In this document: piece by piece, positions 1-64,000 of the stretch | Layout: every line of letters begins with the position of its first letter | Position numbering within the stretch: the stretch's first letter is position 1 | Origin: Terriglobia bacterium | GTDB taxonomy: Bacteria > Acidobacteriota > Terriglobia > Terriglobales > Acidobacteriaceae | Length of the DNA stretch: 64,000 nt | Assembly: GCA_020073565.1 (NCBI GenBank) | Contig: JAIQEY010000007.1 | Location: forward strand, 62,001-126,000 | Direction of reading: 5' to 3' | Translations under genes and position numbers: made by a program | The notes under the pieces: model-generated | Database searches by the model: none | What the model was told of the DNA's origin: nothing | The model's input: the letters and a program-made list of their open reading frames with translations, nothing else

Positions 1-97
1 TCCGTTCGGGACCGAGTGGTATCCCTACCTGATGCGCCGGCTGGCAGAACGCCCGGCGAATGTTTTGTTTATTGCCAAGAACCTGTTACGCCAGTAG
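1..97 (+). CDS. Proline dehydrogenase, C-terminal end (5' part outside window)
   Basis: An open frame entering from the left edge gives 31 codons ending in TAG at 95-97. The residues include PFGTEWYPYLMRRLAERPAN, which I recognise as the C-terminal tail of bacterial proline dehydrogenases (YPYFMRRLAERPAN-type). In that family this tail closes the FAD-binding TIM barrel that oxidises proline to pyrroline-5-carboxylate. Only the last helix is visible, so it cannot be told whether the enzyme is stand-alone or PutA-like, although ending here favours a stand-alone enzyme. The reading frame and stop are seen directly; the family is recognised from the motif. Confidence 0.8.
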   Translation, partial: PFGTEWYPYLMRRLAERPANVLFIAKNLLRQ

Positions 98-560
98 ATC
101 GAGGGCGTTCGCTCCTCCGTGTTACGAAAACCGAACACGCTCTTTTTTGGTTGGGGAAAGAGGGTTGGGCAGGTTTATCGTCCATGCGAGTGGAAGCCAA
201 CCTGGTTCGAAGTCACAGCTTGCCCCCTCGGCTACGCGTGGCTCGGACGGGTTCCAGGGGTCCGTGGCTTGCGACAAGTTTGCATCGAGACCCCGGCTTC
301 CACTGCAAATCCTCCATGCCGTCGCGCGAAACGGTGGCATGGACGTTTTCCTTGGCGCACGATGGACAGACCGCGGAAAAGCTCGATGTTGCGCTTGATT
401 TTGGGTGGCGCAGTGCTTTAGCACTGCGATTCAGGCTTATTTTCAGTCGGGGCTTTAGCCCCTGCGGTCAGTCTGCCGATCACAACCTCTTTACTCGCGC
501 CACTGAGTTGTTGAACATGTGATCGCGCTTTAGCGCAGCCGCCCATCGTGCAGCCCGGCG
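98..560. other. Intergenic stretch with three CTTTAG-centred palindromes
   Basis: No convincing gene: the overlapping open frames here lack family features. Three palindromes share the centre CTTTAG but have different arms: GCAGTG/CACTGC at 410-427, GGGG/CCCC at 449-462 and GCG/CGC at 525-536. They lie between the tail of the proline dehydrogenase gene and the convergent TonB gene. They may act in 3'-end formation or be REP-like mobile palindromes; no T-tract follows them. Confidence 0.6.
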
Positions 561-1664
561 CTAGTACAGCCGGAAGTTCACTTCGATATTCACCACGGTA
601 GCGACCGGCCGCCGATCTTTGACGGCAGGCTCGAAGCGCCACTGGCGGACGGCGTCGATAGCCTTCTGGTCGAGGCCCATGCCAAGTGTGCGCGCGACGC
701 GGATATCACAAGGCAGGCCGTCAACTCCGATGATGACTTGCAGAACGACGACGCCCTGGTACTTCGCCTTCCGCGCTTCTTCGGAGTATTCAGGCTCGGG
801 ATCGTAAATAGCGCGAGGTGCGCTCACGCTTCCACCGACCCGGTACACATCGCCGCCAATGCCGCCTCCGCTCCCGGGACCCACACCTGGGCCCCTGCCC
901 GGGCCGACTCCGCCCTCCAATCCACGGCCAATGCCGCCGCCACTGCCGGTTCCGTTCGACGGAGGTCCGACGATGCCAGCGAGCGGATCTCCGATCGGTC
1001 CGTTCTGCGGGAACGACAGACTGGGCGGGCCGACGACCGTCGGATCGGCCGTCAGTCTCGGATGCTCGTTGCGGACCACGATTGCGGGCGGCGTGATCTG
1101 CTCTCTCGCGAAACGCGGCGGGTTGCCTTGAGACGCTTGCAGGTCGTCCCGATCGCCGCCTCCCCCACCGCCTCCCGCTCGATCGGGCGCGGGTGGAAGA
1201 AGGTAGGGGCTGATGTCGGTTACAACTGAAGACGAAACTCTGGGAACTTCGTTTTCGCTCCGTGCCGCGAAAATGCCCACCGTCACGAGCAGGGCCAAGG
1301 CCGCCGTGTGAGCCAGGGCCGAAGCTACGAAACTCCTGCGGTGTATTGGATAGACACCGTAACCTGCGCCGAAAAGCGTGGGAAGTATTTCGTCGGACGA
1401 CCCGGCGCTCGCTCTCTTTGTTGAGGTGACGATCGTGCGCGCAATCAGCCTGGAATCTGCACGCGCAGCGGCGCTCGCCCCTTGCTCCATCAGATCGGCC
1501 TTCAGACATGCCTTGAAATCCGGGTCCGGAAGCGTGCGCAGATCCGCTGCAACCGCCAACAGTTCGCGGAGAGCCGGATCGGAACTCGGCGGCTCAGAGT
1601 CTGCGTGGGCAAGAAGGGTTGCGATATTTTCATCGAGTTGATCGACTATGGACGCATTCATCAT
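561..1664 (-). CDS. TonB C-terminal domain protein (energy-transducer-like), partner of ECF sigma factor
   Basis: The protein has about 367 residues. One hydrophobic segment lies near residues 114-136 (SFVASALAHTAALALLVTVG). A Pro/Gly-rich periplasmic linker follows, with a long glycine run near the middle, and then a C-terminal TonB fold containing YSEEARKAKYQGVVVLQV and a QWRFEPA motif. This family couples inner-membrane energy to outer-membrane receptors or simply spans the periplasm. I chose the ATG at 1664 because GGGAG precedes it; the longer frame would need a TTG. It overlaps the 3' end of the upstream ECF sigma gene by about 35 bp, so the two are probably co-translated. The N-terminal 110 residues, before the membrane segment, could be a sigma-interaction region (inference). 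Confidence 0.8.
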   Translation of the reverse strand: MMNASIVDQLDENIATLLAHADSEPPSSDPALRELLAVAADLRTLPDPDFKACLKADLMEQGASAAARADSRLIARTIVTSTKRASAGSSDEILPTLFGAGYGVYPIHRRSFVASALAHTAALALLVTVGIFAARSENEVPRVSSSVVTDISPYLLPPAPDRAGGGGGGGDRDDLQASQGNPPRFAREQITPPAIVVRNEHPRLTADPTVVGPPSLSFPQNGPIGDPLAGIVGPPSNGTGSGGGIGRGLEGGVGPGRGPGVGPGSGGGIGGDVYRVGGSVSAPRAIYDPEPEYSEEARKAKYQGVVVLQVIIGVDGLPCDIRVARTLGMGLDQKAIDAVRQWRFEPAVKDRRPVATVVNIEVNFRLY

Positions 1665-2253
1665 GGCGACTCCCAATTCTCATTCTCAAGTTCTGTAGCG
1701 CGCGGAACTGCAACTGCTTGATCGCTCCTTCACTGCGGCCAAGTTCCAGGGCAATCTCGCGCACGCTCTTCTGATCGACAAAGCGCCGCACGATCACCAG
1801 GCGCTGGTCCTGCGGAAGCTCGCCAACTAACTGGTAAAGCATGGCGCGCTCCTCAATCTTCGGGTCAGTAATCCGGACGCCGATACTCTTCGGGTCGACC
1901 ATCGTGGCTTCGATGGTGTCACCCGCCGCGTCCCCTCGCTCCAGATCGTTCGCGGGGTCTTCTGGATGCTTCGCGGAGTGCCGCCAGCGATCGGCCAGCA
2001 GGTGAGCGGCGATCCCCATCAGCCACGCTGCGAACGGAAGGCCGCGCCACTCGAAGCGCGCCAGATCGCGCAGCGCCTGGTGAAAAACTTCCGCGGTCAG
2101 ATCTTCAGCATCGTGGCGGTGTGCAACACGCCGCGAAACGTACGCGTACACGCGGTTGAAGTTGCTTTCATACAGTTCGGCAAAGCGGGACGGGTCGAGC
2201 TGCGCTGCCGCCACCAGGACCTGCTCGTCGACTCCGTTCTCAAGGACCTTCAA
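1630..2253 (-). CDS. ECF-type RNA polymerase sigma factor
   Basis: The protein has 207 residues. The region 2 signature is VYAYVSRRVAHRHDAEDLTAEVFHQA, seen here in shortened form as the RRVAHRHDAEDLTAEVF segment. Region 4 is an HTH near residues 160-195 (VREIALELGRSEGAIKQLQF). The start is a TTG at 2253 with GGAG six bases upstream; no ATG nearby fits as well. It is followed with a short overlap by a TonB-domain membrane protein rather than a classical anti-sigma factor, a pairing I associate with Acidobacteriota. It probably directs RNA polymerase to envelope or stress promoters; the targets cannot be seen. Confidence 0.88.
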   Translation of the reverse strand: MKVLENGVDEQVLVAAAQLDPSRFAELYESNFNRVYAYVSRRVAHRHDAEDLTAEVFHQALRDLARFEWRGLPFAAWLMGIAAHLLADRWRHSAKHPEDPANDLERGDAAGDTIEATMVDPKSIGVRITDPKIEERAMLYQLVGELPQDQRLVIVRRFVDQKSVREIALELGRSEGAIKQLQFRALQNLRMRIGSRHDECVHSRSTR

Positions 2254-2400
2254 ACCATTCTCCGTGAGAGGCCATTTCTGCTTAGTTGATCGTGGGATGC
2301 GGGCAAAAGGTTACGGGGAGGACAAGAATATTTTGAAGGCTTCCGGGATAGTGGGCGTTCCGCTTGAGAGTGATTTCGGAGGCTTGAACGTGGAAGCGGC

Positions 2401-3060
2401 CTACTCTTCCGGACCTTCGGGTTGCAGGCCGTCATCCGGGGCGAGTGGAAGCCGGGAGGCGCCGCGGAGCAGGCTGCGCTCCTGCTGTGAGAACTCGCTA
2501 TTGAGCTGGGGTGAGTTGATGCGGTGCTCGCGCTGTTCGGGCGTCAAGTTACGCATGCCGTCAATCGCCCTTTTGACGGCTTGGCGGCGGTCGGGCGGCA
2601 ACTGCCGGAACTGCTGAAAGATAGCTCGCGCCTCTTGCTTCTGGCCGGCCGTCAGGTGCTCCCAGGTCTCCATGCGCCTGAGGATCTGCTGCTGCCGTTG
2701 CGGGGGCAGGCTGGAGAAACGCTGCAGCCGCCGCAGCAACTGCGCCTGACGCGGCGGAGAAAGCTTCTTGAACTGTGGATCGCTTTCGAGCGAGCGGCGC
2801 TGCTGGTCCGGAGGCAAATCTTTGTAGCGGCGCAGCCAGTCTCCGGCATGGCCGGGCTGGTTTGGCGCACCATGTTCGGCGGTGCCCTGCCGGGCGCGAG
2901 CTCCCTGCTGTTTTTGGCGTTCCTGCTGTTGTGCCCGCTCTTGGCGTCTTTCCTGTCGCATCTGCTGCCGGGCACGCCAGGTCGGCACCTGGGCCTGGGC
3001 GCACGCCAGTGCGAGCACCAGCGCCCCTGCCAGCACGCATGCGAGTTTTCCCGGGCCCAT
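2401..3060 (-). CDS. DUF3106-type secreted protein
   Basis: The protein has 219 residues. A signal peptide is apparent (ACVLAGALVLALACAQAQ, residues 7-24). A Gln/Arg-rich stretch follows, and then repeated helical units of the type W...YxxLPPxQQRR, LSPxRQxxLLRRLQ and LPPxRRQAV, which resemble DUF3106. The family is common in Acidobacteriota, is probably periplasmic, and has no established function. It lies 13 bp downstream of an anti-sigma factor gene on the same strand, so it probably belongs to that sigma/anti-sigma operon. The composition is unusually rich in Gln and Arg. Confidence 0.75.
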   Translation of the reverse strand: MGPGKLACVLAGALVLALACAQAQVPTWRARQQMRQERRQERAQQQERQKQQGARARQGTAEHGAPNQPGHAGDWLRRYKDLPPDQQRRSLESDPQFKKLSPPRQAQLLRRLQRFSSLPPQRQQQILRRMETWEHLTAGQKQEARAIFQQFRQLPPDRRQAVKRAIDGMRNLTPEQREHRINSPQLNSEFSQQERSLLRGASRLPLAPDDGLQPEGPEE

Positions 3061-3073
3061 GGCTGATTCCTGA

Positions 3074-3583
3074 CTACGGATTTGCCGTCACGTCGTCCTG
3101 CACCTGCAATTCGTCGAGCATGTCGAAGTCCGCATACAACTCGTTGTTTCTCTCGAGCGCCTGCAGATCGCCCACCGCGGACCCAGGCAGAACCGGAACG
3201 GAAAGCTCAGGAGGCTTGGTGTTGATCGCCTCGGCCTGAGTTAGGTACGACGCAGTATACGACCTGGTGCCAACCACGATCGCGCCCGCCACCAACACCG
3301 CGGCGGCCAGCGACAGCGCCCATGCCGGACGGCGCAGCCAGTGCAGCCACCCGGCAGCTGGGCGCGCCCTCTCTTCGCGGAAGCGGGCCTCGAGCCGCGT
3401 GTCGAAATACGGCGAGGGCTCGGGGGCCTTCCACTCGTCCAGGAGCGCCATGGTTTGATAAAAACCCTGCAGCTTGGCCGCACAGGTGGCGCAGGAGGCG
3501 ATGTGCTTCTCGACCTCCGGCGTACCCGCACTGATGCCAGCGGCCAGGTCCGGCAACAGTTCGCGAATTTCAGTGCAATTCAT
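3074..3583 (-). CDS. Anti-sigma factor with zf-HC2 domain
   Basis: The protein has 169 residues. The N-terminus carries the zinc-binding anti-sigma pattern C3 ... H27-x3-C31-x2-C34. A single membrane helix lies near residues 86-105 (WALSLAAAVLVAGAIVVGT), and a periplasmic tail of about 60 residues follows. The start codon overlaps the stop of the upstream sigma factor gene as ATGA, a sign of translational coupling and strong evidence that the two are a cognate pair. By family knowledge it holds the sigma factor inactive at the membrane until a signal arrives. Confidence 0.88.
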   Translation of the reverse strand: MNCTEIRELLPDLAAGISAGTPEVEKHIASCATCAAKLQGFYQTMALLDEWKAPEPSPYFDTRLEARFREERARPAAGWLHWLRRPAWALSLAAAVLVAGAIVVGTRSYTASYLTQAEAINTKPPELSVPVLPGSAVGDLQALERNNELYADFDMLDELQVQDDVTANP

Positions 3584-4374
3584 CTTACTTCCCCTGACTT
3601 CGCCACAAATTCCTTGAGCTGCTCGCGCAACGTTTCATAGGCACGAAACAGCAACGACTTGGTAGCCGACTCGCTCAGCTTGAGCACGTCGGCAATCTGA
3701 CGATAATCCATCTGCTGATACTTGTGCATAATGACGGCCATGCGCTGGCGTTCCGGCAGGGCGTTCACCTTGCTGCGGATGGCGGCGAGCCGCTCCCGCT
3801 TGAGTATTTGTTCTTCCACCGTGAGCGTCTCGTCGGCCAAGTCGGGGGTAGTGCCGGTTTCCCGATCGGGCTCATCCAGACGCACCGTAACTTCCGGCCG
3901 CTCGTGGCGTGTATCACGCGCGTGGTTGACCGCAAGGTTAGTCGCGATGCGATAGAGCCACGTGCTGAATTTCGCGCTCGCTTCATAATTCGAGCGCGAG
4001 CGGTACACGCGCAGAAACACTTCCTGCGCCAGTTCCTCGGCCGCCGCCGGGTTGTGGCACATTCGATACAGGAAGCCCACCATGGGGCGCCGGTATTTCT
4101 GCACCAGATAGGCGAAGGCCGACTCGTCGCCCGTCTTAACCCGCAGCATCACATCGGCGTCAGAGACAGCCTCAGCAGAATTCGCCATAGTGGCGGGCGC
4201 AGACGGCGACCCCGCAAAGGAAAGCAGTCCCCGGTCGATGGCTACACTGCTCACGTCTGTAGAAACCCCATTGGAGGGAGAAAGTTGCGCGCCCTCCGGG
4301 GCAGATGCGGACGCAGAAGTGCTTTCCTGTGAATTGCTTACGGGACGAGCGCCGGGTATGCCGTGAGGGGCCAT
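3580..4374 (-). CDS. ECF RNA polymerase sigma factor (RpoE-like)
   Basis: The core from MANSAEAVSDADVMLRVKTG onward is a standard sigma-70 region 2 (FAYLVQKYRRPMVGFLYRMC, AAEELAQEVFLRVYR, WLYRIATNLAVNHARD). Region 4 is LPERQRMAVIMHKYQQMDYR with an HTH near the C-terminus. The N-terminal extension is long and low in complexity (Ser/Ala/Pro). The frame is open to a GTG at 4476; the ATG at 4374 and the ATG at 4188 are alternatives, and none has a clear ribosome binding site, so the start is uncertain. It overlaps the zf-HC2 anti-sigma gene by ATGA. Confidence 0.85.
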   Translation of the reverse strand: MAPHGIPGARPVSNSQESTSASASAPEGAQLSPSNGVSTDVSSVAIDRGLLSFAGSPSAPATMANSAEAVSDADVMLRVKTGDESAFAYLVQKYRRPMVGFLYRMCHNPAAAEELAQEVFLRVYRSRSNYEASAKFSTWLYRIATNLAVNHARDTRHERPEVTVRLDEPDRETGTTPDLADETLTVEEQILKRERLAAIRSKVNALPERQRMAVIMHKYQQMDYRQIADVLKLSESATKSLLFRAYETLREQLKEFVAKSGEVR

Positions 4375-4481
4375 AGGAGAGGCTGCAAAAAGGCTATCCG
4401 GAGCGGCGGAGGCGGTCAAGGGGCGGAGAGGATGCCGAAAGGACGGACACGATTTGTTACAATTGCCAAACCGCACACAGT

Positions 4482-4556
4482 GGGCGCTTAACTCAGCGGT
4501 AGAGTGCCATCTTCACACGGTGGAAGTCATAGGTTCGAATCCTATAGCGCCCACCA
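4482..4556 (+). tRNA. tRNA-Val (CAC)
   Basis: A complete cloverleaf can be folded by hand. The acceptor pair is GGGCGCT/AGCGCCC, the D-arm is ACTC/GAGT, the anticodon stem CCATC/GGTGG encloses the loop TTCACAC (anticodon CAC), the T-loop is TTCGAAT, and discriminator A is followed by an encoded CCA at 4554-4556. A TACAAT -10-like box sits at 4458-4463, without an obvious -35. The gene starts just upstream of the divergent ECF sigma gene. Confidence 0.95.
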
Positions 4557-4810
4557 TCTCGCCGGTAAAATGCGGCACGCAAAGCGTCCAATCGCGCACC
4601 GGTCCTGTACAAGCGACTACTGTGTTTTTCTCTCCATCGCGGCCCGGGTTCCTTATAATGACCGGATAGTCGTGGGGAAGGTTTGCCTGCTGTCGGTAAG
4701 TACGCGCAGCCTCTCAATTCTCGATTCTTCTTCAGGTCGTGGTCCGCACAGCGCGGCCGCAACGTAAAGCGATCGTTCCCCGGGCCAAATTTCTCAGCGG
4801 AGCTGACACC

Positions 4811-5323
4811 ATGCCCTTCGAATTTGTGCTTAACGGGCGCCCCACCCGCGTGGATGTGCCCGCCAACATGCCTCTGTTGTGGGTGATCCGCGATGTTCTG
4901 AACCTGCGCGGCACGAAGTACGGATGCGGCATGGCCCTGTGCGGCGCTTGTACGGTGCACATTGACGGCGAAGCCACGCGCTCCTGTGTGACCGATGTTT
5001 CCAGCGTCGTTGGCAAGAAGATTACGACCATCGAGGGCCTCTCATCGGATGGCTCCCACCCCGCGCAATTGGCGTGGCAGGAGGTTGACGTGCCGCAGTG
5101 CGGCTACTGCCAGGCCGGACAGATCATGTCGGCGGCGGCGCTGCTGGCGAAGACTCCCCGACCCACCAACGCCCAGATTGATGAAGCGATGGAAGGCAAC
5201 CTGTGCCGCTGTGGAACCTACCTTCGCATTCGTGAGGCGATTCACCGGGCAGCGGCCATGTCTGCCGGGAAAGCAAAACCGGCGGCCGCACCCGCGACTT
5301 CCCAAAATCGTTTAGGGGCCTGA
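4811..5323 (+). CDS. 2Fe-2S subunit of molybdenum hydroxylase (IorA-like)
   Basis: The protein has 170 residues. The N-terminal plant-type ferredoxin domain has the cluster cysteines [17 protein letters not shown] near residues 39-55. The C-terminal helical 2Fe-2S domain has [10 protein letters not shown] and [11 protein letters not shown]. This is the small subunit of xanthine-oxidase-family enzymes and passes electrons from the molybdenum cofactor. The start at 4811 is preceded by GGAG and removes a spurious 24-residue extension. It sits 15 bp ahead of the molybdopterin subunit. No FAD subunit is present, as in isoquinoline 1-oxidoreductase and membrane aldehyde dehydrogenases, which pass electrons to cytochromes. 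Confidence 0.9.
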
Positions 5324-5338
5324 AATCAAGGAGGCGCC

Positions 5339-7591
5339 ATGCCAACTGTTCTCGGATCTGTTCGGATGGATCGTCGTGGGGCGGATCGTCACATGATTGA
5401 TCGTCGCTCATTTCTTCGCGTGACCGCCATGGCCGGTGGCGGCATGGTGCTCAGTCTGTACCTCGACCCGCTGCTGCCAGGACAAGGGCCATCTCCCGCT
5501 CCGCCGCTCGCACCCAGCGCCTTCGTGCGGATCGCAGCAGATGGAACCGTTACCATCATGGCGAAGAACCCCGAGGTCGGTCAGGGAGTGAAGACGATGC
5601 TCCCCATGCTGATCGCCGAAGAACTCGATGTGGACTGGAAGGATGTGAAGATCGAGCAGGCCGATGTGGATGAGTCGAAGTATGGCACGCAGTTTGCCGG
5701 CGGCAGCCGGGCGACTCCGTTGCATTGGGATTCGTTGCGGCGCGTGGGAGCCGCGATGCGGCAGATGCTGGTCGCAGCGGCAGCGCAATCCTGGAACGTA
5801 GCCGAGCCGGAATGCACAACGTCGTCCGGCCGCGTCCACAACGCCAAGCGTTCCGTCGGATACGGAGAACTGGCGGCTAAGGCTGCCAGCCTGACTCCGC
5901 CCGATTTGAAAGCGATTCGGTTGAAGGATCCGAAGGACTACAAAATCATCGGTCAACCGATCCCGGGTGTAGACAACCACGCGATCGTGACCGGCAAGCC
6001 GATTTTCGGAATTGATTTCACCCTCCCGGATATGCTGTGGGCGGTGTTTGAGAAATGTCCCGTGTTCGGCGGCAAAGCGGTCAGCGCGAATCTCGACGCC
6101 ATCAAGGCCCTGCCCGGAGTGCGCCATGCCTTCATAGTTGCAGGCGACGGCGATCCGATGAGCCTGAGCAGCGGCGTGGCCATTGTCGCCGACAACTGGT
6201 GGGCCGCCCGCACCGCGCGCGAGAAACTTGAAGTCAAGTGGAACGAAGGACCGACGGCTGCGCAAAGCAGCGCAGGGTTCGCAAGCCAGGCCGAGGAATT
6301 ATCGAAGCGGGTGCCCGCGCGCACGCTGCGGAAAGATGGCGACGTAGAGACCGCGCTCAAGGTTGCGGACAAGGTGGTGGAAGCCTCGTACTTCTACCCG
6401 TTCCTCGCGCACGCGCCCATGGAGCCGCAAAACTGCACGGCGCGCTACAAAGAAGGCAAGCTTGAGATGTGGGCTCCGTCGCAAACTCCGCAGCGAGGTT
6501 TGCCGATGGTTTCGAAAGCACTCGGCATCCCCGCCGGTGACATCACGATTCACCTGCCGCGCCTCGGCGGAGGATTCGGCCGCCGCCTCAACGACGATTA
6601 CATGGTAGAAGCCGCCTGGATTGCCAAGGTCGTCGGCGTCCCGGTGAAGCTGCTTTGGACGCGCGAAGACGACATGCGCCACGACTTCTATCGTCCCGCC
6701 GGATTCCATTTCCTGAAAGGCGGCGTCGATGCAGCTGGAAAGCTGGTAGCGTGGCGCAACCACTTCGTGACTTTCGGTGAAGGCGAGCGCTTTGCTCCCG
6801 CCGCCGGAATCGGCGAAGATGAATTTCCCGCCCGCTTCATCCCAAATTACGCGCTGCACACGTCGGTGATGCCGTTGGGCGTTCCGACGGGCGCGCTGCG
6901 TGCCCCGGGCAGCAACGGGATCGCGTTTGCCATGCAATCGTTCCTCGACGAACTGGCGCACGCTGCCGGCAAGGACCCGCTGCAATTCCGTCTTGCTCTG
7001 CTCGAAAGCGCGCCGCTGCCCTTCTCGGCGAGCAACCAGGCAGCGCCTCCAGCCAATCTATTCAATGCTCAGCGCATGCGTGGAGTACTCGAACTGGTGC
7101 GCGACAAGTCCGGCTGGGCTGCGCACAAGCCTGCCAAGGGTACCGGGATGGGAGTGGCCTTCCACTTCAGCCATCTCGGATACTTTGCCGAAGTGGTGGA
7201 CGTGCGCGTGGACGAAAAGAATCAGCTGAAGGTCAACAAGGTTTGGGTTGCAGTGGACATTGGCAGTCAGATCATCAACCCAAGCAACGCGCTGAATCAG
7301 ACGCAGGGTGCTGTGATCGACGGTCTGAGCCATCTGATGGGATACGAAATCACCATCGACCACGGCCGTGTGCAGCAAAGCAACTTCGACGACTACCCGC
7401 CCGTGCGGATCTCGCAAGCTCCGCCAGAAATTGAAGTACATTTCCGCAAGACGGAGTTCTCGCCCACCGGCCTAGGCGAACCCGCGCTGCCGCCAATCCT
7501 GCCCGCCGTGTGCAACGCGATCTTCGCCGCCACCGGAAAAAGGATCCGCAAGCTGCCGCTCGCGAAGAACGGTTTCAGCTGGGCCACGTAG
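5339..7591 (+). CDS. Molybdopterin-binding subunit, isoquinoline 1-oxidoreductase/aldehyde dehydrogenase type (IorB-like)
   Basis: The protein has 750 residues. A Tat motif RRSFLR lies near residues 22-27, before the hydrophobic segment [15 protein letters not shown], so export to the periplasm is likely. The catalytic domain has the molybdopterin-binding loop GGGFGRR near residue 413 and the family glutamate in GLGEP at residue 714. The ATG at 5339 follows a near-perfect AAGGAGG, which favours the long n-region over the ATG at 5393. Paired with the 2Fe-2S subunit, it should oxidise an aldehyde or N-heterocycle; the substrate cannot be deduced. No cofactor-insertion chaperone gene is adjacent. 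Confidence 0.88.
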
Positions 7592-7624
7592 CGCCAGCAC
7601 CCCGAAGCACACGATGGGGGGGTG

Positions 7625-7655
7625 GCCCACTTCTCGCGCTTTTCGAGAAGTGGGC
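7625..7655. repeat. Palindromic hairpin, GCCCACTTCTCG arms
   Basis: Perfect 12-bp arms GCCCACTTCTCG / CGAGAAGTGGGC are separated by 7 bases. It lies 33 bp after the molybdopterin subunit stop. It could serve as a terminator hairpin, but similar CCCAC..GTGGG palindromes recur in the window (about 37761-37792), so it is more likely a dispersed REP-like unit. It sits beside the RAYT transposase remnant. Confidence 0.7.
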
Positions 7656-7687
7656 TGCCGGACAGTGCCATCGAGGCCAACTCAGGT

Positions 7688-8238
7688 TCAAGCGGCCGGC
7701 GGTCGAGTCTTCATTTTCAGGACCTGCCACTCATTCACTCTGACGGGGCCAACCTCCCCGAAGGCGTAAGCACGAAAGCTGCTCCACCGCCAGAGTTCAG
7801 GGGATGCTACCAACCCACGCTTTACTGGGTTGCGATGCATGTAGCGCAGCTTCTCGACGCGCTTGTGTGACGTCCAGACATTGAAGTCGTAGAAGCGTTT
7901 CTCCCACACGCGCGGTGGGGCAGAATCGGAGCGGCTGGTTCCAGCCAGTTTCCCTCGCTTTCCTTCCGCGATCACACGGCGCGCAAAGCCGAGTTTCAGA
8001 GCTTGCATGATCGTCGAAGGAGTCATTTCCTGCGGTTCGCTGATCAGCAGATGAGTGTGCTCGGGCATGACGACGTAGCCCACCACCACGAACTGATACC
8101 GGCGGCGCACCTGTTCGAGAACTGTCAGAAACAAATCGCGGTCTGCTCCGTGCCGAGCATCTGCCGTCGGCGATAGCAACTGCAAGTGATGAAATGAAGG
8201 TCGCCTGCCCCATAGTAGCGCTTCAGATTCCACGGCAT
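7688..8238 (-). pseudogene. REP-associated tyrosine transposase (RAYT, Y1 family), frameshifted
   Basis: The minus-strand frame from the ATG at 8238 gives the typical RAYT start (MPWNLKRYYGAGDLHFITCS). It moves out of frame near 8141-8146 by one missing base. The rest continues in another frame with DLFLTVLEQVRRRYQFVV, the HUH-like pair HTH (EHTHLL), WEKRFYDFN and YMHRNPVKRGLV. RAYTs are single-copy Y1 nucleases linked to REP palindromes. Palindromes flank this one on both sides (7625-7655 and 8332-8360). It is inactive if the frameshift is real; a sequencing error is the alternative. Confidence 0.82.
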
Positions 8239-8516
8239 GTCAGCCAGGGTAGGCGGAGCCTTGTTCTTAGCGCGGTGACGCGCTTACAGTTCAATCGTGA
8301 TGAAAAAAGTTAGGTGATCGCGACGAAAGGCCCCGCGTCTCGAAAACCGCGAGACGCGGGCCACCCCCGTCACTTACATCCGTGCTCCCCATCACCGACT
8401 CCGACTTCCACCCGTGCGACACTCCAGACTGAATGGGGCAGCGCTTTTGTGTGCCCGTCTAGAGGACGGTCTCACCCGGCGTTGCCCCAATGCTTTTCAG
8501 GCGTTCTTTGACAACA
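8239..8516. other. Intergenic stretch with one REP-like palindrome
   Basis: No gene is supported. One strong palindrome, CCCGCGTCTCG / CGAGACGCGGG with a 7-base loop, lies at 8332-8360, just upstream of the RAYT remnant. The remainder up to 8516 shows no recognisable feature apart from a CTTTGACAAC word directly before the dispersed element. Confidence 0.55.
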
Positions 8517-8634
8517 TAAGTCCTTATTCCGGAATATTTTACGTATAAGTCACCTGGAATCTAGATTTTGGAGTGTTTTCAACACCTAACTCTATGATTC
8601 CAAAAGACCAGGGGGAGGGGGGTACCCACCGTAC
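8517..8634 (+). repeat. Dispersed ~118-bp element, copy 1
   Basis: This block recurs at 39013-39135 with roughly 85 percent identity by eye. Shared landmarks in order: TAAGTCCTTATTCCGGAA, ATTTTACGTATAAGTC, TCTAGATTTTGGAGT, CCTAACTC, ATGATTCCAAAAGACC, GGGGGAGGGG and a GGTACC palindrome. Internal complementarity (TTTTGGA with TCCAAAA, GGAGT with an ACTC(C) word) suggests a folded form. It lies about 60 bp beyond the stop of a convergent minus-strand gene, as copy 2 does. It is not an insertion sequence I recognise. Confidence 0.85.
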
Positions 8635-8693
8635 TAACTGGTTAATACACCCGGATTAAATGGACAGGAAAAGAAAGAACGAAGGAGGGTTCC

Positions 8694-10364
8694 CTACTTC
8701 TTCTGAACCTCTACCGCGTCGGCGACTTTGAGTGCGCCTCGGGTCTGGTCTTCCACTTTGATGGGTTGGCCGTGCTTGAGGTAGGGGGCTAGAGCGGCGG
8801 GCTTGGCCCAATCGAGGTCCCATCCGTCATCGATTGCGATCAGGGTGTAGGAGCCGGGGACCACGCCGTGCAGGGTGAAGGTGCCGTCCAGATCGCTCTG
8901 GTCGCGGCGGAACAGTTCCTGATTGGCTTCGGGATCCTTGGGTACGAGAACAATCATCGCGCCGGAGGCTGGTTTGTCTCCGCGCTTGGCTAGTCCTTCG
9001 ACGTTGGCTTTGCCTTCGACCAGCGTGAGTGAGACGGTGAGGGATGCGCCCTCGGGAACGGTCAGCGTGTGTCCGTGAGATGCACTGTCACCGGAAGCGA
9101 TCCCAACCACCGAATACGACTTGGTGGGCGTGCCCGCCAGCACTGCGTACGCATCGGGCGTGACGTCCTGGAATTCGGCTTCGCCTTTGGGGTCCACCGC
9201 TTCCCAGGCGACGAACCTGCCTTTGCTGTTGCGGAGCGACACATGGAGTTCTTCTGGAAGGTTGGCTGCGCCCCGCACGTGCACAACTGCTTTGATCTTG
9301 CTTGCGGAGCGGGCGGTGCTGGAATCGAGTTCCACGCCGTTGGAGAGGTCCATCTCAGCCGGCTCTTTGAACTGGCCGGACGAATCGGGCATGCGGACAA
9401 AATATTTGCCGGTGGCGATTCCGCTCACCTCATAGATACCGGGCGAGATCATCTGGAAGTTTTGGGCCTGGATCTGCTCCATGCCGTCGAAGGTAGGTAC
9501 CTGGAGCATGGGTGCCTGAGCTCCACTATCGGTCTTTTCGGCGATATGAAAGGTCAGATGCAGAGAGGCAACCGGAGTAAGACGAATGTCTGCTTCGAGA
9601 TGATCGCCTCCGCGCAGGGGAATCGGGGTGGCCTCGTCCGCCTCGGCGGTATCGCCGTAGTAGGTGATGGGGTAAGCGACATCAAGCGAGCTGTCAACCG
9701 ACGAGGGGTCGCGGCCGGTTAGCGGATGTACTGCATACCAGGGAGTCGCGCGCACCGAGACGAAGTAGGTTCCCTCATCCAGCGGAGTCGCTTCGTAGTC
9801 GCCTTGATCGTCGGTCGTCACATTACTGACGGGGATGATGCGGCTCACGCCAGCGCTGCGATCTTCGCGGTAGATTCGCACCGATGCCTCGCGCACGGGT
9901 TCGCCGGTCTCGTCGAGGATTTTCCCAGAGAGCACGGCGACGGGAGGCAGTCGCAGGACGAGGTGCTCGGTGTCGAGGTTGGCGCCGGTGACAATCGCGG
10001 TCGAGAATTGTTCGTGCCGGTTATAGGCAGACGTGATGTATCCGCGTTTTGCTCCCTGTATGGCGAACTTTCCGGCGATGACTCGGAATTCGAAGCGGCC
10101 GTCGTCGGAGGTGACAAGCGATCGCTGGCGCTGAGGATTCCTAGTGTCTGTGATCTGGACGCGGACTCGGGCGAGCGGGGAGCCGCCTTTGGCGTTCACC
10201 ACCGTTCCAGCGATTCGGTACGGGCCGGTGGGGAGCGGTTCGACCTTTGGGGTTTGCGCCCAGATTGCGGGCCCGCGCAGTAAGAGCAGAGAAAGACCGA
10301 GAACAATGCGGGAGAGTGTGTGCCGCTCGTTGCTGGCTGTTGAATCGGTGTTGATCATCGTCAC
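8694..10364 (-). CDS. Secreted protein with carboxypeptidase regulatory-like domains
   Basis: The protein has 556 residues. The N-terminal hydrophobic segment (IVLGLSLLLLRGPAIWAQ) looks like a signal peptide. At least two beta-sandwich units of the carboxypeptidase-regulatory type follow: RIAGTVVNAKGGSPLARVRV near residue 50, and LSGKILDETGEPVREASVRI near residue 145, with a DLDGTFTLHGVVPGSYTL module near the C-terminus. Such modules usually bind ligands or form scaffolds; no catalytic residues are visible. The start is a GTG directly after the stop of the upstream paralogue, or the ATG two codons later, so the pair is an operon. Confidence 0.78.
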   Translation of the reverse strand: MTMINTDSTASNERHTLSRIVLGLSLLLLRGPAIWAQTPKVEPLPTGPYRIAGTVVNAKGGSPLARVRVQITDTRNPQRQRSLVTSDDGRFEFRVIAGKFAIQGAKRGYITSAYNRHEQFSTAIVTGANLDTEHLVLRLPPVAVLSGKILDETGEPVREASVRIYREDRSAGVSRIIPVSNVTTDDQGDYEATPLDEGTYFVSVRATPWYAVHPLTGRDPSSVDSSLDVAYPITYYGDTAEADEATPIPLRGGDHLEADIRLTPVASLHLTFHIAEKTDSGAQAPMLQVPTFDGMEQIQAQNFQMISPGIYEVSGIATGKYFVRMPDSSGQFKEPAEMDLSNGVELDSSTARSASKIKAVVHVRGAANLPEELHVSLRNSKGRFVAWEAVDPKGEAEFQDVTPDAYAVLAGTPTKSYSVVGIASGDSASHGHTLTVPEGASLTVSLTLVEGKANVEGLAKRGDKPASGAMIVLVPKDPEANQELFRRDQSDLDGTFTLHGVVPGSYTLIAIDDGWDLDWAKPAALAPYLKHGQPIKVEDQTRGALKVADAVEVQKK

Positions 10365-12176
10365 TTACGGCTCGCTCGCTAAGATGAGGTGCAAGGTCAC
10401 GTGTTCCGTCTGTCCACCGGCCACTCGGACCGATGGGCCCATATTGTCGTAGGCGTTCATCGCTTCGGGATTTCGGTACTCGAGTTGGGGTTGAGCGCGG
10501 TCAAAAGCCAGCAGGCGGTAGGTTCCGGGGGGCAGAGTCTGCGTTGAGAAACCCCCATCGGGAGCGACGCGAATCTCGGCTACGTCGCCGCTGCTATCGG
10601 GCAGCGGAATGCAGTAGACGTGAGCCGGCGCCGGTTCAGCGGGGGAGACCGCGGCGCCATTTTCGAGTTCGGGTTGTTGTGCGGCCGAAGGACTTGGGGG
10701 CGGGACGATGCCTTCGACACTGCCATCGATCGTGGCGAAATCGTCGCGCATGGTGATTTCGATCGGAGACGCAGCGCCTCCGACGCCCACTACCAACGGC
10801 TCATGCTGCAGATCGGTAGTGCCGGAACGGACGGAGGCGGCATAGCCCCGGGACGTCTGGATGCGCACCCAATAGCGGCCCGGCTGAGCGTTTTCGATCA
10901 CAAGCTGGTCATCCTCCGGCCCCGCGGGTGGACGCAGAAACCCATTTCTGCCTGCGCCGAAGTCGTCCACCGATTCGAGGCTGACGTTCAGGTAGCGCCG
11001 GGGCCCGTGGAGATTGAAGGTGCGCTTGCCATTGTTGAAGGTGGCGATCGTACCCTCGGATTCCTTGCCGGTGAAATCTTCTTTCACATTAATTGCGATG
11101 GAACCGCCGGACACGAGCGTCATATGCTGCCGTTCGACGGCGTCACCTTTGATGTTGAGGGTCATCAGGCCTGAGGATGTGGTCTGTCCGAAGCCGGCTG
11201 CTTCGACGGTGTAGATGCCGTTCGGTAACATCCCGTCAATAGCGTGCGTGCCAGGGTTGTATGCGAGTGAGTACCCGGGACCGTTACGGCCCTGGCGGTA
11301 AACATTCACGTTCAGTGCCACACCGGGCGGCACATTCTCGATAGGGATCTTGACGTTGTAGTAGGGCTGCTTGACGAGGGAAAGGTCCGCCTGAGCAGTT
11401 TCACCGGCGGATAACTCGATCGTGGTGGCGGAGTCGAAGTCGGCGGCGTCCTGATAATAGATGGGCGGGTATCCGTAGAGTTGGCCGCGCGGATCGAAGG
11501 TCACGGGATCGCGATCGAGTAACTCGCGGGTCAGCAGCTTGTAGGTGCCGGCGGGAAGTTCAGCAAAGCGGAACTCGCCGGTGGACCTGGAGATCGCGGT
11601 TCCCGCCGGAATCCAGTGGGCGCGGCCATCGTGGACCTGGCGGCGGTAAACCTGCACCTGAATGCTGTCGGGAGCTTCGGCAGTGGGCAGCGACACCTGG
11701 CCGGCGATGATGGCTTCCGGTACGAGCGACAACGTCAATTCCTTTGCCTTCTGTGCCAGGGCCAGAGCTACCGCCGAGTTGTCATATTCGAGGAAGCCGG
11801 GCTTGCGCGCGGAGAGTGAGTCGGGGAGGTTGGTCCCACGGAGTTGGACTCCACTGACAGGGGCGCCAGCGCCGGGGTCTGCACTCTCATGGGCTTGTGG
11901 GGCTGTGAACTCGAAGCGGCCCTGGCCATCCGTCATGGTCGCGAAGCGCTCGTCGGGAGAAATGACCAAGGCGCGTGGGATCGGCTCATGAGTCATGCTG
12001 TTCACCACCGTGCCGCGAATACTGTCGGGGGCTTCGGACGAAGACTGGGCCGGGGCCTGCGGGATCACGACGGCAAGGCAGAGCGCGCCGATTGCAACAT
12101 TAAGAACCCGTGATGGGCCGAGCTGGTGGATGGCTCGGAGAAGCGTCGAGGAAGAACCGTGTTGGCGCTTGTTCAA
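10365..12176 (-). CDS. Secreted protein with carboxypeptidase regulatory-like domains (paralogue of next gene)
   Basis: The protein has 603 residues. A signal peptide is likely (LNVAIGALCLAVVIPQAPAQ). A first beta-sandwich module contains SIRGTVVNSMTHEPIPRALV, and further modules contain GEFRFAELPAGTYKLL and GGFSTQTLPPGTYRLL near the end. Architecture and length match the gene immediately downstream, which indicates tandem duplication followed by strong divergence. The only fitting start is a TTG at 12176 without a clear ribosome binding site, so the true start may differ. No enzymatic motif is visible. Confidence 0.75.
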   Translation of the reverse strand: MNKRQHGSSSTLLRAIHQLGPSRVLNVAIGALCLAVVIPQAPAQSSSEAPDSIRGTVVNSMTHEPIPRALVISPDERFATMTDGQGRFEFTAPQAHESADPGAGAPVSGVQLRGTNLPDSLSARKPGFLEYDNSAVALALAQKAKELTLSLVPEAIIAGQVSLPTAEAPDSIQVQVYRRQVHDGRAHWIPAGTAISRSTGEFRFAELPAGTYKLLTRELLDRDPVTFDPRGQLYGYPPIYYQDAADFDSATTIELSAGETAQADLSLVKQPYYNVKIPIENVPPGVALNVNVYRQGRNGPGYSLAYNPGTHAIDGMLPNGIYTVEAAGFGQTTSSGLMTLNIKGDAVERQHMTLVSGGSIAINVKEDFTGKESEGTIATFNNGKRTFNLHGPRRYLNVSLESVDDFGAGRNGFLRPPAGPEDDQLVIENAQPGRYWVRIQTSRGYAASVRSGTTDLQHEPLVVGVGGAASPIEITMRDDFATIDGSVEGIVPPPSPSAAQQPELENGAAVSPAEPAPAHVYCIPLPDSSGDVAEIRVAPDGGFSTQTLPPGTYRLLAFDRAQPQLEYRNPEAMNAYDNMGPSVRVAGGQTEHVTLHLILASEP

Positions 12177-12390
12177 AGGAGACTACCCCGTAGCTTGTAT
12201 TGTGGCTGAAGATCGGAAAAATGCAAACGCGGCAGGCAAGCACTTCTGTCTAGGGCGTAAGAAGCTCACTACAAGTGGCGAAGCGCAAACACATTTTCAA
12301 CGGTTTAGCGGCACGACTGGAAGTCGTGCCCTTCGCTTTTTCCAGGTGACTTCTGTGCAGCGTGTGGACATCCTGCTACCCGCTCACAGC
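12177..12390. other. Divergent intergenic region with a REP-like palindrome
   Basis: This lies between the carboxypeptidase-regulatory-like pair (minus) and the hydrogenase genes (plus). A palindrome GGCACGACT / AGTCGTGCC is at 12310-12330. The motif 'gcacgactggaagtcgtgcc' is of the REP-like class seen elsewhere in this window. No gene is supported. Confidence 0.5.
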
Positions 12391-12414
12391 GATCAGTGAT
12401 TGATGTCACTGATC
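12391..12414. promoter_or_regulatory. CRP/FNR-superfamily-type palindrome upstream of hydrogenase genes
   Basis: Perfect 9-bp inverted repeat GATCAGTGA-N6-TCACTGATC. Its core GTGA-N6-TCAC is the geometry bound by CRP-family regulators. A -10-like TAACAT lies at 12431-12436; if transcription starts near 12443, the dyad is centred at about -41, the class II activator position. The hydrogenase small-subunit gene begins 70 bp downstream of the palindrome. The palindrome is seen directly; the identity of the regulator is inference. Confidence 0.6.
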
Positions 12415-12484
12415 CTACGTGTAGATGGACTAACATGCCGGTCATCGGTCACGAGAAAGATCCCAGATCCGATCGAGGCACTCT

Positions 12485-13588
12485 ATGGAAAGTCTCCTGC
12501 GCAAAACCACTACCTACGATGTTCTGCGAGAGCATGGAATTGATCGCCGCCGGTTTGTGAAATTTTGCACCATGATGGCGGCGGCCCTGGGACTGGAGGC
12601 AACGGTTGTTCCGCAAATTGTTGAGGCACTGGAGACTAAGCCTCGTCTGCCGGTGATTTGGCTGCATGGCCTGGAGTGCACCTGCTGCAGCGAGTCGTTC
12701 ATCCGGTCATCGCACCCGATTGCGCAGGACATCGTGCTGAACATGATCTCGCTCGACTACGATGACACCCTGCAGGCCGCGGCGGGCTTCCAGGTGGAAG
12801 AGATCCGCAAACGCATCATGAAGGATTATGCCGGCCAGTATGTGCTGGCGGTGGAAGGCAACGCTCCGACGGCGGATGGCGGTGTGTACTGCACGGTAGG
12901 GGGAGAGACCTTCCTGAGCATCCTGGAAGAGACGGCCGAGAACGCGAAGGCGGTGATTGCCTGGGGCTCGTGCGCGTCGAACGGATGCGTGCAGGCAGCC
13001 AAGCCGAATCCGACCGGCGCGAAACCAGTCCGTAAATTGATTTCGCACAAGGCGATTGTGAATGTGCCGGGCTGTCCGCCGATTGCGGAAGTGATGACCG
13101 GCGTCCTCACCTACATTCTCACCTTCGGCGCACTGCCGGATCTGGATCGCTACGGGCGTCCGAAAATGTTTTACGGGCAGCGCATCCACGACAAGTGCTA
13201 CCGGCGGCCGTATTTCGATGCGGGGCAATTTGTTGAGACCTGGGACGACGACGGAGCGAGGAAGGGCTGGTGCCTGTACAAGATGGGGTGCCGTGGACCG
13301 ACCACCTACAACTCCTGTTCGACGTTCAAGTGGAACAACGGCGTGTCGTATCCGATCGGCTCAGGACACGGGTGCATCGGCTGCAGCGAAGACAACTTCT
13401 GGGACAACGGTCCGTTCTACGAGCGGCTGACGTCAATTCCGGTGCCGGGCATTGAGTCTACACCGGACGAAGTCGGCGCGGTCGTTGCGGGAGCGGCGGC
13501 GATCGGCGTTGGGGCGCACTTTATTTCCTCGGTGGTGCGGCGAGCGGCGCAAAAGAAAGACGAAGCTCCGAAAAAGGAAGGAAGGTGA
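12485..13588 (+). CDS. hyaA: [NiFe] hydrogenase small subunit, oxygen-tolerant membrane-bound type
   Basis: The protein has 367 residues. A Tat motif RRRFVKF lies at residues 21-27. The proximal-cluster cysteines are ECTCC (C65, C67, C68), GSCASNGC (C163, C168) and GCPP (C197). All six fall exactly 48 residues beyond the mature E. coli Hyd-1 numbers 17, 19, 20, 115, 120 and 149. They therefore include the two extra cysteines of the [4Fe-3S] cluster that confers oxygen tolerance. Distal and medial ligands follow ([24 protein letters not shown]), then a C-terminal membrane anchor near residues 330-350. GAGG precedes the ATG. It feeds electrons from H2 through the cytochrome b encoded downstream. 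Confidence 0.95.
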
Positions 13589-13591
13589 GAC

Positions 13592-15313
13592 ATGGCGACT
13601 CGAGTCGTAGTTGATCCTGTCACTCGCATCGAGGGCCACCTGCGGGTGGAAGCGATGCTCGACGATCGCGGCGTCATTAAAGACGCTATGTCTTCCGGAA
13701 CGATGTGGCGCGGCCTGGAAGTGATCCTGAAAGGCCGCGATCCGCGCGACGCATGGGCGTTCTGCGAACGCATCTGCGGCGTGTGCACCACCGTGCACGC
13801 GCTGGCTTCGGTGCGGGCGGTGGAGAATGCGCTGAACGTCAAAGTGCCGCAAAACGCGGAAATCATTCGCAACATCATGTTCCTGACGCAATACGTGCAG
13901 GACCACGTGATCCACTTCTACCATCTGCACGCGCTCGACTGGGTGGACATTGTCTCGGCCCTGAAGGCGGACCCGGCGGCAACCTCTGCGCTCGCCCAAA
14001 AGGTTTCGCCCTCGTGGCCGATCGCCAGCACTGGGTATTTCAAGGACCTCGCCGGCACGCTGAAGAAGTTTGTGGACTCGGGGCAGTTGGGGATTTTCCA
14101 GAACGCTTATTGGGGGCATCCCGCGTACAAGTTGCCGCCGGAAGCGAACCTGATGGCGGTCGCACACTATCTGGAAGCGCTGAAGTGGCAGAAGGAGATT
14201 ATCAAGATCCACACCATCTTCGGCGGAAAGAACCCGCACCCGAACTATCTGGTGGGCGGGATGGCGTCGGCGATCTCGATGCAGGGCGACAACGCCATCA
14301 ATATGGAGCGGCTGAACTATGTGAAGGGGCTGATCCAGGACGCGATTCAGGTGGTCGACAACATGTACATTCCCGACCTGCTGGCGGTGGCGTCGTTCTA
14401 TACGGACTGGGCGGCGATCGGCGGCGGGCTCGGAAACTACATGGCCTACGGCGATATTCCGCAGAATGGCATTGGCGACGTGAGCCAGTTCCGCATGCCG
14501 CGCGGGGTCATCCTGAACAAGAACCTGAGCGAGGTGCTGCCTGTGGATTTGACCGACGCGGGTCAGGTGCAGGAAGAAATCGCACACTCCTGGTATGAGT
14601 ATCCCGAGGGCAAGGGTGCGCTGCATCCCTGGGACGGCGTGACGGTTCCCAAGTACAGTGGGCCGAAGCCTCCCTATAAGCAACTGGATGAGAACGCAAA
14701 GTATTCGTGGCTGAAGTCGCCGCGCTGGAAAGGCAATGCGGTCGAGGTTGGACCGTTGTCGCGCATGCTGATCGGTTTCGCCAGCGGCATGCCAGACTAC
14801 AAAGAAGTGGTGACTGAGGCGCTGGGCGCGCTGAAAGTTCCGGCAACGGCGTTGTTCTCAACTTTGGGCCGAACCGCGGCACGTGGACTTGAGACCAAGC
14901 TGTGCGTGCACTGGCTGATGGCCGAGTACGAGCACCTGATCGCCAATCTGAAGGCAGGAGACTCGGCGACGGCCGATACGTCGCGCTGGGAGCCTTCCAG
15001 TTGGCCGTCGGAAGCCAAGGGCTACGGTTTTACCGAGGCGCCGCGCGGCGCGCTGGCCCACTGGATTCACATCAAGGACACGAAGATCGAAAACTATCAG
15101 ATCGTCGTGCCTTCCACGTGGAACGCGTCGCCGAAGGACAGCAAGGGGCAGCATGGGGCCTACGAGTCGGCACTGCTGAATACGCCGATGGCAGACCCGA
15201 AGCGGCCGCTTGAAATCCTCCGGACGATTCATTCCTTCGATCCGTGCCTGGCTTGCGCCTCGCATGTGTTTGGGCCCAATGGAGAAAAGTTGGCGGAGAT
15301 CACGGTGCGGTAG
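13592..15313 (+). CDS. hyaB: [NiFe] hydrogenase large subunit
   Basis: The protein has 573 residues. The N-terminal NiFe ligands are in RICGVCTTVHALASVRAVEN (C62, C65). The C-terminal ligands are in DPCLACASH (C552, C555), followed by a 15-residue tail after H558 that the maturation endopeptidase should remove. VDPVTRIEGH at residues 7-16 is a family hallmark. It lies 3 bp behind the small subunit with a good AAGGAAGG ribosome binding site, so the two are co-translated. It binds the NiFe(CN)2CO centre that splits H2 in the periplasm. The hyp genes needed to build the centre are not in this window. Confidence 0.95.
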   Translation: MATRVVVDPVTRIEGHLRVEAMLDDRGVIKDAMSSGTMWRGLEVILKGRDPRDAWAFCERICGVCTTVHALASVRAVENALNVKVPQNAEIIRNIMFLTQYVQDHVIHFYHLHALDWVDIVSALKADPAATSALAQKVSPSWPIASTGYFKDLAGTLKKFVDSGQLGIFQNAYWGHPAYKLPPEANLMAVAHYLEALKWQKEIIKIHTIFGGKNPHPNYLVGGMASAISMQGDNAINMERLNYVKGLIQDAIQVVDNMYIPDLLAVASFYTDWAAIGGGLGNYMAYGDIPQNGIGDVSQFRMPRGVILNKNLSEVLPVDLTDAGQVQEEIAHSWYEYPEGKGALHPWDGVTVPKYSGPKPPYKQLDENAKYSWLKSPRWKGNAVEVGPLSRMLIGFASGMPDYKEVVTEALGALKVPATALFSTLGRTAARGLETKLCVHWLMAEYEHLIANLKAGDSATADTSRWEPSSWPSEAKGYGFTEAPRGALAHWIHIKDTKIENYQIVVPSTWNASPKDSKGQHGAYESALLNTPMADPKRPLEILRTIHSFDPCLACASHVFGPNGEKLAEITVR

Positions 15314-15358
15314 TCAGGGGTAGTGGGTCAGTTTCGCGATGCTGCCCACAAAGCCCTG

Positions 15359-15435
15359 AACCACCAAGGACACGAAGTATCACGAAGGTTTTATCTCAGG
15401 TGTTTCCTTCGTGTACCTTCGTGGCCTTTGTGGTT
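15359..15435. repeat. 30-bp-arm hairpin built of CACGAAGG words, between hyaB and hyaC
   Basis: The left arm at 15359-15388 and the right arm at 15406-15435 are nearly perfect reverse complements (words AACCACCAAGGACACGAAG and CCTTCGTGG..TTTGTGGTT). Relatives occur at 40709-40783, 42996-43072, 48642-48672 and 51477-51518. It lies in a 148-bp gap inside the hydrogenase operon, so it may attenuate transcription or stabilise the upstream mRNA (inference). Confidence 0.8.
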
Positions 15436-15461
15436 AACGGTTTCGCAGTCAGGAGGAACCT

Positions 15462-16187
15462 ATGGCGAGTTCCGTTCACGAGTTTGATCCACGTGAGATG
15501 GCGCTGCACCAGGAGAACTATTTTCGCCGGCAGTATGTGTGGCAGTTGCCGGTGCGAATTACTCACTGGGTGAATGCTACGTGCCTGATTGTGCTGTTTC
15601 TGACCGGGCTGTATATCTCGCATCCGCTGCTCGCTCCGAGCGGAGAGGCGGTGCGCAACTTTGTGATGGGGCGCGTTCGGCAGATTCACTTTCTCGCAGC
15701 CATGCTTTTCACGGTCAGCTTCATGGTGCGGATCTACTGGTTCTGGATGGGGAACGCGTATTCGCGGTCGGGCTTCCCGTATGTCTGGAAACCGGGGTGG
15801 TGGAAGGATTTGTTCCGGCAAGCCACGGATTATCTGCGGCTCGAACGCGGGCACGTGCACCTGGGCCACAATTCGCTGGGCGGCGTGGCCTACACCTTGT
15901 TCGTCATCCTTCTCGGGTGGTGCCAGATCTTCACCGGGATGGCGATGTATTCGGAAAGCAATCCGGGGGGCTTCCTGAATCGCCTGTTCGGCTGGGTGCT
16001 GCCGCTGCTGGGCGGATCGTTCCAGACGCGCATGTGGCACCACACGTTTGCATGGGGCTTCGTAGTGTTTGCGATTCTGCACGTGTACATCATCCTGTAT
16101 GACTCCACGCAGTACGGCAACGGGCTGATCACGTCGATTATTTCCGGGTACAAGTTTTATCAGAAGGGGGATTTCAAGGAGGAGTAG
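15462..16187 (+). CDS. hyaC: Ni/Fe-hydrogenase b-type cytochrome subunit
   Basis: The protein has 241 residues. It has four hydrophobic helices, with family motifs YVWQLPVRITHWVNATCL near residues 26-43 (heme-ligating His), FLTGLYISHP, QIHFLAAMLFTVSFMVRIYW and WHHTFAWGFVVFAILHVYI. This is the HyaC/HoxZ/HupC family: it binds two b hemes, anchors the hydrogenase and passes electrons to quinone. The ATG follows AGGAGG. It is third in the hydrogenase operon, after the large hairpin at 15359-15435. Confidence 0.92.
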   Translation: MASSVHEFDPREMALHQENYFRRQYVWQLPVRITHWVNATCLIVLFLTGLYISHPLLAPSGEAVRNFVMGRVRQIHFLAAMLFTVSFMVRIYWFWMGNAYSRSGFPYVWKPGWWKDLFRQATDYLRLERGHVHLGHNSLGGVAYTLFVILLGWCQIFTGMAMYSESNPGGFLNRLFGWVLPLLGGSFQTRMWHHTFAWGFVVFAILHVYIILYDSTQYGNGLITSIISGYKFYQKGDFKEE

Positions 16188-16190
16188 CCA

Positions 16191-16251
16191 ACACTCAGCA
16201 TTCAGAGATTTCGGCCGAGAGAGGTCGGCTCTGTGTTCAATGCTGAGTGCT
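16191..16251. repeat. Word-repeat hairpin (ACTCAGCATT / AATGCTGAGT)
   Basis: Arms ACACTCAGCATT at 16191-16202 and AATGCTGAGTGCT at 16239-16251 can pair. Nearby are a GGGGCTAAAGCCCC-type palindrome (about 16303-16316) and GCACGGCTGAAGCCATGC (about 16337-16354). It lies just after the cytochrome gene and could end its transcript, but belongs to a style of word-repeat hairpin seen at other sites in the window. Confidence 0.6.
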
Positions 16252-16418
16252 GAGTAGCGATCTCATAATGAACCGAACGAGTAAACGGCGTGTCCTCTCA
16301 GGGGCTAAAGCCCCCCTTTCTTGTGGGCCTAAAACGGCACGGCTGAAGCCATGCCCTACCCGAAACCATTTATGAGATAGCTTCTGAGTGCTGATTGCTG
16401 GCCACTGCCACGAAAGCC

Positions 16419-16931
16419 ATGTTCAGAAAAGAACAATTTGTGCCTCCGGTGCTTGTGTTGGGTTTGGGGAATGTTCTGCTTGGGGACGACGGCGTAGGGC
16501 CGGCGCTGCTGCGGGAAGTGCAAGCGCTGTATGCCGGCGTGCAGGCCGTGGAGTGCGTCGATGGAGGCACGCAGGGGCTGGCATTGCTCGGCTATCTGGC
16601 GGGACGCGAGGCGCTGATTATTCTGGATGCGTATGCAGGCGGCAGAAACGCCGGAGATGTGTCGGTTCTGGAAGGGGCGGAGCTGCTGGGCTGTGGGGTA
16701 ACGAGGTCCACGACTGCGCACGAAGGAAATGCGGGAGAATTGCTGGCCGCGGCTCACCTGCTGAACGAATTGCCGGCGCGGGTTTTCCTGGTTGGTATTG
16801 AACCGGAGTGCGTGCGCACGGAACTGGGGCTTTCCGAGCGCGTCGCCGAAGCGCTGCCTGCGGCGTTCGTGCGAGCGTGCGGCTTGGTGGAGCGGGTTCT
16901 GGCGGACTTGAAAGTGCAGACGGTGGCGTAG
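16419..16931 (+). CDS. hyaD: Hydrogenase maturation endopeptidase
   Basis: The protein has about 170 residues. GLGNVLLGDDGVGPAL near the N-terminus contains the Asp/Glu nickel-sensing region of HyaD/HybD proteases. VDGGTQGLALLGYLAG follows, with the second acidic ligand in LIILDAYAGG and the histidine in TTAHEGN. The protease clips the 15-residue tail of the large subunit once nickel is in place. The ATG at 16419 was preferred over an upstream TTG at 16395. It is the last recognisable gene of the hydrogenase cluster, separated by about 230 bp of repeat-rich sequence. Confidence 0.9.
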   Translation: MFRKEQFVPPVLVLGLGNVLLGDDGVGPALLREVQALYAGVQAVECVDGGTQGLALLGYLAGREALIILDAYAGGRNAGDVSVLEGAELLGCGVTRSTTAHEGNAGELLAAAHLLNELPARVFLVGIEPECVRTELGLSERVAEALPAAFVRACGLVERVLADLKVQTVA

Positions 16932-17022
16932 GAAATTGCAGAGGTAAGAAGTCGGATTGCGGAAGTTACTGAGCTGACGACAACAGTTGAAGCGAGACCT
17001 TCTTCTCCGGCGAAATGCTAAG

Positions 17023-17964
17023 ATGCCGGGAATGCCCCTTCGCAGCAAACTCAAAAAAGTCGCGCAGACGGCCGGCAAACTGGTTCGCCGCAAAGCTGAC
17101 CATCGCGATGGCGCCGAGTTGGTGATCATCACCGGCATGAGCGGTTCGGGGAAGGCCTCCGCGCTCAAGGCGTTTGAGGATCTCGGCTACTACTGCGTCG
17201 ACAATCTCCCGGTCGAATTGATTCCGCGCTTCGCCGAATTGGCATTGCAATCCGGGGAGATTCCACGCACAGCGCTGGTGGTGGACGTGCGCGAAGGCGC
17301 GCAACTGGATAAGCTGCCCGCCATCTTGAAGTCGGTGAAGCGGCTGATTCCGACACGGGTGATTTATCTGGAAGCGAGCGACGCGGTGTTGCTGCGCCGG
17401 TTCAGCGAGACGAGGCGACCGCATCCGCTGGGGACCGACACGCCGGTGCGGGCATCGCTGACGGCGGAGCGGCGGCACCTCAAGGCGATTCGCGCCATCG
17501 CCGACCTGGTGATCGACACCTCGAAGTTCAACGTGCACGAACTGCGATCGCACCTGACGGATCGCTTCAAAGCGCACGCCGGCGGGCATCAGACGATCCT
17601 GGTTTCGTGCGTGAGCTTCGGGTACAAGCATGGCGTGCCGGACGATGCCGACCTGGTGTTCGATGTACGCTTTCTGCCGAATCCGCACTTTGTGCCGGAG
17701 TTTCGTCCGCTGACCGGACGGCATCCGCGGGTGGCGAAGTACATCCGGTCGTTTCCGCAAACGAAGGAGTTCATCAGCCGCATTTCGGATTTGCTGGTGT
17801 ACCTGTTGCCACACTACGTCCGCGAGGGAAAGAGCTATCTGACGATCAGCTTTGGGTGCACCGGCGGACAGCATCGTTCGGTGATGATCGCCGAAGATGT
17901 TGGCAAGCGCCTGCGGAAGGCGGGGTACAAAGTGAAAGTGGTGCACCGGGATAGTCCGAAGTAG
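17023..17964 (+). CDS. rapZ: RNase adapter protein RapZ
   Basis: The protein has about 313 residues. A P-loop is present (ITGMSGSGKASALKAFED); the last P-loop residue is Ala where Ser is usual. RPHPL follows in the middle, and the C-terminal signature is ISFGCTGGQHRSVMIAE. In proteobacteria RapZ senses glucosamine-6-phosphate and guides RNase E; in other bacteria it is a nucleotide-binding protein of less clear role. The upstream TTG at 16987 was rejected in favour of the ATG at 17023; 17032 is also possible. It heads a line of housekeeping genes on the plus strand. Confidence 0.9.
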   Translation: MPGMPLRSKLKKVAQTAGKLVRRKADHRDGAELVIITGMSGSGKASALKAFEDLGYYCVDNLPVELIPRFAELALQSGEIPRTALVVDVREGAQLDKLPAILKSVKRLIPTRVIYLEASDAVLLRRFSETRRPHPLGTDTPVRASLTAERRHLKAIRAIADLVIDTSKFNVHELRSHLTDRFKAHAGGHQTILVSCVSFGYKHGVPDDADLVFDVRFLPNPHFVPEFRPLTGRHPRVAKYIRSFPQTKEFISRISDLLVYLLPHYVREGKSYLTISFGCTGGQHRSVMIAEDVGKRLRKAGYKVKVVHRDSPK

Positions 17965-17966
17965 GC

Positions 17967-18060
17967 TCTGGGCGTTAGGCTTTCGGCTCTAGGCTTTCGG
18001 TAATCTGCCCGGCATTCACCGGCGACCACCTGGAGCCTAGAGCCTAAACCCCAGCGCCCG
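17967..18060. repeat. Word-repeat hairpin (TTAGGCT..CTCTAGGCT / AGCCTAGAGCCTAA)
   Basis: The left side repeats TTAGGCTTTCGGCTCTAGGC and the right side has AGCCTAGAGCCTAA and CCAGCGCCC, giving an imperfect stem across the rapZ-ABC transporter gap. It is of the same style as 32641-32692 and 41502-41580. Confidence 0.6.
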
Positions 18061-18082
18061 TATAGAATTGAGCGTTACTCGC

Positions 18083-19981
18083 ATGGCAACCACCACAGTG
18101 GCGGACGCGACTGGTGTAGATGTAGCAGCACCAGCCTACGGTCAACTGACTCGTCTTTTGCGCTATGTTCTGCCGTACTGGTGGCAATTTCTCGCTTCCG
18201 TTGCGCTCATGGCGGTGGTCGGACTGCTCGATGCCTTCCGGGTCCTGCTCATCGGACCGATTTTTGATCGCGTACTGAATCCCGCCTCGCCGGGTAAGAC
18301 CCTCCAGTTGTTCAAGATTCCGGGTACAGAGCGCGTTCTCTATCTTCAGCAGTTGGTTCCTTCGCATTTCCAGAATCCATGGACTGTAGTGGCATTTGCG
18401 TTGGTTGTGGCCACCGTGCTGAAGGGAATCTTCGATTACTGCGGAACCTACCTGGTGAGCTACGCGGGCCTCGGAATGATCACGGACCTGCGCGACAGCT
18501 TGTATAACGCAATCCTGCGGAGGTCCGCGGCATTCTTCACGAAGCATGCGACGGGCACCTTGCTCTCGACGATCGTGAATGACATTGAGCGTGTGCAGTT
18601 TGCGATGTCCAGCGTGCTGGCGGAATTTCTGCAGCAGTTCTTTACGCTATTGTTCACGGCGGGTGTGGTCGTGCTGCTGGGAGGGAAGCTGGCGTGGGTG
18701 CTGCTGCTGTTCTTGCCCGCGATTTTGTACTCGTCGCGGAAAATCGGACGGCAAGTTCGCACCACGACCCGTAAGGGGCAAGACAAGCTGGCCGAGATTC
18801 AGAACATCCTGCATGAGACCATCACCGGCAACCGGATCGTGAAGGCGTTTGGGATGGAGAATTGGGAGATCTCACGGTTCCGCACCGCGGCGATGAGGTT
18901 GTTCCGCGCGAATCTGCGCTCGGTAGCAGCGTCTGCCATCAGTTCTCCGCTCATGGATATATTTGGCGCGATTGCGATCGGCCTGCTCCTGCTGCTGGGC
19001 CGAGACCAGATCAATAAACACGTCTTCACCGCGGGAACGTTCCTGGCGTTCATCGTGGCGGTGTTCAAGTTGTACGATCCCGTGCGTAAGTTCGCGATCT
19101 TCAATAACAGTTTCCAGCAAGCGCTAGGAGCATCGTCGGAAATCTTCCGCTTCATGGATATTGAGGATGAGGTGCGGGAGAAGGCGGGTGCAAAGCCGCT
19201 GGCGAAATTCTCGCGGGGCATCCGGTTTGAGCAGGTTTCGTTTGCCTATGAGAGCGGAGAAGGGTCGCGGGACATTCTGCGCGAAATCAATCTCGAGGTG
19301 CAAGCGGGCGAGGTGCTGGCGGTGGTGGGATCGAGCGGCGCGGGCAAGAGCACGCTGGTGCACCTGATTCCGCGCTTCTTTGACGTCACGGACGGGCGCA
19401 TTTTGATCGATGGGAGCGATATCCGCGACGTCACGCTGGCATCGTTGCGTTCACAGATCGGGATCGTCACCCAGGAGACCGTGCTCTTCAACGACACGGT
19501 GCGCAACAACATCGCCTACGGGCAGCCACACGTTCCGCAGGAAAGGGTAGTAGCGGCGGCGCGAGCGGCTCTGGCGTACGATTTTATTCAAGCCCTTCCC
19601 GAAGGCTACGAGACGGTGATCGGAGAACGAGGCGTGCGGCTCTCGGGCGGGGAGCGGCAGCGGATTGCGATTGCGCGCGCCATCCTGAAGAATGCACCGA
19701 TCCTGATTCTGGACGAGGCGACCTCGGCGCTGGACAGCGAGTCGGAGTCGCTGGTGCAGTCGGCCCTGCAAAATCTGATGAGCGGGCGCACGGTGTTTGT
19801 GATCGCGCACCGGCTCTCGACGGTGCGGCGCGCCGACCGCATCGTGGTGCTGGAGAATGGAACCATCAGCGACATTGGCGCGCATGAAGAACTCATGCAA
19901 AAGTTGGGTACGTACCGCCGGCTGTATGAATTGCAGTTTGCCGACGCGGATGCTCCCACCGCGGGAGTTGTGCCGCATTAG
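18083..19981 (+). CDS. ABC exporter, fused permease and ATPase (MsbA-like)
   Basis: The protein has 632 residues. The N-terminal membrane domain has about six helices between residues 30 and 330. The C-terminal nucleotide-binding domain has Walker A GSSGAGKST, signature LSGGERQRIAIARA, Walker B ILILDEATSALD and the H-loop in VIAHRLST. This type flips lipids such as lipid A precursors or exports hydrophobic compounds as a homodimer. The ATG at 18083 replaces a TTG five codons upstream. It is placed between rapZ and yicC; its link to them is only positional. Confidence 0.88.
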   Translation: MATTTVADATGVDVAAPAYGQLTRLLRYVLPYWWQFLASVALMAVVGLLDAFRVLLIGPIFDRVLNPASPGKTLQLFKIPGTERVLYLQQLVPSHFQNPWTVVAFALVVATVLKGIFDYCGTYLVSYAGLGMITDLRDSLYNAILRRSAAFFTKHATGTLLSTIVNDIERVQFAMSSVLAEFLQQFFTLLFTAGVVVLLGGKLAWVLLLFLPAILYSSRKIGRQVRTTTRKGQDKLAEIQNILHETITGNRIVKAFGMENWEISRFRTAAMRLFRANLRSVAASAISSPLMDIFGAIAIGLLLLLGRDQINKHVFTAGTFLAFIVAVFKLYDPVRKFAIFNNSFQQALGASSEIFRFMDIEDEVREKAGAKPLAKFSRGIRFEQVSFAYESGEGSRDILREINLEVQAGEVLAVVGSSGAGKSTLVHLIPRFFDVTDGRILIDGSDIRDVTLASLRSQIGIVTQETVLFNDTVRNNIAYGQPHVPQERVVAAARAALAYDFIQALPEGYETVIGERGVRLSGGERQRIAIARAILKNAPILILDEATSALDSESESLVQSALQNLMSGRTVFVIAHRLSTVRRADRIVVLENGTISDIGAHEELMQKLGTYRRLYELQFADADAPTAGVVPH

Positions 19982-19994
19982 AGCCTGATTTTCT

Positions 19995-20882
19995 ATGCCA
20001 CTCCGCTCCATGACGGGTTTTGCGCAGGTTCGGGGACAGGTGAATGCCCAGTTGGCGTTTGCTTTGTCGCTGAAATCGGTCAACCACCGTTTTCTGGATC
20101 TTCACTTCCGGCTGCCGTCGGACACGGATTCGCTGGAGATGAAGCTGCGCCGGTTGCTGAAAGAAAAGCTGGCGCGCGGACATATCGAGGTGACGCTGAG
20201 CCTCGACTACTCAGGCGCGAACGGGGTAGCGTTCAACCGGCCATTGGTCGGCGCCTATGTGCAGGCATTTCGGTCGGCGGCGGATGAATTCGGCGTTACG
20301 GGCGAGCCCGATCTGAACGTTGTGCTGCGCATGCCGGGAGCAATGGATTCCGGCGTGGAACGAGCCGGAGAGGAACTCGAAAACGCGGTGATGGCGAGGG
20401 TGGAGGAGGCGCTCTCAAAGCTGAACGAAATGCGCGAAGAAGAAGGACGCGGCATCGCGCAGGAACTGCGGGACCGCATGCTGCAACTGGAAAAGGCGGG
20501 CGCGGGCGTGGATGGCCATCGCAACGCCATCTTGCGCGGCTACGCGGAGCGGCTGCAATCGCGGATGCAGGAGTTGCTGGGCGCGCAGATCGACAAAGAA
20601 CGCATCCTGCAGGAAGCGGCCGTGCTGGTGGATCGCAGCGACATCCAGGAAGAAATGGTGCGATTGAATACGCACGTGAAACATTTTCTCAGCCTGCTCG
20701 AGCAGGGTGGCGAGGTGGGCAAGAAACTCGACTTCTTACTGCAGGAGATGAATCGCGAAGCCAACACGTTGCTGTCGAAGACGTCCGGGCTGGCGGGCGA
20801 GGCGCTGAAAGTCACCGAGATGGGCTTGCTGATGAAATCGGAGATCGAGAAATCGCGCGAGCAGGTGCAGAACCTGGAATGA
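19995..20882 (+). CDS. YicC family protein
   Basis: The protein has 295 residues. It starts with the family hallmark MPLRSMTGFAQVRG and ends with NREANTLLSK and ALKVTEMGLLMKSEIEK, the conserved C-terminal helix of YicC/YloC proteins. These are reported as endoribonucleases or RNase adaptors. The middle is strongly helical. The last codons overlap the gmk start by 4 bp (ATGA), the usual yicC-gmk coupling. Confidence 0.9.
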   Translation: MPLRSMTGFAQVRGQVNAQLAFALSLKSVNHRFLDLHFRLPSDTDSLEMKLRRLLKEKLARGHIEVTLSLDYSGANGVAFNRPLVGAYVQAFRSAADEFGVTGEPDLNVVLRMPGAMDSGVERAGEELENAVMARVEEALSKLNEMREEEGRGIAQELRDRMLQLEKAGAGVDGHRNAILRGYAERLQSRMQELLGAQIDKERILQEAAVLVDRSDIQEEMVRLNTHVKHFLSLLEQGGEVGKKLDFLLQEMNREANTLLSKTSGLAGEALKVTEMGLLMKSEIEKSREQVQNLE

Positions 20883-21556
20883 GCATCGTCTATATTGTGT
20901 CCGCCCCCTCGGGGTCAGGCAAGTCGACGTTGGTGAATGAACTGTTCAGGGTGGTCCGTCATTTGGATTTTTCGATTTCCTACACAACGCGGCAGCCGCG
21001 GGGCAGCGAGCAGAACGGCAAGGAATACTTCTTTGTTACCAAAGATCAGTTCGAGGCCATGATCGCATCCGGTGAGTTTCTGGAATATGCCAGCGTGCAT
21101 GGAAACTACTACGGTACCGCGCGCCGATTTCTGAAGCAGGCCGAAACGAGTGGGAACGACCTGCTGCTCGACATTGATGTACAAGGGGCGGCACAGGTTA
21201 AGCAGAAGATTCCAGAGTCGGTGAGCATCTTTATTCTTCCGCCTGGGAGGCACCAATTGGAATGGCGGCTGCGGAACCGAGGGGAAGATTCGGAGGAGGT
21301 CATTCGTCGCCGGATGGACACGGCCCGCCGGGAGATTGAGAATTACTCGAAGTATGACTATATACTGGTAAATGACCGGCTTGAGCAGGCGACCGACGAG
21401 TTAAAGGCAATTGTCTTGGCGGAACGCATCGAGCGTTCCGGCAAACAGCCTTCCGGGGATGAAGCGAAGCGGTTTGCGACTGCTCGGGAGTGCCGCCTGG
21501 ACCGGGCACAGAAACGCGTGCAGCCCATTCTGGACTCGTTTAAACAGGGAGAATGA
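20879..21556 (+). CDS. gmk: Guanylate kinase
   Basis: The protein has 225 residues. The P-loop APSGSGKST lies at residues 9-17. The GMP-binding region is SYTTRQPRGSEQNGKEYFFV, with GEFLEYASVHGNYYGT next, and the adenine-side RIERRM-like helix is seen as EEVIRRRMDTARREIENYSKYDYI. It phosphorylates GMP to GDP. The ATG overlaps the yicC stop. About 20 extra residues at the C-terminus compared with E. coli Gmk form a basic tail. Confidence 0.93.
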   Translation: MSIVYIVSAPSGSGKSTLVNELFRVVRHLDFSISYTTRQPRGSEQNGKEYFFVTKDQFEAMIASGEFLEYASVHGNYYGTARRFLKQAETSGNDLLLDIDVQGAAQVKQKIPESVSIFILPPGRHQLEWRLRNRGEDSEEVIRRRMDTARREIENYSKYDYILVNDRLEQATDELKAIVLAERIERSGKQPSGDEAKRFATARECRLDRAQKRVQPILDSFKQGE

Positions 21557-21575
21557 CTTTCTGGGAGAGTGCGTT

Positions 21576-21815
21576 ATGAAGCTCATAGAAGGATTCGATA
21601 GTAATTACCGCTATATTCTGGTAGCGGCGCGGCGGGCCCGGCAACTCCAAGGGGGCGCTCCGCCGGTGATCGATACCGGGTCTCGGAAACCCTGCCGCAT
21701 TGCGCAGGATGAAATTAAAGCCGGCAAAGTGAAATGGCTGATTCCGGAAGTCCCGAAATCGCCGGAAGCGGCCGCGGCCGAGACGCTGGATAAGGCGATC
21801 GGACAGGATTCGTAG
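21576..21815 (+). CDS. rpoZ: DNA-directed RNA polymerase omega subunit
   Basis: The protein has 79 residues. MKLIEGFDSNYRYILVAARRARQLQ followed by IDTGSRKPCRIAQDEI fits the omega subunit (SRKPxxIAxEEI is the conserved motif). The ATG at 21576 has GGAG about 8 bases upstream. It sits 19 bp after gmk, the common gmk-rpoZ-coaBC order. Omega helps assemble RNA polymerase and, in some phyla, binds ppGpp. Confidence 0.92.
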   Translation: MKLIEGFDSNYRYILVAARRARQLQGGAPPVIDTGSRKPCRIAQDEIKAGKVKWLIPEVPKSPEAAAAETLDKAIGQDS

Positions 21816-21851
21816 GATTACAACCCGGCCGGGAAATCCGGTTTTGTTCGC

Positions 21852-21892
21852 GCCGCAACGAGTGCGCTTGAAACTCGCGCTCGGGTTGCGGC
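21852..21892. terminator. Stable hairpin after rpoZ
   Basis: GCCGCAACGAGTGCG pairs imperfectly with CGCGCTCGGGTTGCGGC across a short loop. No clear T-run follows, so it may be a processing or attenuating hairpin rather than an intrinsic terminator. It separates rpoZ from coaBC. Confidence 0.4.
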
Positions 21893-21948
21893 ATCAATTC
21901 TTCAGGCGGGCGCTGGGATTCGGATGAAAACGTTCCCGTCTTCTTACT

Positions 21949-23157
21949 ATGAAAATTGCGCTGGGCGTCTCCGGCGGGATCGCAGCTTATAAGTCTGCGG
22001 AAATCGTGCGCCTGCTGCAGGACCGCGGCATTCGCGTGCAAGTGGTGATGACCCGCGCGGCGCAGGAGTTTGTTCGACCTCTCACGTTCGCGGCGCTCTC
22101 CGGGGAAAAGGTTATTACGGACCTCTTTGGCTCGGACGAGTCCCAGGCGAATGTCGAATCGGCCATCGAACACATTGCGATTGCGCAGGCGATAGACGCG
22201 CTGCTGGTGGCTCCGGCTACGGCTGATGTGCTAGCGAAATTTGCGCAGGGCATCGCCAACGATTTCCTCTCGACTCTGTATCTGGCTACGACCGCTCCGG
22301 TCGTCGTTGCACCCGCGATGAACGTCAACATGTGGAACCATGTGGCCACGCAGGCGAATCTCGAAGTTTTGCGGAAACGTGGCGTCCGTATTGTGGAACC
22401 GGGCAGCGGATATCTGGCCTGTGGGATGACTGGGGCGGGCCGGCTGGCCGAGAACGAGACGATTGTGGCGGCGATACTGGAGGCGCTCGGAGCCGCGCAG
22501 GATCTGGCCGGGGAGACGGTGCTCGTCACCGCGGGTCCGACGCGGGAAAAGATCGATCCCGTACGCTACCTCACCAACCGGTCGAGCGGACGCATGGGCT
22601 ATTCCATTGCCGAAGCGGCGTTGCGGCGCGGGGCGCGCGTACTGCTGGTCAGCGGGCCAACCGCGATTGCGCCTCCGGGTGCGGCTGAGGTGACGCAGGT
22701 CGAAACCGCCGAAGAAATGCGCGCGGCCGTTCTAAAGTTGCTGCCGGAGAGTACCGCGGTAATCAAAACGGCTGCTGTCGCGGACTTCCGCCCGAAGGCG
22801 ACTGCGAGACAGAAGATCAAGCGCAAAGGCCCGATGACCCTGGAGTTGGAGCCGACGGCCGACATCCTGGCTGAACTGGCGCAGCGCAAAACTTCGCAGA
22901 TCGTGGTTGGATTTGCCGCCGAGACCAATGACGTTCTGGAAAATGCCCGCAAGAAACTGGCATCGAAGTCACTCGATGCTATCGTGGTGAACGACGTTTC
23001 CCGCGAAGGCGTCGGGTTCGATTCCGATCGAAATGCCGTCACGATCATCACGCACGATGAAGTTGTCGAGGTACCCGAAGCCTCGAAGTGGGAAGTTGCG
23101 CAGCGCGTGCTTGACCAGTTAGTGAAACTGCGCAAGCGGATCACGATTCCCACGTAG
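21949..23157 (+). CDS. coaBC: Bifunctional phosphopantothenoylcysteine decarboxylase / phosphopantothenate-cysteine ligase
   Basis: The protein has 402 residues. The N-terminal flavoprotein (CoaC) half has GGIAAYKSAEIVRLL, the PAMNVNMW motif and GYLACGMTGAGRL with the active-site Cys. The C-terminal CoaB half has TAGPTREKIDPVRYLTNRSS and KTAAVADFRP. Together they make 4'-phosphopantetheine from phosphopantothenate for coenzyme A. Length and domain order are normal. It follows rpoZ after a hairpin-containing gap of 133 bp. Confidence 0.95.
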   Translation: MKIALGVSGGIAAYKSAEIVRLLQDRGIRVQVVMTRAAQEFVRPLTFAALSGEKVITDLFGSDESQANVESAIEHIAIAQAIDALLVAPATADVLAKFAQGIANDFLSTLYLATTAPVVVAPAMNVNMWNHVATQANLEVLRKRGVRIVEPGSGYLACGMTGAGRLAENETIVAAILEALGAAQDLAGETVLVTAGPTREKIDPVRYLTNRSSGRMGYSIAEAALRRGARVLLVSGPTAIAPPGAAEVTQVETAEEMRAAVLKLLPESTAVIKTAAVADFRPKATARQKIKRKGPMTLELEPTADILAELAQRKTSQIVVGFAAETNDVLENARKKLASKSLDAIVVNDVSREGVGFDSDRNAVTIITHDEVVEVPEASKWEVAQRVLDQLVKLRKRITIPT

Positions 23158-23186
23158 GGACAGCCGCCCTCGGTTGTCCGGTTGAG
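23158..23186. repeat. REP-like unit after coaBC (GGGACAGCCGCCCTCGG type)
   Basis: The coaBC stop is embedded in the word CGTAGGGACAGCCGCCCTCG. The same word, with small changes, follows the UDG gene stop at 24897-24921. Both begin at the stop codon TAG, so the repeat seems to be preferentially placed at gene ends. Confidence 0.55.
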
Positions 23187-23261
23187 CGATGCTCGGCAGT
23201 GCTCGATGGCAACCGTCCCTGTTTTTCAGGGAAGTCAGGGAACAGTTCGGCAGGAGAGCTC

Positions 23262-23927
23262 TTGAAGACCCTTTTTTACTTCACACTTGCATGGGTGTTG
23301 GGGGGAGTCGTTGCGGCCCAGCAATCGCCCGTCCCAGTAGAAGAAGAACCGCATCATCACGTCGTGCTAAGTAACGAATCCGTCCTTGTGATTCGGGTGA
23401 CGCTCCCGCCAGGAGAGAGCACGCAGTTCCACACCCACTCGCATGACCGGGTGACGATTGATTTGACCGACACCACAATCACGCGGCAAAAGCTCGGCGA
23501 CCCCGAAATCGTGCGGGACGCGACAAAACCTGGAGACGTGGCGGCGTCGGAACTGAATGGCCCTTACACCCACCGTGTGCATAACGTCGACCCCAGCGTG
23601 TTTGAGGCGTTGGATGTGGAACTGCTTCATCGTCCAAAGCAACCTAGCAGCACCGCAGCCGCGAAGGTCGAAGCGGAGAATCCCAGCGCACGCGTTTACA
23701 AGTGGACGCTCGGGCCGGGTGCTACGTCCGCGATGCACACCCATGAGCGTCCCTATCTGATCGTTTCGGCTACCCCGCTGACGCTGAAAATGACGGATCC
23801 CGAAGGGAAGTCGTTTACTCATGAAGTGAAGGCGGGGGACGTTCATTGGGTCGATGCCAAGGTTACGCACACGCTGGCCAACGAAGGAACGACGGCGGGG
23901 CAGATTGTGGAGATTGAGTTGAAGTAA
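23262..23927 (+). CDS. Secreted bicupin protein
   Basis: The protein has 221 residues starting at a TTG with AGGAG five bases upstream; the longer frame from 23199 has no ribosome binding site. The N-terminus is a signal peptide (KTLFYFTLAWVLGGVVAAQ). Two cupin halves follow, with metal-type motifs PPGESTQFHTHSHDRVTIDL and GPGATSAMHTHERPYL. Function unknown; it is probably a periplasmic metal-binding cupin. It lies between coaBC and the UDG gene without obvious functional linkage. Confidence 0.78.
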   Translation: MKTLFYFTLAWVLGGVVAAQQSPVPVEEEPHHHVVLSNESVLVIRVTLPPGESTQFHTHSHDRVTIDLTDTTITRQKLGDPEIVRDATKPGDVAASELNGPYTHRVHNVDPSVFEALDVELLHRPKQPSSTAAAKVEAENPSARVYKWTLGPGATSAMHTHERPYLIVSATPLTLKMTDPEGKSFTHEVKAGDVHWVDAKVTHTLANEGTTAGQIVEIELK

Positions 23928-24005
23928 AAGGTCGCGGGCGGGGGCCCCTTCGACTTTGCTCAGGGCAGGTCCGCGCCACACTGTCCTTTGTTATGCTTAT
24001 CCGCA

Positions 24006-24899
24006 ATGTCCCACACTTTGGACCCTGAGCTTCGACGCGCACTTGCCGCGCGCATCCGTTATTACAACGAGATGGGGATCTATGACTTCTACCGGCGTGA
24101 GACTCCGGGGGAAGTTGCGACGGTTGCCGCGGCGGCAGCCGCTTCCGATGCCGTTGCTGTGTCAATCCAGTCAGAATCGAGAGAAGAGATGAGTCCACGG
24201 AAGGCCGCGACGGTCGCGGTGCCAGTTGCGGTTGAAGACAATATTTTCGAGGTGCTTGCGCCGAAGCCGGAGCAGGGTGTGAGCGATCCGGGGAAGGCGC
24301 TGAAGATCATCCGCGAAGACCTGGGCGATTGCACGCGCTGCCCTCTGCACAAGCAGGGACGGAAGCAGATTGTATTTGGCGTTGGCAATCCGACGACGGA
24401 CCTGATGTTCGTCGGCGAAGGGCCGGGCGCCGATGAAGACCAGCAGGGCGAGCCGTTCGTGGGGCGCGCCGGGCAGTTGCTCAACAACATGATCAAGGCG
24501 ATGGGGATCACGCGGGAGCAGGTGTACATCGCGAACATCGTGAAGTGCCGTCCGCCGGGAAACCGCACGCCGGAGCGCGAGGAGTGCGAGACTTGCTCGC
24601 CGTTTCTGATGCGCCAGATCGCGGTGATCAAGCCCCAGGTGGTGGTGGCGCTGGGCGCGGTTGCGGCGAAGACGTTGCTCGCAATGAATTCGTCCATGGC
24701 CCAGCTGCGCGGGCGCTTCTACGACTTCAAACCGACGGGCGTGCGCAGTAGCGATCCCAATTGGGACGGATGCAAGCTGGCGGTGACGTACCATCCGGCA
24801 TTTCTGCTGCGCGATCCACGGCAGAAAGGCGAGGCGTGGAAGGATCTGCAGATGGTGATGAAGGAATTGGGCCTGAAGGCAGCGAAGTCAACCACGTAG
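24006..24899 (+). CDS. Family 4 uracil-DNA glycosylase (iron-sulfur)
   Basis: The protein has 297 residues. The family 4 motif is [20 protein letters not shown], followed by [15 protein letters not shown] and the C-terminal TYHPAFLLR. The four 4Fe-4S cysteines fit CTRCPLH near residue 111, one Cys in VKCRPP, and CETCSP. It removes uracil from DNA. An N-terminal region of about 100 residues ([16 protein letters not shown], then an Ala/Val-rich linker) precedes the catalytic domain. The ATG at 24006 was chosen over an ATG six codons upstream. Confidence 0.9.
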
Positions 24900-24995
24900 G
24901 GACAGTCGCCCTCGGCTGTCCAGCCGGGCGTAGCCCGGCGGCTCACGTCCAGCGTGAGTGTTAGCATTTCTTAGCCGGCGGGACGCCGGCGCTAC
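24897..24995. repeat. Cluster of REP-like palindromes between UDG gene and priA
   Basis: Almost the entire 96-bp gap is palindromes: GGGACAGTCGCCCTCGGCTGTCC, GCCGGGCGTAGCCCGGC (about 24926-24942), CTCACGTCCAGCGTGAG (about 24942-24958), and AGCCGGCGGGACGCCGGCGCT (about 24973-24993). The last touches the priA start codon. The same GCCGGCG..CGCCGGC unit is found inside priA and rnr. Confidence 0.75.
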
Positions 24996-27521
24996 ATGCC
25001 CACCTTCGCTGACGTCGCACTCGCCGTGCCGCTGGACTTGGCGTTCACCTATGCTATCCCTCCCGGCATGGAGCCCGTCGTCGGCGGGCGGGTGCTGGTG
25101 CCTTTCCGACAACAGCGCATGTCAGGCATCGTCGTTGAGTTGCATGACCGTCCGCCTCACGTCAAGACGAAAAAAGTCATCGAAGCTCTCGATCTCTCGC
25201 CGGTCCTCGACGAACACCTGCTGAAACTTGGGAAGTGGATTGCCGATTACTATCTCGCGCCAGTGGGCGAAGTCTTCCGCACTATGCTGCCGCTGTCGGC
25301 AGAGTTCAAGCGCGCGATCACGTATCGCATCACCGACGAGGGCCAGATGGCGCTGCATCTGGCGGGGATGTCGGGGTCTCCGGCTCGGTCGCGGCGGACG
25401 CCGGACGAACAGTTGGTTGAGTTCCGCGTGCTCGACTATCTGGCGGAGCGCGAGAGCGTGCGCGAGGAGAGGCTGCGCGGCGCCACCCGGGTATCGAAAG
25501 CGCTACTGAGCGGCATGGTGCGCAAGAAGTGGATTGCGCGCGAGGATGTTTCGGCGGCGCGGGATGCTGCGCGTACCGTGAAGGTCGCGGTGCTCCTCGC
25601 GGCAGAGGACAACGATGAGACGGGCGAGGGCGGGGCGCCCCTTCGACAAGCTCAGAGCAGGCTCTCGCGACAGCCGGCGGGGCGCCGGCGCTACGCTTCC
25701 AAGCTCAACGAGAATCAACGGACGCTGATCGATGCACTGGCGGCTGCGGGCGGCACGGTGCCGGTCGAGGCTCTGCGCGGGCTCGACGTTCCGCGCACTA
25801 CTTTGAGCACTCTGGTGCGGCGTGGATTGGTGCAGTTGATTGACGAGCCGCAGGACTTCACCGTGTCGAAGATCAAGCCGCGGCGGTCGCCCTTCGAATT
25901 CGAATTCAGTCCGGCGCAGAAAAGTGCACTCGGGAACATTCTCGAGGGTGTTTCCTCGCGCAAGTTCAGCGGCATGTTGCTGCACGGCGTCACCGGTTCT
26001 GGCAAGACGGCGGTCTATCTGGCCGGGATGCGCGAAGTGCTCGAGCAGGGGCGGTCATCGATTCTACTGGTCCCTGAAATCGGCCTGACTCCTGCGTTGG
26101 CGGCCGACCTGCATCAGGCTTTTGGCGATGAGGTCGCGATTCTGCACTCCGGGCTCACAGATGCGGAGCGGGCCGAGCAGTGGCATCGCATCAAACGCGG
26201 CGAGGCGCGGGTCGTAGTCGGGACCCGCTCGGCGGTGTTTGCTCCGGTTAGCGATCTGGCGCTGCTCATTGTCGACGAAGAGCAGGATTCCTCCTACAAG
26301 CAGGAAGAGACGCCGCGCTATCACGCGCGCGACGTGGCGGTCATGCGCGCAAAGATGGCCGGCGCGGTCGTGGTGCTGGGTTCGGCCACGCCGTCTCTGG
26401 AGTCCTACTACAACGCAAAGAAGCACAAATATGAACTCGTGGAGCTGCCGGATCGCGTGGAGCAGCGTCCGCTGCCCGAGGTTGAGATTCTCGACATGCG
26501 GCAGGAATTTCAGGAGACCGGGCATGAGCAGGTGATCTCGCGCAAACTGGCGGAGGAAATCCGCGAGCGGTTGGAGAAAAAAGAGCAGGTCATGGTGCTG
26601 CTTAACCGGCGCGGGTACTCGCCCGTTGCGCTCTGCCGCACCTGTGGGAAGACGCTCCAGTGCAAGAACTGTGCCGTGTCGATGACCCACCACAAACGCG
26701 AGCACAAGATGGAATGTCACTACTGCGGATTCGTCGCCCGTATTCCCGACAAGTGCGCCCTTTGCGGCAGCGAGTACGTGTATTTCGTCGGGACGGGGTC
26801 GGAGAAGCTGGAAGAATTTCTGCACGGCATGTTCCCGCAGGCACGCATCGGGCGGCTCGACCGCGATACGGTGCGCGGGCGCGAGGATTTCGAGCGCGTC
26901 CTCAATGCCCTGAATGAAGGCGAACTCGACATGCTGGTGGGCACGCAGATGATCGCCAAGGGACACGATGTCCACGGCGTGACGTTGGTGGGCGTGGTTG
27001 GGGCTGACATCGCGCTCGGATTGCCCGACTTTCGCGCCGCCGAAAGAACGTTTCAATTGCTGACCCAGGTGGCGGGCCGCGCGGGTCGGGGACCGTCCCC
27101 GGGAAGGGTCGTACTGCAGACCTATTTTCCAGATCACTACGCCGTGCAGTTTGCGGCGCGGCACGATTTCGTCGGGTTCTACGACAAGGAACTGCAATTC
27201 CGCAGCTGGATGCACTATCCGCCGTACAGCGCGATTGCCAATGTGCTGGTCCGGAGCGAAAAGCTGGATGATGCTCTTACATGGTCAGGCGAATTGGGGC
27301 GGTGGCTTGAGAAGACGCGGCACGAGGGGATACGCGTGCTCGGTCCGGCAGCGGCGCCCATTCTGCGGCTGAAGAGGGATTACCGGTATCACTTCATTCT
27401 GAAGTCTCCGAGCCGGGAGAAGATGAACACGCTGCTGCGGGCGTTGCTGGCGGAAGCGGCCGCGCGGAAGATCCCGCGCACGCAAATTATCGTGGATGTG
27501 GATGCGGTGTGGCTGATGTGA
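24996..27521 (+). CDS. priA: Primosomal protein N' (replication restart helicase PriA), with in-frame repeat insertion
   Basis: The protein has 841 residues. An N-terminal 3'-DNA-end-binding domain begins VALAVPLDLAFTYAIP. Winged-helix segments lie at about 130-290. Helicase Walker A is GVTGSGKTAVYL near residue 331, DEEQ box VDEEQDSSYK, zinc domain cysteines CRTCGKTLQCKNC and CHYCGF...CALCG, and motif VI GTQMIAKGHD..VAGRAGR. It restarts stalled replication forks. Residues of about 210-234 (GAPLRQAQSRLSRQPAGRRR) are encoded by two repeat words found in non-coding DNA elsewhere. This insertion lies in a linker and keeps the frame. Confidence 0.93.
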   Translation: MPTFADVALAVPLDLAFTYAIPPGMEPVVGGRVLVPFRQQRMSGIVVELHDRPPHVKTKKVIEALDLSPVLDEHLLKLGKWIADYYLAPVGEVFRTMLPLSAEFKRAITYRITDEGQMALHLAGMSGSPARSRRTPDEQLVEFRVLDYLAERESVREERLRGATRVSKALLSGMVRKKWIAREDVSAARDAARTVKVAVLLAAEDNDETGEGGAPLRQAQSRLSRQPAGRRRYASKLNENQRTLIDALAAAGGTVPVEALRGLDVPRTTLSTLVRRGLVQLIDEPQDFTVSKIKPRRSPFEFEFSPAQKSALGNILEGVSSRKFSGMLLHGVTGSGKTAVYLAGMREVLEQGRSSILLVPEIGLTPALAADLHQAFGDEVAILHSGLTDAERAEQWHRIKRGEARVVVGTRSAVFAPVSDLALLIVDEEQDSSYKQEETPRYHARDVAVMRAKMAGAVVVLGSATPSLESYYNAKKHKYELVELPDRVEQRPLPEVEILDMRQEFQETGHEQVISRKLAEEIRERLEKKEQVMVLLNRRGYSPVALCRTCGKTLQCKNCAVSMTHHKREHKMECHYCGFVARIPDKCALCGSEYVYFVGTGSEKLEEFLHGMFPQARIGRLDRDTVRGREDFERVLNALNEGELDMLVGTQMIAKGHDVHGVTLVGVVGADIALGLPDFRAAERTFQLLTQVAGRAGRGPSPGRVVLQTYFPDHYAVQFAARHDFVGFYDKELQFRSWMHYPPYSAIANVLVRSEKLDDALTWSGELGRWLEKTRHEGIRVLGPAAAPILRLKRDYRYHFILKSPSREKMNTLLRALLAEAAARKIPRTQIIVDVDAVWLM
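25623..25696 (+). repeat. Palindromic repeat inserted in frame inside priA
   Basis: It contains CGGGGCGCCCC, the word CCCTTCGACAAGCTCAGAG (relatives at about 23945-23970 and about 28720-28750) and GACAGCCGGCGG..CGCCGGCGCTACG (relatives at 24973-24993 and 45040-45070). It encodes about 25 residues with no counterpart in the PriA I recall. Confidence 0.75.
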
Positions 27522-27593
27522 AGCAGTTGCTCGTTGCTGGTTGCTTGTCCCTGGTCGTTCGGCCCCCATTCAGATTTCTGCCGGAAGAGAGAC

Positions 27594-28646
27594 TCACTTT
27601 CTGTGCAGCAGATGCCGAACCCCATCGCGGAGATCGCGTAGCGTTTCGCGGGCGCCGTCTCGCACCTGTGGCCATACCTCGCGGCCCGAACTCTGTGTAA
27701 ACGGGGCCGGAGTGAAGCTGAGGACCAGCATCAGTAACGCCAGCGCAGCGATGCCGCGGCGTCGGCCAGCGACTTCGGGATGGCGCGGAACCGGTGGATG
27801 CCGGGCCGTGATAGCCAGCAGCACAGCCCAGAGGAGCCAGCCCGTCCAAAAATACTTTCCAAGAGGCACAAGAGCGAAAACGGTCGCGATGGAGATCCAG
27901 CGATGGAGGCCAGGCGAGATCGAGAAAATGATATGCCCGCCATCGAGTTGTCCGCCAGGCAGCAGATTCAGAGCGGTGGCGAACATGCCAACCCAGGCCG
28001 CGGCAGCGACCGGATGCAGCGACAGGCCGGACAAGGGCGTACTGCCGTGCAGGAATCGCGCGGCAAGATGAAAGGCGAGCGGGAATCCGAGTTGCAATCC
28101 GGAGACCGGAGGGCCGGTGATCGGACGCGAGAGAGACAATCCTGCCAACAGCGCAATGCATGCGGGAATGAAGCCCGCGATCGGTCCTGCAATTCCGATG
28201 TCGAACAGTGCGGCGCGCGAGGGGATTGGGCTCTTGATCCGAATGAAGGCACCCAGTGTCCCGATCAGGCTGGGGAATGGCACGAAGAACGGGGGCGTCA
28301 CGTAAACGCGATAGTGGCGGGCGTAGAGGTAGTGCCCCATCTCGTGTGCGAACAAGATGAACATCAGCGTCAAGGAAAAGGGGAGTCCCAAAAGCAGATT
28401 CGACCGCTTCTCAAGGACCCAGCCGAGGGGGAACAGCGAGACCGCGTCGTCGTTCAAAGAGAATACCGGCTGGTGCTGCATGAAATTGAACTGCATGCGA
28501 GCCCCAACTACCGTCGTGCTGAACATGGTCAGCGCGAAGAACAGCACATAGAGCCACCAGCGCTCACGCGGCGGTGTGATGATCCAGACTGCCTGCGGGC
28601 GCTCAGTTTCGAGGGCGGGCGAGAGAGGCGGCGTGGGTTCAGACAT
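27594..28646 (-). CDS. Site-2 protease family (M50) membrane metalloprotease
   Basis: The protein has 350 residues. Several membrane helices are present. The zinc motif HEMGH lies near residue 101 (ILFAHEMGHYLYARHY) and the second ligand region is NLLPGGQLDGGH. This topology fits the M50/EcfE-related family that cuts transmembrane substrates, often anti-sigma factors. The N-terminus has an extra cytoplasmic stretch with WIITPPRERWW. It converges on priA; the 72-bp gap shows no clear terminator. A link to the window's anti-sigma factors is possible but only inference. Confidence 0.85.
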   Translation of the reverse strand: MSEPTPPLSPALETERPQAVWIITPPRERWWLYVLFFALTMFSTTVVGARMQFNFMQHQPVFSLNDDAVSLFPLGWVLEKRSNLLLGLPFSLTLMFILFAHEMGHYLYARHYRVYVTPPFFVPFPSLIGTLGAFIRIKSPIPSRAALFDIGIAGPIAGFIPACIALLAGLSLSRPITGPPVSGLQLGFPLAFHLAARFLHGSTPLSGLSLHPVAAAAWVGMFATALNLLPGGQLDGGHIIFSISPGLHRWISIATVFALVPLGKYFWTGWLLWAVLLAITARHPPVPRHPEVAGRRRGIAALALLMLVLSFTPAPFTQSSGREVWPQVRDGARETLRDLRDGVRHLLHRK

Positions 28647-28759
28647 GCAATCTCAAATCGGATGTGGATAATGCAACCCACCGCGGCCCGGATGCGGGTG
28701 TCCGCATGGTTAGTCGGCCGAGCCTGCCCTGAGACGAGCCGAAGGGATGCCGGCGTTAG

Positions 28760-29029
28760 TTAGTCAATCGACTGCAGTTCCTTGCCGGGCTTGAACCGCA
28801 CGGCCTTCCCAGGCGGAATGGAAACTTCGGCGCCAGTGCGCGGATTGCGTCCGATGCCCGTCTTGCGCGGGCGCACGTTGAACACGCCGAAGCCGCGCAG
28901 TTCGATGCGGTCGCCGGTGGCGAGCGCCTTCTTCATGCTTTCGAAGACAGTTTCAACCGCGAGCTCCGCCTTGGTCTTGGTGATCCCGGTGCGGTTGACT
29001 ACTTCGTTGATGATGTCGAGTTTAATCAC
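28760..29029 (-). CDS. HU family DNA-binding protein
   Basis: The protein has 89 residues. It is a typical HU/IHF fold: helical N-terminus with TKTKAELAVETVFESMKKAL, then GDRIELRGFGVFNVRPRKT and the arm RNPRTGAEVSIPPGKAVRFKPGK. The start is GTG at 29029 with GGGAGA upstream. It bends and compacts DNA. It is a single gene separated from its neighbours; a REP-like word (CCCTGAGACGAGCCGAAGGG) lies just beyond its stop. Confidence 0.92.
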   Translation of the reverse strand: MIKLDIINEVVNRTGITKTKAELAVETVFESMKKALATGDRIELRGFGVFNVRPRKTGIGRNPRTGAEVSIPPGKAVRFKPGKELQSID

Positions 29030-29150
29030 GCTCGGTCTCCCATCCTCCGAGGCAAAGCCTGCCTCAAGTTATTGATGCTAAGGGAGATAGGGCGGATTGT
29101 CAACCGGTGTGTTCCGGCCCATGCTGGACTCAGAGCAGACTTGCCCGGAT

Positions 29151-30359
29151 TTAGGCGGTGGCTAGGCTCTGCGCTTGGTTCGACCGAGAGTCGTCATGCA
29201 CGTCAGGACGCTTGAATTGCTTGCTGAGAGCAAGCCCCTGCTGTTGGTAAGAGGAGCCTATTGACAGGCCATAGATTCTGTCGGGCACGCCCGCCATTCT
29301 GTAGTAGAGCAGCCGCCCTACCAACTGATCGTGCTCAAGAAGTACCGGCATCTCATGTGCTCTTACTTCTAAGACAGCCCTGGTGCCTGGGATTTCTCCG
29401 CTAGATCCGTACCCAAACCCCGGGTCGAAGAACCCAGCATAGTGGACGCGGAATTCCCCCATCGCTGGATCATATGGCACCATCTCGGCGGCGTATTCAG
29501 GTGGAACACGCACTGTCCGTTTGGACGCCAGGATGTAGAAACTGTCAGGATCAAGAACAATTCGACCCTTGGAGGGCCTCTCTATGGTGTCCCAGAAATC
29601 GTCAACGGGATAGTGATTCACCTTGTCTAGTTCGATTGGTGGCGTGTGCTTCTTGGCTTTGTAAGCGACAATCGAACTCCCATTCCCTTCCAGATCAACT
29701 GTGATTGGCCAGCCACCGTCTATGGAAGCGTCTCCGGTCCCACTCTCTTCATCATCCTGAATCACCAGGCTTCCTTTGGCAAGTTGCCTGAGCTTTGAGT
29801 CGCCAGCGGGTGCGGGGTTACCGCGAATCAAACGGAGTTGGTTCAGTTTCATGCCCGCCTTGACGACGATTGGGAACGTACGCGAGACAATCTCGACGTA
29901 GAGAGCCCCGGAGTAGTTTCGTGGCACTCGATCGAACTCCGATCCGTATTCAGTGATGAGCCTCGTGAAAATGTCCAAACGCCCGGTGGTGCTTTTCGGG
30001 TTGGCGATGCCCTGCACGTCAGGCGGAAGGGTCACACTCTCCATCAATGGAACGACGTACACTTTCCCCGGTTCGAGAAGGACGGGAACAGTTTCACTAA
30101 GGTCAACTCTGTTCACCAACAGATCAGGAGCAGTCGCTTTGTTCAGCAGCGTCGATGATCTTCCGGGCAAGAAACTTGCCCGCAGACGGAATGCCTCCCG
30201 TCCTAACCGGAGATCAATGCTAGCAGGCTGTATCTGCGCATCAGGGATTTCCTGTGACGCATTGATTTTACCGAGGTCTCTATACTCTTGCAGTTCTTGA
30301 GATGACAGAATGCCCTTGCCGACCTCATGGTGAACAATAGGCGGGAACAATGAATTCAC
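29151..30359 (-). CDS. Two-domain dCTP deaminase (DCD, PF06559-like)
   Basis: The protein has 402 residues. Two tandem dUTPase/DCD-fold halves can be seen. The first has IQPASIDLRLG near residue 46 and IANPKSTTGRLDIF near residue 118. The second has KGRIVLDPDSFYILASKRTVRVPPEYAAEM and VHYAGFFDPGFGYG near residue 305. Such fused enzymes convert dCTP to dUTP for thymidylate synthesis. The start is GTG. It lies 25 bp after a small zinc-binding protein on the same strand. The locus is visibly less GC-rich than its surroundings, so horizontal acquisition is possible. Confidence 0.82.
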   Translation of the reverse strand: MNSLFPPIVHHEVGKGILSSQELQEYRDLGKINASQEIPDAQIQPASIDLRLGREAFRLRASFLPGRSSTLLNKATAPDLLVNRVDLSETVPVLLEPGKVYVVPLMESVTLPPDVQGIANPKSTTGRLDIFTRLITEYGSEFDRVPRNYSGALYVEIVSRTFPIVVKAGMKLNQLRLIRGNPAPAGDSKLRQLAKGSLVIQDDEESGTGDASIDGGWPITVDLEGNGSSIVAYKAKKHTPPIELDKVNHYPVDDFWDTIERPSKGRIVLDPDSFYILASKRTVRVPPEYAAEMVPYDPAMGEFRVHYAGFFDPGFGYGSSGEIPGTRAVLEVRAHEMPVLLEHDQLVGRLLYYRMAGVPDRIYGLSIGSSYQQQGLALSKQFKRPDVHDDSRSNQAQSLATA

Positions 30360-30384
30360 GTTTACAGGCCTTTCGCTGCCGTCT

Positions 30385-30618
30385 TCAAGACTTGCGGTGC
30401 CGCTCCGCGATGGCGGCCACCCTCTTTGCTCGCTCGACTATCTTGGCGCGATAGTACTCAGCGTAGCAATTTAAGCTGCAAAAACCTCCATCCGCCTTCT
30501 TGCCGCTTCCGACGCGTTTGCCCTCGGGGATGTCCTTCCCGCAGTTGGGGTAGATATTCTTAGCCCAGAGTTCAAGGTGATAGTCCTGCTCCGATTCCGC
30601 CATCGTCGCCTCGGTCAT
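30385..30618 (-). CDS. Small zinc-binding protein, function unknown
   Basis: The protein has 77 residues from the ATG at 30618. Possible metal ligands are NCGKDIPEGKR and, after a Gly/Lys-rich loop, FCSLNCYAEYY, i.e. a C...CxxxC arrangement like small treble-clef or TRASH-type proteins; the first Cys pair appears reduced to one Cys (YPNCGK instead of CPNCGK). A basic helix follows (RAKIVERAKRVAAIAERH). It overlaps the end of the preceding small frame and precedes the dCTP deaminase gene by 25 bp. Confidence 0.6.
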   Translation of the reverse strand: MTEATMAESEQDYHLELWAKNIYPNCGKDIPEGKRVGSGKKADGGFCSLNCYAEYYRAKIVERAKRVAAIAERHRKS

Positions 30619-30805
30619 CACGCCCGTTCTCGAGTACTCTTTTCGTTTCCTCAAGGGTCATAGGCAACGGTTCCCCTGTGTGAAACAGGTAACCTGCGCG
30701 ACGCAAATGCAGTTCTAACGTGTCAACGGCTCGCTCGAAACCGCCGGATACTTCGACATACACTGGTACAACGAAGACGCTTGGCAATTGTCGCGGCTCC
30801 TCCAT
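30572..30805 (-). CDS. Small hypothetical protein upstream of the dCTP deaminase operon
   Basis: The protein has 77 residues and I do not recognise it. The central part (FVVPVYVEVSGGFERAVDTL, then LHLRRAGYLFHTGEPLPMTL) reads like a compact alpha/beta protein; the last 20 residues are low in complexity. It overlaps the zinc-protein gene by about 47 bp, consistent with co-translation but also with one of the two being spurious. It probably begins the three-gene unit that ends with the dCTP deaminase. Confidence 0.45.
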   Translation of the reverse strand: MEEPRQLPSVFVVPVYVEVSGGFERAVDTLELHLRRAGYLFHTGEPLPMTLEETKRVLENGRDDRGDDGGIGAGLSP

Positions 30806-30971
30806 TGCATATTTGGCTGGTTTGATTTTCTGAAACGGTCGCCAGACGCAATTTCGTTATTGTCACTTTATCCCCGAGAGGCTCTCTCGTCAATGTGGAC
30901 TTCTGTGAAAAAAGGGCACTTTGCGCAGGGATTTTCGCTGATTTTCAGCATCAAGCCTGTCTCAGGATGGC

Positions 30972-31370
30972 CTACTTCTTCCCGTTCTCGCCTTCCTTGA
31001 ACATGTACTTGATGGCAGGCTTGTAGATCATCAGGTTGGGGGCGCCATTGCGGTTCAGCTTGATGCACTGTTTGTCGTACCACTCGATGTAGCCGTGGAC
31101 TTCCTCGCCGTCGCGCAGCACCACGACCATCGGAGTCTTGGCCTGCATCTGCTTCTGGTAATAGAAGTTCTCGGCGTTGGTTTGCTCGGTGGGGGCAGTC
31201 TTCTTGGCGGGCGCGGCAGAACGGTCCCGCCGCTCGCTGGGCGCGTGGTTGTGCGCATGATTGTGGTTGTGATCGTTACGGCTAAGGGAAGGGCGGATCA
31301 GCTTGCGATTCGCGAAGCCTTCCTGATCGCCGGCTTGTTCGGCTGGTATGGGGTCGACGGTGTCTTTCAT
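30972..31370 (-). CDS. hfq: RNA chaperone Hfq with long N-terminal extension
   Basis: The protein has 132 residues. The C-terminal Sm-like core is NFYYQKQMQAKTPMVVVLRDG ... VHGYIEWYDKQCIKLNRNG ... MIYKPAIKYMFKEG, matching Hfq Sm1 and Sm2 (YKPAIKY in place of YKHAIST). The first 65 residues are disordered, with a His/Asn run (HNHNHAHNHA) and a Lys/Ala/Pro segment. AGGTGG precedes the ATG. It should form a hexamer that pairs small RNAs with mRNAs. The His-rich tail may bind metal (inference). Confidence 0.87.
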   Translation of the reverse strand: MKDTVDPIPAEQAGDQEGFANRKLIRPSLSRNDHNHNHAHNHAPSERRDRSAAPAKKTAPTEQTNAENFYYQKQMQAKTPMVVVLRDGEEVHGYIEWYDKQCIKLNRNGAPNLMIYKPAIKYMFKEGENGKK

Positions 31371-31527
31371 ATCGCACCACCTGCGCGCATGGCGGCAGAA
31401 TATGCCACAACACTTGAGCCTGTGATTGTGGGTCTTGAGGTGTGAACTTAACGATTACGGTATCACAGCAAACCGGCGATGACAATCATTTGTGCCGCTG
31501 GTAGGGCAGCTTTTTCGCAGCGCCCGG

Positions 31528-32628
31528 CTATGGGGTCCGTTCCAGCGCCGTGGCGAAAGCGTCGAGCGAGAGAGACCGCAGCAGGTTCCGCCGCATGCCG
31601 CGTTCCACCTCTCCAAGTCCCTCGCTGGCGCGCCGAATCCAGGCAAAGTCGGCGGTTTCGGCCATCTTCTTCAGTTCTCCCTGGATGTCGCTATTGCGGA
31701 CCTGCTGCGGCGTACCAGACTGCAGAAACAACATGTCTTCGAGCAGCGAGTAGAGAGTGCGCAGCAGAATGTCGATTTTCTCGCGGCCATCGGCGCCGGG
31801 ACGGTAAGTCTCGGTCGTCTTGAAGAGTTCGCAATGATCGCTGCCGCGCAGGGCAGAATTCAGCAGGATGAGTGCGTGAGCGCGCGCCGCCGTATAAGTT
31901 TCAAGATCGAACGACAAAGCGCGCCCGACGGAGCCTTCGCTCAGCCGGGCGACGAGCACGCGCTGCTTGGGATTCCATTCGGGACGGCGCTGGGCGAGCA
32001 GCGCCTCGACATCCGCGGATGCGACCGCGCCCAAAGCAAACGTCATGGAGCGTGAGCGAATGGTGGGCAGCAGTTCGCCAGGATTCTCAGTCAGCAGGAA
32101 AATTGTCGCGAATTCTGGCGGTTCTTCCAAAACTTTCAGCAGCGAGTTGGCCGCCTCTTTCATGAAAGCAGAATCCGTGAAGATATAAACGCGTTCGCGG
32201 GCATCCCCCGGACGATAGTAGATGGTGTCGATCACGTGACGAACCTGGTCCACCTTGATCATGAGTTGGGGCGGATCGGGAGGAATGACCAGGACATCGG
32301 GATGAGTCTGCACGAGGATGCGGGTTTCTTTCTTGTCGGTCTCGCGCAGGTTTTCGCGGGCCTCAACGGCCTCGGCGAAGCGAGCGTCCAGATCCTCGGC
32401 CTGGGCGATGCGGGTGCAGTTGGAGCAGCGTCCGCAGAAGTCGGGCAGGCTGTCGCCGGCGGGTGGCTGGAGGCAATTCATGGCGCGCGCGAGCATCAGC
32501 GCAAGTGTGTATTTGCCCGATCCGCGCGCGCCGGAAAGGACTACGGCGTGCGGCAACCTTTTGCGCGCCAGCATTTCGCGCAGGCGGTGCACTGTTTCCG
32601 GGTTGCCGACGAAATCAGAGAATGGCAT
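31528..32628 (-). CDS. holB: DNA polymerase III delta' subunit (clamp loader)
   Basis: The protein has 366 residues. It begins FSDFVGNPETVHRLREMLAR and has P-loop SGARGSGKYTLALMLARAMN, zinc cysteines FCGRCSNC near residue 65, VDQVRHVI and the SRC-like TIRSRS motif. These mark the AAA+ delta'/DnaX family. The position immediately downstream of tmk, a very common tmk-holB pairing, supports delta' over DnaX. It loads the sliding clamp. It is separated from tmk by a word-repeat hairpin. Confidence 0.85.
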   Translation of the reverse strand: MPFSDFVGNPETVHRLREMLARKRLPHAVVLSGARGSGKYTLALMLARAMNCLQPPAGDSLPDFCGRCSNCTRIAQAEDLDARFAEAVEARENLRETDKKETRILVQTHPDVLVIPPDPPQLMIKVDQVRHVIDTIYYRPGDARERVYIFTDSAFMKEAANSLLKVLEEPPEFATIFLLTENPGELLPTIRSRSMTFALGAVASADVEALLAQRRPEWNPKQRVLVARLSEGSVGRALSFDLETYTAARAHALILLNSALRGSDHCELFKTTETYRPGADGREKIDILLRTLYSLLEDMLFLQSGTPQQVRNSDIQGELKKMAETADFAWIRRASEGLGEVERGMRRNLLRSLSLDAFATALERTP

Positions 32629-32640
32629 AGAGAGAACGAC

Positions 32641-32692
32641 TAGCTACTAGCTGCTGGCTTCTAGCTACTAGCCAGAAGCTAGCAGCTGGGTT
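32641..32692. repeat. Word-repeat hairpin between tmk and holB
   Basis: This is made of AGCTACTAGCTGCTGGCTTCT and GCCAGAAGCTAGCAGCT words that can pair with each other. The same TAGCTGCTGG/CCAGCAACTAG style occurs at 41502-41580 and a GGCTCTAGGC variant at 17967-18060. Confidence 0.6.
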
Positions 32693-33352
32693 TCAGACTT
32701 TCAACTTTTTCCGCACTAACTCCATGATCCTCGCATGCGTCTCCGCTGGAGTGCCTCGGGCATTGATCACCTGGACGCGGTTCGGTTCGCGGGCGGCGAT
32801 CGCGAGATAGGTGCCCCGAACGCGCCCAAAAAATGCGCGGCTCTCCTGTTCGAAGCGGTTCTCGTCTTTGTCCGAGCGGCTGTTCTTATGCTTGCGATTC
32901 CGGCGGCGGGCGCGCTCGACGCTGAAACTGACTTCATTGTCGAGAAGGATTGTCAGGTCCGGTTGCAGGTTGCCGCAAAGGATTTCGTGCAAGTGCAGGA
33001 CGGGTTTGCTGCCCAGTCTTCGTCCTCCACCCTGGTAGGCCTCGGTCGAGTCCGTGAAGCGGTCGCAGAGCACAACCCGCCCCTCGGCGAGTGCGGGGAG
33101 AATCACCTCGTGAATATGCTGAGCGCGGGAGGCGAACATCAAAGCCATTTCAGCCAGTGGAGAAAGTCCGGCAGTCGCAGAGTGCAATATCACTTCGCGG
33201 ATCTTCTCGCCGGTGGTAGTCCCGCCCGGTTCGCGAGTGACGGTGACGGAGACCCCGTGGGCACGCAGGGACCGTGCGAGTTTCTCGATTTGCGTGCTCT
33301 TGCCGCTGCCGTCAAGGCCTTCGAACGTAATGAACTTTCCGCGCGGGGACAC
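32693..33352 (-). CDS. tmk: Thymidylate kinase
   Basis: The protein has 219 residues. The P-loop is FEGLDGSGKSTQIEKL, the DRX motif is LCDRFTDSTEAYQGGGR, and TREPGGTTTGEKIRE follows the P-loop. In the LID region a basic insertion (RARRRNRKHKNSRSDKDENR) stands where family members usually have shorter loops. It phosphorylates dTMP to dTDP. It is upstream of holB on the same strand. A GGCTCTGGGCTTCAGG word repeat lies upstream at about 33371-33410. Confidence 0.9.
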   Translation of the reverse strand: MSPRGKFITFEGLDGSGKSTQIEKLARSLRAHGVSVTVTREPGGTTTGEKIREVILHSATAGLSPLAEMALMFASRAQHIHEVILPALAEGRVVLCDRFTDSTEAYQGGGRRLGSKPVLHLHEILCGNLQPDLTILLDNEVSFSVERARRRNRKHKNSRSDKDENRFEQESRAFFGRVRGTYLAIAAREPNRVQVINARGTPAETHARIMELVRKKLKV

Positions 33353-33426
33353 GGCGGAAATGATAGCAGGATCAGGCTCTGGGCTTCAGGCTCAGGGCTT
33401 TCGGCTCGAGGAAGATGAGAGAATCG

Positions 33427-34194
33427 CTACGACTCGGAAACCGCTACCAACGCCTTCTCGTCTGCATCGATCTCGACCATAGCCGGCTCATCCAGCATGA
33501 AGCTGAGCACTTCCTGCGGAATCGGGGCGCTCCACACCGGGGCGAACGACTGGCGATGCAACGGCGAAGGGCCGTGTTCGCGCAGTGCGGCGATGTGACG
33601 CGGGGTGCTGTATCCCTTGTTCGACGCCAGTCCGTACATTGGAAACACGGGGTCCCAGGCGGAAATCATGCGGTCGCGCTCCACCTTTGCGAGGATGGAA
33701 GCTGCCGCGATGGAAGCCGAGAGTGCGTCCCCGTGAATGATCGCTTGCTGCGGGACCTCGCAGTCGAGCTTAACGGCATCCACTAGAAGATAGTTCGCGG
33801 AGCAGGCCAGTTGCTGAACGGCGCGCAGCATGGCCAGGCGCGAAGCCTGGTAGATATTGATCTGGTCGATGCGAGCGGAATCGACCGCGGCAATGGCATA
33901 GGCAATTGAGTGTTCACGAATACGCAGGGCCAGTTCTTCGCGGCGCTCGGCCGGAAGCAGCTTCGAGTCGCGCAACCCGCGAATTCTGTAGGCAGGCTCG
34001 AGAATGACTGCGGCAGCAACCACCGGGCCGAAGAGCGATCCGCGGCCGACCTCATCGACTCCGGCAACACGCTGAGCGCCCGATGCCCACGCCTGCTTCT
34101 CAAATTTCCAAGTGCAGCGCAGTTTCTTCAGCATCCGCAGCTTGGCTGCAGCGGAAGAAAGACCGGCGCTCGAATTCTTCGGTCGGGAGGACAC
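33427..34194 (-). CDS. rnhB: Ribonuclease HII
   Basis: The protein has 255 residues. The catalytic motif is VAGVDEVGRGSLFGPVVAAAV, where the usual RGxLAGP is RGSLFGP; DSKLLPAERREEL follows and ASILAKVERDRMI near residue 170. The N-terminal 35 residues are extra and basic, so a start further in is possible. It removes ribonucleotides from DNA. It is the last member of the rpsP-khpA-rimM-trmD-rplS-rnhB line, separated from rplS by palindromes. Confidence 0.9.
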   Translation of the reverse strand: MSSRPKNSSAGLSSAAAKLRMLKKLRCTWKFEKQAWASGAQRVAGVDEVGRGSLFGPVVAAAVILEPAYRIRGLRDSKLLPAERREELALRIREHSIAYAIAAVDSARIDQINIYQASRLAMLRAVQQLACSANYLLVDAVKLDCEVPQQAIIHGDALSASIAAASILAKVERDRMISAWDPVFPMYGLASNKGYSTPRHIAALREHGPSPLHRQSFAPVWSAPIPQEVLSFMLDEPAMVEIDADEKALVAVSES

Positions 34195-34259
34195 GGGCTT
34201 GCCAGCATCTTCGCCGAGGAAGGCGGCGGATGCAAGGCCAGATTAGAGTGCTTAGCATT

Positions 34260-34337
34260 GTAGAGACGTGGCTTGCCACGTCTCCGCCGGCAGCGGCACC
34301 ATATCCGCGAAGGGAGACGCGGCAAGCCGCGTCTCTA
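34260..34337. repeat. Paired REP-like palindromes between rplS and rnhB
   Basis: Two palindromic units: GTAGAGACGTGGC..GCCACGTCTC at 34260-34284 and GGAGACGCGGC..GCCGCGTCTC at about 34313-34337. They can pair internally or with each other. The rplS stop codon is the final TAG of the second unit, so it may end rplS mRNA. Confidence 0.75.
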
Positions 34338-34679
34338 CTCGACTTCCTTCAGGCGAGCGGCTTTGCCCCTCAGTTCGCGCAGGTAGTAAAGCTTGGCGCG
34401 GCGGACTTTGGAAGAACGCACGACGTCAATCTTGTCGATCACCTTGGAGTCGAGCGGGAAGATACGTTCCACACCCTGGCCAAAACTGATCTTGCGGACC
34501 GTAAAGCTGGGTTGTGCGCCACGGCTGCGCGCGATGACGACGCCTTCGAACGCCTGGAGACGCTCTTTGTCGCCTTCCTTGATCTTGACCTGAACTTTGA
34601 TGGTGTCCCCGGGGCCAAACTTGGGAAGATCGGTGCGGCGAGTCTTGGCCAGCAGTTTTTCGATGATTGCGTTTCTCAT
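34335..34679 (-). CDS. rplS: 50S ribosomal protein L19
   Basis: The protein has 114 residues. Family features are [50 protein letters not shown] and [30 protein letters not shown] precedes the ATG at 34679. It lies 13 bp after trmD on the same strand, the canonical trmD-rplS order. Confidence 0.95.
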
Positions 34680-34692
34680 AACTTCTTCCTTC

Positions 34693-35526
34693 CTAACTCT
34701 TGCCCTTGATCTGGGCCAGCAATTCCCTATCTTCTTCGGTCAGCGCAACCCGCTCGATCAGGTCGGGCCGGTTGCGCAGTGTCTTGGCCAACGCCGTTTT
34801 GCGGCGCCAGCGGCGAATCTGGTCGTGGTTGCCGTTTACCAGCACCTCCGGCACCGCCATTCCGCGGAAATCGGCTGGCCTCGTGTAGTGCGGATAGTCC
34901 AGCAATCCGCCGGAAACACAAGTAGAACTCGGCCCCGATTCGCCGTCCGGTGTGCCGCGGGCACTCTTACCCGCGAGACCGTCGCCAGTGAACGACTCCT
35001 GCCGAGTCGACGCTTCATTGCCGACCGCGCCGGGGATCAGCCGCGTGACCGTATCCACAATCACCGCCGCTCCCAGTTCGCCGCCGCTCAGCACGTAATC
35101 GCCGATCGAGACTTCGCGATCGGCCAGGTGCTCGCTGACGCGTTCGTCCACGCCTTCGTAGCGTCCGCAGATCAGCACGATCCGGTCGAGCGCCGAGAGT
35201 TCCGCAGCCAGCCCCTGACCAAGCCTACGCCCCTGCGCCGAAAGCAGGATGACCGACTGCTTCGCACTTCCTGCCAAGCGCTCTGAGCGTCCAAGCAGGC
35301 CGCCCAACGACTCCAAACATTCAAAGATCGGTTCCGGCTTCAGGACCATGCCTTCGCCGCCGCCAAATGGGCGGTCATCCACGGTGCGGTGCTTGTCTTT
35401 CGTAAAGTTCCGCAGATCATGAATGCTGACTTCCACCAGCCCGGTTTCACGAGACCGGCGGACGATTCCGTAATCCAGCGGTCCGCGAAAGAAGTCGGGA
35501 AAGATCGTGAGAATGTCGATCTTCAT
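34693..35526 (-). CDS. trmD: tRNA (guanine-N1-)-methyltransferase TrmD, with long loop insertion
   Basis: The protein has 277 residues. It begins [13 protein letters not shown], with [12 protein letters not shown], the knot motif [12 protein letters not shown] and [14 protein letters not shown], and near the end [16 protein letters not shown] and [12 protein letters not shown]. It methylates G37 of tRNAs. Between QESF and GLLDY there are about 25 extra residues ([19 protein letters not shown]); part of these is encoded by a palindromic unit GCGGGTAAGAGTGCCCGC that resembles intergenic repeats of the window. The loop is naturally variable. Confidence 0.93.
34951..34985 (-). repeat. Palindromic unit inside trmD
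   Basis: The core is GCCGCGGGCACTCTTACCCGCGAG on the plus strand, an imperfect GCGGGCA..TGCCCGC-type palindrome. Related CGGGCATTCTTGCCCGCC units lie upstream of rnr and in rnr. In frame it adds KSARGT-type residues at about 181-192. Confidence 0.6.
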
Positions 35527-35583
35527 TTGCGGAAACCAGTGGCCAGTGGTTAGTGACCAGCGAATCTAACAGCTATCCACTAT

Positions 35584-36177
35584 TCATTTTTCCTCTTGCT
35601 GTCGTTCCCTTTCCCTAGACGTCACGGGAGCGTTCACTTCCAGCAACCCTTCTGGCAACCGCATCCGCACTTGCTTGCGCTCCAGATCTACCCTCTCCAG
35701 ATACGCTTCCGCGAACGGAATTTCGTATGGTAGCTTTGCTCCGCCCGGCACAATCAGCAGCGGCGCTTCACCGGCCCCAAACTGCACGTCATCAATCGGG
35801 CCAAGCTCGCGCTCGCGGTCGAATACCGTGCAACCGATCAAGTCGCTCAGGTACGTCCAGCCCGGCTCCAAAACGGCGCGTTCACTGCGAGGCAACTGAA
35901 GTTCGGCGCCCACCAGCGGCTCGGCATCGGAAATCGTCTCGATGCCCTCGAACTTCAAGACCAGAAATCCCTTGTGCGGCCACAAGTCCTCGACCGCTAC
36001 TTCGCGGCGCTCGCCCGTTCTCAGCAGCGCCCATAACTGCATGCCTTCGCGGAAGCGGTCCGGAACGTCGGTGTGCAGTTCAGCAGCGACTTCTCCGCGA
36101 CGTCCCTGGGTCTTGATTACCAGCGCCAGGGTAATGAACTCGCCGCCAGAGTTCTGTGCTGCACTGTGAGTCGCCAC
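35584..36177 (-). CDS. rimM: Ribosome maturation factor RimM
   Basis: The protein has 197 residues. The N-terminal RimM domain has LALVIKTQGRRGEVAAELHTD. A PRC-barrel at the C-terminus has PGWTYLSDLIGCTVFDRERE and LIVPGGAKLPYEIPFAEAYL. It helps 30S maturation around S19. It lies between khpA and trmD as in many bacteria. The last 20 residues form a charged tail (TSRERERQQEEK). Confidence 0.92.
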   Translation of the reverse strand: MATHSAAQNSGGEFITLALVIKTQGRRGEVAAELHTDVPDRFREGMQLWALLRTGERREVAVEDLWPHKGFLVLKFEGIETISDAEPLVGAELQLPRSERAVLEPGWTYLSDLIGCTVFDRERELGPIDDVQFGAGEAPLLIVPGGAKLPYEIPFAEAYLERVDLERKQVRMRLPEGLLEVNAPVTSRERERQQEEK

Positions 36178-36203
36178 TCGCCACTCGCTACCGGCGCCAC
36201 TCG

Positions 36204-36455
36204 CTATTCGATAATCTCCAGCGCGTAGCGCTTGTTCTGCTTCGACCCCGCCGCGCTCAATACCGTGCGCAAGGCGCGGGCGACTCGGCCCGACCGGCCA
36301 ATCACTTTGCCCAGATCGGCCTCGGCCACTTCCAGTTCGATGACCATCTCATCGCCGTCTTCGTACTCGTCAATGAAGACCTCACCGGGGGCTTCCACCA
36401 GCGACTTCGCGATGTGCTCGATCATGGCCTTCAAGTTCGCGGGCTGGTCAGTCAT
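36204..36455 (-). CDS. khpA: KH-domain RNA-binding protein KhpA
   Basis: The protein has 83 residues from the ATG at 36455, which has AGGAG 6-8 bases upstream (the longer open frame to 36524 does not). The KH core is VAEADLGKVIGRSGRVARALR, containing the GxxG loop (GRSGR). It is a small RNA-binding protein with roles in sRNA or translation control. It sits between rpsP and rimM, the conserved order. Confidence 0.92.
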   Translation of the reverse strand: MTDQPANLKAMIEHIAKSLVEAPGEVFIDEYEDGDEMVIELEVAEADLGKVIGRSGRVARALRTVLSAAGSKQNKRYALEIIE

Positions 36456-36575
36456 GCGGGGCTCCTGAATAGCGATTCCTTCACTGCTTGGATCGTCATC
36501 TCGACCTCCCCTCACGATTGTCATCCCGAGCGGAGCGAGGGATCTGCAGTTGGGCGTTGGATGACGGAGAAACGG

Positions 36576-36827
36576 CTAGGCGACCGGCGCGGCCGCCGCC
36601 GGCACGGGCAGGGCAATCAGCTTCCGGACGCGGTCCGAGCACTGGGCCCCTTTCGAAACCCAGTAGTCGATGCGTTCGCGCTTCAGGTCCACGCTGGCCG
36701 GCGTGGTGCGCGGATTGTACGTGCCCACCACCTCCACCGAGCGGCCATTCCGTGCCCGCTCCTTCTCGATCACCACTACACGGTAATACGGTTGTTTGCG
36801 CGCACCAATGCGCGCTAGTCGGATCAT
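36576..36827 (-). CDS. rpsP: 30S ribosomal protein S16
   Basis: The protein has 83 residues from the ATG at 36827 (MIRLARIGARKQPYYRVVVIE). NGRSVEVVGTYNPR and VDLKRERIDYWVSKGAQCSDRVRKLI are typical S16. The longer open frame to 36875 has no matching family sequence. It is the first gene of the line rpsP-khpA-rimM-trmD-rplS-rnhB. In many genomes ffh lies immediately upstream; here ffh is about 4.8 kb away. Confidence 0.95.
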   Translation of the reverse strand: MIRLARIGARKQPYYRVVVIEKERARNGRSVEVVGTYNPRTTPASVDLKRERIDYWVSKGAQCSDRVRKLIALPVPAAAAPVA

Positions 36828-36931
36828 TAACACTGACTTCGTTTCCTTTAGTCCGGAATACTCCGGCGAGATCAAGACAAACCATTATTATGCCGGAGCT
36901 TAGCGCTTTTCGCAACCGACCGCTACACGTG

Positions 36932-36959
36932 GGTAGTGTCCTAATAGTAGGACACTACC
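36932..36959. promoter_or_regulatory. Perfect 12-bp palindrome flanked by CTACACGTGG repeats
   Basis: GGTAGTGTCCTA at 36932-36943 and TAGGACACTACC at 36948-36959 form a perfect stem with a 4-base loop. Outside it, CTACACGTGG is repeated directly at 36923-36932 and 36959-36968, each containing CACGTG. It lies about 105 bp upstream of rpsP and 160 bp upstream of the divergent gene at 37117. It may be a bidirectional operator, or a recombination scar marking the edge of inserted DNA. Confidence 0.6.
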
Positions 36960-37063
36960 TACACGTGGTAGTGGCTGAGGCTGGCGCGGGAAATTTTCCA
37001 CAGAAGGAAAAATCAAGAAAGGCGGAGATGGAATAAGAATGGATACAAGCACGAAATGTGATC

Positions 37064-37101
37064 TTGACAGTACCTTAAGGTTTATGTACAGTACCTTCAG
37101 G
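37064..37101 (+). promoter_or_regulatory. Promoter with 21-bp-spaced direct repeat operator
   Basis: A -35 TTGACA at 37064-37069 and -10 TACAGT at 37087-37092 are 17 bp apart. ACAGTACCTTAAGG at 37067-37080 is repeated as ACAGTACCTTCAGG at 37088-37101, exactly 21 bp later, so both copies face the same side of the helix and cover the -35 and -10 boxes. That is the layout of a repressor operator. The predicted transcript starts upstream of the ATG at 37117. Confidence 0.65.
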
Positions 37102-37116
37102 AACAAGAAGTATACG

Positions 37117-37596
37117 ATGGCTATCGAGTTCAAACACAACGGTCGTATCTGGCGATGCGATACAGCCGAAGAAGCCATTCAGCTTCGATACCAGCTTGAA
37201 GAAGAAGATGAGGCTGAATACGCTTCCGGTGGAGAACCGTCTGTCGTTGAGGAAGAGGTATGGACTTCCGACACATTCACTGAATTACTGAAGGGCTCTG
37301 GGATGCTACAAAAGAAACTTCTAAAGTTCCTGTACGAAAAGGGCGAGAACTCTTTTGGGAGTGCGGGCGTTGATAGCTCTGAAATAGTGAAAGCTCTCAA
37401 GATTGATTCCGAGGAAGCCCTTGCCGGTGTTCTAAGTGGGCTGTCGAAAAACCTGAAACGAATTGGGAGGCAGCCGTCAGAACTCTACTCTGTTGATGTT
37501 CAGTGGCTTAAAGATGGCAAGGTCCGAAAGTTTAGATTGAAACACGGGTTTCGGTGGGCCGCTACGCAGCTCGGTTGGCCGGAAAAGTGGATTTGA
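37117..37596 (+). CDS. Hypothetical protein in the ffh-rpsP insert
   Basis: The protein has 159 residues from the ATG at 37117, which lies downstream of the predicted promoter; the open frame to 37039 crosses that promoter. I do not recognise the family. It begins MAIEFKHNGRIWRCDTAEEA, has an acidic stretch (EEEDEAEYA), a central helical part that could be a winged helix (KKLLKFLYEKGENSFG ... SSEIVKALKIDSEEAL) and an aromatic tail (FRWAATQLGWPEKWI). It is AT-richer than its neighbours, and seems to have its own regulated promoter, signs of transfer. Confidence 0.7.
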   Translation: MAIEFKHNGRIWRCDTAEEAIQLRYQLEEEDEAEYASGGEPSVVEEEVWTSDTFTELLKGSGMLQKKLLKFLYEKGENSFGSAGVDSSEIVKALKIDSEEALAGVLSGLSKNLKRIGRQPSELYSVDVQWLKDGKVRKFRLKHGFRWAATQLGWPEKWI

Positions 37597-37980
37597 GAAG
37601 GGAGAACAAATAGATGCCGCCTCCACCAATGTCACGCGCAAATAACGAGACCCGTTAGGAGTTGACGCTCCGAACGGGCCTCAAACCATAACCCCGGCAA
37701 GCCGAGATCACAGTCACTCAAACCTGATTATCGGCTTGCGTTACTCTCCCGTCAAGGCGGGTGCCCCACGCTTCGCGTTTTGTCGAAACGTGGGATGTTG
37801 GGTCGGGAACAAACGCAAACAGAAAACCCGAACCGCGCGGGTCCGGGTCTTGGGAACTTGCATAACCTGTCCAGTTACAAGCAGATTATCGCCAGTCGGG
37901 AACAGGAAGTCAACATTACCAATGGGGACTCCCTGTCCTGAGTCCCCGGGTCAGCCCCCCTACCAAACGCTGGGAGACTG
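37597..37980. other. Gene-free stretch with hairpins and a degenerate tRNA-like copy
   Basis: Hairpins: CCCGTTAGGAG / CTCCGAACGGG (about 37649-37677), GCAAGCCGA / TCGGCTTGC (37697-37705 and 37731-37739) and CCCACGCTTCG / CGAAACGTGGG (about 37761-37792). At 37863-37877, TAACCTGTCCAGTTA repeats the anticodon arm of the tRNA at 37981-38052 on the opposite strand; flanking words (GGGAAC, CAAG, GTCGGG) also resemble that tRNA. The open frame at 37736-38014 is rejected as an antisense tRNA artefact. Confidence 0.6.
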
Positions 37981-38052
37981 TGGACCCGACGGGATTCGAA
38001 CCCGCACCTTATAACTGGACAGGTTAATGTGCTCCCATTACACCACGGGCCC
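37981..38052 (-). tRNA. tRNA gene, formally Asp (GUC), atypical
   Basis: A cloverleaf folds by hand: acceptor GGGCCCG/CGGGTCC, D-stem GTGT/GCAC with a loop containing GGG, T-arm GCGGG-TTCGAAT-CCCGT. The anticodon arm is TTAAC-CTGTCCA-GTTAT, giving anticodon GUC (complement of 38018-38020). Odd points: the first anticodon-stem pair is U-U, base 37 is C instead of a purine, and no CCA is encoded (discriminator A followed by CAG), unlike the other two tRNAs here. Isotype is therefore tentative. Confidence 0.75.
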
Positions 38053-38198
38053 TGCAAGAACCTAGCCAGTTTGCACCCCAACGGCAAGTCCGCCGGTCAC
38101 AACGAAATTGTGATGAATCTTGTCCTGACGCCACAAGCGCATTCGATCTGATACCCTTCCACCCCGTACCTCAGCCCCGCCTCCCCGGAGCCCTCACC

Positions 38199-38658
38199 AT
38201 GGCCGTCGCATTCCATTGGGCGCATCCAGAAAATCTGACCGAACTGGTCGCCATGATGAAAGAGCTTCAGGCCGACGACCCCTGGTCCTGCCGCTTCGAC
38301 GAGCGCCTCGCCAGCAACGCGATGGACGAACTCCTGCAATCCCTCCCTCGGCCGAGTGTGGACAATCGCCGACGACTCCCAAACCATCGGCTACATCGTC
38401 ATGGCCTTCGACTACAGCCTGGAATATCGCGGCAAGGGCGCGTGGGTCGACGAGTTCTTCGTCCGCCCCACCCATCGCGGCCAGGGAATCGGCGCTCAGG
38501 CGCTCGAATTCTTTTCAGAGCAGGCCCGACAGCTCGGCGTCACCGTCGTTCACCTGGAAGTGAATCACGGCAACCCTGCCATCGAACTCTACCGCCGCAT
38601 GGGCTTCGAAGACCACCACCGCTACCTGATGACCAAGTGGATCGCCGCCAAACCGTAG
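38199..38658 (+). pseudogene. GNAT family N-acetyltransferase, frameshifted
   Basis: The first frame gives about 50 residues (VAFHWAHPENLTELVAMMKE ... ASNAMDELLQSL). After a one-base loss near 38341-38356 the second frame continues the fold: RVWTIADDSQTIGYIVMAF, WVDEFFVRPTHRGQGIGAQA with the RGQGIG acetyl-CoA loop, and HLEVNHGNPAIELYRRMGF. Together they form a normal-length acetyltransferase of about 153 residues. It is inactive if the frameshift is real. It sits inside the ffh-rpsP insert, next to the atypical tRNA. Confidence 0.82.
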
Positions 38659-39012
38659 CCACCCGGCAATTCATAGCCGCGAAGCGGCGGCGGAAGAAAG
38701 CCCGGGGCGCAAGCCCCGGGTCGCCAGCGGGAAACGAACCAAGCCCCGTAGGGGCGAAAGAGCGCTACGACACAGACTCCGTCAGGGACGCGGCCCACAC
38801 TGCTTTGTGACCCGCGTCCTTGACAAGCTATATATACTTCTCATAGCATTATCTATGAAGTATAGTCAGCGGTATCGAAGCAGAGGGATTCCGGCCCATA
38901 CCAACCGCAAGCTACCTGCTTTCTATATTTTGGCTATAAGCTCTTTGAAAACTCCATATTTTGCACGACAAGCCGAGCAATAAACGGCGACTTCCGGCCG
39001 GATTTCGCGACC
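38659..39012. other. Gene-free repeat region, AT-rich on the right
   Basis: On the left are REP-like units: AGCCCGGGGCGCAAGCCCCGGGT (about 38698-38722), CCCCGTAGGGGCGAAAG (about 38743-38761), and the pair GTCAGGGACGCGG / CCGCGTCCTTGAC (about 38782-38825). From 38826 to about 38990 the DNA turns AT-rich (TATATATACTTCTCATAGCATT region) with no open frame. The CTCTTTGAAAAC word near 38941 recalls TTCTTTGACAAC just before copy 1 of the dispersed element. Confidence 0.55.
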
Positions 39013-39135
39013 TAAGTCCTTATTCCGGAAGATTTTACGTATAAGTCCTTTGGGCTCTAGATTTTGGAGTCTTTTGACCGCCTAACTCCATGATTCCAAA
39101 AGACCGGGGGGAGGGGGGGTACCCCACCCCAGTAC
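39013..39135 (+). repeat. Dispersed ~118-bp element, copy 2
   Basis: This matches 8517-8634 over its whole length, with a few indels in the G-run and after GGTACC. In this copy the internal pairing is better: GTCTTTTG at about 39069-39076 with CAAAAGAC at about 39097-39104, and GGAGT with ACTCC; it ends in GGGGTACCCC. It is about 90 bp beyond the stop of the convergent PLP decarboxylase gene. The same orientation and the same 3'-end placement as copy 1 argue against random insertion. Confidence 0.85.
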
Positions 39136-39171
39136 CAAAGAGTAAACAGGCTGCGAAAAGGATCTGGTTTG

Positions 39172-39237
39172 GGGTGGCAGCGCTTCAAGCGCTGCGATAA
39201 AGGGCGTGTTTTTGTGAGCGGCTTTTTAGCCGCTGAG
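39172..39237. repeat. Two short palindromes before the decarboxylase stop
   Basis: GCAGCGCTTCAAGCGCTGC at about 39177-39195 and AGCGGCTTTTTAGCCGCT at about 39218-39235. The second overlaps the stop codon region of the PLP decarboxylase gene and has a T-run in its loop, so it might act in 3'-end formation. Confidence 0.6.
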
Positions 39238-40683
39238 GTCACCGATGGCGCGCCCCTGCTCCACAACCTGGCGAAGCAGATCCTCAATTTCCTTTTCCGA
39301 CACGGTCGGATTCATGCAGGTGAACTTGAGGCATTGCCGTCCGCGTACTCGCGTGTGGCCGATCACAGCGACTCCGCGCTCAAACAGCCTTTGCCGCAGA
39401 GCCGCATTCAAGGCGTCGCTGTTGCGGTCTGGGCGCGCTGGACGGTAGCGGAAGACGACGCATCCGTATCGTGGCTGGTGGAGAAGTTCGAGGGCCGGAT
39501 TGTTACGGATCACCGCTGCGGCGTGCGCTGCGAGTTCGATCGTGCGGTCCACCATCCGCCCGAACTTTTCGCGGCCAAGCGCCTGGAACGAGAGCCAGAG
39601 TTTCAGGGCATCAAAGCGCCGCGTCGTCGCTAGCGACTTGTTCACCAGATTCGGGATGCCGAAGTCTTCGTCGGTCTCGGGGTTCAGGTAGTCGGCATGA
39701 ACTTCGAGATGACGGAATTGCGCCGAGTCCCGCAGGAGAAACGCCCCGCAGCTGATGGCCTGCCAGAAATTCTTGTGAAAGTCCATGCTGATGGAATCGG
39801 CCTGATCGAATCCGCGCAGAAGGTCGCGATGACGCTGAGAGAGCAGTAGTGCCGAACCGTAAGCGGCGTCAATGTGAAACCATGCTCCCGCCTCGCGAGC
39901 CAGTGCTGCGATTTCAGGAAGCGGATCAATGGATCCGAAGTCGGTCGTGCCCGCGGTGCCGACGATGGCGGCGGGAATTAGATCGTCATCTTTGAATCGC
40001 CGGAGCGTCTTTGCGAGTTCGCCCGGAATCATGCGGTAATCGTCGTCGACCGGGACTTTGATCACAGCGTCGCTGCCAAGTCCAAGTTGGGAAGCGGATT
40101 TCTCGACCGTGAAGTGTGCGACTTCGGAACAGAGAAAGCGCACACGGCTTGCCTGCGCTGGCAATCCTCGACGCTGCACTGACCACTGCCAGCGCGAGGC
40201 GATGCATGCATCGCGCGCGAGCAGCAATCCCATGAAGTTCGATTGCGTGGCGCCGGAGGTGAAGATCGCATCGGATCCAGCCGGCAAACCGGCCTCGTCG
40301 CACAGCCAGCGCGACATTGCCAGCTCGATCACTGTGGCTGCGGGAGCCTGGTCGAACGAGTCCATCGATTGATTCAGCGCCGAGACGATGACGTCGGCAG
40401 CCAGGGAAGCAAGCAGGGGTGGACTGTGAAGGTGAGCGATCGTACTTGGATGAGTCAGGACGATCGAGTTGGCGATGACCGGACGCACGCGGTGAAGAGC
40501 TTCTTCAATCCCCGCACCGGTTGCGGGCAAGATTTCGCTCTTGAGCAGCGTGGCAAGTTCCGATGCCGATTTGCCGGAGTAAGGCTGCGAAGGCAGAGCC
40601 GCGAGCAAGGTGTCTACGGCTTTGGCAACGGCGTCGCGGTAGGCCGCGCCGTGCGTGGGAGTGAGAAAATCGGTTTCAAACAC
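39226..40683 (-). CDS. Group II PLP-dependent amino acid decarboxylase
   Basis: The protein has about 485 residues from the GTG at 40683. Motifs: SGATQSNFMGLLLAR near residue 138, GTAGTTDFGSIDPLPEIA, HIDAAYGSALLLS and the PLP lysine in SISMDFHKNFWQ. This is the aromatic-L-amino-acid / glutamate / diaminobutyrate decarboxylase family; the substrate is unclear. The open frame extends to 40770, but those 29 residues are encoded by the CACGAAGG-word repeat, so I moved the start. It belongs to the insert between rpsP and ffh. Confidence 0.85.
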   Translation of the reverse strand: MFETDFLTPTHGAAYRDAVAKAVDTLLAALPSQPYSGKSASELATLLKSEILPATGAGIEEALHRVRPVIANSIVLTHPSTIAHLHSPPLLASLAADVIVSALNQSMDSFDQAPAATVIELAMSRWLCDEAGLPAGSDAIFTSGATQSNFMGLLLARDACIASRWQWSVQRRGLPAQASRVRFLCSEVAHFTVEKSASQLGLGSDAVIKVPVDDDYRMIPGELAKTLRRFKDDDLIPAAIVGTAGTTDFGSIDPLPEIAALAREAGAWFHIDAAYGSALLLSQRHRDLLRGFDQADSISMDFHKNFWQAISCGAFLLRDSAQFRHLEVHADYLNPETDEDFGIPNLVNKSLATTRRFDALKLWLSFQALGREKFGRMVDRTIELAAHAAAVIRNNPALELLHQPRYGCVVFRYRPARPDRNSDALNAALRQRLFERGVAVIGHTRVRGRQCLKFTCMNPTVSEKEIEDLLRQVVEQGRAIGDLSG

Positions 40684-40708
40684 GGTTATTTCTCGATGAT
40701 CGCGGCGT

Positions 40709-40783
40709 CTTCTTGGTGTACCTTCGTGCCCTTGGTGCTTGACGCGGGAATTAAACCACGAAGGACACAAAGGTACACGAAGT
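40709..40783. repeat. CACGAAGG-word hairpin upstream of the decarboxylase
   Basis: Left part TTGGTGTACCTTCGTGCCC and right part ACCACGAAGGACACAAAGGT can pair over about 28 bases with a few mismatches. Same family as 15359-15435 and 42996-43072. It occupies the 5' leader region of the decarboxylase gene. Confidence 0.7.
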
Positions 40784-40806
40784 AAACCCTGGACCTGACA
40801 GCAAGG

Positions 40807-41499
40807 CTAACCGATGCTCTCAAGCTTGCTCAGGATTTCGAGCGGCTCGGGCCGTTCCGTGTAGTCTTCATTCGCTGAGACGAAAAGCACGGTGCCGTCC
40901 CGATCGAGGATGTAGGTCGCGGGGATCGGTAGGGTCCAACTGTCATCGCCATTGACGAGCGGCAGGTTCACGAAAGTGCGGCGATAAAGATCCTCCTGCT
41001 CTTGCGAGGCGCGGTACACCAGTCCGAACTGACGAGCGACTTCGTTGTGGGTGTCCACCAGCAAGGGGAACGCGAGTTTGTGCTGGTCGTGCATGAAGAA
41101 GGCCTGTTTCTCGGTCTGCGGCGAGATGGCGGCCAAGGAGGCTCCGGCGGCCGTGATTTGTGCAGCCACGTAGTTCATGGCTTCCATCTGGCCAACGCAG
41201 AAAGGACACCAGCGCCCGCGGATGAACAGCAGAACCAGCCGTCCCTTCGCGAGCAGATCCGACGAGGTGACCATTTTGCCGTCGTGGTCGTGGAGCGCGA
41301 ACGGGAGAACCTTGGCCCCGGCACCGAGCGCCCGGGCAGCGAAGCCCTGCGCTTTCAGCACCGCGACGGTGCGGTCATGGATAGCCTGAACGTCCGGGGG
41401 CACGTACTTGGCAATGAGCTCCTTGCGCTCAGCAAAAATCTGCCGCAGCGGGCGAGTATCGTCGTAAGAGCCGGATTCTTGAAGGGAGCGCCATTTCAT
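40807..41499 (-). CDS. Peroxiredoxin-like (AhpC/TSA) family protein
   Basis: The protein has 230 residues. The thioredoxin-fold domain starts near residue 60 (KVLPFALHDHDGKMVTSSDL). The active-site region is LLFIRGRWCPFCVGQMEAMN, a CxxC form found in peroxiredoxin-like proteins, and later IPATYILDRDGTVLF. The first 55 residues are an extra helical part (FAERKELIAKYVPP). It probably reduces peroxides or other thiols. It lies between the decarboxylase gene and ffh, and a word-repeat hairpin separates it from ffh. Confidence 0.8.
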   Translation of the reverse strand: MKWRSLQESGSYDDTRPLRQIFAERKELIAKYVPPDVQAIHDRTVAVLKAQGFAARALGAGAKVLPFALHDHDGKMVTSSDLLAKGRLVLLFIRGRWCPFCVGQMEAMNYVAAQITAAGASLAAISPQTEKQAFFMHDQHKLAFPLLVDTHNEVARQFGLVYRASQEQEDLYRRTFVNLPLVNGDDSWTLPIPATYILDRDGTVLFVSANEDYTERPEPLEILSKLESIG

Positions 41500-41501
41500 A
41501 G

Positions 41502-41580
41502 TTGCTGGTTGCTGGTTTCTAGCTTCTGGTTCGAGGGTTTTGCATCACTAGCAACTAGAAACCAGCAACTAGTAACTCGT
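41502..41580. repeat. Word-repeat hairpin with perfect 15-bp arms
   Basis: GTTGCTGGTTTCTAG at 41510-41524 is the exact reverse complement of CTAGAAACCAGCAAC at 41557-41571. The flanks repeat TAGTTGCTGG and ACTAGCAACTAG words. It fills the gap between ffh and the peroxiredoxin-like gene. Confidence 0.75.
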
Positions 41581-41584
41581 TCCT

Positions 41585-42943
41585 CTACATTCCAGGCAAC
41601 TTCATCCCCGCTAGCCGCCTTGCGAAACTGGCTTTACCCATCTGCTTGAACATCTTTTTCATCTGAGCGTATTGGCGAAGCAGGTTGTTGACCTCCTGCA
41701 CGCTGGTGCCTGAGCCGCGGGCGATGCGTTTGCGGCGGCTGCCGTTGATCACTTCGTGGTGATCGCGTTCGTGAGCGGTCATCGAGTTGATGATGGCTTC
41801 GACGCGATTGATCTGCTTCTCGTCCACCTTGTCGGCAGCCTTCTGCATGCCGCTGAACGGGCCGATGGAGGGCAGCATTCCGATGATGCTTTGCAGCGAC
41901 CCCATCTTGCGGACCTGCCGGAGCTGATCGCGGAAGTCTTCGAGCGAGAAGCCATCGCCGGTCAGCGCTTTGGTTGCGAGTTCCTGGGCCTTCTTCTTGT
42001 CGATTTGCGACTCGGCTTTTTCGATCAGCGACATAATGTCGCCCATGCCGAGTATGCGCGAGACGATGCGGTCAGGATGGAAGGGTTCGAGCGCGTCGTA
42101 CTTTTCGCCGATACCGATGAACTTAATCGGCTGGCCGGTGACTTGCCGGATGGAGAGTGCCGCGCCGCCGCGGGCGTCGCCATCCATCTTCGTCAGGACG
42201 ACGCCGGTGAGTGTGAGCTTTTTGTGGAACTCGTCGGCTGACTTCACCGCATCCTGTCCGGTCATGGAGTCGGCGACGAACAGGATTTCCTGCGGATTGA
42301 GCAGGCGCTTGAGCGACTGCATCTCGTCCATGAGTTGCTCGTCGATATGAAGGCGGCCGGCAGTATCGACGATCAGCACGTCGCAACCGGAGTTGATGGC
42401 CTCGCGGCGCGCTTCTTTGGCGAGGCGCTCGACGGTGGCGGTGTTGGCTTCACCAACTTCGCCTTCGTAGAGGTTGGCCTTGATGGCCGCCGCAACGACT
42501 TTGAGCTGCTCACGAGCGGCAGGGCGGTAGACGTCGACGGAGACAAGCAGCGGGCGGTGTCCGCCATTCTTAAGCCAGTTGGCAAGCTTGCCCGAGGTTG
42601 TCGTTTTGCCGGAACCTTGCAGTCCGGCCATCAGCACGACGGTCGGCGGCTGCGAAGCGAACTTCAGCTTGGCGGTATCTTTGCCGAGCGTTTCGACAAG
42701 TTCGTCGCGGACGATCTTGATGACTTGCTCGCCGGGCGAAAGCGCGGTCATGACCTCCTGGCCGACGGCTTTGGTCTGGATGCGGTCGATCAGGTCTTTG
42801 ACAACTTTGAAGTTGACGTCGGCTTCCAGCAGCGCCAGACGGATCTGCTTCATCGCTTCAGCAATGTTCTCTTCCGTGAGGACGGCCTGCCCGCGGAGAG
42901 CTTTGAAGGCGCGCTGGAGTTTTTCCTGGAGATTCTCAAACAT
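41585..42943 (-). CDS. ffh: Signal recognition particle protein Ffh
   Basis: The protein has 452 residues. An N domain (MFENLQEKLQRAFKALRGQ, then ALLEADVNFKVV) is followed by the GTPase G domain with GLQGSGKTTTSGKLA, DVYRPAAREQL, DTAGRLHID and TKMDGDARGGAALS. The M domain is Met-rich with SRRKRIARGSGTSVQEVN and a tail of KMFKQMGKASF. It targets inner-membrane proteins with the SRP RNA. It usually stands directly upstream of rpsP; here about 4.8 kb of other DNA separates the two. Confidence 0.96.
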   Translation of the reverse strand: MFENLQEKLQRAFKALRGQAVLTEENIAEAMKQIRLALLEADVNFKVVKDLIDRIQTKAVGQEVMTALSPGEQVIKIVRDELVETLGKDTAKLKFASQPPTVVLMAGLQGSGKTTTSGKLANWLKNGGHRPLLVSVDVYRPAAREQLKVVAAAIKANLYEGEVGEANTATVERLAKEARREAINSGCDVLIVDTAGRLHIDEQLMDEMQSLKRLLNPQEILFVADSMTGQDAVKSADEFHKKLTLTGVVLTKMDGDARGGAALSIRQVTGQPIKFIGIGEKYDALEPFHPDRIVSRILGMGDIMSLIEKAESQIDKKKAQELATKALTGDGFSLEDFRDQLRQVRKMGSLQSIIGMLPSIGPFSGMQKAADKVDEKQINRVEAIINSMTAHERDHHEVINGSRRKRIARGSGTSVQEVNNLLRQYAQMKKMFKQMGKASFARRLAGMKLPGM

Positions 42944-42995
42944 AGGGCTAATCAGTCATTTTAGCAGCCGCGAGACAACGCGACGTGTGAATGGA

Positions 42996-43072
42996 GTGCC
43001 TTCGTGGTCGTTCGTGTCCTTCGTGGTGATCGGGTTCTTTCAACCACCAAGGACACGAAGGCACACGAAGGA
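42996..43072. repeat. CACGAAGG-word hairpin upstream of ffh
   Basis: TGCCTTCGTGG..GTGTCCTTCGTGGT on the left and ACCACCAAGGACACGAAGG on the right can form a stem of about 28 bp. It lies between ffh and the PPOX gene and belongs to the family at 15359-15435. Confidence 0.75.
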
Positions 43073-43100
43073 CGGGCGAATTCGGCTGTGACCATACTTC

Positions 43101-43766
43101 TCAGTCGACGATGCGTGTCTTGCGCGAGTACTTATGCAAGTACCCCGGCAGCTCGCGCTGGCAGCGATCGTCGGGGATCGGGCTGCCGACTTCCATCTCC
43201 ATGGGAATGACGCCCGCCCAAGTCGGGAACAAATAGTCTTCTTCGTCGTCCATCGGCGGTCCGACGCGGACTTTTGCCGAGAACTCTTCGATGGGTATCC
43301 GGAGGACCGAAGTGGCTTTCAGCTCTTTTTCGTTGGGCTGGCGGGCATCGTCCCAGCGGTGGGGAAGGATGTGCTCGCTCAGGGCGCGCAGGGCGGCGAG
43401 TTTTTCTGCGGGTTTGTTGACTAACGCGGCTGTGCCGAGAATCACCACCGAGCGATAGTTCATCGAGTGATTGAAGACCGAGCGCGCGAGCACCAGTCCA
43501 TCGAGCAGCGTAACGGTGATACAGACTGGGACGCCCTGGTCGAGGTTACGCAACATGCGGCTGGCGGCGGAGCCGTGGATGTAGAGCACGTTGCCGTCGC
43601 GGCCGTAAGAAGTGGGAATGACGTAGGGCTGGCCGTCGGCGACGAAGCCGACGTGGCAGAGGAAACCTTCGTCGAGAATCTGGTTGACGGCGTCGCGGTC
43701 GTAGACGGCACGTTGTGGTTCGCGCACAACACGAGTGCGCGGAGTTGGATTGGAGTTGCTGGACAT
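43101..43766 (-). CDS. Pyridoxamine 5'-phosphate oxidase family flavoprotein (NimA-like)
   Basis: The protein has 221 residues. The split-barrel fold is shown by FLCHVGFVADGQPYVIPTSY near residue 35, LYIHGSAASRML and VFNHSMNYRSVVILGTA. This is the NimA/PPOX class that binds FMN (some reduce nitroimidazoles). The C-terminus is longer than the basic fold, with DDEEDYLFPTWAGVIPM. No operon partner is apparent. Confidence 0.82.
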   Translation of the reverse strand: MSSNSNPTPRTRVVREPQRAVYDRDAVNQILDEGFLCHVGFVADGQPYVIPTSYGRDGNVLYIHGSAASRMLRNLDQGVPVCITVTLLDGLVLARSVFNHSMNYRSVVILGTAALVNKPAEKLAALRALSEHILPHRWDDARQPNEKELKATSVLRIPIEEFSAKVRVGPPMDDEEDYLFPTWAGVIPMEMEVGSPIPDDRCQRELPGYLHKYSRKTRIVD

Positions 43767-44015
43767 GGAACGGACTTCCTAGGCAGGCGCCAAGAATGGG
43801 TGAAAAAGAATTCTAGCAGGACAGATGGCGTATACGCATTCCACGAGAGAATCCACGAGAGAATCGGCGATGGCTGCTCGGTGCAGCGGGGAAGATAGCC
43901 GGTTCGATGGGTGTGTAACGTCTGGGCGCTGAAACGCACTATCAAATGTGCAGAGTGCGTACAGACTGGGTTCCATCGCACGCGAGGAATTCAGCCCAGC
44001 ACCGAGGAGGTTGAC

Positions 44016-44426
44016 GTGTTTGCCCGCAAGGTTGCCGCGCGCCTGAAACCGAACTCGCTTACGGAATTTAAGAATCTCATGGAGCGTGAGATCCTTCCCT
44101 GGCTGCAAATGCAAGAAGGCTTCCTGGATTTGCTCACCCTGGCTGTCCCCGATAGCCGAGAAGTCGCAACCATCACCTTCTGGAACCACAACGGGAAAGC
44201 GCAGGCTTGCAACTCGAGCGGTTGTCCGGAAGCGCTGAGGATTCTGGGAAAACTCCTGGACGGGCCTCCTCACGTTAAGACGTTCGAGGTTGTCAGCTCG
44301 ACATTTCGAAGTTTCATCGCGGGGCCATCCGAAGCCGGAACGGTCCGAGAGAGGGAAGGAATCCTCCACGCAAGCGCGCAACCGAATGACAGCATTCCCG
44401 GCGGCAATCGGTCCCTCTCGGCTTGA
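44016..44426 (+). CDS. ABM-like dimeric alpha/beta barrel protein
   Basis: The protein has 136 residues from a GTG at 44016 that has GAGGAGG directly upstream; the longer open frame lacks a ribosome binding site. FARKVAARLKPNSLTEFKNL and ILPWLQMQEGFLDLLTLAV, then ITFWNHNGKAQA, and PHVKTFEVVSSTFRSF, resemble antibiotic-biosynthesis-monooxygenase-type small barrels. Function unknown. The last 25 residues beyond the fold are low in complexity. It converges on rnr. Confidence 0.7.
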   Translation: MFARKVAARLKPNSLTEFKNLMEREILPWLQMQEGFLDLLTLAVPDSREVATITFWNHNGKAQACNSSGCPEALRILGKLLDGPPHVKTFEVVSSTFRSFIAGPSEAGTVREREGILHASAQPNDSIPGGNRSLSA

Positions 44427-44493
44427 TCGACCAGGTTTGCGCCGCCAACCTTCTCCATCATTGACAGGACGGGGTGGTCTACGTTGCAAGCCA

Positions 44494-47088
44494 TCACTTG
44501 CGCCGGCCTTTTCCCGACGGCTTGGGTTGCTCGTCGAACACAGCGAACTGGATTTTTTTTTCCACGGGATCGATGCGGTCGACTAGAACACGCACGCGAT
44601 CGCCTAGGCTGTAGGTTTTGCGCGAGCGCTGGCCGATGATCTGGCGCGTGATTTCGTGATACGTGTAGTGGTCGTCGGTTAGCGTGTTGAGCGGCACCAG
44701 GCCTTCAACGAAGAGGTCAGTGAGTTCGACGAAGAGACCGAACTTGGTGACGCTGACGATGAGTCCGTCGAAGTCTTCGCCGATTCGGGGCTCCATGAAT
44801 TTCACTTTCTTCCATTCCATCAGTTCGCGTTCGGCGTCGTCGGCCCGGCGCTCGGACTGGCTCGATTCTTCGGCGATGCTGTGGAGTTCTTCGAGCGAGA
44901 TGGGACCGCCCAGCGGTTCGACAGATTGCTGATGCGCGGCGTGATCGCGGCGCTTGGACCATGGGGAAACGTGTGGGGCGGGCATTCCTGCCCGCCCCGA
45001 GTCAGCGAGATGCTCTCCGTGGCGGGGGCGAGTCGCCCCCGCGACAGCCGGCGGGACGCCGGCGCTACGGTCGAGTGTCGGGGAACCGCCTACTGGAACT
45101 TCGCCATCTAGCTTTTCGGCTGATTCTCTCAGCACTTCTTTCAGGATGCGGTGCACGATCAGGTCGGGATAACGGCGGATCGGTGACGTGAAGTGTGTGT
45201 AGGTGGTCGCGGCCAGCGCGAAGTGGCCGAGATTCTCTTCGGAGTAGCGAGCTTGCTTCAGGGAGCGCAGCATCAGGTAGCTCAGGATCCGCTCTTCCGG
45301 CTTGCCAGCAATTTTCGCCGTGAGCTTTTGGTACATGCGGGGGGTGATGTGCACTTCTCTCGGGACTTCGATTTCGCGCACGCGTTTGCCGGTGCCGTGG
45401 GCGGCGCGGCGGTCGGTCTTCATCTGCACGCGATCGATGGGCAGCGCGCCTACCCCCAGTGAATATCCGAAGGTTGAGGCGATGACTTCGAAGTCGTACA
45501 CGCGCTTGGCGTCGGGCTTTTCATGGATGCGGTAGAGCGAGGCGATGCGCTTGTTTTCGAGATAATGCGCCACGCACTCGTTAGCCGACAGCATGAATTC
45601 CTCGATCAGACGGTGGGCGATGTTGCGCTCGGAGCGCGTGATGCTCTTCATCAGGCCGAATTCGTCGAACTCGATGACGGGCTCGGGCAGGTCGAAGTCG
45701 ATCGAGCCTCGGCGCTCGCGCTTGCGGTTCAGGATCATCGCCAGGTCGCGCATTCGCTCGAAATTCTCGGCCAGCGGGGCATAGCGTTTGCGCGTTTTTG
45801 GATCGCCTTCGAGGACGGCGTTCACGGCAGTGTAGGTCATGCGCTCGGCGGAGCGGATGACGCCTTCGTTCAATTCGTAGCCGACGATTTCGCCGTGGTG
45901 GTCGATTTCCATTGTGCAGGAGAGGACGAGGCGGTCGACTTGCGGCCGTAGGCTGCAGATGTCGGTCGAGAGCTCGAGCGGCAACATGGGGACGGCGCGG
46001 TCAGGGAAATAGACGCTGGTGCCGCGCAGACGGGCTTCCTGGTCGAGCGGCGAATCGGGCTTGACGTAGTTCGCTACGTCGGCGATGTGGACTTGCAGTT
46101 CGTAGTTGCCGTTTGCGAGTTGGCGAACGTGGACCGCGTCGTCGAAGTCGCGGGCGGTTTCGCCGTCGATAGTGACGATGGGAAGGTGGCGGTAGTCGCG
46201 GCGGTGGCGCAGTTCGCGGGCGGGGATGACCGTGTCATTCTTGATGGCCTGCGCTTCTTCGATCACCTCGGGCGGGAAGCGGTGCGGGAGGTGAAACTTG
46301 CGGATCATGATTTCGACATCGACGCCGAAATCGGTTTCTTCGCCGAGGATCTCGATGACTCGGCCGCGCGGATTTTGCGTGGCACTCGGCCAGTCGGTGA
46401 TTTCCACGTCCACGACTACGCCGTCGAGGTCCTGCCAGTTGGCATGGCGGGCGGCCTCGTCACCGATCACGCGGTTGGCTGATGCTTTCTGACGGTGGGG
46501 GCGGGGCGCCCCCACGACAGCCGCCGAGTGCGGCGGCGCTACGGTCGGGATCTCGGCGCCGGGTGGGATTACGATTTCCTGGGACACTTTTTCGTCGATG
46601 GGCTTTACGGTGTTGTGGCGGTGTCCGTAGTGGAAAATGCCGACTACGGTGGGATGCGCGCGCGAAACGGAACGGACGATACGGCCTTCGGCGCGGCCGT
46701 CGGTGCGGAAGGCCGAGATCTCCACCAGTACCCGGTCACCATGCATTGATGATCCGGTGGCGGGCGGAGGGATGAAGACATCTCCCGCGAGCCGGGCTTT
46801 CAGATTGGGGTCGAGCGTGTTGGCGTCGGGAATGACGAAGCCGAAGCCGTCGCGATGCATACTGAGGCGGCCGACCAGCATGTTAGGGCCGGACTTCGCC
46901 TGAGGGATCGCGTAACGGTCGGCATCGACCTGCAACAGTTCGCCTTTGTTTACCAGGGAGTGCAGGCGATCGGCCAGTTCGCGACGGGCGTCGCCTTTTA
47001 CGCCTAGCTCACGCAGTAACTGCTTGTGGCCCGCCGTCTTCTTGGGCTGACGGCTGATGTGGCGGAGGATGGAGGAATCAGAGAGCAT
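44494..47088 (-). CDS. rnr: Ribonuclease R, with two in-frame repeat insertions
   Basis: The protein has 864 residues from the ATG at 47088. Order: N-terminal HTH (RHISRQPKKTAGHKQLLREL), cold-shock domains (GRLSMHRDGFGFVIPD), the RNB catalytic part (IDGETARDFDDAVHV with catalytic Asp residues, DICSLRPQVDRL), then S1 (EDFDGLIVSVTKFGLFVEL) and a basic tail. It degrades structured RNA 3' to 5'. Two stretches, about residues 181-198 and 673-707, are encoded by REP-like palindromes that also occur outside genes. A longer frame to 47184 is itself repeat sequence and was excluded. Confidence 0.92.
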   Translation of the reverse strand: MLSDSSILRHISRQPKKTAGHKQLLRELGVKGDARRELADRLHSLVNKGELLQVDADRYAIPQAKSGPNMLVGRLSMHRDGFGFVIPDANTLDPNLKARLAGDVFIPPPATGSSMHGDRVLVEISAFRTDGRAEGRIVRSVSRAHPTVVGIFHYGHRHNTVKPIDEKVSQEIVIPPGAEIPTVAPPHSAAVVGAPRPHRQKASANRVIGDEAARHANWQDLDGVVVDVEITDWPSATQNPRGRVIEILGEETDFGVDVEIMIRKFHLPHRFPPEVIEEAQAIKNDTVIPARELRHRRDYRHLPIVTIDGETARDFDDAVHVRQLANGNYELQVHIADVANYVKPDSPLDQEARLRGTSVYFPDRAVPMLPLELSTDICSLRPQVDRLVLSCTMEIDHHGEIVGYELNEGVIRSAERMTYTAVNAVLEGDPKTRKRYAPLAENFERMRDLAMILNRKRERRGSIDFDLPEPVIEFDEFGLMKSITRSERNIAHRLIEEFMLSANECVAHYLENKRIASLYRIHEKPDAKRVYDFEVIASTFGYSLGVGALPIDRVQMKTDRRAAHGTGKRVREIEVPREVHITPRMYQKLTAKIAGKPEERILSYLMLRSLKQARYSEENLGHFALAATTYTHFTSPIRRYPDLIVHRILKEVLRESAEKLDGEVPVGGSPTLDRSAGVPPAVAGATRPRHGEHLADSGRAGMPAPHVSPWSKRRDHAAHQQSVEPLGGPISLEELHSIAEESSQSERRADDAERELMEWKKVKFMEPRIGEDFDGLIVSVTKFGLFVELTDLFVEGLVPLNTLTDDHYTYHEITRQIIGQRSRKTYSLGDRVRVLVDRIDPVEKKIQFAVFDEQPKPSGKGRRK
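44969..45070 (-). repeat. REP-like repeats inserted in frame in rnr (C-terminal region)
   Basis: Two adjacent palindromes: GGGGCGGGCATTCCTGCCCGCCCC at about 44974-44997, and a longer unit with GGCGGGGGCGAGTCGCCCCCGC followed by AGCCGGCGGGACGCCGGCGCT (about 45020-45066). In frame they encode AGVPPAVAGATRP and GRAGMPAPH. These add to an insertion of about 60 residues between the RNB region and the S1 domain. Confidence 0.78.
46494..46546 (-). repeat. REP-like repeat inserted in frame in rnr (N-terminal region)
   Basis: GGTGGGGGCGGGGCGCCCCCAC is followed by AGCCGCCGAGTGCGGCGGCGCT, i.e. two palindromes in the same order and spacing as the unit at 45020-45066. It encodes APPHSAAVVGAPRP between the second cold-shock domain and the RNB region. 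Confidence 0.72.
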
Positions 47089-47090
47089 GA

Positions 47091-47174
47091 ACGTGTGGCG
47101 CGGGCATTCTTGCCCGCCTGTCGGCAGCATTCGCACTGCATGCAGGCGCGGACAAGAGTGTCCGCGCCACACGC
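47091..47174. repeat. REP-like palindrome pair in the rnr leader
   Basis: GTGTGGCGCGGGCATTCTTGCCCGCC on the left and GGCGCGGACAAGAGTGTCCGCGCCACAC on the right; the outer GTGTGGCGCGG/CCGCGCCACAC words are inverted copies. It starts 3 bp upstream of the rnr start codon, so there is no room for a normal ribosome binding site. Confidence 0.7.
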
Positions 47175-47196
47175 ATTTCGCCAAGCCCTGACACTC

Positions 47197-47730
47197 TCAT
47201 TTCAAGTACTTGTCTTCCAGAATCCTGCGATGATGCAGTTCGTGTCCGGCAATGATGTAGGCCAGGGCGCGCACCGTGACCTCGTTCTTGTTCGCTACGC
47301 CGAGGCGGGTCCAGGCAGCCTCGTCTAAATTGCGAAACAGCGCGAGGGTGGCGCGGCGCACGGCGATGTAGTCTTCAATCAGGTCAGCCAGCGGACGCCT
47401 TGCGAATGGGCAGTTGCGGACGTAGTCGTCCTGCTCGAAGCCTTCGATGGGAGTGGCGTCACCGCGCGCGATGCGCAGGGCGCGGTAGGCCATGATGCGC
47501 TCGGTATCATTCACGTGGCCGAGAACTTCTTTCAGGCTCCACTTGTCGGGCGCGTAGCGGAGATCCCCGTCGGACTCGGTACGTCCAGAGAGCAGCAAAA
47601 CCGTCTGGCGGCGCTGCTCGTCGAGCGTGGCAAGAATGTCGTTGCCTGAAACCAGGGAAATGTAGCGGTCGTAGTAGGGAGCGTATTCGCTCGCCTGAGG
47701 GCGGAAGGAGGTCGTTGCGGTCGTACTCAT
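47197..47730 (-). CDS. DinB family protein
   Basis: The protein has 177 residues from the ATG at 47730 with GAGG upstream. It is helical. Candidate metal ligands are HVNDTERIMAYRALRIARGD (first His) and the C-terminal IIAGHELHHRRILEDKYLK (H-x2-HH). KWSLKEVLGHVNDTE is a typical DinB_2 motif. Members include bacillithiol and mycothiol transferases and putative damage-inducible hydrolases; this one's substrate is unknown. Confidence 0.82.
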   Translation of the reverse strand: MSTTATTSFRPQASEYAPYYDRYISLVSGNDILATLDEQRRQTVLLLSGRTESDGDLRYAPDKWSLKEVLGHVNDTERIMAYRALRIARGDATPIEGFEQDDYVRNCPFARRPLADLIEDYIAVRRATLALFRNLDEAAWTRLGVANKNEVTVRALAYIIAGHELHHRRILEDKYLK

Positions 47731-48008
47731 GAATTCCTCGTCAGGGATTGCAATCCGTTTACCGGAGCCGCACGGCTCCATACTATCGCGAGACAAGAAT
47801 TACCGCAGGCCAGGCAGGACCTACACGATGCTGGGAGCGCGAGACCGCGGCAGGTTGGGGAGGCGCGTGGGCCGGCGGAACCACGAAAAACCCTAGCAAA
47901 ATATGGATTTCCACAGCCTGTAGCGTTTGGTCGAGGAGTACAATTTAGTCTGGCCACCGAAGTGCGGCGGTGGTGCTGAATCCCTTATAAGGAAAGGATT
48001 TCGACACA

Positions 48009-48536
48009 ATGTGGAAGCCCACGAATCAACCTGCGACACCTAGCCGGCCAGCTGAGCCGGAGCGCCCCAGCACGGCGGCTCCGACCGCGGCACCCTCGCT
48101 GAGCGAACCTGCTGCCTCGCGCCCGGTTGCTACTACTACCACTACTTCGGACCAAGCCACGATCGGCAAGTCGCTGGTGATCAAGGGAGAAGTAACAGGT
48201 TCTGAGTCTTTATATATTGACGGCCGGGTGGAAGGATCGATCAACCTCTCCGGCAATCGCGTAACGGTAGGCCGGAACGGCGTGGTTGCGGCCAACATCA
48301 ATGCACGGGAAATCGTAGTTCTTGGCAAAGTGCGCGGGAATCTTACGGCCAGCGATCGCGTGGATATCCGCAGCGACGGCTCGCTCACCGGGGATGTCGT
48401 GGCCGCACGCATCTCGATCGAAGACGGCGCCTTCTTCAAGGGCGGCATCGATATCCGCAAGGCTGGGGCGAAGCCGGAGGAAGTGAAGACGGCGGCCTCG
48501 ATCACTCCGGAACCGGCGATTGCCGCCAGGGCGTAG
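48009..48536 (+). CDS. Bactofilin (polymer-forming cytoskeletal protein)
   Basis: The protein has 175 residues. The N-terminal 50 residues are disordered (Pro/Ala/Thr). A right-handed beta-helix core of repeating short strands follows: IGKSLVIKGEVTGSESLYID, GRVEGSINLSGNRVTVGRNG, REIVVLGKVRGNLTASDRVD and DGSLTGDVVAARISIEDGAF. A short tail ends in PAIAARA. Bactofilins polymerise at membranes and organise cell-wall synthesis or polarity. AAGGAAAGG precedes the ATG. It is convergent with murJ, a cell-wall gene. Confidence 0.9.
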   Translation: MWKPTNQPATPSRPAEPERPSTAAPTAAPSLSEPAASRPVATTTTTSDQATIGKSLVIKGEVTGSESLYIDGRVEGSINLSGNRVTVGRNGVVAANINAREIVVLGKVRGNLTASDRVDIRSDGSLTGDVVAARISIEDGAFFKGGIDIRKAGAKPEEVKTAASITPEPAIAARA

Positions 48537-48641
48537 AGCCGGCGCTAGGCTTTGGGCTCTCGGCATTGGGACAGAGGCTCTTCGTGTGGGGGTGCCTTTT
48601 TCTTTTTGTCTCGCTTTGGTTTCGCAGTGACGACAAAGTCT

Positions 48642-48672
48642 TAACCACAGAGTACACAGAGGATCACAGAGG
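48642..48672. repeat. AACCACAGAG-word repeat
   Basis: AACCACAGAGTACACAGAGGATCACAGAGG is made of three ACAGAG words. A variant lies at 51477-51518. It sits between the convergent bactofilin and murJ genes. Confidence 0.6.
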
Positions 48673-48694
48673 CCTAAAGCCTAGCGCCCAAGCC

Positions 48695-50314
48695 CTAGGG
48701 TTCCTTTCCGGTGGCCATTGTTTCGGCTGCCTGGCCTTCGGCGACTCGTGGAAAGGCTGATGGTCTCTTCCTGCGCAGATCTCCCGGCAGTTCCGAGCGC
48801 AGGAGCCACAACCCTGCGGCAACCGCTGCTGCCCAGGTTAAAGAGGCAAGCGCGAGCGCGATGAGATCTGCGCGGTGGCTGCCATCCAAGGTAACGATCC
48901 GCATCACTTCATAACTCAACCCACCCGAAACGACTCCGACCAACGCAGCCTTCCCCAGTTCCTTCCAATTCATGCCGGCGAAAGGCACCAAGCCGCGAAT
49001 GTGCAGGAGCAGGGCGATGACCAGGGCGTTGGCGGCGATGCCGACATCGGAGGCGATGGCCAGACCTGTCACCGAGAGCGTGTGGAACAACAGTTTGTAG
49101 ACCGGCAACGAGGCGAGCGTGATCAGGCTGCTGGCGACCATCGGCGTAAGGGTGTTGCCGGAGGCGTAAAATGCGCGCGCATAGAGCGACTGTCCCGACC
49201 ACAGCGCCAGCGACAGCGAAAACCAGAAAAAGTAACCGGCCGTGGACGTGGAATTGGCGACGGTAAACTGCCCGCGACGGTAGACCAGATCAACGAGCGG
49301 CAAAGAGATCGCCATCATCCAGCCGGTGATCAGCAGCGAGGCTGCGGTGATGCGATAGACCGACGCGTTCACGGTGGCCGCAAACTCTTCCAATTTCTTC
49401 TCCCCGAACAGGCGGGAGAAAAACGGAAGCGAGGCCTGCCCGGTGGCCTGCCCAAGAATGGCGATGGGAACGGCGAAGAGGCGTTTGGCGTAGTTGAGGC
49501 GCGCGATGTCGCCGACGCCGCTGGAGGCGAAGTAGCGCAGGATCCAGTCGTCGGCCGCGACCAGCGAAACACCCAGCATCAGCGGAATCGAAAGCCGCAC
49601 CCACTCGCGGAAGGCCGGGTTCTTCACATCGAACGAGGGACGGTATCCGGCTCCGATTTTCGCGGCCCCGATGGCATTCACCAGGAACGGGCCAACCATG
49701 CTGCCGAACAGCGCGCCGTAAGCAAGCGACGCGATGCCGAACTGACGTCCCGCCACGACACCGCCCGCGATGATGAACACGTTGTAGATGAGCGGCCCGA
49801 ACGCCGGAAATAGAAATAACCGGTGCGAAAGCAACACCGCCGACACGACTCCGCCGACGTAGAAGAAGATCTGCGCCGGCAGCAGGATACGGGTCAGATG
49901 AACGCAGAGCCGCATCTGCTCGGGCGTGAAGCCGTGGAACATCCAGGAGGCGAACTGGGGCGTGAAGATCTCCGCGACCAGAGTGCCCGCGATCAGGACC
50001 GTCGTCATCACGGTGATGATGATCGAGAAAGTTTTCTGCGCGTCCTGCTCGCGTTTCTGCGCCACGAACCGGGTGTAGATCGAGATGAAGGTAATCGAGG
50101 CAGTGCCGCCGGCCACGATGTAGTTGAGCCAGTCGGGCAAGGTGAAAGCGGCCACGTAGGCATCGGTCTGCTGGCCGGCGCCGAAGGCGTAGGCGATGTA
50201 GGCTTCGCGGATGTAGCCGATCACGCGGGAGAGCGTGATGGTCGTCATCAGCAGCAGCGTTGCGGAAAACGCCGTGTGCTGATGCGAGGGCCGGAAGAAA
50301 CGTAGCAGGCGCAT
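48695..50314 (-). CDS. murJ: Lipid II flippase MurJ
   Basis: The protein has 539 residues with about 14 membrane helices. The N-terminus has ITLSRVIGYIREAYIAYAFG and AFTLPDWLNYIVAGGTASIT, the family's first helices; the middle has SLPFFSRLFGEKKLEEFAAT. The C-terminus ends with a basic tail (LPGDLRRKRPSAFPRVA). It flips lipid II for peptidoglycan synthesis. It lies alone on the minus strand, convergent with bactofilin. Confidence 0.92.
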   Translation of the reverse strand: MRLLRFFRPSHQHTAFSATLLLMTTITLSRVIGYIREAYIAYAFGAGQQTDAYVAAFTLPDWLNYIVAGGTASITFISIYTRFVAQKREQDAQKTFSIIITVMTTVLIAGTLVAEIFTPQFASWMFHGFTPEQMRLCVHLTRILLPAQIFFYVGGVVSAVLLSHRLFLFPAFGPLIYNVFIIAGGVVAGRQFGIASLAYGALFGSMVGPFLVNAIGAAKIGAGYRPSFDVKNPAFREWVRLSIPLMLGVSLVAADDWILRYFASSGVGDIARLNYAKRLFAVPIAILGQATGQASLPFFSRLFGEKKLEEFAATVNASVYRITAASLLITGWMMAISLPLVDLVYRRGQFTVANSTSTAGYFFWFSLSLALWSGQSLYARAFYASGNTLTPMVASSLITLASLPVYKLLFHTLSVTGLAIASDVGIAANALVIALLLHIRGLVPFAGMNWKELGKAALVGVVSGGLSYEVMRIVTLDGSHRADLIALALASLTWAAAVAAGLWLLRSELPGDLRRKRPSAFPRVAEGQAAETMATGKEP

Positions 50315-50566
50315 CTCTGGCAGATTAAGAACCCGTCTTCATGAATCTGGGGCGGCCCGAAATCGTCTGGCAGACGCCGGTATGGAGCAATGCAGTCATG
50401 GGCGGGAGGGCGCCTCCGGAAGCAAAGATAGCACAGGAGTTGCCAGGCGGTCGTTAGCAGGCGACGGTTGCCACGCCGGAGATTCGTCACATTCCGGGTG
50501 TTAGCCAAGTCACAGGCTGGTCCTGAAACAGAGAGTAGGCTGGGAAAGTCGGGAGGTGAGTGGCCC

Positions 50567-51430
50567 ATGCCAGTTGCAGATACGATCAAGACGCTGCTGA
50601 ACCGAAGAGGTCTCCAATCCATTTCGCTCCCCTTAATGAATGGATTGGTCAGGCTGCAGGGGCATGGGGTGCAGCGGATATTTCTTGACGACGGAGTCTG
50701 GATGCACCAAACCTCGCGCGGCTATTTTGCCTATCACCAGCCCTACTTGCGATTGGACCTCTTGCGGCTGGATGAGTTCGCGCGCTGGCATTACTTCTGG
50801 GGGTACGCGCCCAAAGCCGGAGACGTCATCATGGATGTGGGAGCTGGCGTGGGCGAGGAAACATTGACTTTTTCCCAAGCGGTCGGCGAGCGTGGCAAAG
50901 TGATTTGCATCGAGGCACACCCACGGACCTACCGCTGCCTGGAAAAGCTGGTGCAATACAATCGCCTGGAGAACGTAATCCCCATTCATGTGGCAGCGAC
51001 CGAACCCGGCCGTTCGGTCGTTACCATCGAGAATGACAACGACTATCTGGGCAACCGCCTCGACGCTGCGGCGGGAGTTTCCGTTCCAGCTACGACGATC
51101 GATGCAATTCATCAACAACTGAATTTGGGACGGATCCATTTTTTGAAAATGAACATCGAAGGTTCGGAGCAGCTGGCCATTCACGGCATGACCGCGACTT
51201 TGAAGGAGACCGAGATCCTGTGCGTGTCGTGTCACGACTTCCTGGCACAAAGCGCCGCCGATGACGGGCTACGAACCAAGGCCTTGGTCCAGGACTTTCT
51301 GTTGCAGAACGGGCTGGATGTAGTGGAGAGGAGAGAACCCGGGCTTCCGCCGTATGTAGGGGACCAGTTGTGGGCCTACAACAGGACTCTTGCAGAAGCC
51401 CGCAAGCTAAGGACGCTCCACCCTGTGTAG
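50567..51430 (+). CDS. FkbM family methyltransferase
   Basis: The protein has 287 residues from the ATG at 50567, preceded by GGAGGTGAG; the frame open to 50468 is longer but unsupported. The SAM-binding motif is IMDVGAGVGEETLTFSQAVG near residue 90, with ICIEAHPRTYRCLEKLVQYN next and IHFLKMNIEGSEQLAI as the FkbM-specific region. It probably O-methylates a sugar or lipid. A REP-like word (GGGCAGACACTCTTGTCCGCC) begins at its stop. Confidence 0.87.
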   Translation: MPVADTIKTLLNRRGLQSISLPLMNGLVRLQGHGVQRIFLDDGVWMHQTSRGYFAYHQPYLRLDLLRLDEFARWHYFWGYAPKAGDVIMDVGAGVGEETLTFSQAVGERGKVICIEAHPRTYRCLEKLVQYNRLENVIPIHVAATEPGRSVVTIENDNDYLGNRLDAAAGVSVPATTIDAIHQQLNLGRIHFLKMNIEGSEQLAIHGMTATLKETEILCVSCHDFLAQSAADDGLRTKALVQDFLLQNGLDVVERREPGLPPYVGDQLWAYNRTLAEARKLRTLHPV

Positions 51431-51518
51431 GGCAGACACTCTTGTCCGCCGTCCTCTGGCCAAGATCAAAAGCTTGAACCACAGAGGACACAGAGGAACG
51501 CAGACGAACACAGAGGAA
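51431..51518. repeat. Repeat-rich gap: REP-like unit and ACAGAG words
   Basis: Contains GGCAGACACTCTTGTCCGCC (about 51431-51450), related to the palindrome in the rnr leader, and AACCACAGAGGACACAGAGGAAC (about 51478-51500), related to 48642-48672. Confidence 0.6.
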
Positions 51519-51580
51519 TTCTTGATCTCGGCGCGGCGCGCCTTTGACACCCTCTTCGGATAATCCGCATAATCCGGGTT

Positions 51581-52951
51581 GTGACTAAATCCACTCTGAC
51601 CAGCCAAGACCTCCGCACACCCGTCCTGCGCCGTTCTTTTCGCAAGCCTTATCCCGCTGCTGTGCGGGGCGAAGGGGTGTATGTCTGGGACGCGGATGGG
51701 AAGCGTTACCTGGATTTTTCCGGATCAGCAGCGGTGAACTTCATCGGCCGCGGAGTACGCGAGATTTCCGATGCCATGGTGGAGCAGGCCCGTCAACTGG
51801 AGTTCGTCCACACTAGCCAATTCACTACGCCGGTGGCGGAAGAGTTCGCGCAGGAGTTGCTGGACTTTGCCGGCGATCACTTCCGCGGCGGGGCTGTCTA
51901 CTTCACTTGCGGCGGGTCGGAGTCGGTCGAAACGGCGCTGAAACTGGCGCGCCAGTACCAGGTGGAGATTGGCGAGACGAAGCGGCACCGGGTGCTGAGC
52001 CGCAACCAGAGTTACCACGGGGCGACGCTCGGAGCGCTCGCGGTTTCCGGCAACAGGAAGCGGCGGGAGATTTATCTGCCGATGGTGCGCGAGTTCGAGC
52101 ACATCGGAATGCCCTACTGTTATCGTTGCGCCTTCGACTGCACCGAAAGTTGTTACAACTGCGGCCAGCAATATGCCGCCGAGCTGGAACGAGCGATCGA
52201 GGCGGCGAATGGCGAGGCCGCAGGCTTCATTTTCGAACCGATGAGCGGGGCTACGCTGGGTGCGGTTACTCCACCGCCGGGATACTTGCAGGCCGTCGCC
52301 GAAATCTGCCGCCGCCATGGCGTGCTGCTGATCGCAGACGAAGTCATGACCGGCATCGGCCGCACCGGACGAAACTTTGCCGTCGAGCACTGGCAGGTTG
52401 CGCCGGACATTCTGATCACGGCTAAGGGAATTTCCTCCGGATACGCGCCGTTGGGAGCCGTGATTGCCAGCAAGAAAGTCGTCGATGCCATCGCAGCCGG
52501 TTCGGCAGCGTTCCTGCATGGATTCACATACAACGCGCATCCGATATCTGTTGCGGCAGGACGCGCGGTGCTGGGGCGCATCCAGTCGTTGAATCTGGTG
52601 CACGCCGCTGACTCTGACGCCGAGGGAACGGCTGGCTCGGCATTGAAGAAGGCGCTCGAAGGTCTGCGCGATCTGGAGGTTGTCGGCGACGTGCGCGGGT
52701 TGGGCATGCTGTGGGGCGTGGAGTTTGTCGCCGACAAAAAGACCAAAACGCCCTTTCCGCCGGAACAAGGTTTTTCCGCTCGCGTGGGTCAGGGCTGTCT
52801 CCGTCGGGGACTGCTTGTCTACCCCATGCAGGGGTCGGTGGACGGCGTTGCCGGCGACCACCTGCTGATCGCACCTCCGGCCGTGATCACGGCAGAGCAA
52901 ATCTCGTGGGCGGTGGAGCAACTGTGTGCGGCAGTCAAAGAGTCCACCTAA
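51581..52951 (+). CDS. Class III PLP-dependent aminotransferase
   Basis: The protein has 456 residues from a GTG at 51581. It begins PVLRRSFRKPYPAAVRGEGV and has YVWDADGKRYLDFSGSAAVN, FTCGGSESVETALKLARQY, SYHGATLGALAVSGNRKRR, ADEVMTGIGRTG and the PLP lysine in ITAKGISSGYAPLGAV. This is the omega-aminotransferase group; substrate unknown. A Cys-rich loop (YCYRCAFDCTESCYNC) between the active-site halves might bind a metal. It follows the FkbM gene after a repeat-containing gap. Confidence 0.88.
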   Translation: MTKSTLTSQDLRTPVLRRSFRKPYPAAVRGEGVYVWDADGKRYLDFSGSAAVNFIGRGVREISDAMVEQARQLEFVHTSQFTTPVAEEFAQELLDFAGDHFRGGAVYFTCGGSESVETALKLARQYQVEIGETKRHRVLSRNQSYHGATLGALAVSGNRKRREIYLPMVREFEHIGMPYCYRCAFDCTESCYNCGQQYAAELERAIEAANGEAAGFIFEPMSGATLGAVTPPPGYLQAVAEICRRHGVLLIADEVMTGIGRTGRNFAVEHWQVAPDILITAKGISSGYAPLGAVIASKKVVDAIAAGSAAFLHGFTYNAHPISVAAGRAVLGRIQSLNLVHAADSDAEGTAGSALKKALEGLRDLEVVGDVRGLGMLWGVEFVADKKTKTPFPPEQGFSARVGQGCLRRGLLVYPMQGSVDGVAGDHLLIAPPAVITAEQISWAVEQLCAAVKEST

Positions 52952-53098
52952 TTGCCGACGCCCACTTCACACTGTACTTACATTCAGACCCTTGACGCGG
53001 TTGTGAGTGTAATTGATTCCATAACAATGTCGGCTCCCAGGCCCGAGTAGACTTTGGAGGCGCAAACCAACCAAGGGCTCGGAGGAAAGGAGCCGAAC
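52952..53098 (+). ncRNA. IS110 left non-coding end, candidate bridge-RNA region
   Basis: There are 147 bp of non-coding DNA upstream of the IS110 transposase start. In related IS110 elements such as IS621 the left end encodes a bridge RNA that specifies target and donor. Short inverted words (GGGCTCGGAGG / GGAGCC, TTTGGAGGCGC) are present near 53059-53098, but I cannot fold the full structure by eye. Position and size are consistent; identity is inference. Confidence 0.35.
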
Positions 53099-54152
53099 AT
53101 GCTGATTATAGGGTGTGACTATCATCCGAGCTTCCAGCAAATTGCTTTTGTGGACACTGAAACCGGTGAACTCGGCGAACGACGCCTGGTTCATCGCGAA
53201 GAAGCCGAACAGTTCTACGGCAAGCTCAGAGAGCAAAGCGTGAAGGTGCGGGTGGGGATGGAAGCCAGCGGGCACGCGCGCTGGTTCGAGCGTTTGCTGC
53301 GCGAGTTGCAGTTCGAGTTGTGGATCGGGAATGCCGCCGAGATCCGCACCAAGCGGGTGAGGAAGCAAAAGACCGATCGTCAGGATGCGCAATTGTTGCT
53401 GCGACTGATGATGGAGGACCGTTTCCCCCGGATCTGGGTGCCGGACGCAGAGAATCGGGACGTGCGGCAACTGCTCTGGCATCGGCATCGTCTGGTGCAG
53501 ATGCGCACCCGGGTGATGAATCAGTTGCACGTGGTCGCGCTCAATGAAGGCCTGCGGCGCAAGAAGACATTGTGGCGGCCGGCGGGTCGTAAGGAACTGG
53601 AGTCGTTCGCCCTGGCGCCCTGGGCGAGTCGACGGCGGCAGGATCTGCTCGACGTACTGGACCAACTGACGCCGAAGATCCAACACCTAACCCGCGCTCT
53701 GGAAGAGGAAGTGGAGAAGCGTCCGGTGGCGCGGTGCTTGGGGACCCACCCGGGAGTCGGACCGCTGACGGCGTTGGCCTTCGAGTTGGTGATCGGAACG
53801 CCGGAACGTTTTCCTTGCGGGAAGCAGATTGCCAGCTACGTAGGCCTGGTTCCGTCCGAGGAGTCCAGCGGCGATCGGCGCCGACTGGGACACATCAGCA
53901 AGCAGGGGAACGTGCTGCTCCGGTTTCTGCTGGTGGAAGCGGCGCAGGTCACGGTGCGCAGCCAGCCCGAGTGGCGCAGTAAGTTCTTCCATCTTGCGAT
54001 GCGACGTGGACGAAAGATTTGCGAAAGTGGCGATGGCCCGCAAGCTGGCGGTGCATCTGTACTGGATGTGGCACCAAGGCTGGGACTACGGCCAGTTCGA
54101 AAAGTTCGGTTCGCACGCGAGAGAGCCCGGACATCCCGATGGTGTGCAGTAA
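53099..54152 (+). pseudogene. IS110 family transposase (DEDD), frameshifted
   Basis: About 350 residues from the ATG at 53099, with GGAG-type ribosome binding sites upstream. The DEDD catalytic set is D7 (GCDYHP), E55 (GMEASG), D93 and D96 (KTDRQDAQ). The C-terminal Transposase_20 part has HPGVGPLTALAFEL and GHISKQGN with candidate catalytic Ser267. Near 54016-54020 an extra T in ATTT shifts the frame; the true tail (FAKVAMARKLAVHLYWMWHQ) continues in another frame to the TAA at 54150-54152. It is inactive unless the shift is a sequencing error or programmed. Confidence 0.85.
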
Positions 54153-54447
54153 ATCACCGATGTAATGATTGGGCATCCCGCTCCCCAAACCAGGGGAGTT
54201 CGAACAACGTAATCATGATCGCGGTAGGTGATCGAAGAGATGGCTGGGTCGGACTGAGTTCTTGACCCCAACGATTCACAGCGAGCCCAGGTTGGAAACG
54301 CGCAAACCTTCTACGAGAGCGAAATGGCGCTCTTCTCAGAGTGCATGCAGTCGTGTGCTCGAAAAGTGCTTGACAGTGCCGACATTGTTAGAGAGGGATG
54401 TTACGCCAATAACCCTTCTGAGCGCCGCCGACTTCTCTGCTTTCAAA
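54153..54447. other. IS110 right end and unassigned DNA
   Basis: Just after the transposase stop, ATCACCGATGTAATGAT (about 54153-54169) and ATCATGATCGCGGTAGGTGAT (about 54212-54232) could pair, and CTCCCC/GGGGAG (about 54182-54200) lies between them. No terminal inverted repeats are expected for IS110, and I cannot define the exact right boundary. From about 54260 to 54447 I see nothing supported. Confidence 0.45.
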
Positions 54448-55665
54448 TCAGCGGGGAAGCACAAGGTTTTTGCGTATAAAACTGAAATCAGAAGCACAGG
54501 TTGGCTCGGCAACATCTCCCTCGTCACGGGTCAATTCATCCGTGCTAACGTCGTAGAGGGTCATGCCTTTCCTGGCAATCATGTGGTGCTCGATGATGCG
54601 TTGTCCTCCCTGCGTGACGGAGACGCGAATATCCCGCCCCTTGAGCCCTGAAAGAACGGCTGGCTGCTCGTCGAGCACCTCTCCCGTCGGCTCTTTCGCT
54701 TTTGAAAATTGATCGGCTAGCTGCCCCTTGAAGGAACCCAGTCCAACCAGGGGCGACCAAGCGATCGGCTGCAGCGCCACACTGCACGCGCGATCCGAGC
54801 GCACGGCAAGAAGAATGTAGTTCGGCGTGTCATTCTTTACTGTCCACCGGGCCGGTGCCCGCAGGCTTACGTCGTAGGCCGGGTTTTGATAGACCACGCC
54901 TTCAGAGTCTTGCACAACTTGCGCTCTGGATTGGTCGACGTGGGAATAATCGGGCAGAAGGAGTCCCGCAACCACCAGAGCAACGTAACCCGCTGCCAAC
55001 ACCGCTGCGAGACCGATGGGAACTGCCGGCGGCAATCCTTTTGAAGACGCAGGTTCGGCCGGCAATCGCACCGTCGCCAGAATCTGTTTCTCCGATTGGC
55101 GAGCGATGCTGTAGGCATGGGCACCCATGGCAGCCAAAATGAGCTCAATGACCAGACCGCCCGCGGCAGTCTTCGCTAGGGGCGCCTGAAAAAACATGAG
55201 GCCGAAAAAAACAGCAAAGCCAAGAGTGCGCTGTCCGAGATAAAAATAGCCGAAGCCTCGCGTCAACAGGTTTAGGATCGCAGCGACGCGAGGACTCTCG
55301 GCGATAAAGGCATCCGTGCCGGCGGTCATCTCGCGAGCCGTGAAGAAAGCATCCAAAAACGCAAACACGTAAAGAAATAGAGTGATTCGAAGCAGTATGC
55401 CCCAGAAGAAAGTGCTCTCTCTCCCTTCCGGGCTTCCGAGCTGTAGCGTGAAGTAGACCGTTAGCGCAAGAGCTGGCAGGAAGATTGCTAAAGTCCAGAG
55501 GCCGCGTGAGGTCTTGCCGCAATAAATCTGTCCGGCTCCAGGAAAGGCGAGGGAAAGCAGGAATGCGAGGAGCGGACTCTTTGGCGCCGGCTGAGGCTCG
55601 AACATCACCGTGGCCGTGTCAATCGGATCGCTAGGAGTCAGCGAAAGAAATGAAGCATTATCCAT
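54448..55665 (-). CDS. Multi-pass membrane protein with TM2-like segment, function unknown
   Basis: The protein has 405 residues from the ATG at 55665 with GAGGAAGG upstream. About eight hydrophobic segments occur up to residue 240. The first hairpin reads LSLAFPGAGQIYCGKTSRGL, similar to the PGxGxxYxG turn of TM2-type proteins. A soluble C-terminal region of about 150 residues, beginning with YQNPAYDVSLRAPARWTVKN, may be extracytoplasmic. I do not recognise a specific family. It lies between the two IS110 elements. Confidence 0.7.
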   Translation of the reverse strand: MDNASFLSLTPSDPIDTATVMFEPQPAPKSPLLAFLLSLAFPGAGQIYCGKTSRGLWTLAIFLPALALTVYFTLQLGSPEGRESTFFWGILLRITLFLYVFAFLDAFFTAREMTAGTDAFIAESPRVAAILNLLTRGFGYFYLGQRTLGFAVFFGLMFFQAPLAKTAAGGLVIELILAAMGAHAYSIARQSEKQILATVRLPAEPASSKGLPPAVPIGLAAVLAAGYVALVVAGLLLPDYSHVDQSRAQVVQDSEGVVYQNPAYDVSLRAPARWTVKNDTPNYILLAVRSDRACSVALQPIAWSPLVGLGSFKGQLADQFSKAKEPTGEVLDEQPAVLSGLKGRDIRVSVTQGGQRIIEHHMIARKGMTLYDVSTDELTRDEGDVAEPTCASDFSFIRKNLVLPR

Positions 55666-55775
55666 GCCTTCCTCACGAAGGCGAGCCTCTCCTGCATCGG
55701 GAAACCAGCAGCAGCTTACGCTGAAGTGTGAGAGTTTTCCATAGTTGTTGTAAACAGGGTCGAAAATCGCGCTCC

Positions 55776-56383
55776 TCATGCCGGATCCCCTAAAAGTTCG
55801 ACTCGATAGCCAAGCTTCCGGAGTGTTCGGATCATTCGCGAAGTGCGGGCTCGTCTGGAGTTTTCCGAAACCGCCGGGCCCCGTTCCTCATAGCGAACGC
55901 CTTTGTTCAGAATCATCCAGATCAGCTGACAGATGCGATGGGCAATGGCCCCGATGGTTTTGTTGTGACCGAGGCGCGGAACGAGACGACGGTAGACGAT
56001 CTCGAAGATGCTTCCTTTATGCTTAACTGCAGCATTGGCAGCCTGATTGAGAAGGCGGCGCATGTGCCGGTTACCCTTCGGCGAGCGTGGGCTGTAATTC
56101 ACTCCCGCGCTCTCTTCCTCTCCCGGGCATGCCCCCACCCAGGAGGAGAGAGATTCTTGGCGGAAGCGAAAGTCGCTGCCTTAGCACCCACCTCGGCAAT
56201 GATCTGTTGCGCCGAATCCACCCCGAGACCGGGGACTTCGGCCAGCCGCTGGACTGCATCCTGATGCTGCCGGAGCAGACTTGCGATCTCCTGGTCCAGT
56301 TGGCCGATCTGCTGCTCGATCCATTGCAACTCCTCGAGCGCCATCTTTACCAGGTCTACAGCGCCAGCAAGGCCGTGCTGCAA
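55776..56383 (-). pseudogene. IS110 family transposase remnant (C-terminal half, frameshifted)
   Basis: One frame (to 56383) gives IEQQIGQLDQEIASLLRQHQ and VPGLGVDSAQQIIAEVGAKA. A second frame (from about 56138) continues GACPGEEESAGVNYSPRSPK, GNRHMRRLLNQAANAAVKHK and LGHNKTIGAIAHRICQLIW. Both are typical of the Transposase_20 end. The N-terminal DEDD half is missing and there is at least one frameshift near 56110-56140. This is an older and different IS110-type element from the one at 53099. Confidence 0.82.
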
Positions 56384-56572
56384 TTCGGCGGTTTGCGTCA
56401 GGAAAATCAGGACATGCTGTCATTCGACACCACTGCGATCAGTGACAACAGCGGCACAGAGGTTTCCGGGTTTCTGGGCTTCACGACGCTCCGATTCCTC
56501 GACATCAAGATCGATTACCGCGACGGGTTAGTCGACTTCAAATACGACCGCGAGCGATTCAACCACTTCTAG
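56384..56572 (+). pseudogene. Retropepsin-like aspartic protease gene, C-terminal fragment
   Basis: About 60 codons ending in TAG: FGGLRQENQDMLSFDTTAIS, SGTEVSGFLGFTTLRFLDIK, then IDYRDGLVDFKYDRERF. The pattern GFLGxxxLxxxxIxIDYRDGLV is the C-terminal end of retroviral-type aspartyl proteases common in Acidobacteriota. Everything upstream is replaced by the IS110 remnant, so the gene was cut by that insertion or by a later deletion. It overlaps the end of the convergent methyltransferase gene by 14 bp. Confidence 0.7.
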
Positions 56573-57311
56573 GCGAGTCTTTTGTGAAAGCGTAGATCGA
56601 GTACTGGTGCGTCCCATCCCTCTTTGTCAACGCGGCCGCACTCTCACTCAGTACGTGCTCCAATACCGGATTGTGGTACAGCACGTACACCGCCCGCGGA
56701 TGTGCCCTCAGGCTCCGTTCCAGGTTGGCCATCACGCGCCGCAAGCCTGATTCGGGCAAGGGATTGAAAAGATAGAGCACCATGGGCTCGGCGGGAAAGG
56801 AAAAGTCGGTCGCGTCACAGCACACCGCTTCCAGCGCAAAGCATTTCTGCGCTTCGCTTTTGTAACTAGCCAGATTCTCCTGGGCGACCCGGTGGAGCGC
56901 GGGCAGAAGTTCTACGCCCACGACGCGGCGAAACGGATACTCGGATGCCAGCAGCAATGTCCGCCCCTTGCCCGAGCCCAGATCCACAAAAGTGAACTGG
57001 TCAAACAGGATCGGCAACGCCGCCATCATCTCCCGGAACGCTGCGGGATCGGTTGGCTGATAAGCAGAGTGAAACACACCTAACAAGCGCTCGCGCCATC
57101 CCACCGTGCCGCTGGTGGTGTTGACCCGATGCTCCCAGTCGTACTCCATGTCGCCATAGCGTTGTCGCCGCCGCGCGGGAGTCGAATCGCGCAGAAATTC
57201 CCAAAGCTCGCGTGCCAGCAGGGAACTGGCACCCGAGACGCCCTTCTGGCTTGCTTGCTCTTTCCACCAGCGCCTGAGCGCAGGCAGGAATTGCGGAGAG
57301 AATGGGGACAC
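56559..57311 (-). CDS. Class I SAM-dependent methyltransferase
   Basis: The protein has 250 residues from a GTG at 57311. The SAM motif is FTFVDLGSGKGRTLLLASEY near residue 105, with VVGVELLPALHRVAQENLAS and MVLYLFNPLPESGLRRVMAN next. The N-terminal 90 residues carry WWKEQASQKGVSGASSLLAR. Substrate unknown. Confidence 0.83.
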   Translation of the reverse strand: MSPFSPQFLPALRRWWKEQASQKGVSGASSLLARELWEFLRDSTPARRRQRYGDMEYDWEHRVNTTSGTVGWRERLLGVFHSAYQPTDPAAFREMMAALPILFDQFTFVDLGSGKGRTLLLASEYPFRRVVGVELLPALHRVAQENLASYKSEAQKCFALEAVCCDATDFSFPAEPMVLYLFNPLPESGLRRVMANLERSLRAHPRAVYVLYHNPVLEHVLSESAAALTKRDGTHQYSIYAFTKDSPRSG

Positions 57312-57529
57312 GCCTGCATGCTAACAAATCGTTGGTTCGGACTCGGGTTGCGGACGGACACCAGCAGACGAGGCAAAGACATTCCAAAGCCCGCGTCCTT
57401 CGATCTCGGAAGGATCTTCGGCCGCAATAGGGCGCGCTTCCAAGGACGGGCCGCGCTGGGGATGCCCTGCGATGTTACAGCACGAACGCCATTTGAAAAG
57501 AGATTGTGTGCGCCGTTCCATGTTCCCAC
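57312..57529. other. Gene-free stretch upstream of the tRNA-Phe promoter
   Basis: Overlapping open frames exist on both strands but none shows a family pattern. I see no repeat or RNA here. Confidence 0.4.
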
Positions 57530-57559
57530 TTGGAGCGAACGGTCGTGCATTGCTATAAT
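57530..57559 (+). promoter_or_regulatory. Promoter for tRNA-Phe
   Basis: TTGGAG at 57530-57535 and a perfect TATAAT at 57554-57559 are 18 bp apart, reading toward the tRNA-Phe gene 110 bp downstream. Confidence 0.6.
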
Positions 57560-57669
57560 CTGTCGGTTCCGTACGCTCTCATCGCAGAGGTTGTTTTGTA
57601 TCATGGTGTCCCGCCCCACGATAGCGTCGAGTCCCGGCCATCGAGGTCGGCGGTGCGCGGACGAGTAGT

Positions 57670-57745
57670 GGCCAGGTAGCTCAGGTGGTAGAGCGCAGCC
57701 CTGAAAAGGCTGGCGTCGGCGGTTCAACTCCGTCCCTGGCCACCA
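57670..57745 (+). tRNA. tRNA-Phe (GAA)
   Basis: Acceptor GGCCAGG/CCTGGCC, D-arm GCTC/GAGC, anticodon stem CAGCC/GGCTG enclosing CTGAAAA (anticodon GAA), T-arm GGCGG/CCGTC with loop TTCAACT, discriminator A, and encoded CCA at 57743-57745. The 3' end faces a tyrosine integrase gene 80 bp away, so it is a likely attachment site. Confidence 0.95.
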
Positions 57746-57825
57746 TATTTCAAAGGACTTACGTCGAAACTCCGAAAAGCCTTCAGCCCAGGTTCAGCCC
57801 AGGATTCGGGCAACTTGCTTCAATT
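57746..57825. other. Putative attachment region between tRNA-Phe and integrase
   Basis: Directly follows the tRNA 3' end. TTCAGCCCAGG is tandemly repeated at 57782-57792 and 57793-57803, a layout like integrase arm-binding sites. A second copy of the tRNA 3' end was not found to the right within the window. Confidence 0.45.
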
Positions 57826-59013
57826 TTACCCTGTACTGCCCGATTGCAAGATGGCTTCTAACACTTGCCCCTGAGCCGCCATCCGGTCCTCACTGATACT
57901 GTGAGCATAGAGTTGAAGCGTCGTTTTCACATCCGAATGCCGTAGCAGGGCTTGTACGGTCTTCGGGTCGGTCTTCGAGCGCACGAGGAATGACGCAAGG
58001 CTGTGCCGTAGGTTGTGAAACCCGAAGCGCACTTTGTCATCCTTCAGAAACACCCCAGCCTTTACCGCTGCGGGCCGAAGATGATACTCGACCAGCATGT
58101 TTGCTACCCGAGGCTGCTTCCCCTTGCACTTGAAGGACGCGAACACCCAATCTCCGGGTTGGGAATAGGGAGTCGTGTTCTTCCACGTTTGCATAAACTC
58201 GGCAAGCAAAGAATGAAGCGGCACAGGGGCGTGTGAAGCCTTGCTCTTTGGCACACCGATCTGGCCACACGTCCACGTGCGACGCACATGAATGTTCGAT
58301 TGCTCGAAGTTCACGTCTTGCCATTGCAAGCCCAAGCATTCCGAGATACGCAACCCGGTAGCAGAGGCCAACAAAGTAAGTGAGCGTTCTGGTTCTTGCA
58401 GGTGCATGAGAACATCAAACGCCTGCTTTGGAGTCAGAATCATCGCTTCGTAGCTGCTCGTAGTCTTACAGCGAACAAAGCGCATCGGATTTGACTCCTG
58501 ATTACGAGGAATCAGCCCGTGGCGTTGCCCGTGCTTAAAGACCAGACTCATTACTCTTCGTATCTTATCGAGTGTGGGATTTGCCAACCCTTCGTCCCGC
58601 TTCAGAGCCTTCAGCCATTGCTCGATTTCGAGCGGCTCAAGACTGAGGGCTATCCGTTTGCCCCACCTGTCGATGCAGCGGTTCTTGAGAATGCGTTTGT
58701 ACCCTGCAATTGTGGTATGGGATTTCGGATCAGCCGTTTCGGTCTGCTCGCCTAGCTCGTGAGTCATGAAGTGTTGGGCCAAGTGCGCAAACGTCATGCG
58801 GGGTTTGAAGTGTGGCTCGTTGAGTTGCAGATGCTGCCGTTCTACTTCGGCCCATGCCGCCGATTCGGTCGGAAAGTCATGCACAAGGCCAATCGGGATT
58901 TTGTGCTCGACTCTGCGTCCGTCGGAGTGCCGGGTTACGAAATAGCGCAACACCCAGTTTCCACCATTTCTGCGGGATTCAACCCGCAAACTTCCACGTT
59001 GAAACCGCGCCAT
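57826..59013 (-). CDS. Tyrosine recombinase / integrase
   Basis: The protein has 395 residues. The N-terminal arm-binding part starts MARFQRGSLRVESRRNGGNW. A core-binding SAM-like domain spans about residues 72-175. In the catalytic domain the residues are R222 (ATGLRISECLGLQW), H333-x-x-R336 (FHNLRHSLASFL), H359 (LLRHSDVKTT) and Y369 (LQLYAHS). It begins 1-2 bp after the excisionase-like gene, whose end contains its AGGAG. Its 3' end faces the tRNA-Phe, the arrangement of tRNA-targeting integrative elements. Confidence 0.93.
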   Translation of the reverse strand: MARFQRGSLRVESRRNGGNWVLRYFVTRHSDGRRVEHKIPIGLVHDFPTESAAWAEVERQHLQLNEPHFKPRMTFAHLAQHFMTHELGEQTETADPKSHTTIAGYKRILKNRCIDRWGKRIALSLEPLEIEQWLKALKRDEGLANPTLDKIRRVMSLVFKHGQRHGLIPRNQESNPMRFVRCKTTSSYEAMILTPKQAFDVLMHLQEPERSLTLLASATGLRISECLGLQWQDVNFEQSNIHVRRTWTCGQIGVPKSKASHAPVPLHSLLAEFMQTWKNTTPYSQPGDWVFASFKCKGKQPRVANMLVEYHLRPAAVKAGVFLKDDKVRFGFHNLRHSLASFLVRSKTDPKTVQALLRHSDVKTTLQLYAHSISEDRMAAQGQVLEAILQSGSTG

Positions 59014-59014
59014 T

Positions 59015-59254
59015 TTAAGTCATCTCCTGTTTTGGCGCGGGAGACTGCCGTGGATAGTCTACACTGCGGGCGCGGACCGCCTCTGCGATCTCGGAAAGCC
59101 GAAAACGCCAGACCCGCCGTCGACCTTGACCGAAAGGATATGCGGGGATTACACCCTGGCGTGCCAACTCCAGCACGCGACGCGGGCGTAAGCAGAGAAA
59201 TCTCCCCGCCTTTACAGCGTCAACGAGGGGTTCGCATTCTGTACTGGTCGTCAT
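59015..59254 (-). CDS. Excisionase-like small HTH protein
   Basis: The protein has 79 residues. LVDAVKAGRFLCLRPRRVLE then ARQGVIPAYPFGQGRRRVWR and RLSEIAEAVRARSVDYPRQS fit a MerR-like winged HTH of excisionases that bend DNA. The stop is next to the integrase start, so the two are translated together. It presumably sets the direction of recombination. Confidence 0.78.
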   Translation of the reverse strand: MTTSTECEPLVDAVKAGRFLCLRPRRVLELARQGVIPAYPFGQGRRRVWRFRLSEIAEAVRARSVDYPRQSPAPKQEMT

Positions 59255-59376
59255 GCGCTGTCACCGCTTTGTCAGTTCTCCGCAACAACACTGTCCACGC
59301 CCCGTGCTGTCGTAACAAGGAACATAAGGAATCTGCCGCACACCCAGGATTGCGGTCATTCCCAACAATGTGCGTT

Positions 59377-59754
59377 TCATGCTGCCTTCTCCGTTCTGAC
59401 GATTCCGCTACAGTCTGAATCGGGACACCGGTAGCCTTCCAGCTTTCCATTCGCCCAACTCGTCTTAATCAGTTCCGACGTTAACCAGAACGTCTTGCCG
59501 CATTTGGGACACTTGAACTGATAGCGCTGCTGTAATTCCGCCAATCGCTTCCAAACGTCGTTGCGATCAGCATCGGCGACGAGCGCATCGAATAGTCGAA
59601 TCCCAGTATCAACTCTTACAAACATCTGCACTCCACAGGGATTGCAGATGATGTAAGGCTTGCCTTTCTTCGTTATCCGTACTTCGCGTGGCTGGCTGCA
59701 AACACAGCACGGAAAAAGTCGCAAAGGGTCTCGTTTCGCTAGTGAGGGCTTCAT
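59377..59754 (-). CDS. Zinc-ribbon accessory protein of the integrative element
   Basis: The protein has 125 residues from the ATG at 59754, overlapping the upstream stop as ATGA. Two zinc sites: CCVCSQPREVRITKKGKPYI with IICNPCG, and KCPKCGKTFW with CPDSDCSGI. The two knuckles flank a helical segment (DALVADADRNDVWKRLAELQ). I do not recognise a specific family; such proteins are common in mobile elements. Confidence 0.68.
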   Translation of the reverse strand: MKPSLAKRDPLRLFPCCVCSQPREVRITKKGKPYIICNPCGVQMFVRVDTGIRLFDALVADADRNDVWKRLAELQQRYQFKCPKCGKTFWLTSELIKTSWANGKLEGYRCPDSDCSGIVRTEKAA

Positions 59755-60251
59755 TTGAGCTCCTTCAATCCGTTGCGGTGCTGGGCGGTTGGTTGACTGG
59801 ACTGCCGTAGTTCGGATAACAGCTTGTCTGTGGTGCTGACCCATTGATAGGCTTTCTTGCCTTGCTTCCGAGGAACGACTTTCACCTCGCCGCTTTGGAC
59901 TAGCCGCTTGAGCACGGTGTGGATCACCGCCAGGGGATTCGCGTACCTGGAAACGTCAAGCTTCCTGGCTTCCATCTTTTCCTTGAGGTCGCTGGCCGTC
60001 ATGGGAAGGGACATCTCTTTCAGGATGACGCGTGCTAGTTCCGTAATCCCCATCTTCAGGTCTGCCTTCACGACGCGCTCGACGCGTCTCTGAAAGTTCT
60101 TGTGATCCATCTCGGCGCAAAGGTCTTGCAACTGGGTGATGACGGCTTGTAGCCGGGCCACTTTGTGGTCGATCTTCTGACGTTGCACTAGGCAGCGAGC
60201 CAGGTCTTGGTCAGCTTCGAATAAGGCGCGACGGTAGTTCGCGGTTGTCAT
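59751..60251 (-). CDS. HTH protein with coiled coil, accessory gene
   Basis: The protein has 166 residues. The N-terminal 55 residues form a coiled coil (LFEADQDLARCLVQRQKIDH, then VARLQAVITQLQDLCAEMD). A winged-helix region follows: GITELARVILKEMSLPMTAS, DLKEKMEARKLDVSRYANPL and VIHTVLKRLVQSGEVKVVPR. It is probably a DNA-binding protein. Its transcript seems nearly leaderless: a strong promoter places +1 only a few bases before the ATG. It is the first gene of the operon that ends with the integrase. Confidence 0.72.
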   Translation of the reverse strand: MTTANYRRALFEADQDLARCLVQRQKIDHKVARLQAVITQLQDLCAEMDHKNFQRRVERVVKADLKMGITELARVILKEMSLPMTASDLKEKMEARKLDVSRYANPLAVIHTVLKRLVQSGEVKVVPRKQGKKAYQWVSTTDKLLSELRQSSQPTAQHRNGLKELK

Positions 60252-60261
60252 ATCGAGGAAC

Positions 60262-60290
60262 AGTATACATAAAATGTGTAAATGTGTAAA
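60262..60290 (-). promoter_or_regulatory. Strong promoter for the integrase operon
   Basis: On the minus strand TTTACA (60285-60290) and TATACT (60262-60267) are separated by exactly 17 bp. The ATG is at 60251, so the transcript begins about 4-6 bases before it. TGTGTAAA words are repeated around the -35. Confidence 0.65.
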
Positions 60291-60362
60291 TCACAAATAA
60301 TGTAGATCATGTAAGAAATCAGACTGGGAGCCTTTTGGCGGGCGGCTGGAGCCGGGGCCGCT

Positions 60363-60384
60363 ACGTTACGTACATACGTAACGT
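60363..60384. promoter_or_regulatory. Palindromic operator ACGTTACGTA-N2-TACGTAACGT
   Basis: Perfect 10-bp inverted repeat with a 2-bp centre, 73 bp upstream of the promoter's -35. It lies between the winged-helix regulator gene and the operon it may control. Such a long symmetric site suggests binding by a dimeric regulator; the neighbour at 60430-60672 is a candidate. Confidence 0.55.
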
Positions 60385-60429
60385 TGGCGGCCTCCATTGG
60401 GATACCCCCGGAAGGGCGCTCTGCCACTT

Positions 60430-60672
60430 CTACTTCGTATCCGAGCGGCGCAGGTATTCAAGTCGGGCTTGTCCGCGAGGGGTCAGGCGATAGGCCAGAG
60501 AGCCTCTGCGGGAGTTTGGGTGCCGTTCGAGCAACCCCTGTCGTCGAAGCCGTCCGAGATAGCTGTAAAACGAGCGGCGGTCGGGGACCGGCCTGAGCAG
60601 GTTGCAAACGTCGTCCGGTCTTAAGAACTTGCCGCTTCTTAAGAATATCGCCAAGACATGGGATTTAGTCAT
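60430..60672 (-). CDS. Small winged-helix DNA-binding regulator
   Basis: The protein has 80 residues: KSHVLAIFLRSGKFLRPDDV, then RRSFYSYLGRLRRQGLLERH and SLAYRLTPRGQARLEYLRR. The order (helix, HTH recognition helix, beta-wing ending in LTPRG) is that of PadR/MarR-like small regulators. Its upstream region has an inverted repeat at 60701-60735, so autoregulation is likely. Confidence 0.72.
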   Translation of the reverse strand: MTKSHVLAIFLRSGKFLRPDDVCNLLRPVPDRRSFYSYLGRLRRQGLLERHPNSRRGSLAYRLTPRGQARLEYLRRSDTK

Positions 60673-60700
60673 TTAGATCGCTCTTGCTAAGTGATGTGGG

Positions 60701-60735
60701 GTTATCTAGCACCACACATGCTAGTGTATGATAAC
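60701..60735. promoter_or_regulatory. Nested inverted repeat upstream of the winged-helix gene
   Basis: Outer arms GTTATC (60701-60706) and GATAAC (60730-60735); inner arms TAGCA (60707-60711) and TGCTA (60719-60723). It lies 29-63 bp upstream of the regulator's start codon in an AT-rich zone (60673-60868) that otherwise shows no gene. Confidence 0.5.
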
Positions 60736-60868
60736 TTATCTTAAGACTTGAAATTAAAACAAATGTTTTAGCTCTTAAATTCCTTAAGCTCTTGCCGTGA
60801 TGTTTTCCAAGCACTAGAACCAAAAGAACCCGAAGTCCCTGCTTCGAACTTTGAACAAACCAGTGTTT

Positions 60869-61126
60869 TTACAAATCCTTCAATAGCGTAATCGCATTCT
60901 TGGATTTGTAGTCCTGCTCCTTGTCAAATGGGACCACAAAGAGGCGATCTTTCCCGTTGTGCACGTGCTGCCAAAGATAGTCAAACACTACTTCCGCAGA
61001 GGAAACAGTTCGCAGCCCCCAGACGGAATCTTGAACGTGGTTGGCTTTGAGTTTTGCTAAGGCGTCATATAAGGGTTGGTAGTTGAAGTCGGGTTTGCGG
61101 AGATCACACGAAATCAAGAGCACCAT
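60869..61126 (-). CDS. Cas2-like / SinR-like small protein
   Basis: The protein has 85 residues. VLLISCDLRKPDFNYQPLYD, then ALAKLKANHVQDSVWGLRTV, SAEVVFDYLWQHVHNGKDRL and FVVPFD follow the ferredoxin-like pattern of the Cas2/VapD superfamily. Asp8 at the end of strand 1 is the equivalent of the Cas2 metal residue. No cas1, repeat array or other cas gene is nearby, so it is not a CRISPR Cas2; stand-alone members occur in plasmids and islands, some as toxins. The low-GC setting fits foreign DNA. Confidence 0.6.
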   Translation of the reverse strand: MVLLISCDLRKPDFNYQPLYDALAKLKANHVQDSVWGLRTVSSAEVVFDYLWQHVHNGKDRLFVVPFDKEQDYKSKNAITLLKDL

Positions 61127-61357
61127 TTATTGGCCTCGCTTTTCCATCCCCGCTGTGGTGTGATTTATCACTGCCAAGAGAATTATTGGGCAGACCCGTC
61201 CGCTATAAGAAGGATTTATTAGGCAAAGCCATTTTGCAACAGCTATGAGATTTTGCGCACTGTCGAACGCGTTCCCCCCAGACCCTGCTCGTGGACTGTG
61301 CATATCTCGTTATCGTTGCCCGCTGTTCGCAGAGTAGACACATAGCCGCCTTGCACC

Positions 61358-61720
61358 TCAGGCAGCGAGGGGATATCGGCTATCGGCATAGGCCAGGAGG
61401 ATCATCATTTCGTGGAGGGTCGCAATCTCGAAGTTCCGAATTGAGCTGTGATGCTCCAGTCCGTCCACTACCGATCTGGAGGGACTAAACAGCTTTAATC
61501 TAATATCGTGGTCACAAGCCCATCGCTGCAGAAACATGAGCATCCCCACACCCCCTCCCCCAATCGCTTTCACTTCCGAGAGATCCAGTACAATAATGCG
61601 AGCGGCTGCTTGCGACATCACAGCATCACGAAGCTTGAAAACAGCCTCACTGCGTACAATTCTACCTTCGCACTCAACCACTGCCAGGTCACCCAGGGTT
61701 TCAATGTGTACGGTTAGCAT
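61358..61720 (-). CDS. STAS domain protein (anti-sigma factor antagonist type)
   Basis: The protein has 120 residues from the ATG at 61720 with GGAGGAA upstream. MLTVHIETLGDLAVVECEGR, AVMSQAAARIIVLDLSEVKA and IGGGGVGMLMFLQRWACDHD show a STAS fold. The usual phosphorylatable Ser in DSSG is replaced by GGGG (AIGGGGVG), so regulation by phosphorylation is doubtful. The longer frame to 61876 is unsupported. It sits with PilZ and GGDEF genes on one strand. Confidence 0.82.
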   Translation of the reverse strand: MLTVHIETLGDLAVVECEGRIVRSEAVFKLRDAVMSQAAARIIVLDLSEVKAIGGGGVGMLMFLQRWACDHDIRLKLFSPSRSVVDGLEHHSSIRNFEIATLHEMMILLAYADSRYPLAA

Positions 61721-61969
61721 GGGTTCCTCCAGACTGATTCCGCTACTGTGAAAGCAAGCCCCATGCCAAAAGGCGGTGGGCCTTATTTTTCTGCTTGATA
61801 CGCATGGAAAGGAGGCGAGCAATGAGGATTTTCGGGAGGGTGTCATGGAAATCTGTACCTCCGGGAGAATGCTCATCTCTGATTTTCATCACTGCTGCCA
61901 CCTGGATAATTCGACACCGCATTCCGTCCGTCTCGTGATGCCACCACAGCCAGGTTGGGAAGGACTGTT

Positions 61970-62293
61970 TCAAGCTGGTCCTTCTCCTTTCTCGAACCGC
62001 AAACCCACTCCGAAGACTCCCTCTGCTAGCGGCTGGCAGTAAACCACTCGAGCCGGGATCGGTCTATCACTGCCGACTAGCGAAGTGAGCAGCAGCCGTT
62101 CTTGCGGCGGTAAGGCGCGTCTGGTCAAGACCCGGACACCATGAGCGCTGACGTTTTCGGTGGTCGTCTTCTCAGAGAGGTCAGTAGAGCCCGGCTTTTG
62201 CAAGCCGGAAATTTGCATTGGCACTTCTCGGTCGATTCTCTTCTCAACACGTCCGGTTCGCGTGGCCATTTCAAGATGCTCCCCCGAGGTCAT
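61970..62293 (-). CDS. PilZ domain protein (c-di-GMP receptor candidate)
   Basis: The protein has 107 residues. RIDREVPMQISGL is a possible RxxxR-type site (RTGRVEKRIDREVP) at the N-terminus. NVSAHGVRVLTRRAL corresponds to the (D/N)xSxxG motif of PilZ, and VVYCQPLAEGVFGVGLRFE closes the barrel. The start overlaps the stop of the GGDEF gene (ATGA), so enzyme and receptor are probably co-translated. Confidence 0.83.
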   Translation of the reverse strand: MTSGEHLEMATRTGRVEKRIDREVPMQISGLQKPGSTDLSEKTTTENVSAHGVRVLTRRALPPQERLLLTSLVGSDRPIPARVVYCQPLAEGVFGVGLRFEKGEGPA

Positions 62294-63144
62294 TCCGTAG
62301 CAAACCGCGGTGTGCGTGACATTCGAACAAGCAAAGAAAGCGTTTGCTCTGCTGACCTTCGAGGGTGTCTCTTGGCTTCGTACATGGCCCGGTCCGCTTG
62401 GAGCATCAATTCTGCAATGGAGCTTGTAGTTCGGGGGTCGAACCGAACGACTCCCAAACTAAGAGAAAGTAGGTAGCGAGATTCGTTGGTGTTCACTGTT
62501 TCCAGGTTTTGCCGAAGGCGGACCGTAATGGTGGCTTCACTATGGCCGGAGGCCTCAATGGCGAGCGCAGCGAACTCATCGCCTCCGAGGCGTGCAAGAA
62601 CGTCCGAGTCTCGAAACGTTTTCCCCAGGACTTCTGCTGTGCGGGTTAGTGCCAGATCGCCTTCGGAATGGCCGAAGGAGTCGTTGATCCGCTTTAAGCC
62701 ATCCACGTCGATGAAAAACAGCAACATCTCCCGACCCGATCGGCGGCCCAACTTCAATTGTCGTTCCGCAAGCGAAAGAAAGCCGCGCCGGTTATACAAG
62801 CTGGTGAGTTCGTCGGTGAGCGCCAAGTTGCTGAGTTCCGCCCGCAGCATGTATTGCTTCACCGCACACTCGACCGCGCGCATCAGAAGCTCACTGATCG
62901 GCTGACTCGGCTGCGCACTTGCCGGCGCAACGTCAGACTTGATGCCGACCTCTCGCAACAGAGTTGCGAGTTCCTGATTAGCTTCGGAAAGCAGAGTCTG
63001 GTAAGTCTGATCAAAGGCTCCCTTGTCTGCCCTGAAAAGGTTCAAGGGCGAAACTTCACCGCGGAAGAGGGACCCGGACTCCAGCGCCCACCTCCACGCC
63101 GCGGGGTCCAATGACCGAGTTGAGGCTAATCTGTTTCGGTGCAT
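62290..63144 (-). CDS. Diguanylate cyclase (GGDEF domain)
   Basis: The protein has 284 residues. The N-terminal 120 residues are helical without a known sensor domain; the GGDEF domain begins LTDELTSLYNRRGFLSLAER and has FFIDVDGLKRINDSFGHSEG and RLGGDEFAAL. RDSD lies five residues before GGDEF, a canonical inhibitory site for product feedback. It should be active in c-di-GMP synthesis. AGGAA precedes the ATG. PilZ is coupled to it; the tandem hairpins at 63237-63410 lie upstream. Confidence 0.9.
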   Translation of the reverse strand: MHRNRLASTRSLDPAAWRWALESGSLFRGEVSPLNLFRADKGAFDQTYQTLLSEANQELATLLREVGIKSDVAPASAQPSQPISELLMRAVECAVKQYMLRAELSNLALTDELTSLYNRRGFLSLAERQLKLGRRSGREMLLFFIDVDGLKRINDSFGHSEGDLALTRTAEVLGKTFRDSDVLARLGGDEFAALAIEASGHSEATITVRLRQNLETVNTNESRYLLSLSLGVVRFDPRTTSSIAELMLQADRAMYEAKRHPRRSAEQTLSLLVRMSRTPRFATE

Positions 63145-63529
63145 ATATCGATTCCTATCACGCTTAATTTACAGTTGTTTTCTCACTCTGCTCCCTAAAC
63201 GTATTGGGCATTGCCGCCTGGCCGCATTTGATTCGGGCCACCTCCGTGAACACGACTTCCTCCCCCAAGGGTCGCCTTCAACGGAGGCGGCACACGGCCC
63301 CGTTTTCTTGCACACGGCGGCATCGGACATCACTGTCTGACTGCATGCGAATCGGGACGCCTCCATGAGCACGGGGCCTCCCCCCGGAAGTCACGGTCCA
63401 CGGAGGCGGGAGCCGATCGCTAGGTTGCAGCATAGACCTCTAGGGAAAACAGACAAGCCGGTGAATCATCCATTTGGATTGAGTGGAATGACTGAGAAAC
63501 CGCTAGGGGAAAACCCCCTCGGAAAATTC
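63145..63529 (-). other. Upstream region of the GGDEF gene with tandem structured repeat
   Basis: No gene fits. Two related units, A at 63221-63291 and B at 63341-63411, are 120 bp apart. Each has a conserved GCAT..GAATCGGG/GCATTTGATTCGGG entry, then CCTCC(G/A)TGA(A/G)CACG, and ends ACGGAGGCGG. On the minus strand each can form a stem of GCCTCCGT with ACGGAGGT or ATGGAGGC, the change being a G-U swap. They could be a structured leader or DNA operators. Confidence 0.6.
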
Positions 63530-64000
63530 TTATGGCTGGACCAGCCCGCGCCGGATCGCGTAGCGAACTAAGCTGGCTGTTTCATGAATATCGAGTTTCT
63601 GCATCAGCCGGGTCCGATGAGACTCAGCGGTCTTTATGCTGACTCCCAGGAGTGTGGCAACTTCCTTAGTAGACTTTCCTTCGCCGACGAGTTGAAGAAC
63701 CTGGCGCTCCCGCGACGTAAGGGGATCCGCCGGCAGCTCCGCTTTGGACAACAACGCCTCCACGACCGTGCGGGAAATACTCGGGCTGAGATAAATCCCA
63801 CCGCGGCAAACCTCCTGAATGGCATGGACTAAGTCAGTGGCCGCTTGACTCTTCAATACGTATCCCTTCACTCCGGCCCGAAGTGCCTCGGTCACATACT
63901 GATCCTCGTCGTGGCGTGTCAACAAGATGGTCTTGGTTCTTTGAGAAGACTTTTGCAGTTCGCGGGCGGCATCAATCCCATTCAAGATCGGCATGCTGAT
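63530..64000 (-). CDS. NarL/FixJ-type response regulator (N-terminus outside window)
   Basis: The frame runs off the right edge. Visible parts: the receiver domain from ISMPILNGIDAARELQ, with ILLTRHDEDQYVTEALRAGV and KGYVLKSQAA (Lys of the active site), and the LuxR HTH LTSRERQVLQLVGEGKSTKE with VSIKTAESHRTRLMQKLDIH. The phospho-acceptor Asp is outside. It is transcribed toward the GGDEF gene, 385 bp upstream of it. Confidence 0.92.
   Translation of the reverse strand: MSMPILNGIDAARELQKSSQRTKTILLTRHDEDQYVTEALRAGVKGYVLKSQAATDLVHAIQEVCRGGIYLSPSISRTVVEALLSKAELPADPLTSRERQVLQLVGEGKSTKEVATLLGVSIKTAESHRTRLMQKLDIHETASLVRYAIRRGLVQP

Follow-up and report, generated by a model that had tools for sequence, protein, structure and literature searches.

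Known systems of palindromic repeats and the present locus

Palindromic repeats of the REP/REPIN type, which have a GTAG foot, occur together with RAYT transposases (PMC3733652, PMC2817692, PMC3116915). In 2013, in-frame intragenic REPs were reported for several species, many of them within genes of replication or repair; the same article suggests flexible linkers as their possible seat and describes REPs at about the same recB site in two Xanthomonas species, X. campestris and X. oryzae (PMC3733652). The passages on Acidobacteria in its main text concern tyrosine transposases with other flanking inverted repeats (TIRYTs), and the words "RNase" and "ribonuclease" were not found in that main text. 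Another described system is that of the Rickettsia palindromic elements (RPE), whose units end in CGTC in R. conorii (PMC3733652).

The window, a 64,000-nucleotide stretch of DNA from a Terriglobia bacterium, contains an RNase R gene (rnr) in which palindromic repeats are translated in frame. One of the repeat families, designated B, resembles the described GTAG REP/REPIN elements in its GTAG foot, short hairpin, mostly intergenic placement (counted jointly with the other families) and self-bracketed transposase gene; it differs from what those articles describe in that several families here recolonize two linkers of one gene in dozens of species. Family F, with inverted palindromes around a transposase gene and no GTAG foot, can be likened by description to the Acidobacteria TIRYTs (PMC3733652), from which it differs in that F-like hairpins also occur inside an rnr linker (locus L068, more weakly L055). 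The RPEs share with the present repeats their in-frame position in housekeeping genes and their translation, whereas they are described with a CGTC tag, no dedicated transposase and another host group (PMC3733652). The recurrence of REPs at a single gene site has its counterpart in Xanthomonas recB, where two species are described (PMC3733652), as compared with 62 rnr genes, two linkers, at least seven families and PriA as a second case in this study. In-frame use of such repeats in a housekeeping gene, which the initial annotation had considered new for Acidobacteriota, is thus partly precedented, since in-frame REPs in housekeeping genes are known (PMC3733652); the phylum, the gene and the recurrence are what is new relative to the parts of the literature consulted. 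Among the matches listed in a mainly open literature, there was neither repeat colonization of RNase R nor an in-frame REP of Acidobacteriota, and many-family recolonization of one site in this phylum appears to be new.

The rnr gene and its repeat blocks

The rnr gene (44494..47088, minus strand) encodes a protein of 864 amino acids from its ATG. The product scores 744.6 bits against TIGR02063 (cut-off, 597.85), contains the Pfam domains OB_RNB, CSD2, RNB and S1, and has D308, D314, D316 and D317 at invariant columns in an alignment of 25 sequences; we take these residues to be the catalytic aspartates by analogy with E. coli RNase R. Judged by equivalog score, domains and aspartates, it is a normal-looking RNase R.

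Three palindromic blocks lie in or beside this gene. Linker 2, which separates RNB from S1, contains the first block (44969..45070, minus strand). It encodes RSAGVPPAVAGATRPRHGEHLADSGRAGMPAPH and comprises three hairpins, namely a B unit (45047-45068), a stem (45022-45042) and an A unit (44973-44996), with up to 17 matching places in a 1.256-Mb sample of the genome. The block in linker 1, in the CSD2 region (46494..46546, minus strand), encodes TVAPPHSAAVVGAPRPH and comprises two hairpins, one B-like and a second stem, with 4 matching places in the same sample. The third block (47091..47174) is an inverted A-type pair in the rnr leader, which forms one 84-nt hairpin and stops 2 nt short of the ATG. 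Folding as DNA gave z-scores of -4.6, -4.2 and -7.2 for the blocks at 44969-45070, 46494-46546 and 47091-47174, respectively, and none of 200 shuffles of each folded equally well. The frame of rnr is uninterrupted through both internal blocks and is also open upstream of the ATG, through the third block, to a TTG at 47184 (896 amino acids). As the aligned homologues have a Met at or near the ATG (the script took the nearest M), the third block is read as leader rather than coding sequence. The presence of three blocks, two translated in a normal rnr and one 5' of the ATG, thus agrees with the initial annotation. Copies outside the gene, which it had placed at two sites, proved to be of unequal standing: an exact family B unit lies at 24974..24995 (plus strand), abutting the priA ATG on its 5' side, whereas the sequence at 51431..51450 (plus strand), which follows a gene call at 50636-51427, has only a visual likeness to a diverged half of unit A and gave no match in the pattern scan for repeat units. 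Rfam at gathering thresholds gave zero matches in 44400-47400.

Comparison with solved RNase R chains revealed that the two block-filled linkers are nearly missing from them. The chain 8cdu, which aligns with the window protein as far as both linkers, has 6 and 14 residues at linkers 1 and 2, against 44 and 79 in the window protein. A third extra stretch relative to 8cdu (residues 545-579, 35 against 5) is largely conserved in relatives. The AlphaFold model of the window protein is poor, with a mean pLDDT of 54.5.

Repeat families and associated transposases

Family B has a GTAG foot and a short imperfect palindrome, GTAGCGCCGGCGTCCCGCCGGC, which forms a hairpin on folding. With up to 3 mismatches, GCCGGCGNNACGCCGGCGCTAC occurs at 60 + 63 places in the genome and the reversed pattern at 1 + 4, so that the repeats are indeed present elsewhere in the genome, as the initial annotation had supposed (123 places for family B against 5 for the reversed control). 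Unit A starts with GTGTGG and does not have the GTAG foot of RAYT-associated REPs; it is a REP-like repeat for which no family is claimed, and the same holds for P, T and the others.

Nine Y1_Tnp matches were found in the genome of the window (G000) and eight in that of its nearest relative (G010), and in each genome inverted B units flank one such gene on both sides with GTAG outermost (1163-1184 and 1811-1832 of locus L127 in G000; 1408-1429 and 2055-2076 of locus L120 in G010). The protein of the G010 locus scores 85.7 bits against NF047646 (REP-associated tyrosine transposase; cut-off, 80). Because it is GTAG-footed and brackets a tyrosine transposase gene, family B is assigned to the RAYT-type REPs and looks like one of these rather than a Rickettsia RPE. 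B units bracket only one of the nine Y1_Tnp matches in G000, and the C-terminal end of this transposase, by our reading, is in a different frame from that of the G010 copy, so that the G000 enzyme may be inactive. Family F, which has no GTAG foot, brackets three more transposase genes (loci L115, L119 and L123), one of which is the gene of the window at 7688..8233 (minus strand; tyrosine transposase, RAYT model), with an F palindrome at 7625..7655 on one side and an F-type palindrome at 8332..8360 on the other. The F pattern occurs at 10 places in the 1.256-Mb sample, and its reversed control at 0. Two copies of family E adjoin one transposase gene, and a scan for transposase bracketing that covered A, H, P and T found none. 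Transposase ties are seen here only for B and F (bracketing) and E (two adjoining copies).

A pattern-free repeat search over 1.256 Mb of G000, about a fifth of the genome, yielded 140 repeat loci, of which 113 are intergenic, 15 are at gene edges and 12 are at least 25 codons inside genes; these figures cover all families jointly and not family B separately. Two of these 12 are those of rnr. In a 0.8-Mb sample of another genome, G015, 15 of the 114 repeat loci are at least 25 codons inside genes, one of them in rnr. The coding share is approximately 88% in the G000 sample and 86% in the G015 sample, with genes called by ourselves that cover 84-91% of each stretch. A binomial test of placement against coding coverage is far beyond chance, but it inherits the rule that no repeat locus was counted unless half or more of its partners were extragenic; this rule favors intergenic families, and the avoidance of genes is partly built in by it. 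The chance of two loci falling in a gene of rnr length is about 4 in 10,000, a value that ignores the selection of the window for the rnr finding.

Counts per genome were obtained for 24 genomes of the genus. Family B (up to 1 mismatch) occurs 51 times in G000, 33 times in G010 and at most 14 times in the others, and the rnr genes of both G000 and G010 carry B. Family E reaches its highest number, 18 copies, in G019, whose rnr has E, and has only 5 copies in G007, though the G007 rnr has E as well. P is present in 24, H in 22 and E in 18 of the 24 genomes; the reversed controls for P, H, E and B gave 0, except for one H place in G023.

Turnover of the linkers in related rnr genes

A total of 110 rnr loci were reduced to 62 distinct family-level genes after 28 without one of the two anchor motifs in open frame and 11 duplicates had been dropped and 9 order- or class-level relatives had been kept apart. 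Tests of both linkers used 59 genes (L018, L019 and the partial L106 excluded), and the linker-length test was also performed without L099. The two linkers vary widely among the 62 genes, and the rest of the protein aligns well. Linkers were compared with 2.31 Mb of non-rnr, non-priA DNA pooled from G000, G015 and locus flanks, not with the genome of each species itself. In this comparison, a threshold of 4 matches to repeat DNA elsewhere is reached by a linker of 26 of the 59 genes and by 0 of 1,804 tiles of the same length from the rest of rnr; at a threshold of 2 matches, the numbers are 34 of 59 and 21 of 1,804. Separate runs per linker gave 10 of 59 against 0 of 1,259 for linker 1 and 21 of 59 against 0 of 545 for linker 2. 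The share covered by perfect inverted repeats (arm length, 7 or more) is 6.7% in linker 2, 1.3% in the remaining sequence and 1.5% in shuffled sequence (62 genes; p = 0.0004 and 0.003, respectively, for the two comparisons); 27 genes lie above their own remainder and 35 have none in linker 2.

The rnr linkers contain no fewer than seven repeat families, which run in either orientation and are read in several frames. Patterns for the families B, P, H, E, A/Z, T and G matched a linker in 35 of the 62 genes and 0 of 596 tiles; they were written after the linkers had been viewed, so that the zero tile controls are partly by construction. These patterns miss the linker 1 block of the window itself, which has a longer loop, and tallies and tree labels for linker 1 are accordingly rough; a loop-tolerant B pattern raises the number to 36 of 62 and by itself matches 4 of the 596 tiles. 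With this pattern included, 26 of the 62 genes have no recognized family in either linker. Family B is translated as SAGVPPA, RRDAGAT or AGGTPAL, and 65 of the 72 combinations of unit, orientation and frame are stop-free. Family T is not a simple hairpin. Linker 2 has a median length of 69 with a recognized family and 58 without (p = 0.003); linker 1 does not differ (31 against 28.5, p = 0.22).

The initial annotation had proposed to examine whether the inserts are missing from close relatives at the exact repeat borders, a test that is too simple because relatives mostly have another repeat family, or none that is recognized, at the same sites. Linker 1 residues like VAPPxSAAV are found in L001, L002 (the nearest relative), L028, L049 and L099, not all of which are sisters; four genes of the 62 other than that of the window thus have similar residues, whereas the aligned order- and class-level relatives do not. 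To this small extent, the refuting case named in the initial annotation, homologues with the same residues, does occur. This recurrence reflects either one family landing repeatedly or an old insert. On a tree of 59 rows built without the linkers, at least 22 undirected changes of family are required at linker 2 and at least 16 at linker 1, and 30 label shuffles gave 25-28 and 16-19, respectively. Turnover is therefore high, and as 22 changes are fewer than in all 30 shuffles, some linker 2 inserts are inherited. Linker 2 measures 68-241 residues between anchors in all 62 family-level genes and 30-62 in the 9 order- or class-level relatives, and an SPWSKRRD motif is conserved after its variable part in many genes.

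Repeats in the PriA linker

The primosomal helicase gene priA (24996..27518, plus strand) is the second repeat-carrying housekeeping gene of the window. The in-frame repeats of its linker (25641..25696, plus strand) consist of 24 nt of a second family (25641-25664) within a B-type unit. The linker is 123 nt long in G000 and 99 nt in G010, and the difference of 24 nt is this second family inside the B unit. The second family was located at 4 places of the G000 sample and its control at 0. The 24-nt difference is the cleanest single event seen, although it could be a loss in G010. Of 24 priA loci fetched from the genus (22 of them scanned, L228-L249), 19 provided a linker, and 10 of these 19 have at least 4 matches to repeat DNA, against 0 of 297 tiles.

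Origin of the linker inserts

The inserts are identical with repeats found throughout the genome, are confined within rnr to the linkers and belong to several families that change many times on the tree, and family B brackets a transposase gene. It is very probable that REP-type palindromes and other small repeats were inserted into rnr and stayed in its tolerant linkers, which were repeatedly rebuilt. According to this explanation, REP-type palindromes, joined in the relatives by further small interspersed repeats, would insert into rnr and persist where the two linkers tolerate stop-free additions of a multiple of three. Family B would probably be mobilized by a RAYT whose substrate would be the GTAG-footed hairpins formed by single-stranded DNA, as suggested by the anatomy of the bracketed gene. 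Selection would purge most copies inside genes, permissive linkers excepted; there, copies would be translated, drift and then be overlaid or replaced by the next family; this order of events in rnr and the harmlessness of the inserts to the protein are presumed. Repeat DNA may thus have rebuilt linkers repeatedly, not only in RNase R but also in PriA and certain other proteins. The passive landing of stop-poor elements at tolerant sites is the best mechanism and is preferred over a selected function.

Selection of the inserted peptides for a function of the protein, for example partner binding via Ala/Pro/Gly-rich linkers, would be consistent with the longer linker 2 of all 62 family-level genes relative to the 9 distant relatives and with the SPWSKRRD motif kept after the variable part in many. 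The variable part itself is unconserved, and the different families, orientations and frames yield unrelated peptides, which makes such selection improbable. Slightly less probable still is a function at the RNA level, in which RNase R would remove RNAs that contain REPs, and the rnr mRNA, made a substrate by its hairpins, would be under feedback control. RNase R and PNPase are described as targeting REP-containing mRNA (PMC12320835), three strong hairpin blocks (folded as DNA) lie in or beside the gene, one of them at the start codon, and both linkers are recurrently occupied. This feedback is attractive but is ranked low because PriA linkers are colonized at least as often, so that rnr is not singled out; in addition, ParB, ValS, MnmE, MnmG, RecG and DnaG carry copies, 26 of the 62 rnr genes have no recognized family, family T is no simple hairpin and the families change often.

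The initial annotation had likened the blocks to RPEs, and the outcome is the same in that short palindromes are translated in frame in housekeeping genes. RPEs are described as CGTC-tagged units without transposase association (PMC3733652), whereas family B has a GTAG foot and its units flank a RAYT gene; in-frame insertion is shared and the tag is not, so that family B is of REP type and membership of the blocks in RPE is rejected as very improbable. An artefact of assembly or binning deserves still less credence. Most of the named records are metagenome-assembled genomes (MAGs), and the contamination estimate for G000 is 6%, but the pattern recurs across MAGs from many projects and also in G015, an assembly of about 30 contigs with rnr on one of 837 kb, and the frames stay open.

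Other repeat-carrying genes

In this group of soil Acidobacteria, unrelated repeats encode the same RNase R linkers in different species. We regard this as a natural experiment run many times over at the same two sites of a protein, in dozens of species and with no fewer than seven DNA sources read from either strand in several frames. It could be used to measure how frequently repeat DNA of noncoding origin is turned into protein, where it is accepted and whether selection ever keeps the inserts. For annotation, a peptide such as SAGVPPA, HPERSEG or TTEDTE that appears in proteins unrelated to each other can be a sign of repeat DNA rather than of homology. As a tentative generalization, which we consider somewhat less probable than its opposite, REPs and related repeats could be a standing engine of linker evolution in Terriglobales, with the linkers of informational enzymes (RNase R, PriA, ParB, MnmE, MnmG, ValS, RecG and DnaG) as a safe harbor for successive in-frame families and hence as fossils of repeat invasions. 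Informational genes, uncorrected for their share of all genes, look over-represented among the carriers, much as the 2013 article observed for replication and repair genes of other organisms (PMC3733652). Pfam analysis of 9 of the 11 G000 genes with internal repeats (one of them as 675 of 781 amino acids) revealed, as further carriers, ParB, RsmG, a HemN-like radical SAM protein and a class III aminotransferase, together with a CHAT protein, a methyltransferase and a kinase-TonB protein. For 10 of the 12 such genes of G015 (its rnr and an 84-amino-acid gene being excluded), the analysis identified ValS (three loci), MnmE, MnmG (two loci), RecG, DnaG and ParB, as well as ComEC-like, lipoyl ligase family, lactamase-fold and fucose isomerase-like proteins.

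Possible domain-sized insert in RNase R

The linker between the RNB and S1 domains of RNase R (linker 2) may have room for an entire domain, because the RNase R encoded at a related rnr locus (L099, contig PMHV01000044.1) appears to carry an inorganic pyrophosphatase-like domain there, in frame and with RNB on one side and S1 on the other, as judged from a Pfam match to PF00719 at residues about 714-814 (E 3.6e-13). In relatives, for example L004, L005, L047, L078 and L099, inspection by eye shows the leader upstream of the rnr ATG to contain tandem-like, degenerate units, each about 10 nt long and resembling or matching ctgagagctgacggctgatagc, in the place of the palindrome block of the source genome.

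Repeat families and transposase genes

The valyl-tRNA synthetase gene of the related genome G015 (G015:C12:167018-169960, equivalent to L196 7018-9960) contains three in-frame repeat loci, one of which is flanked by KIWNAARFMFMNVER and GIAGFQAQTLEDRWI. In the window, the AACCACCAAGGACACGAAG-type repeat is a family of its own, with inverted pairs at 15359-15436, 40712-40782 and 43000-43072, all outside genes as called in this analysis.

A gene matching the REP-associated tyrosine transposase (RAYT) model (7688-8233, minus strand) has palindromes on both sides (7625-7655 and 8332-8360). These belong to family F, the palindromes without a GTAG foot, which also brackets two more RAYT-model genes in the source genome (G000). 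The G000 transposase gene bracketed by the GTAG-footed family B (locus L127, G000:C52:93936-94067) differs in frame from the copy in the nearest relative, G010, near the C-terminal end.
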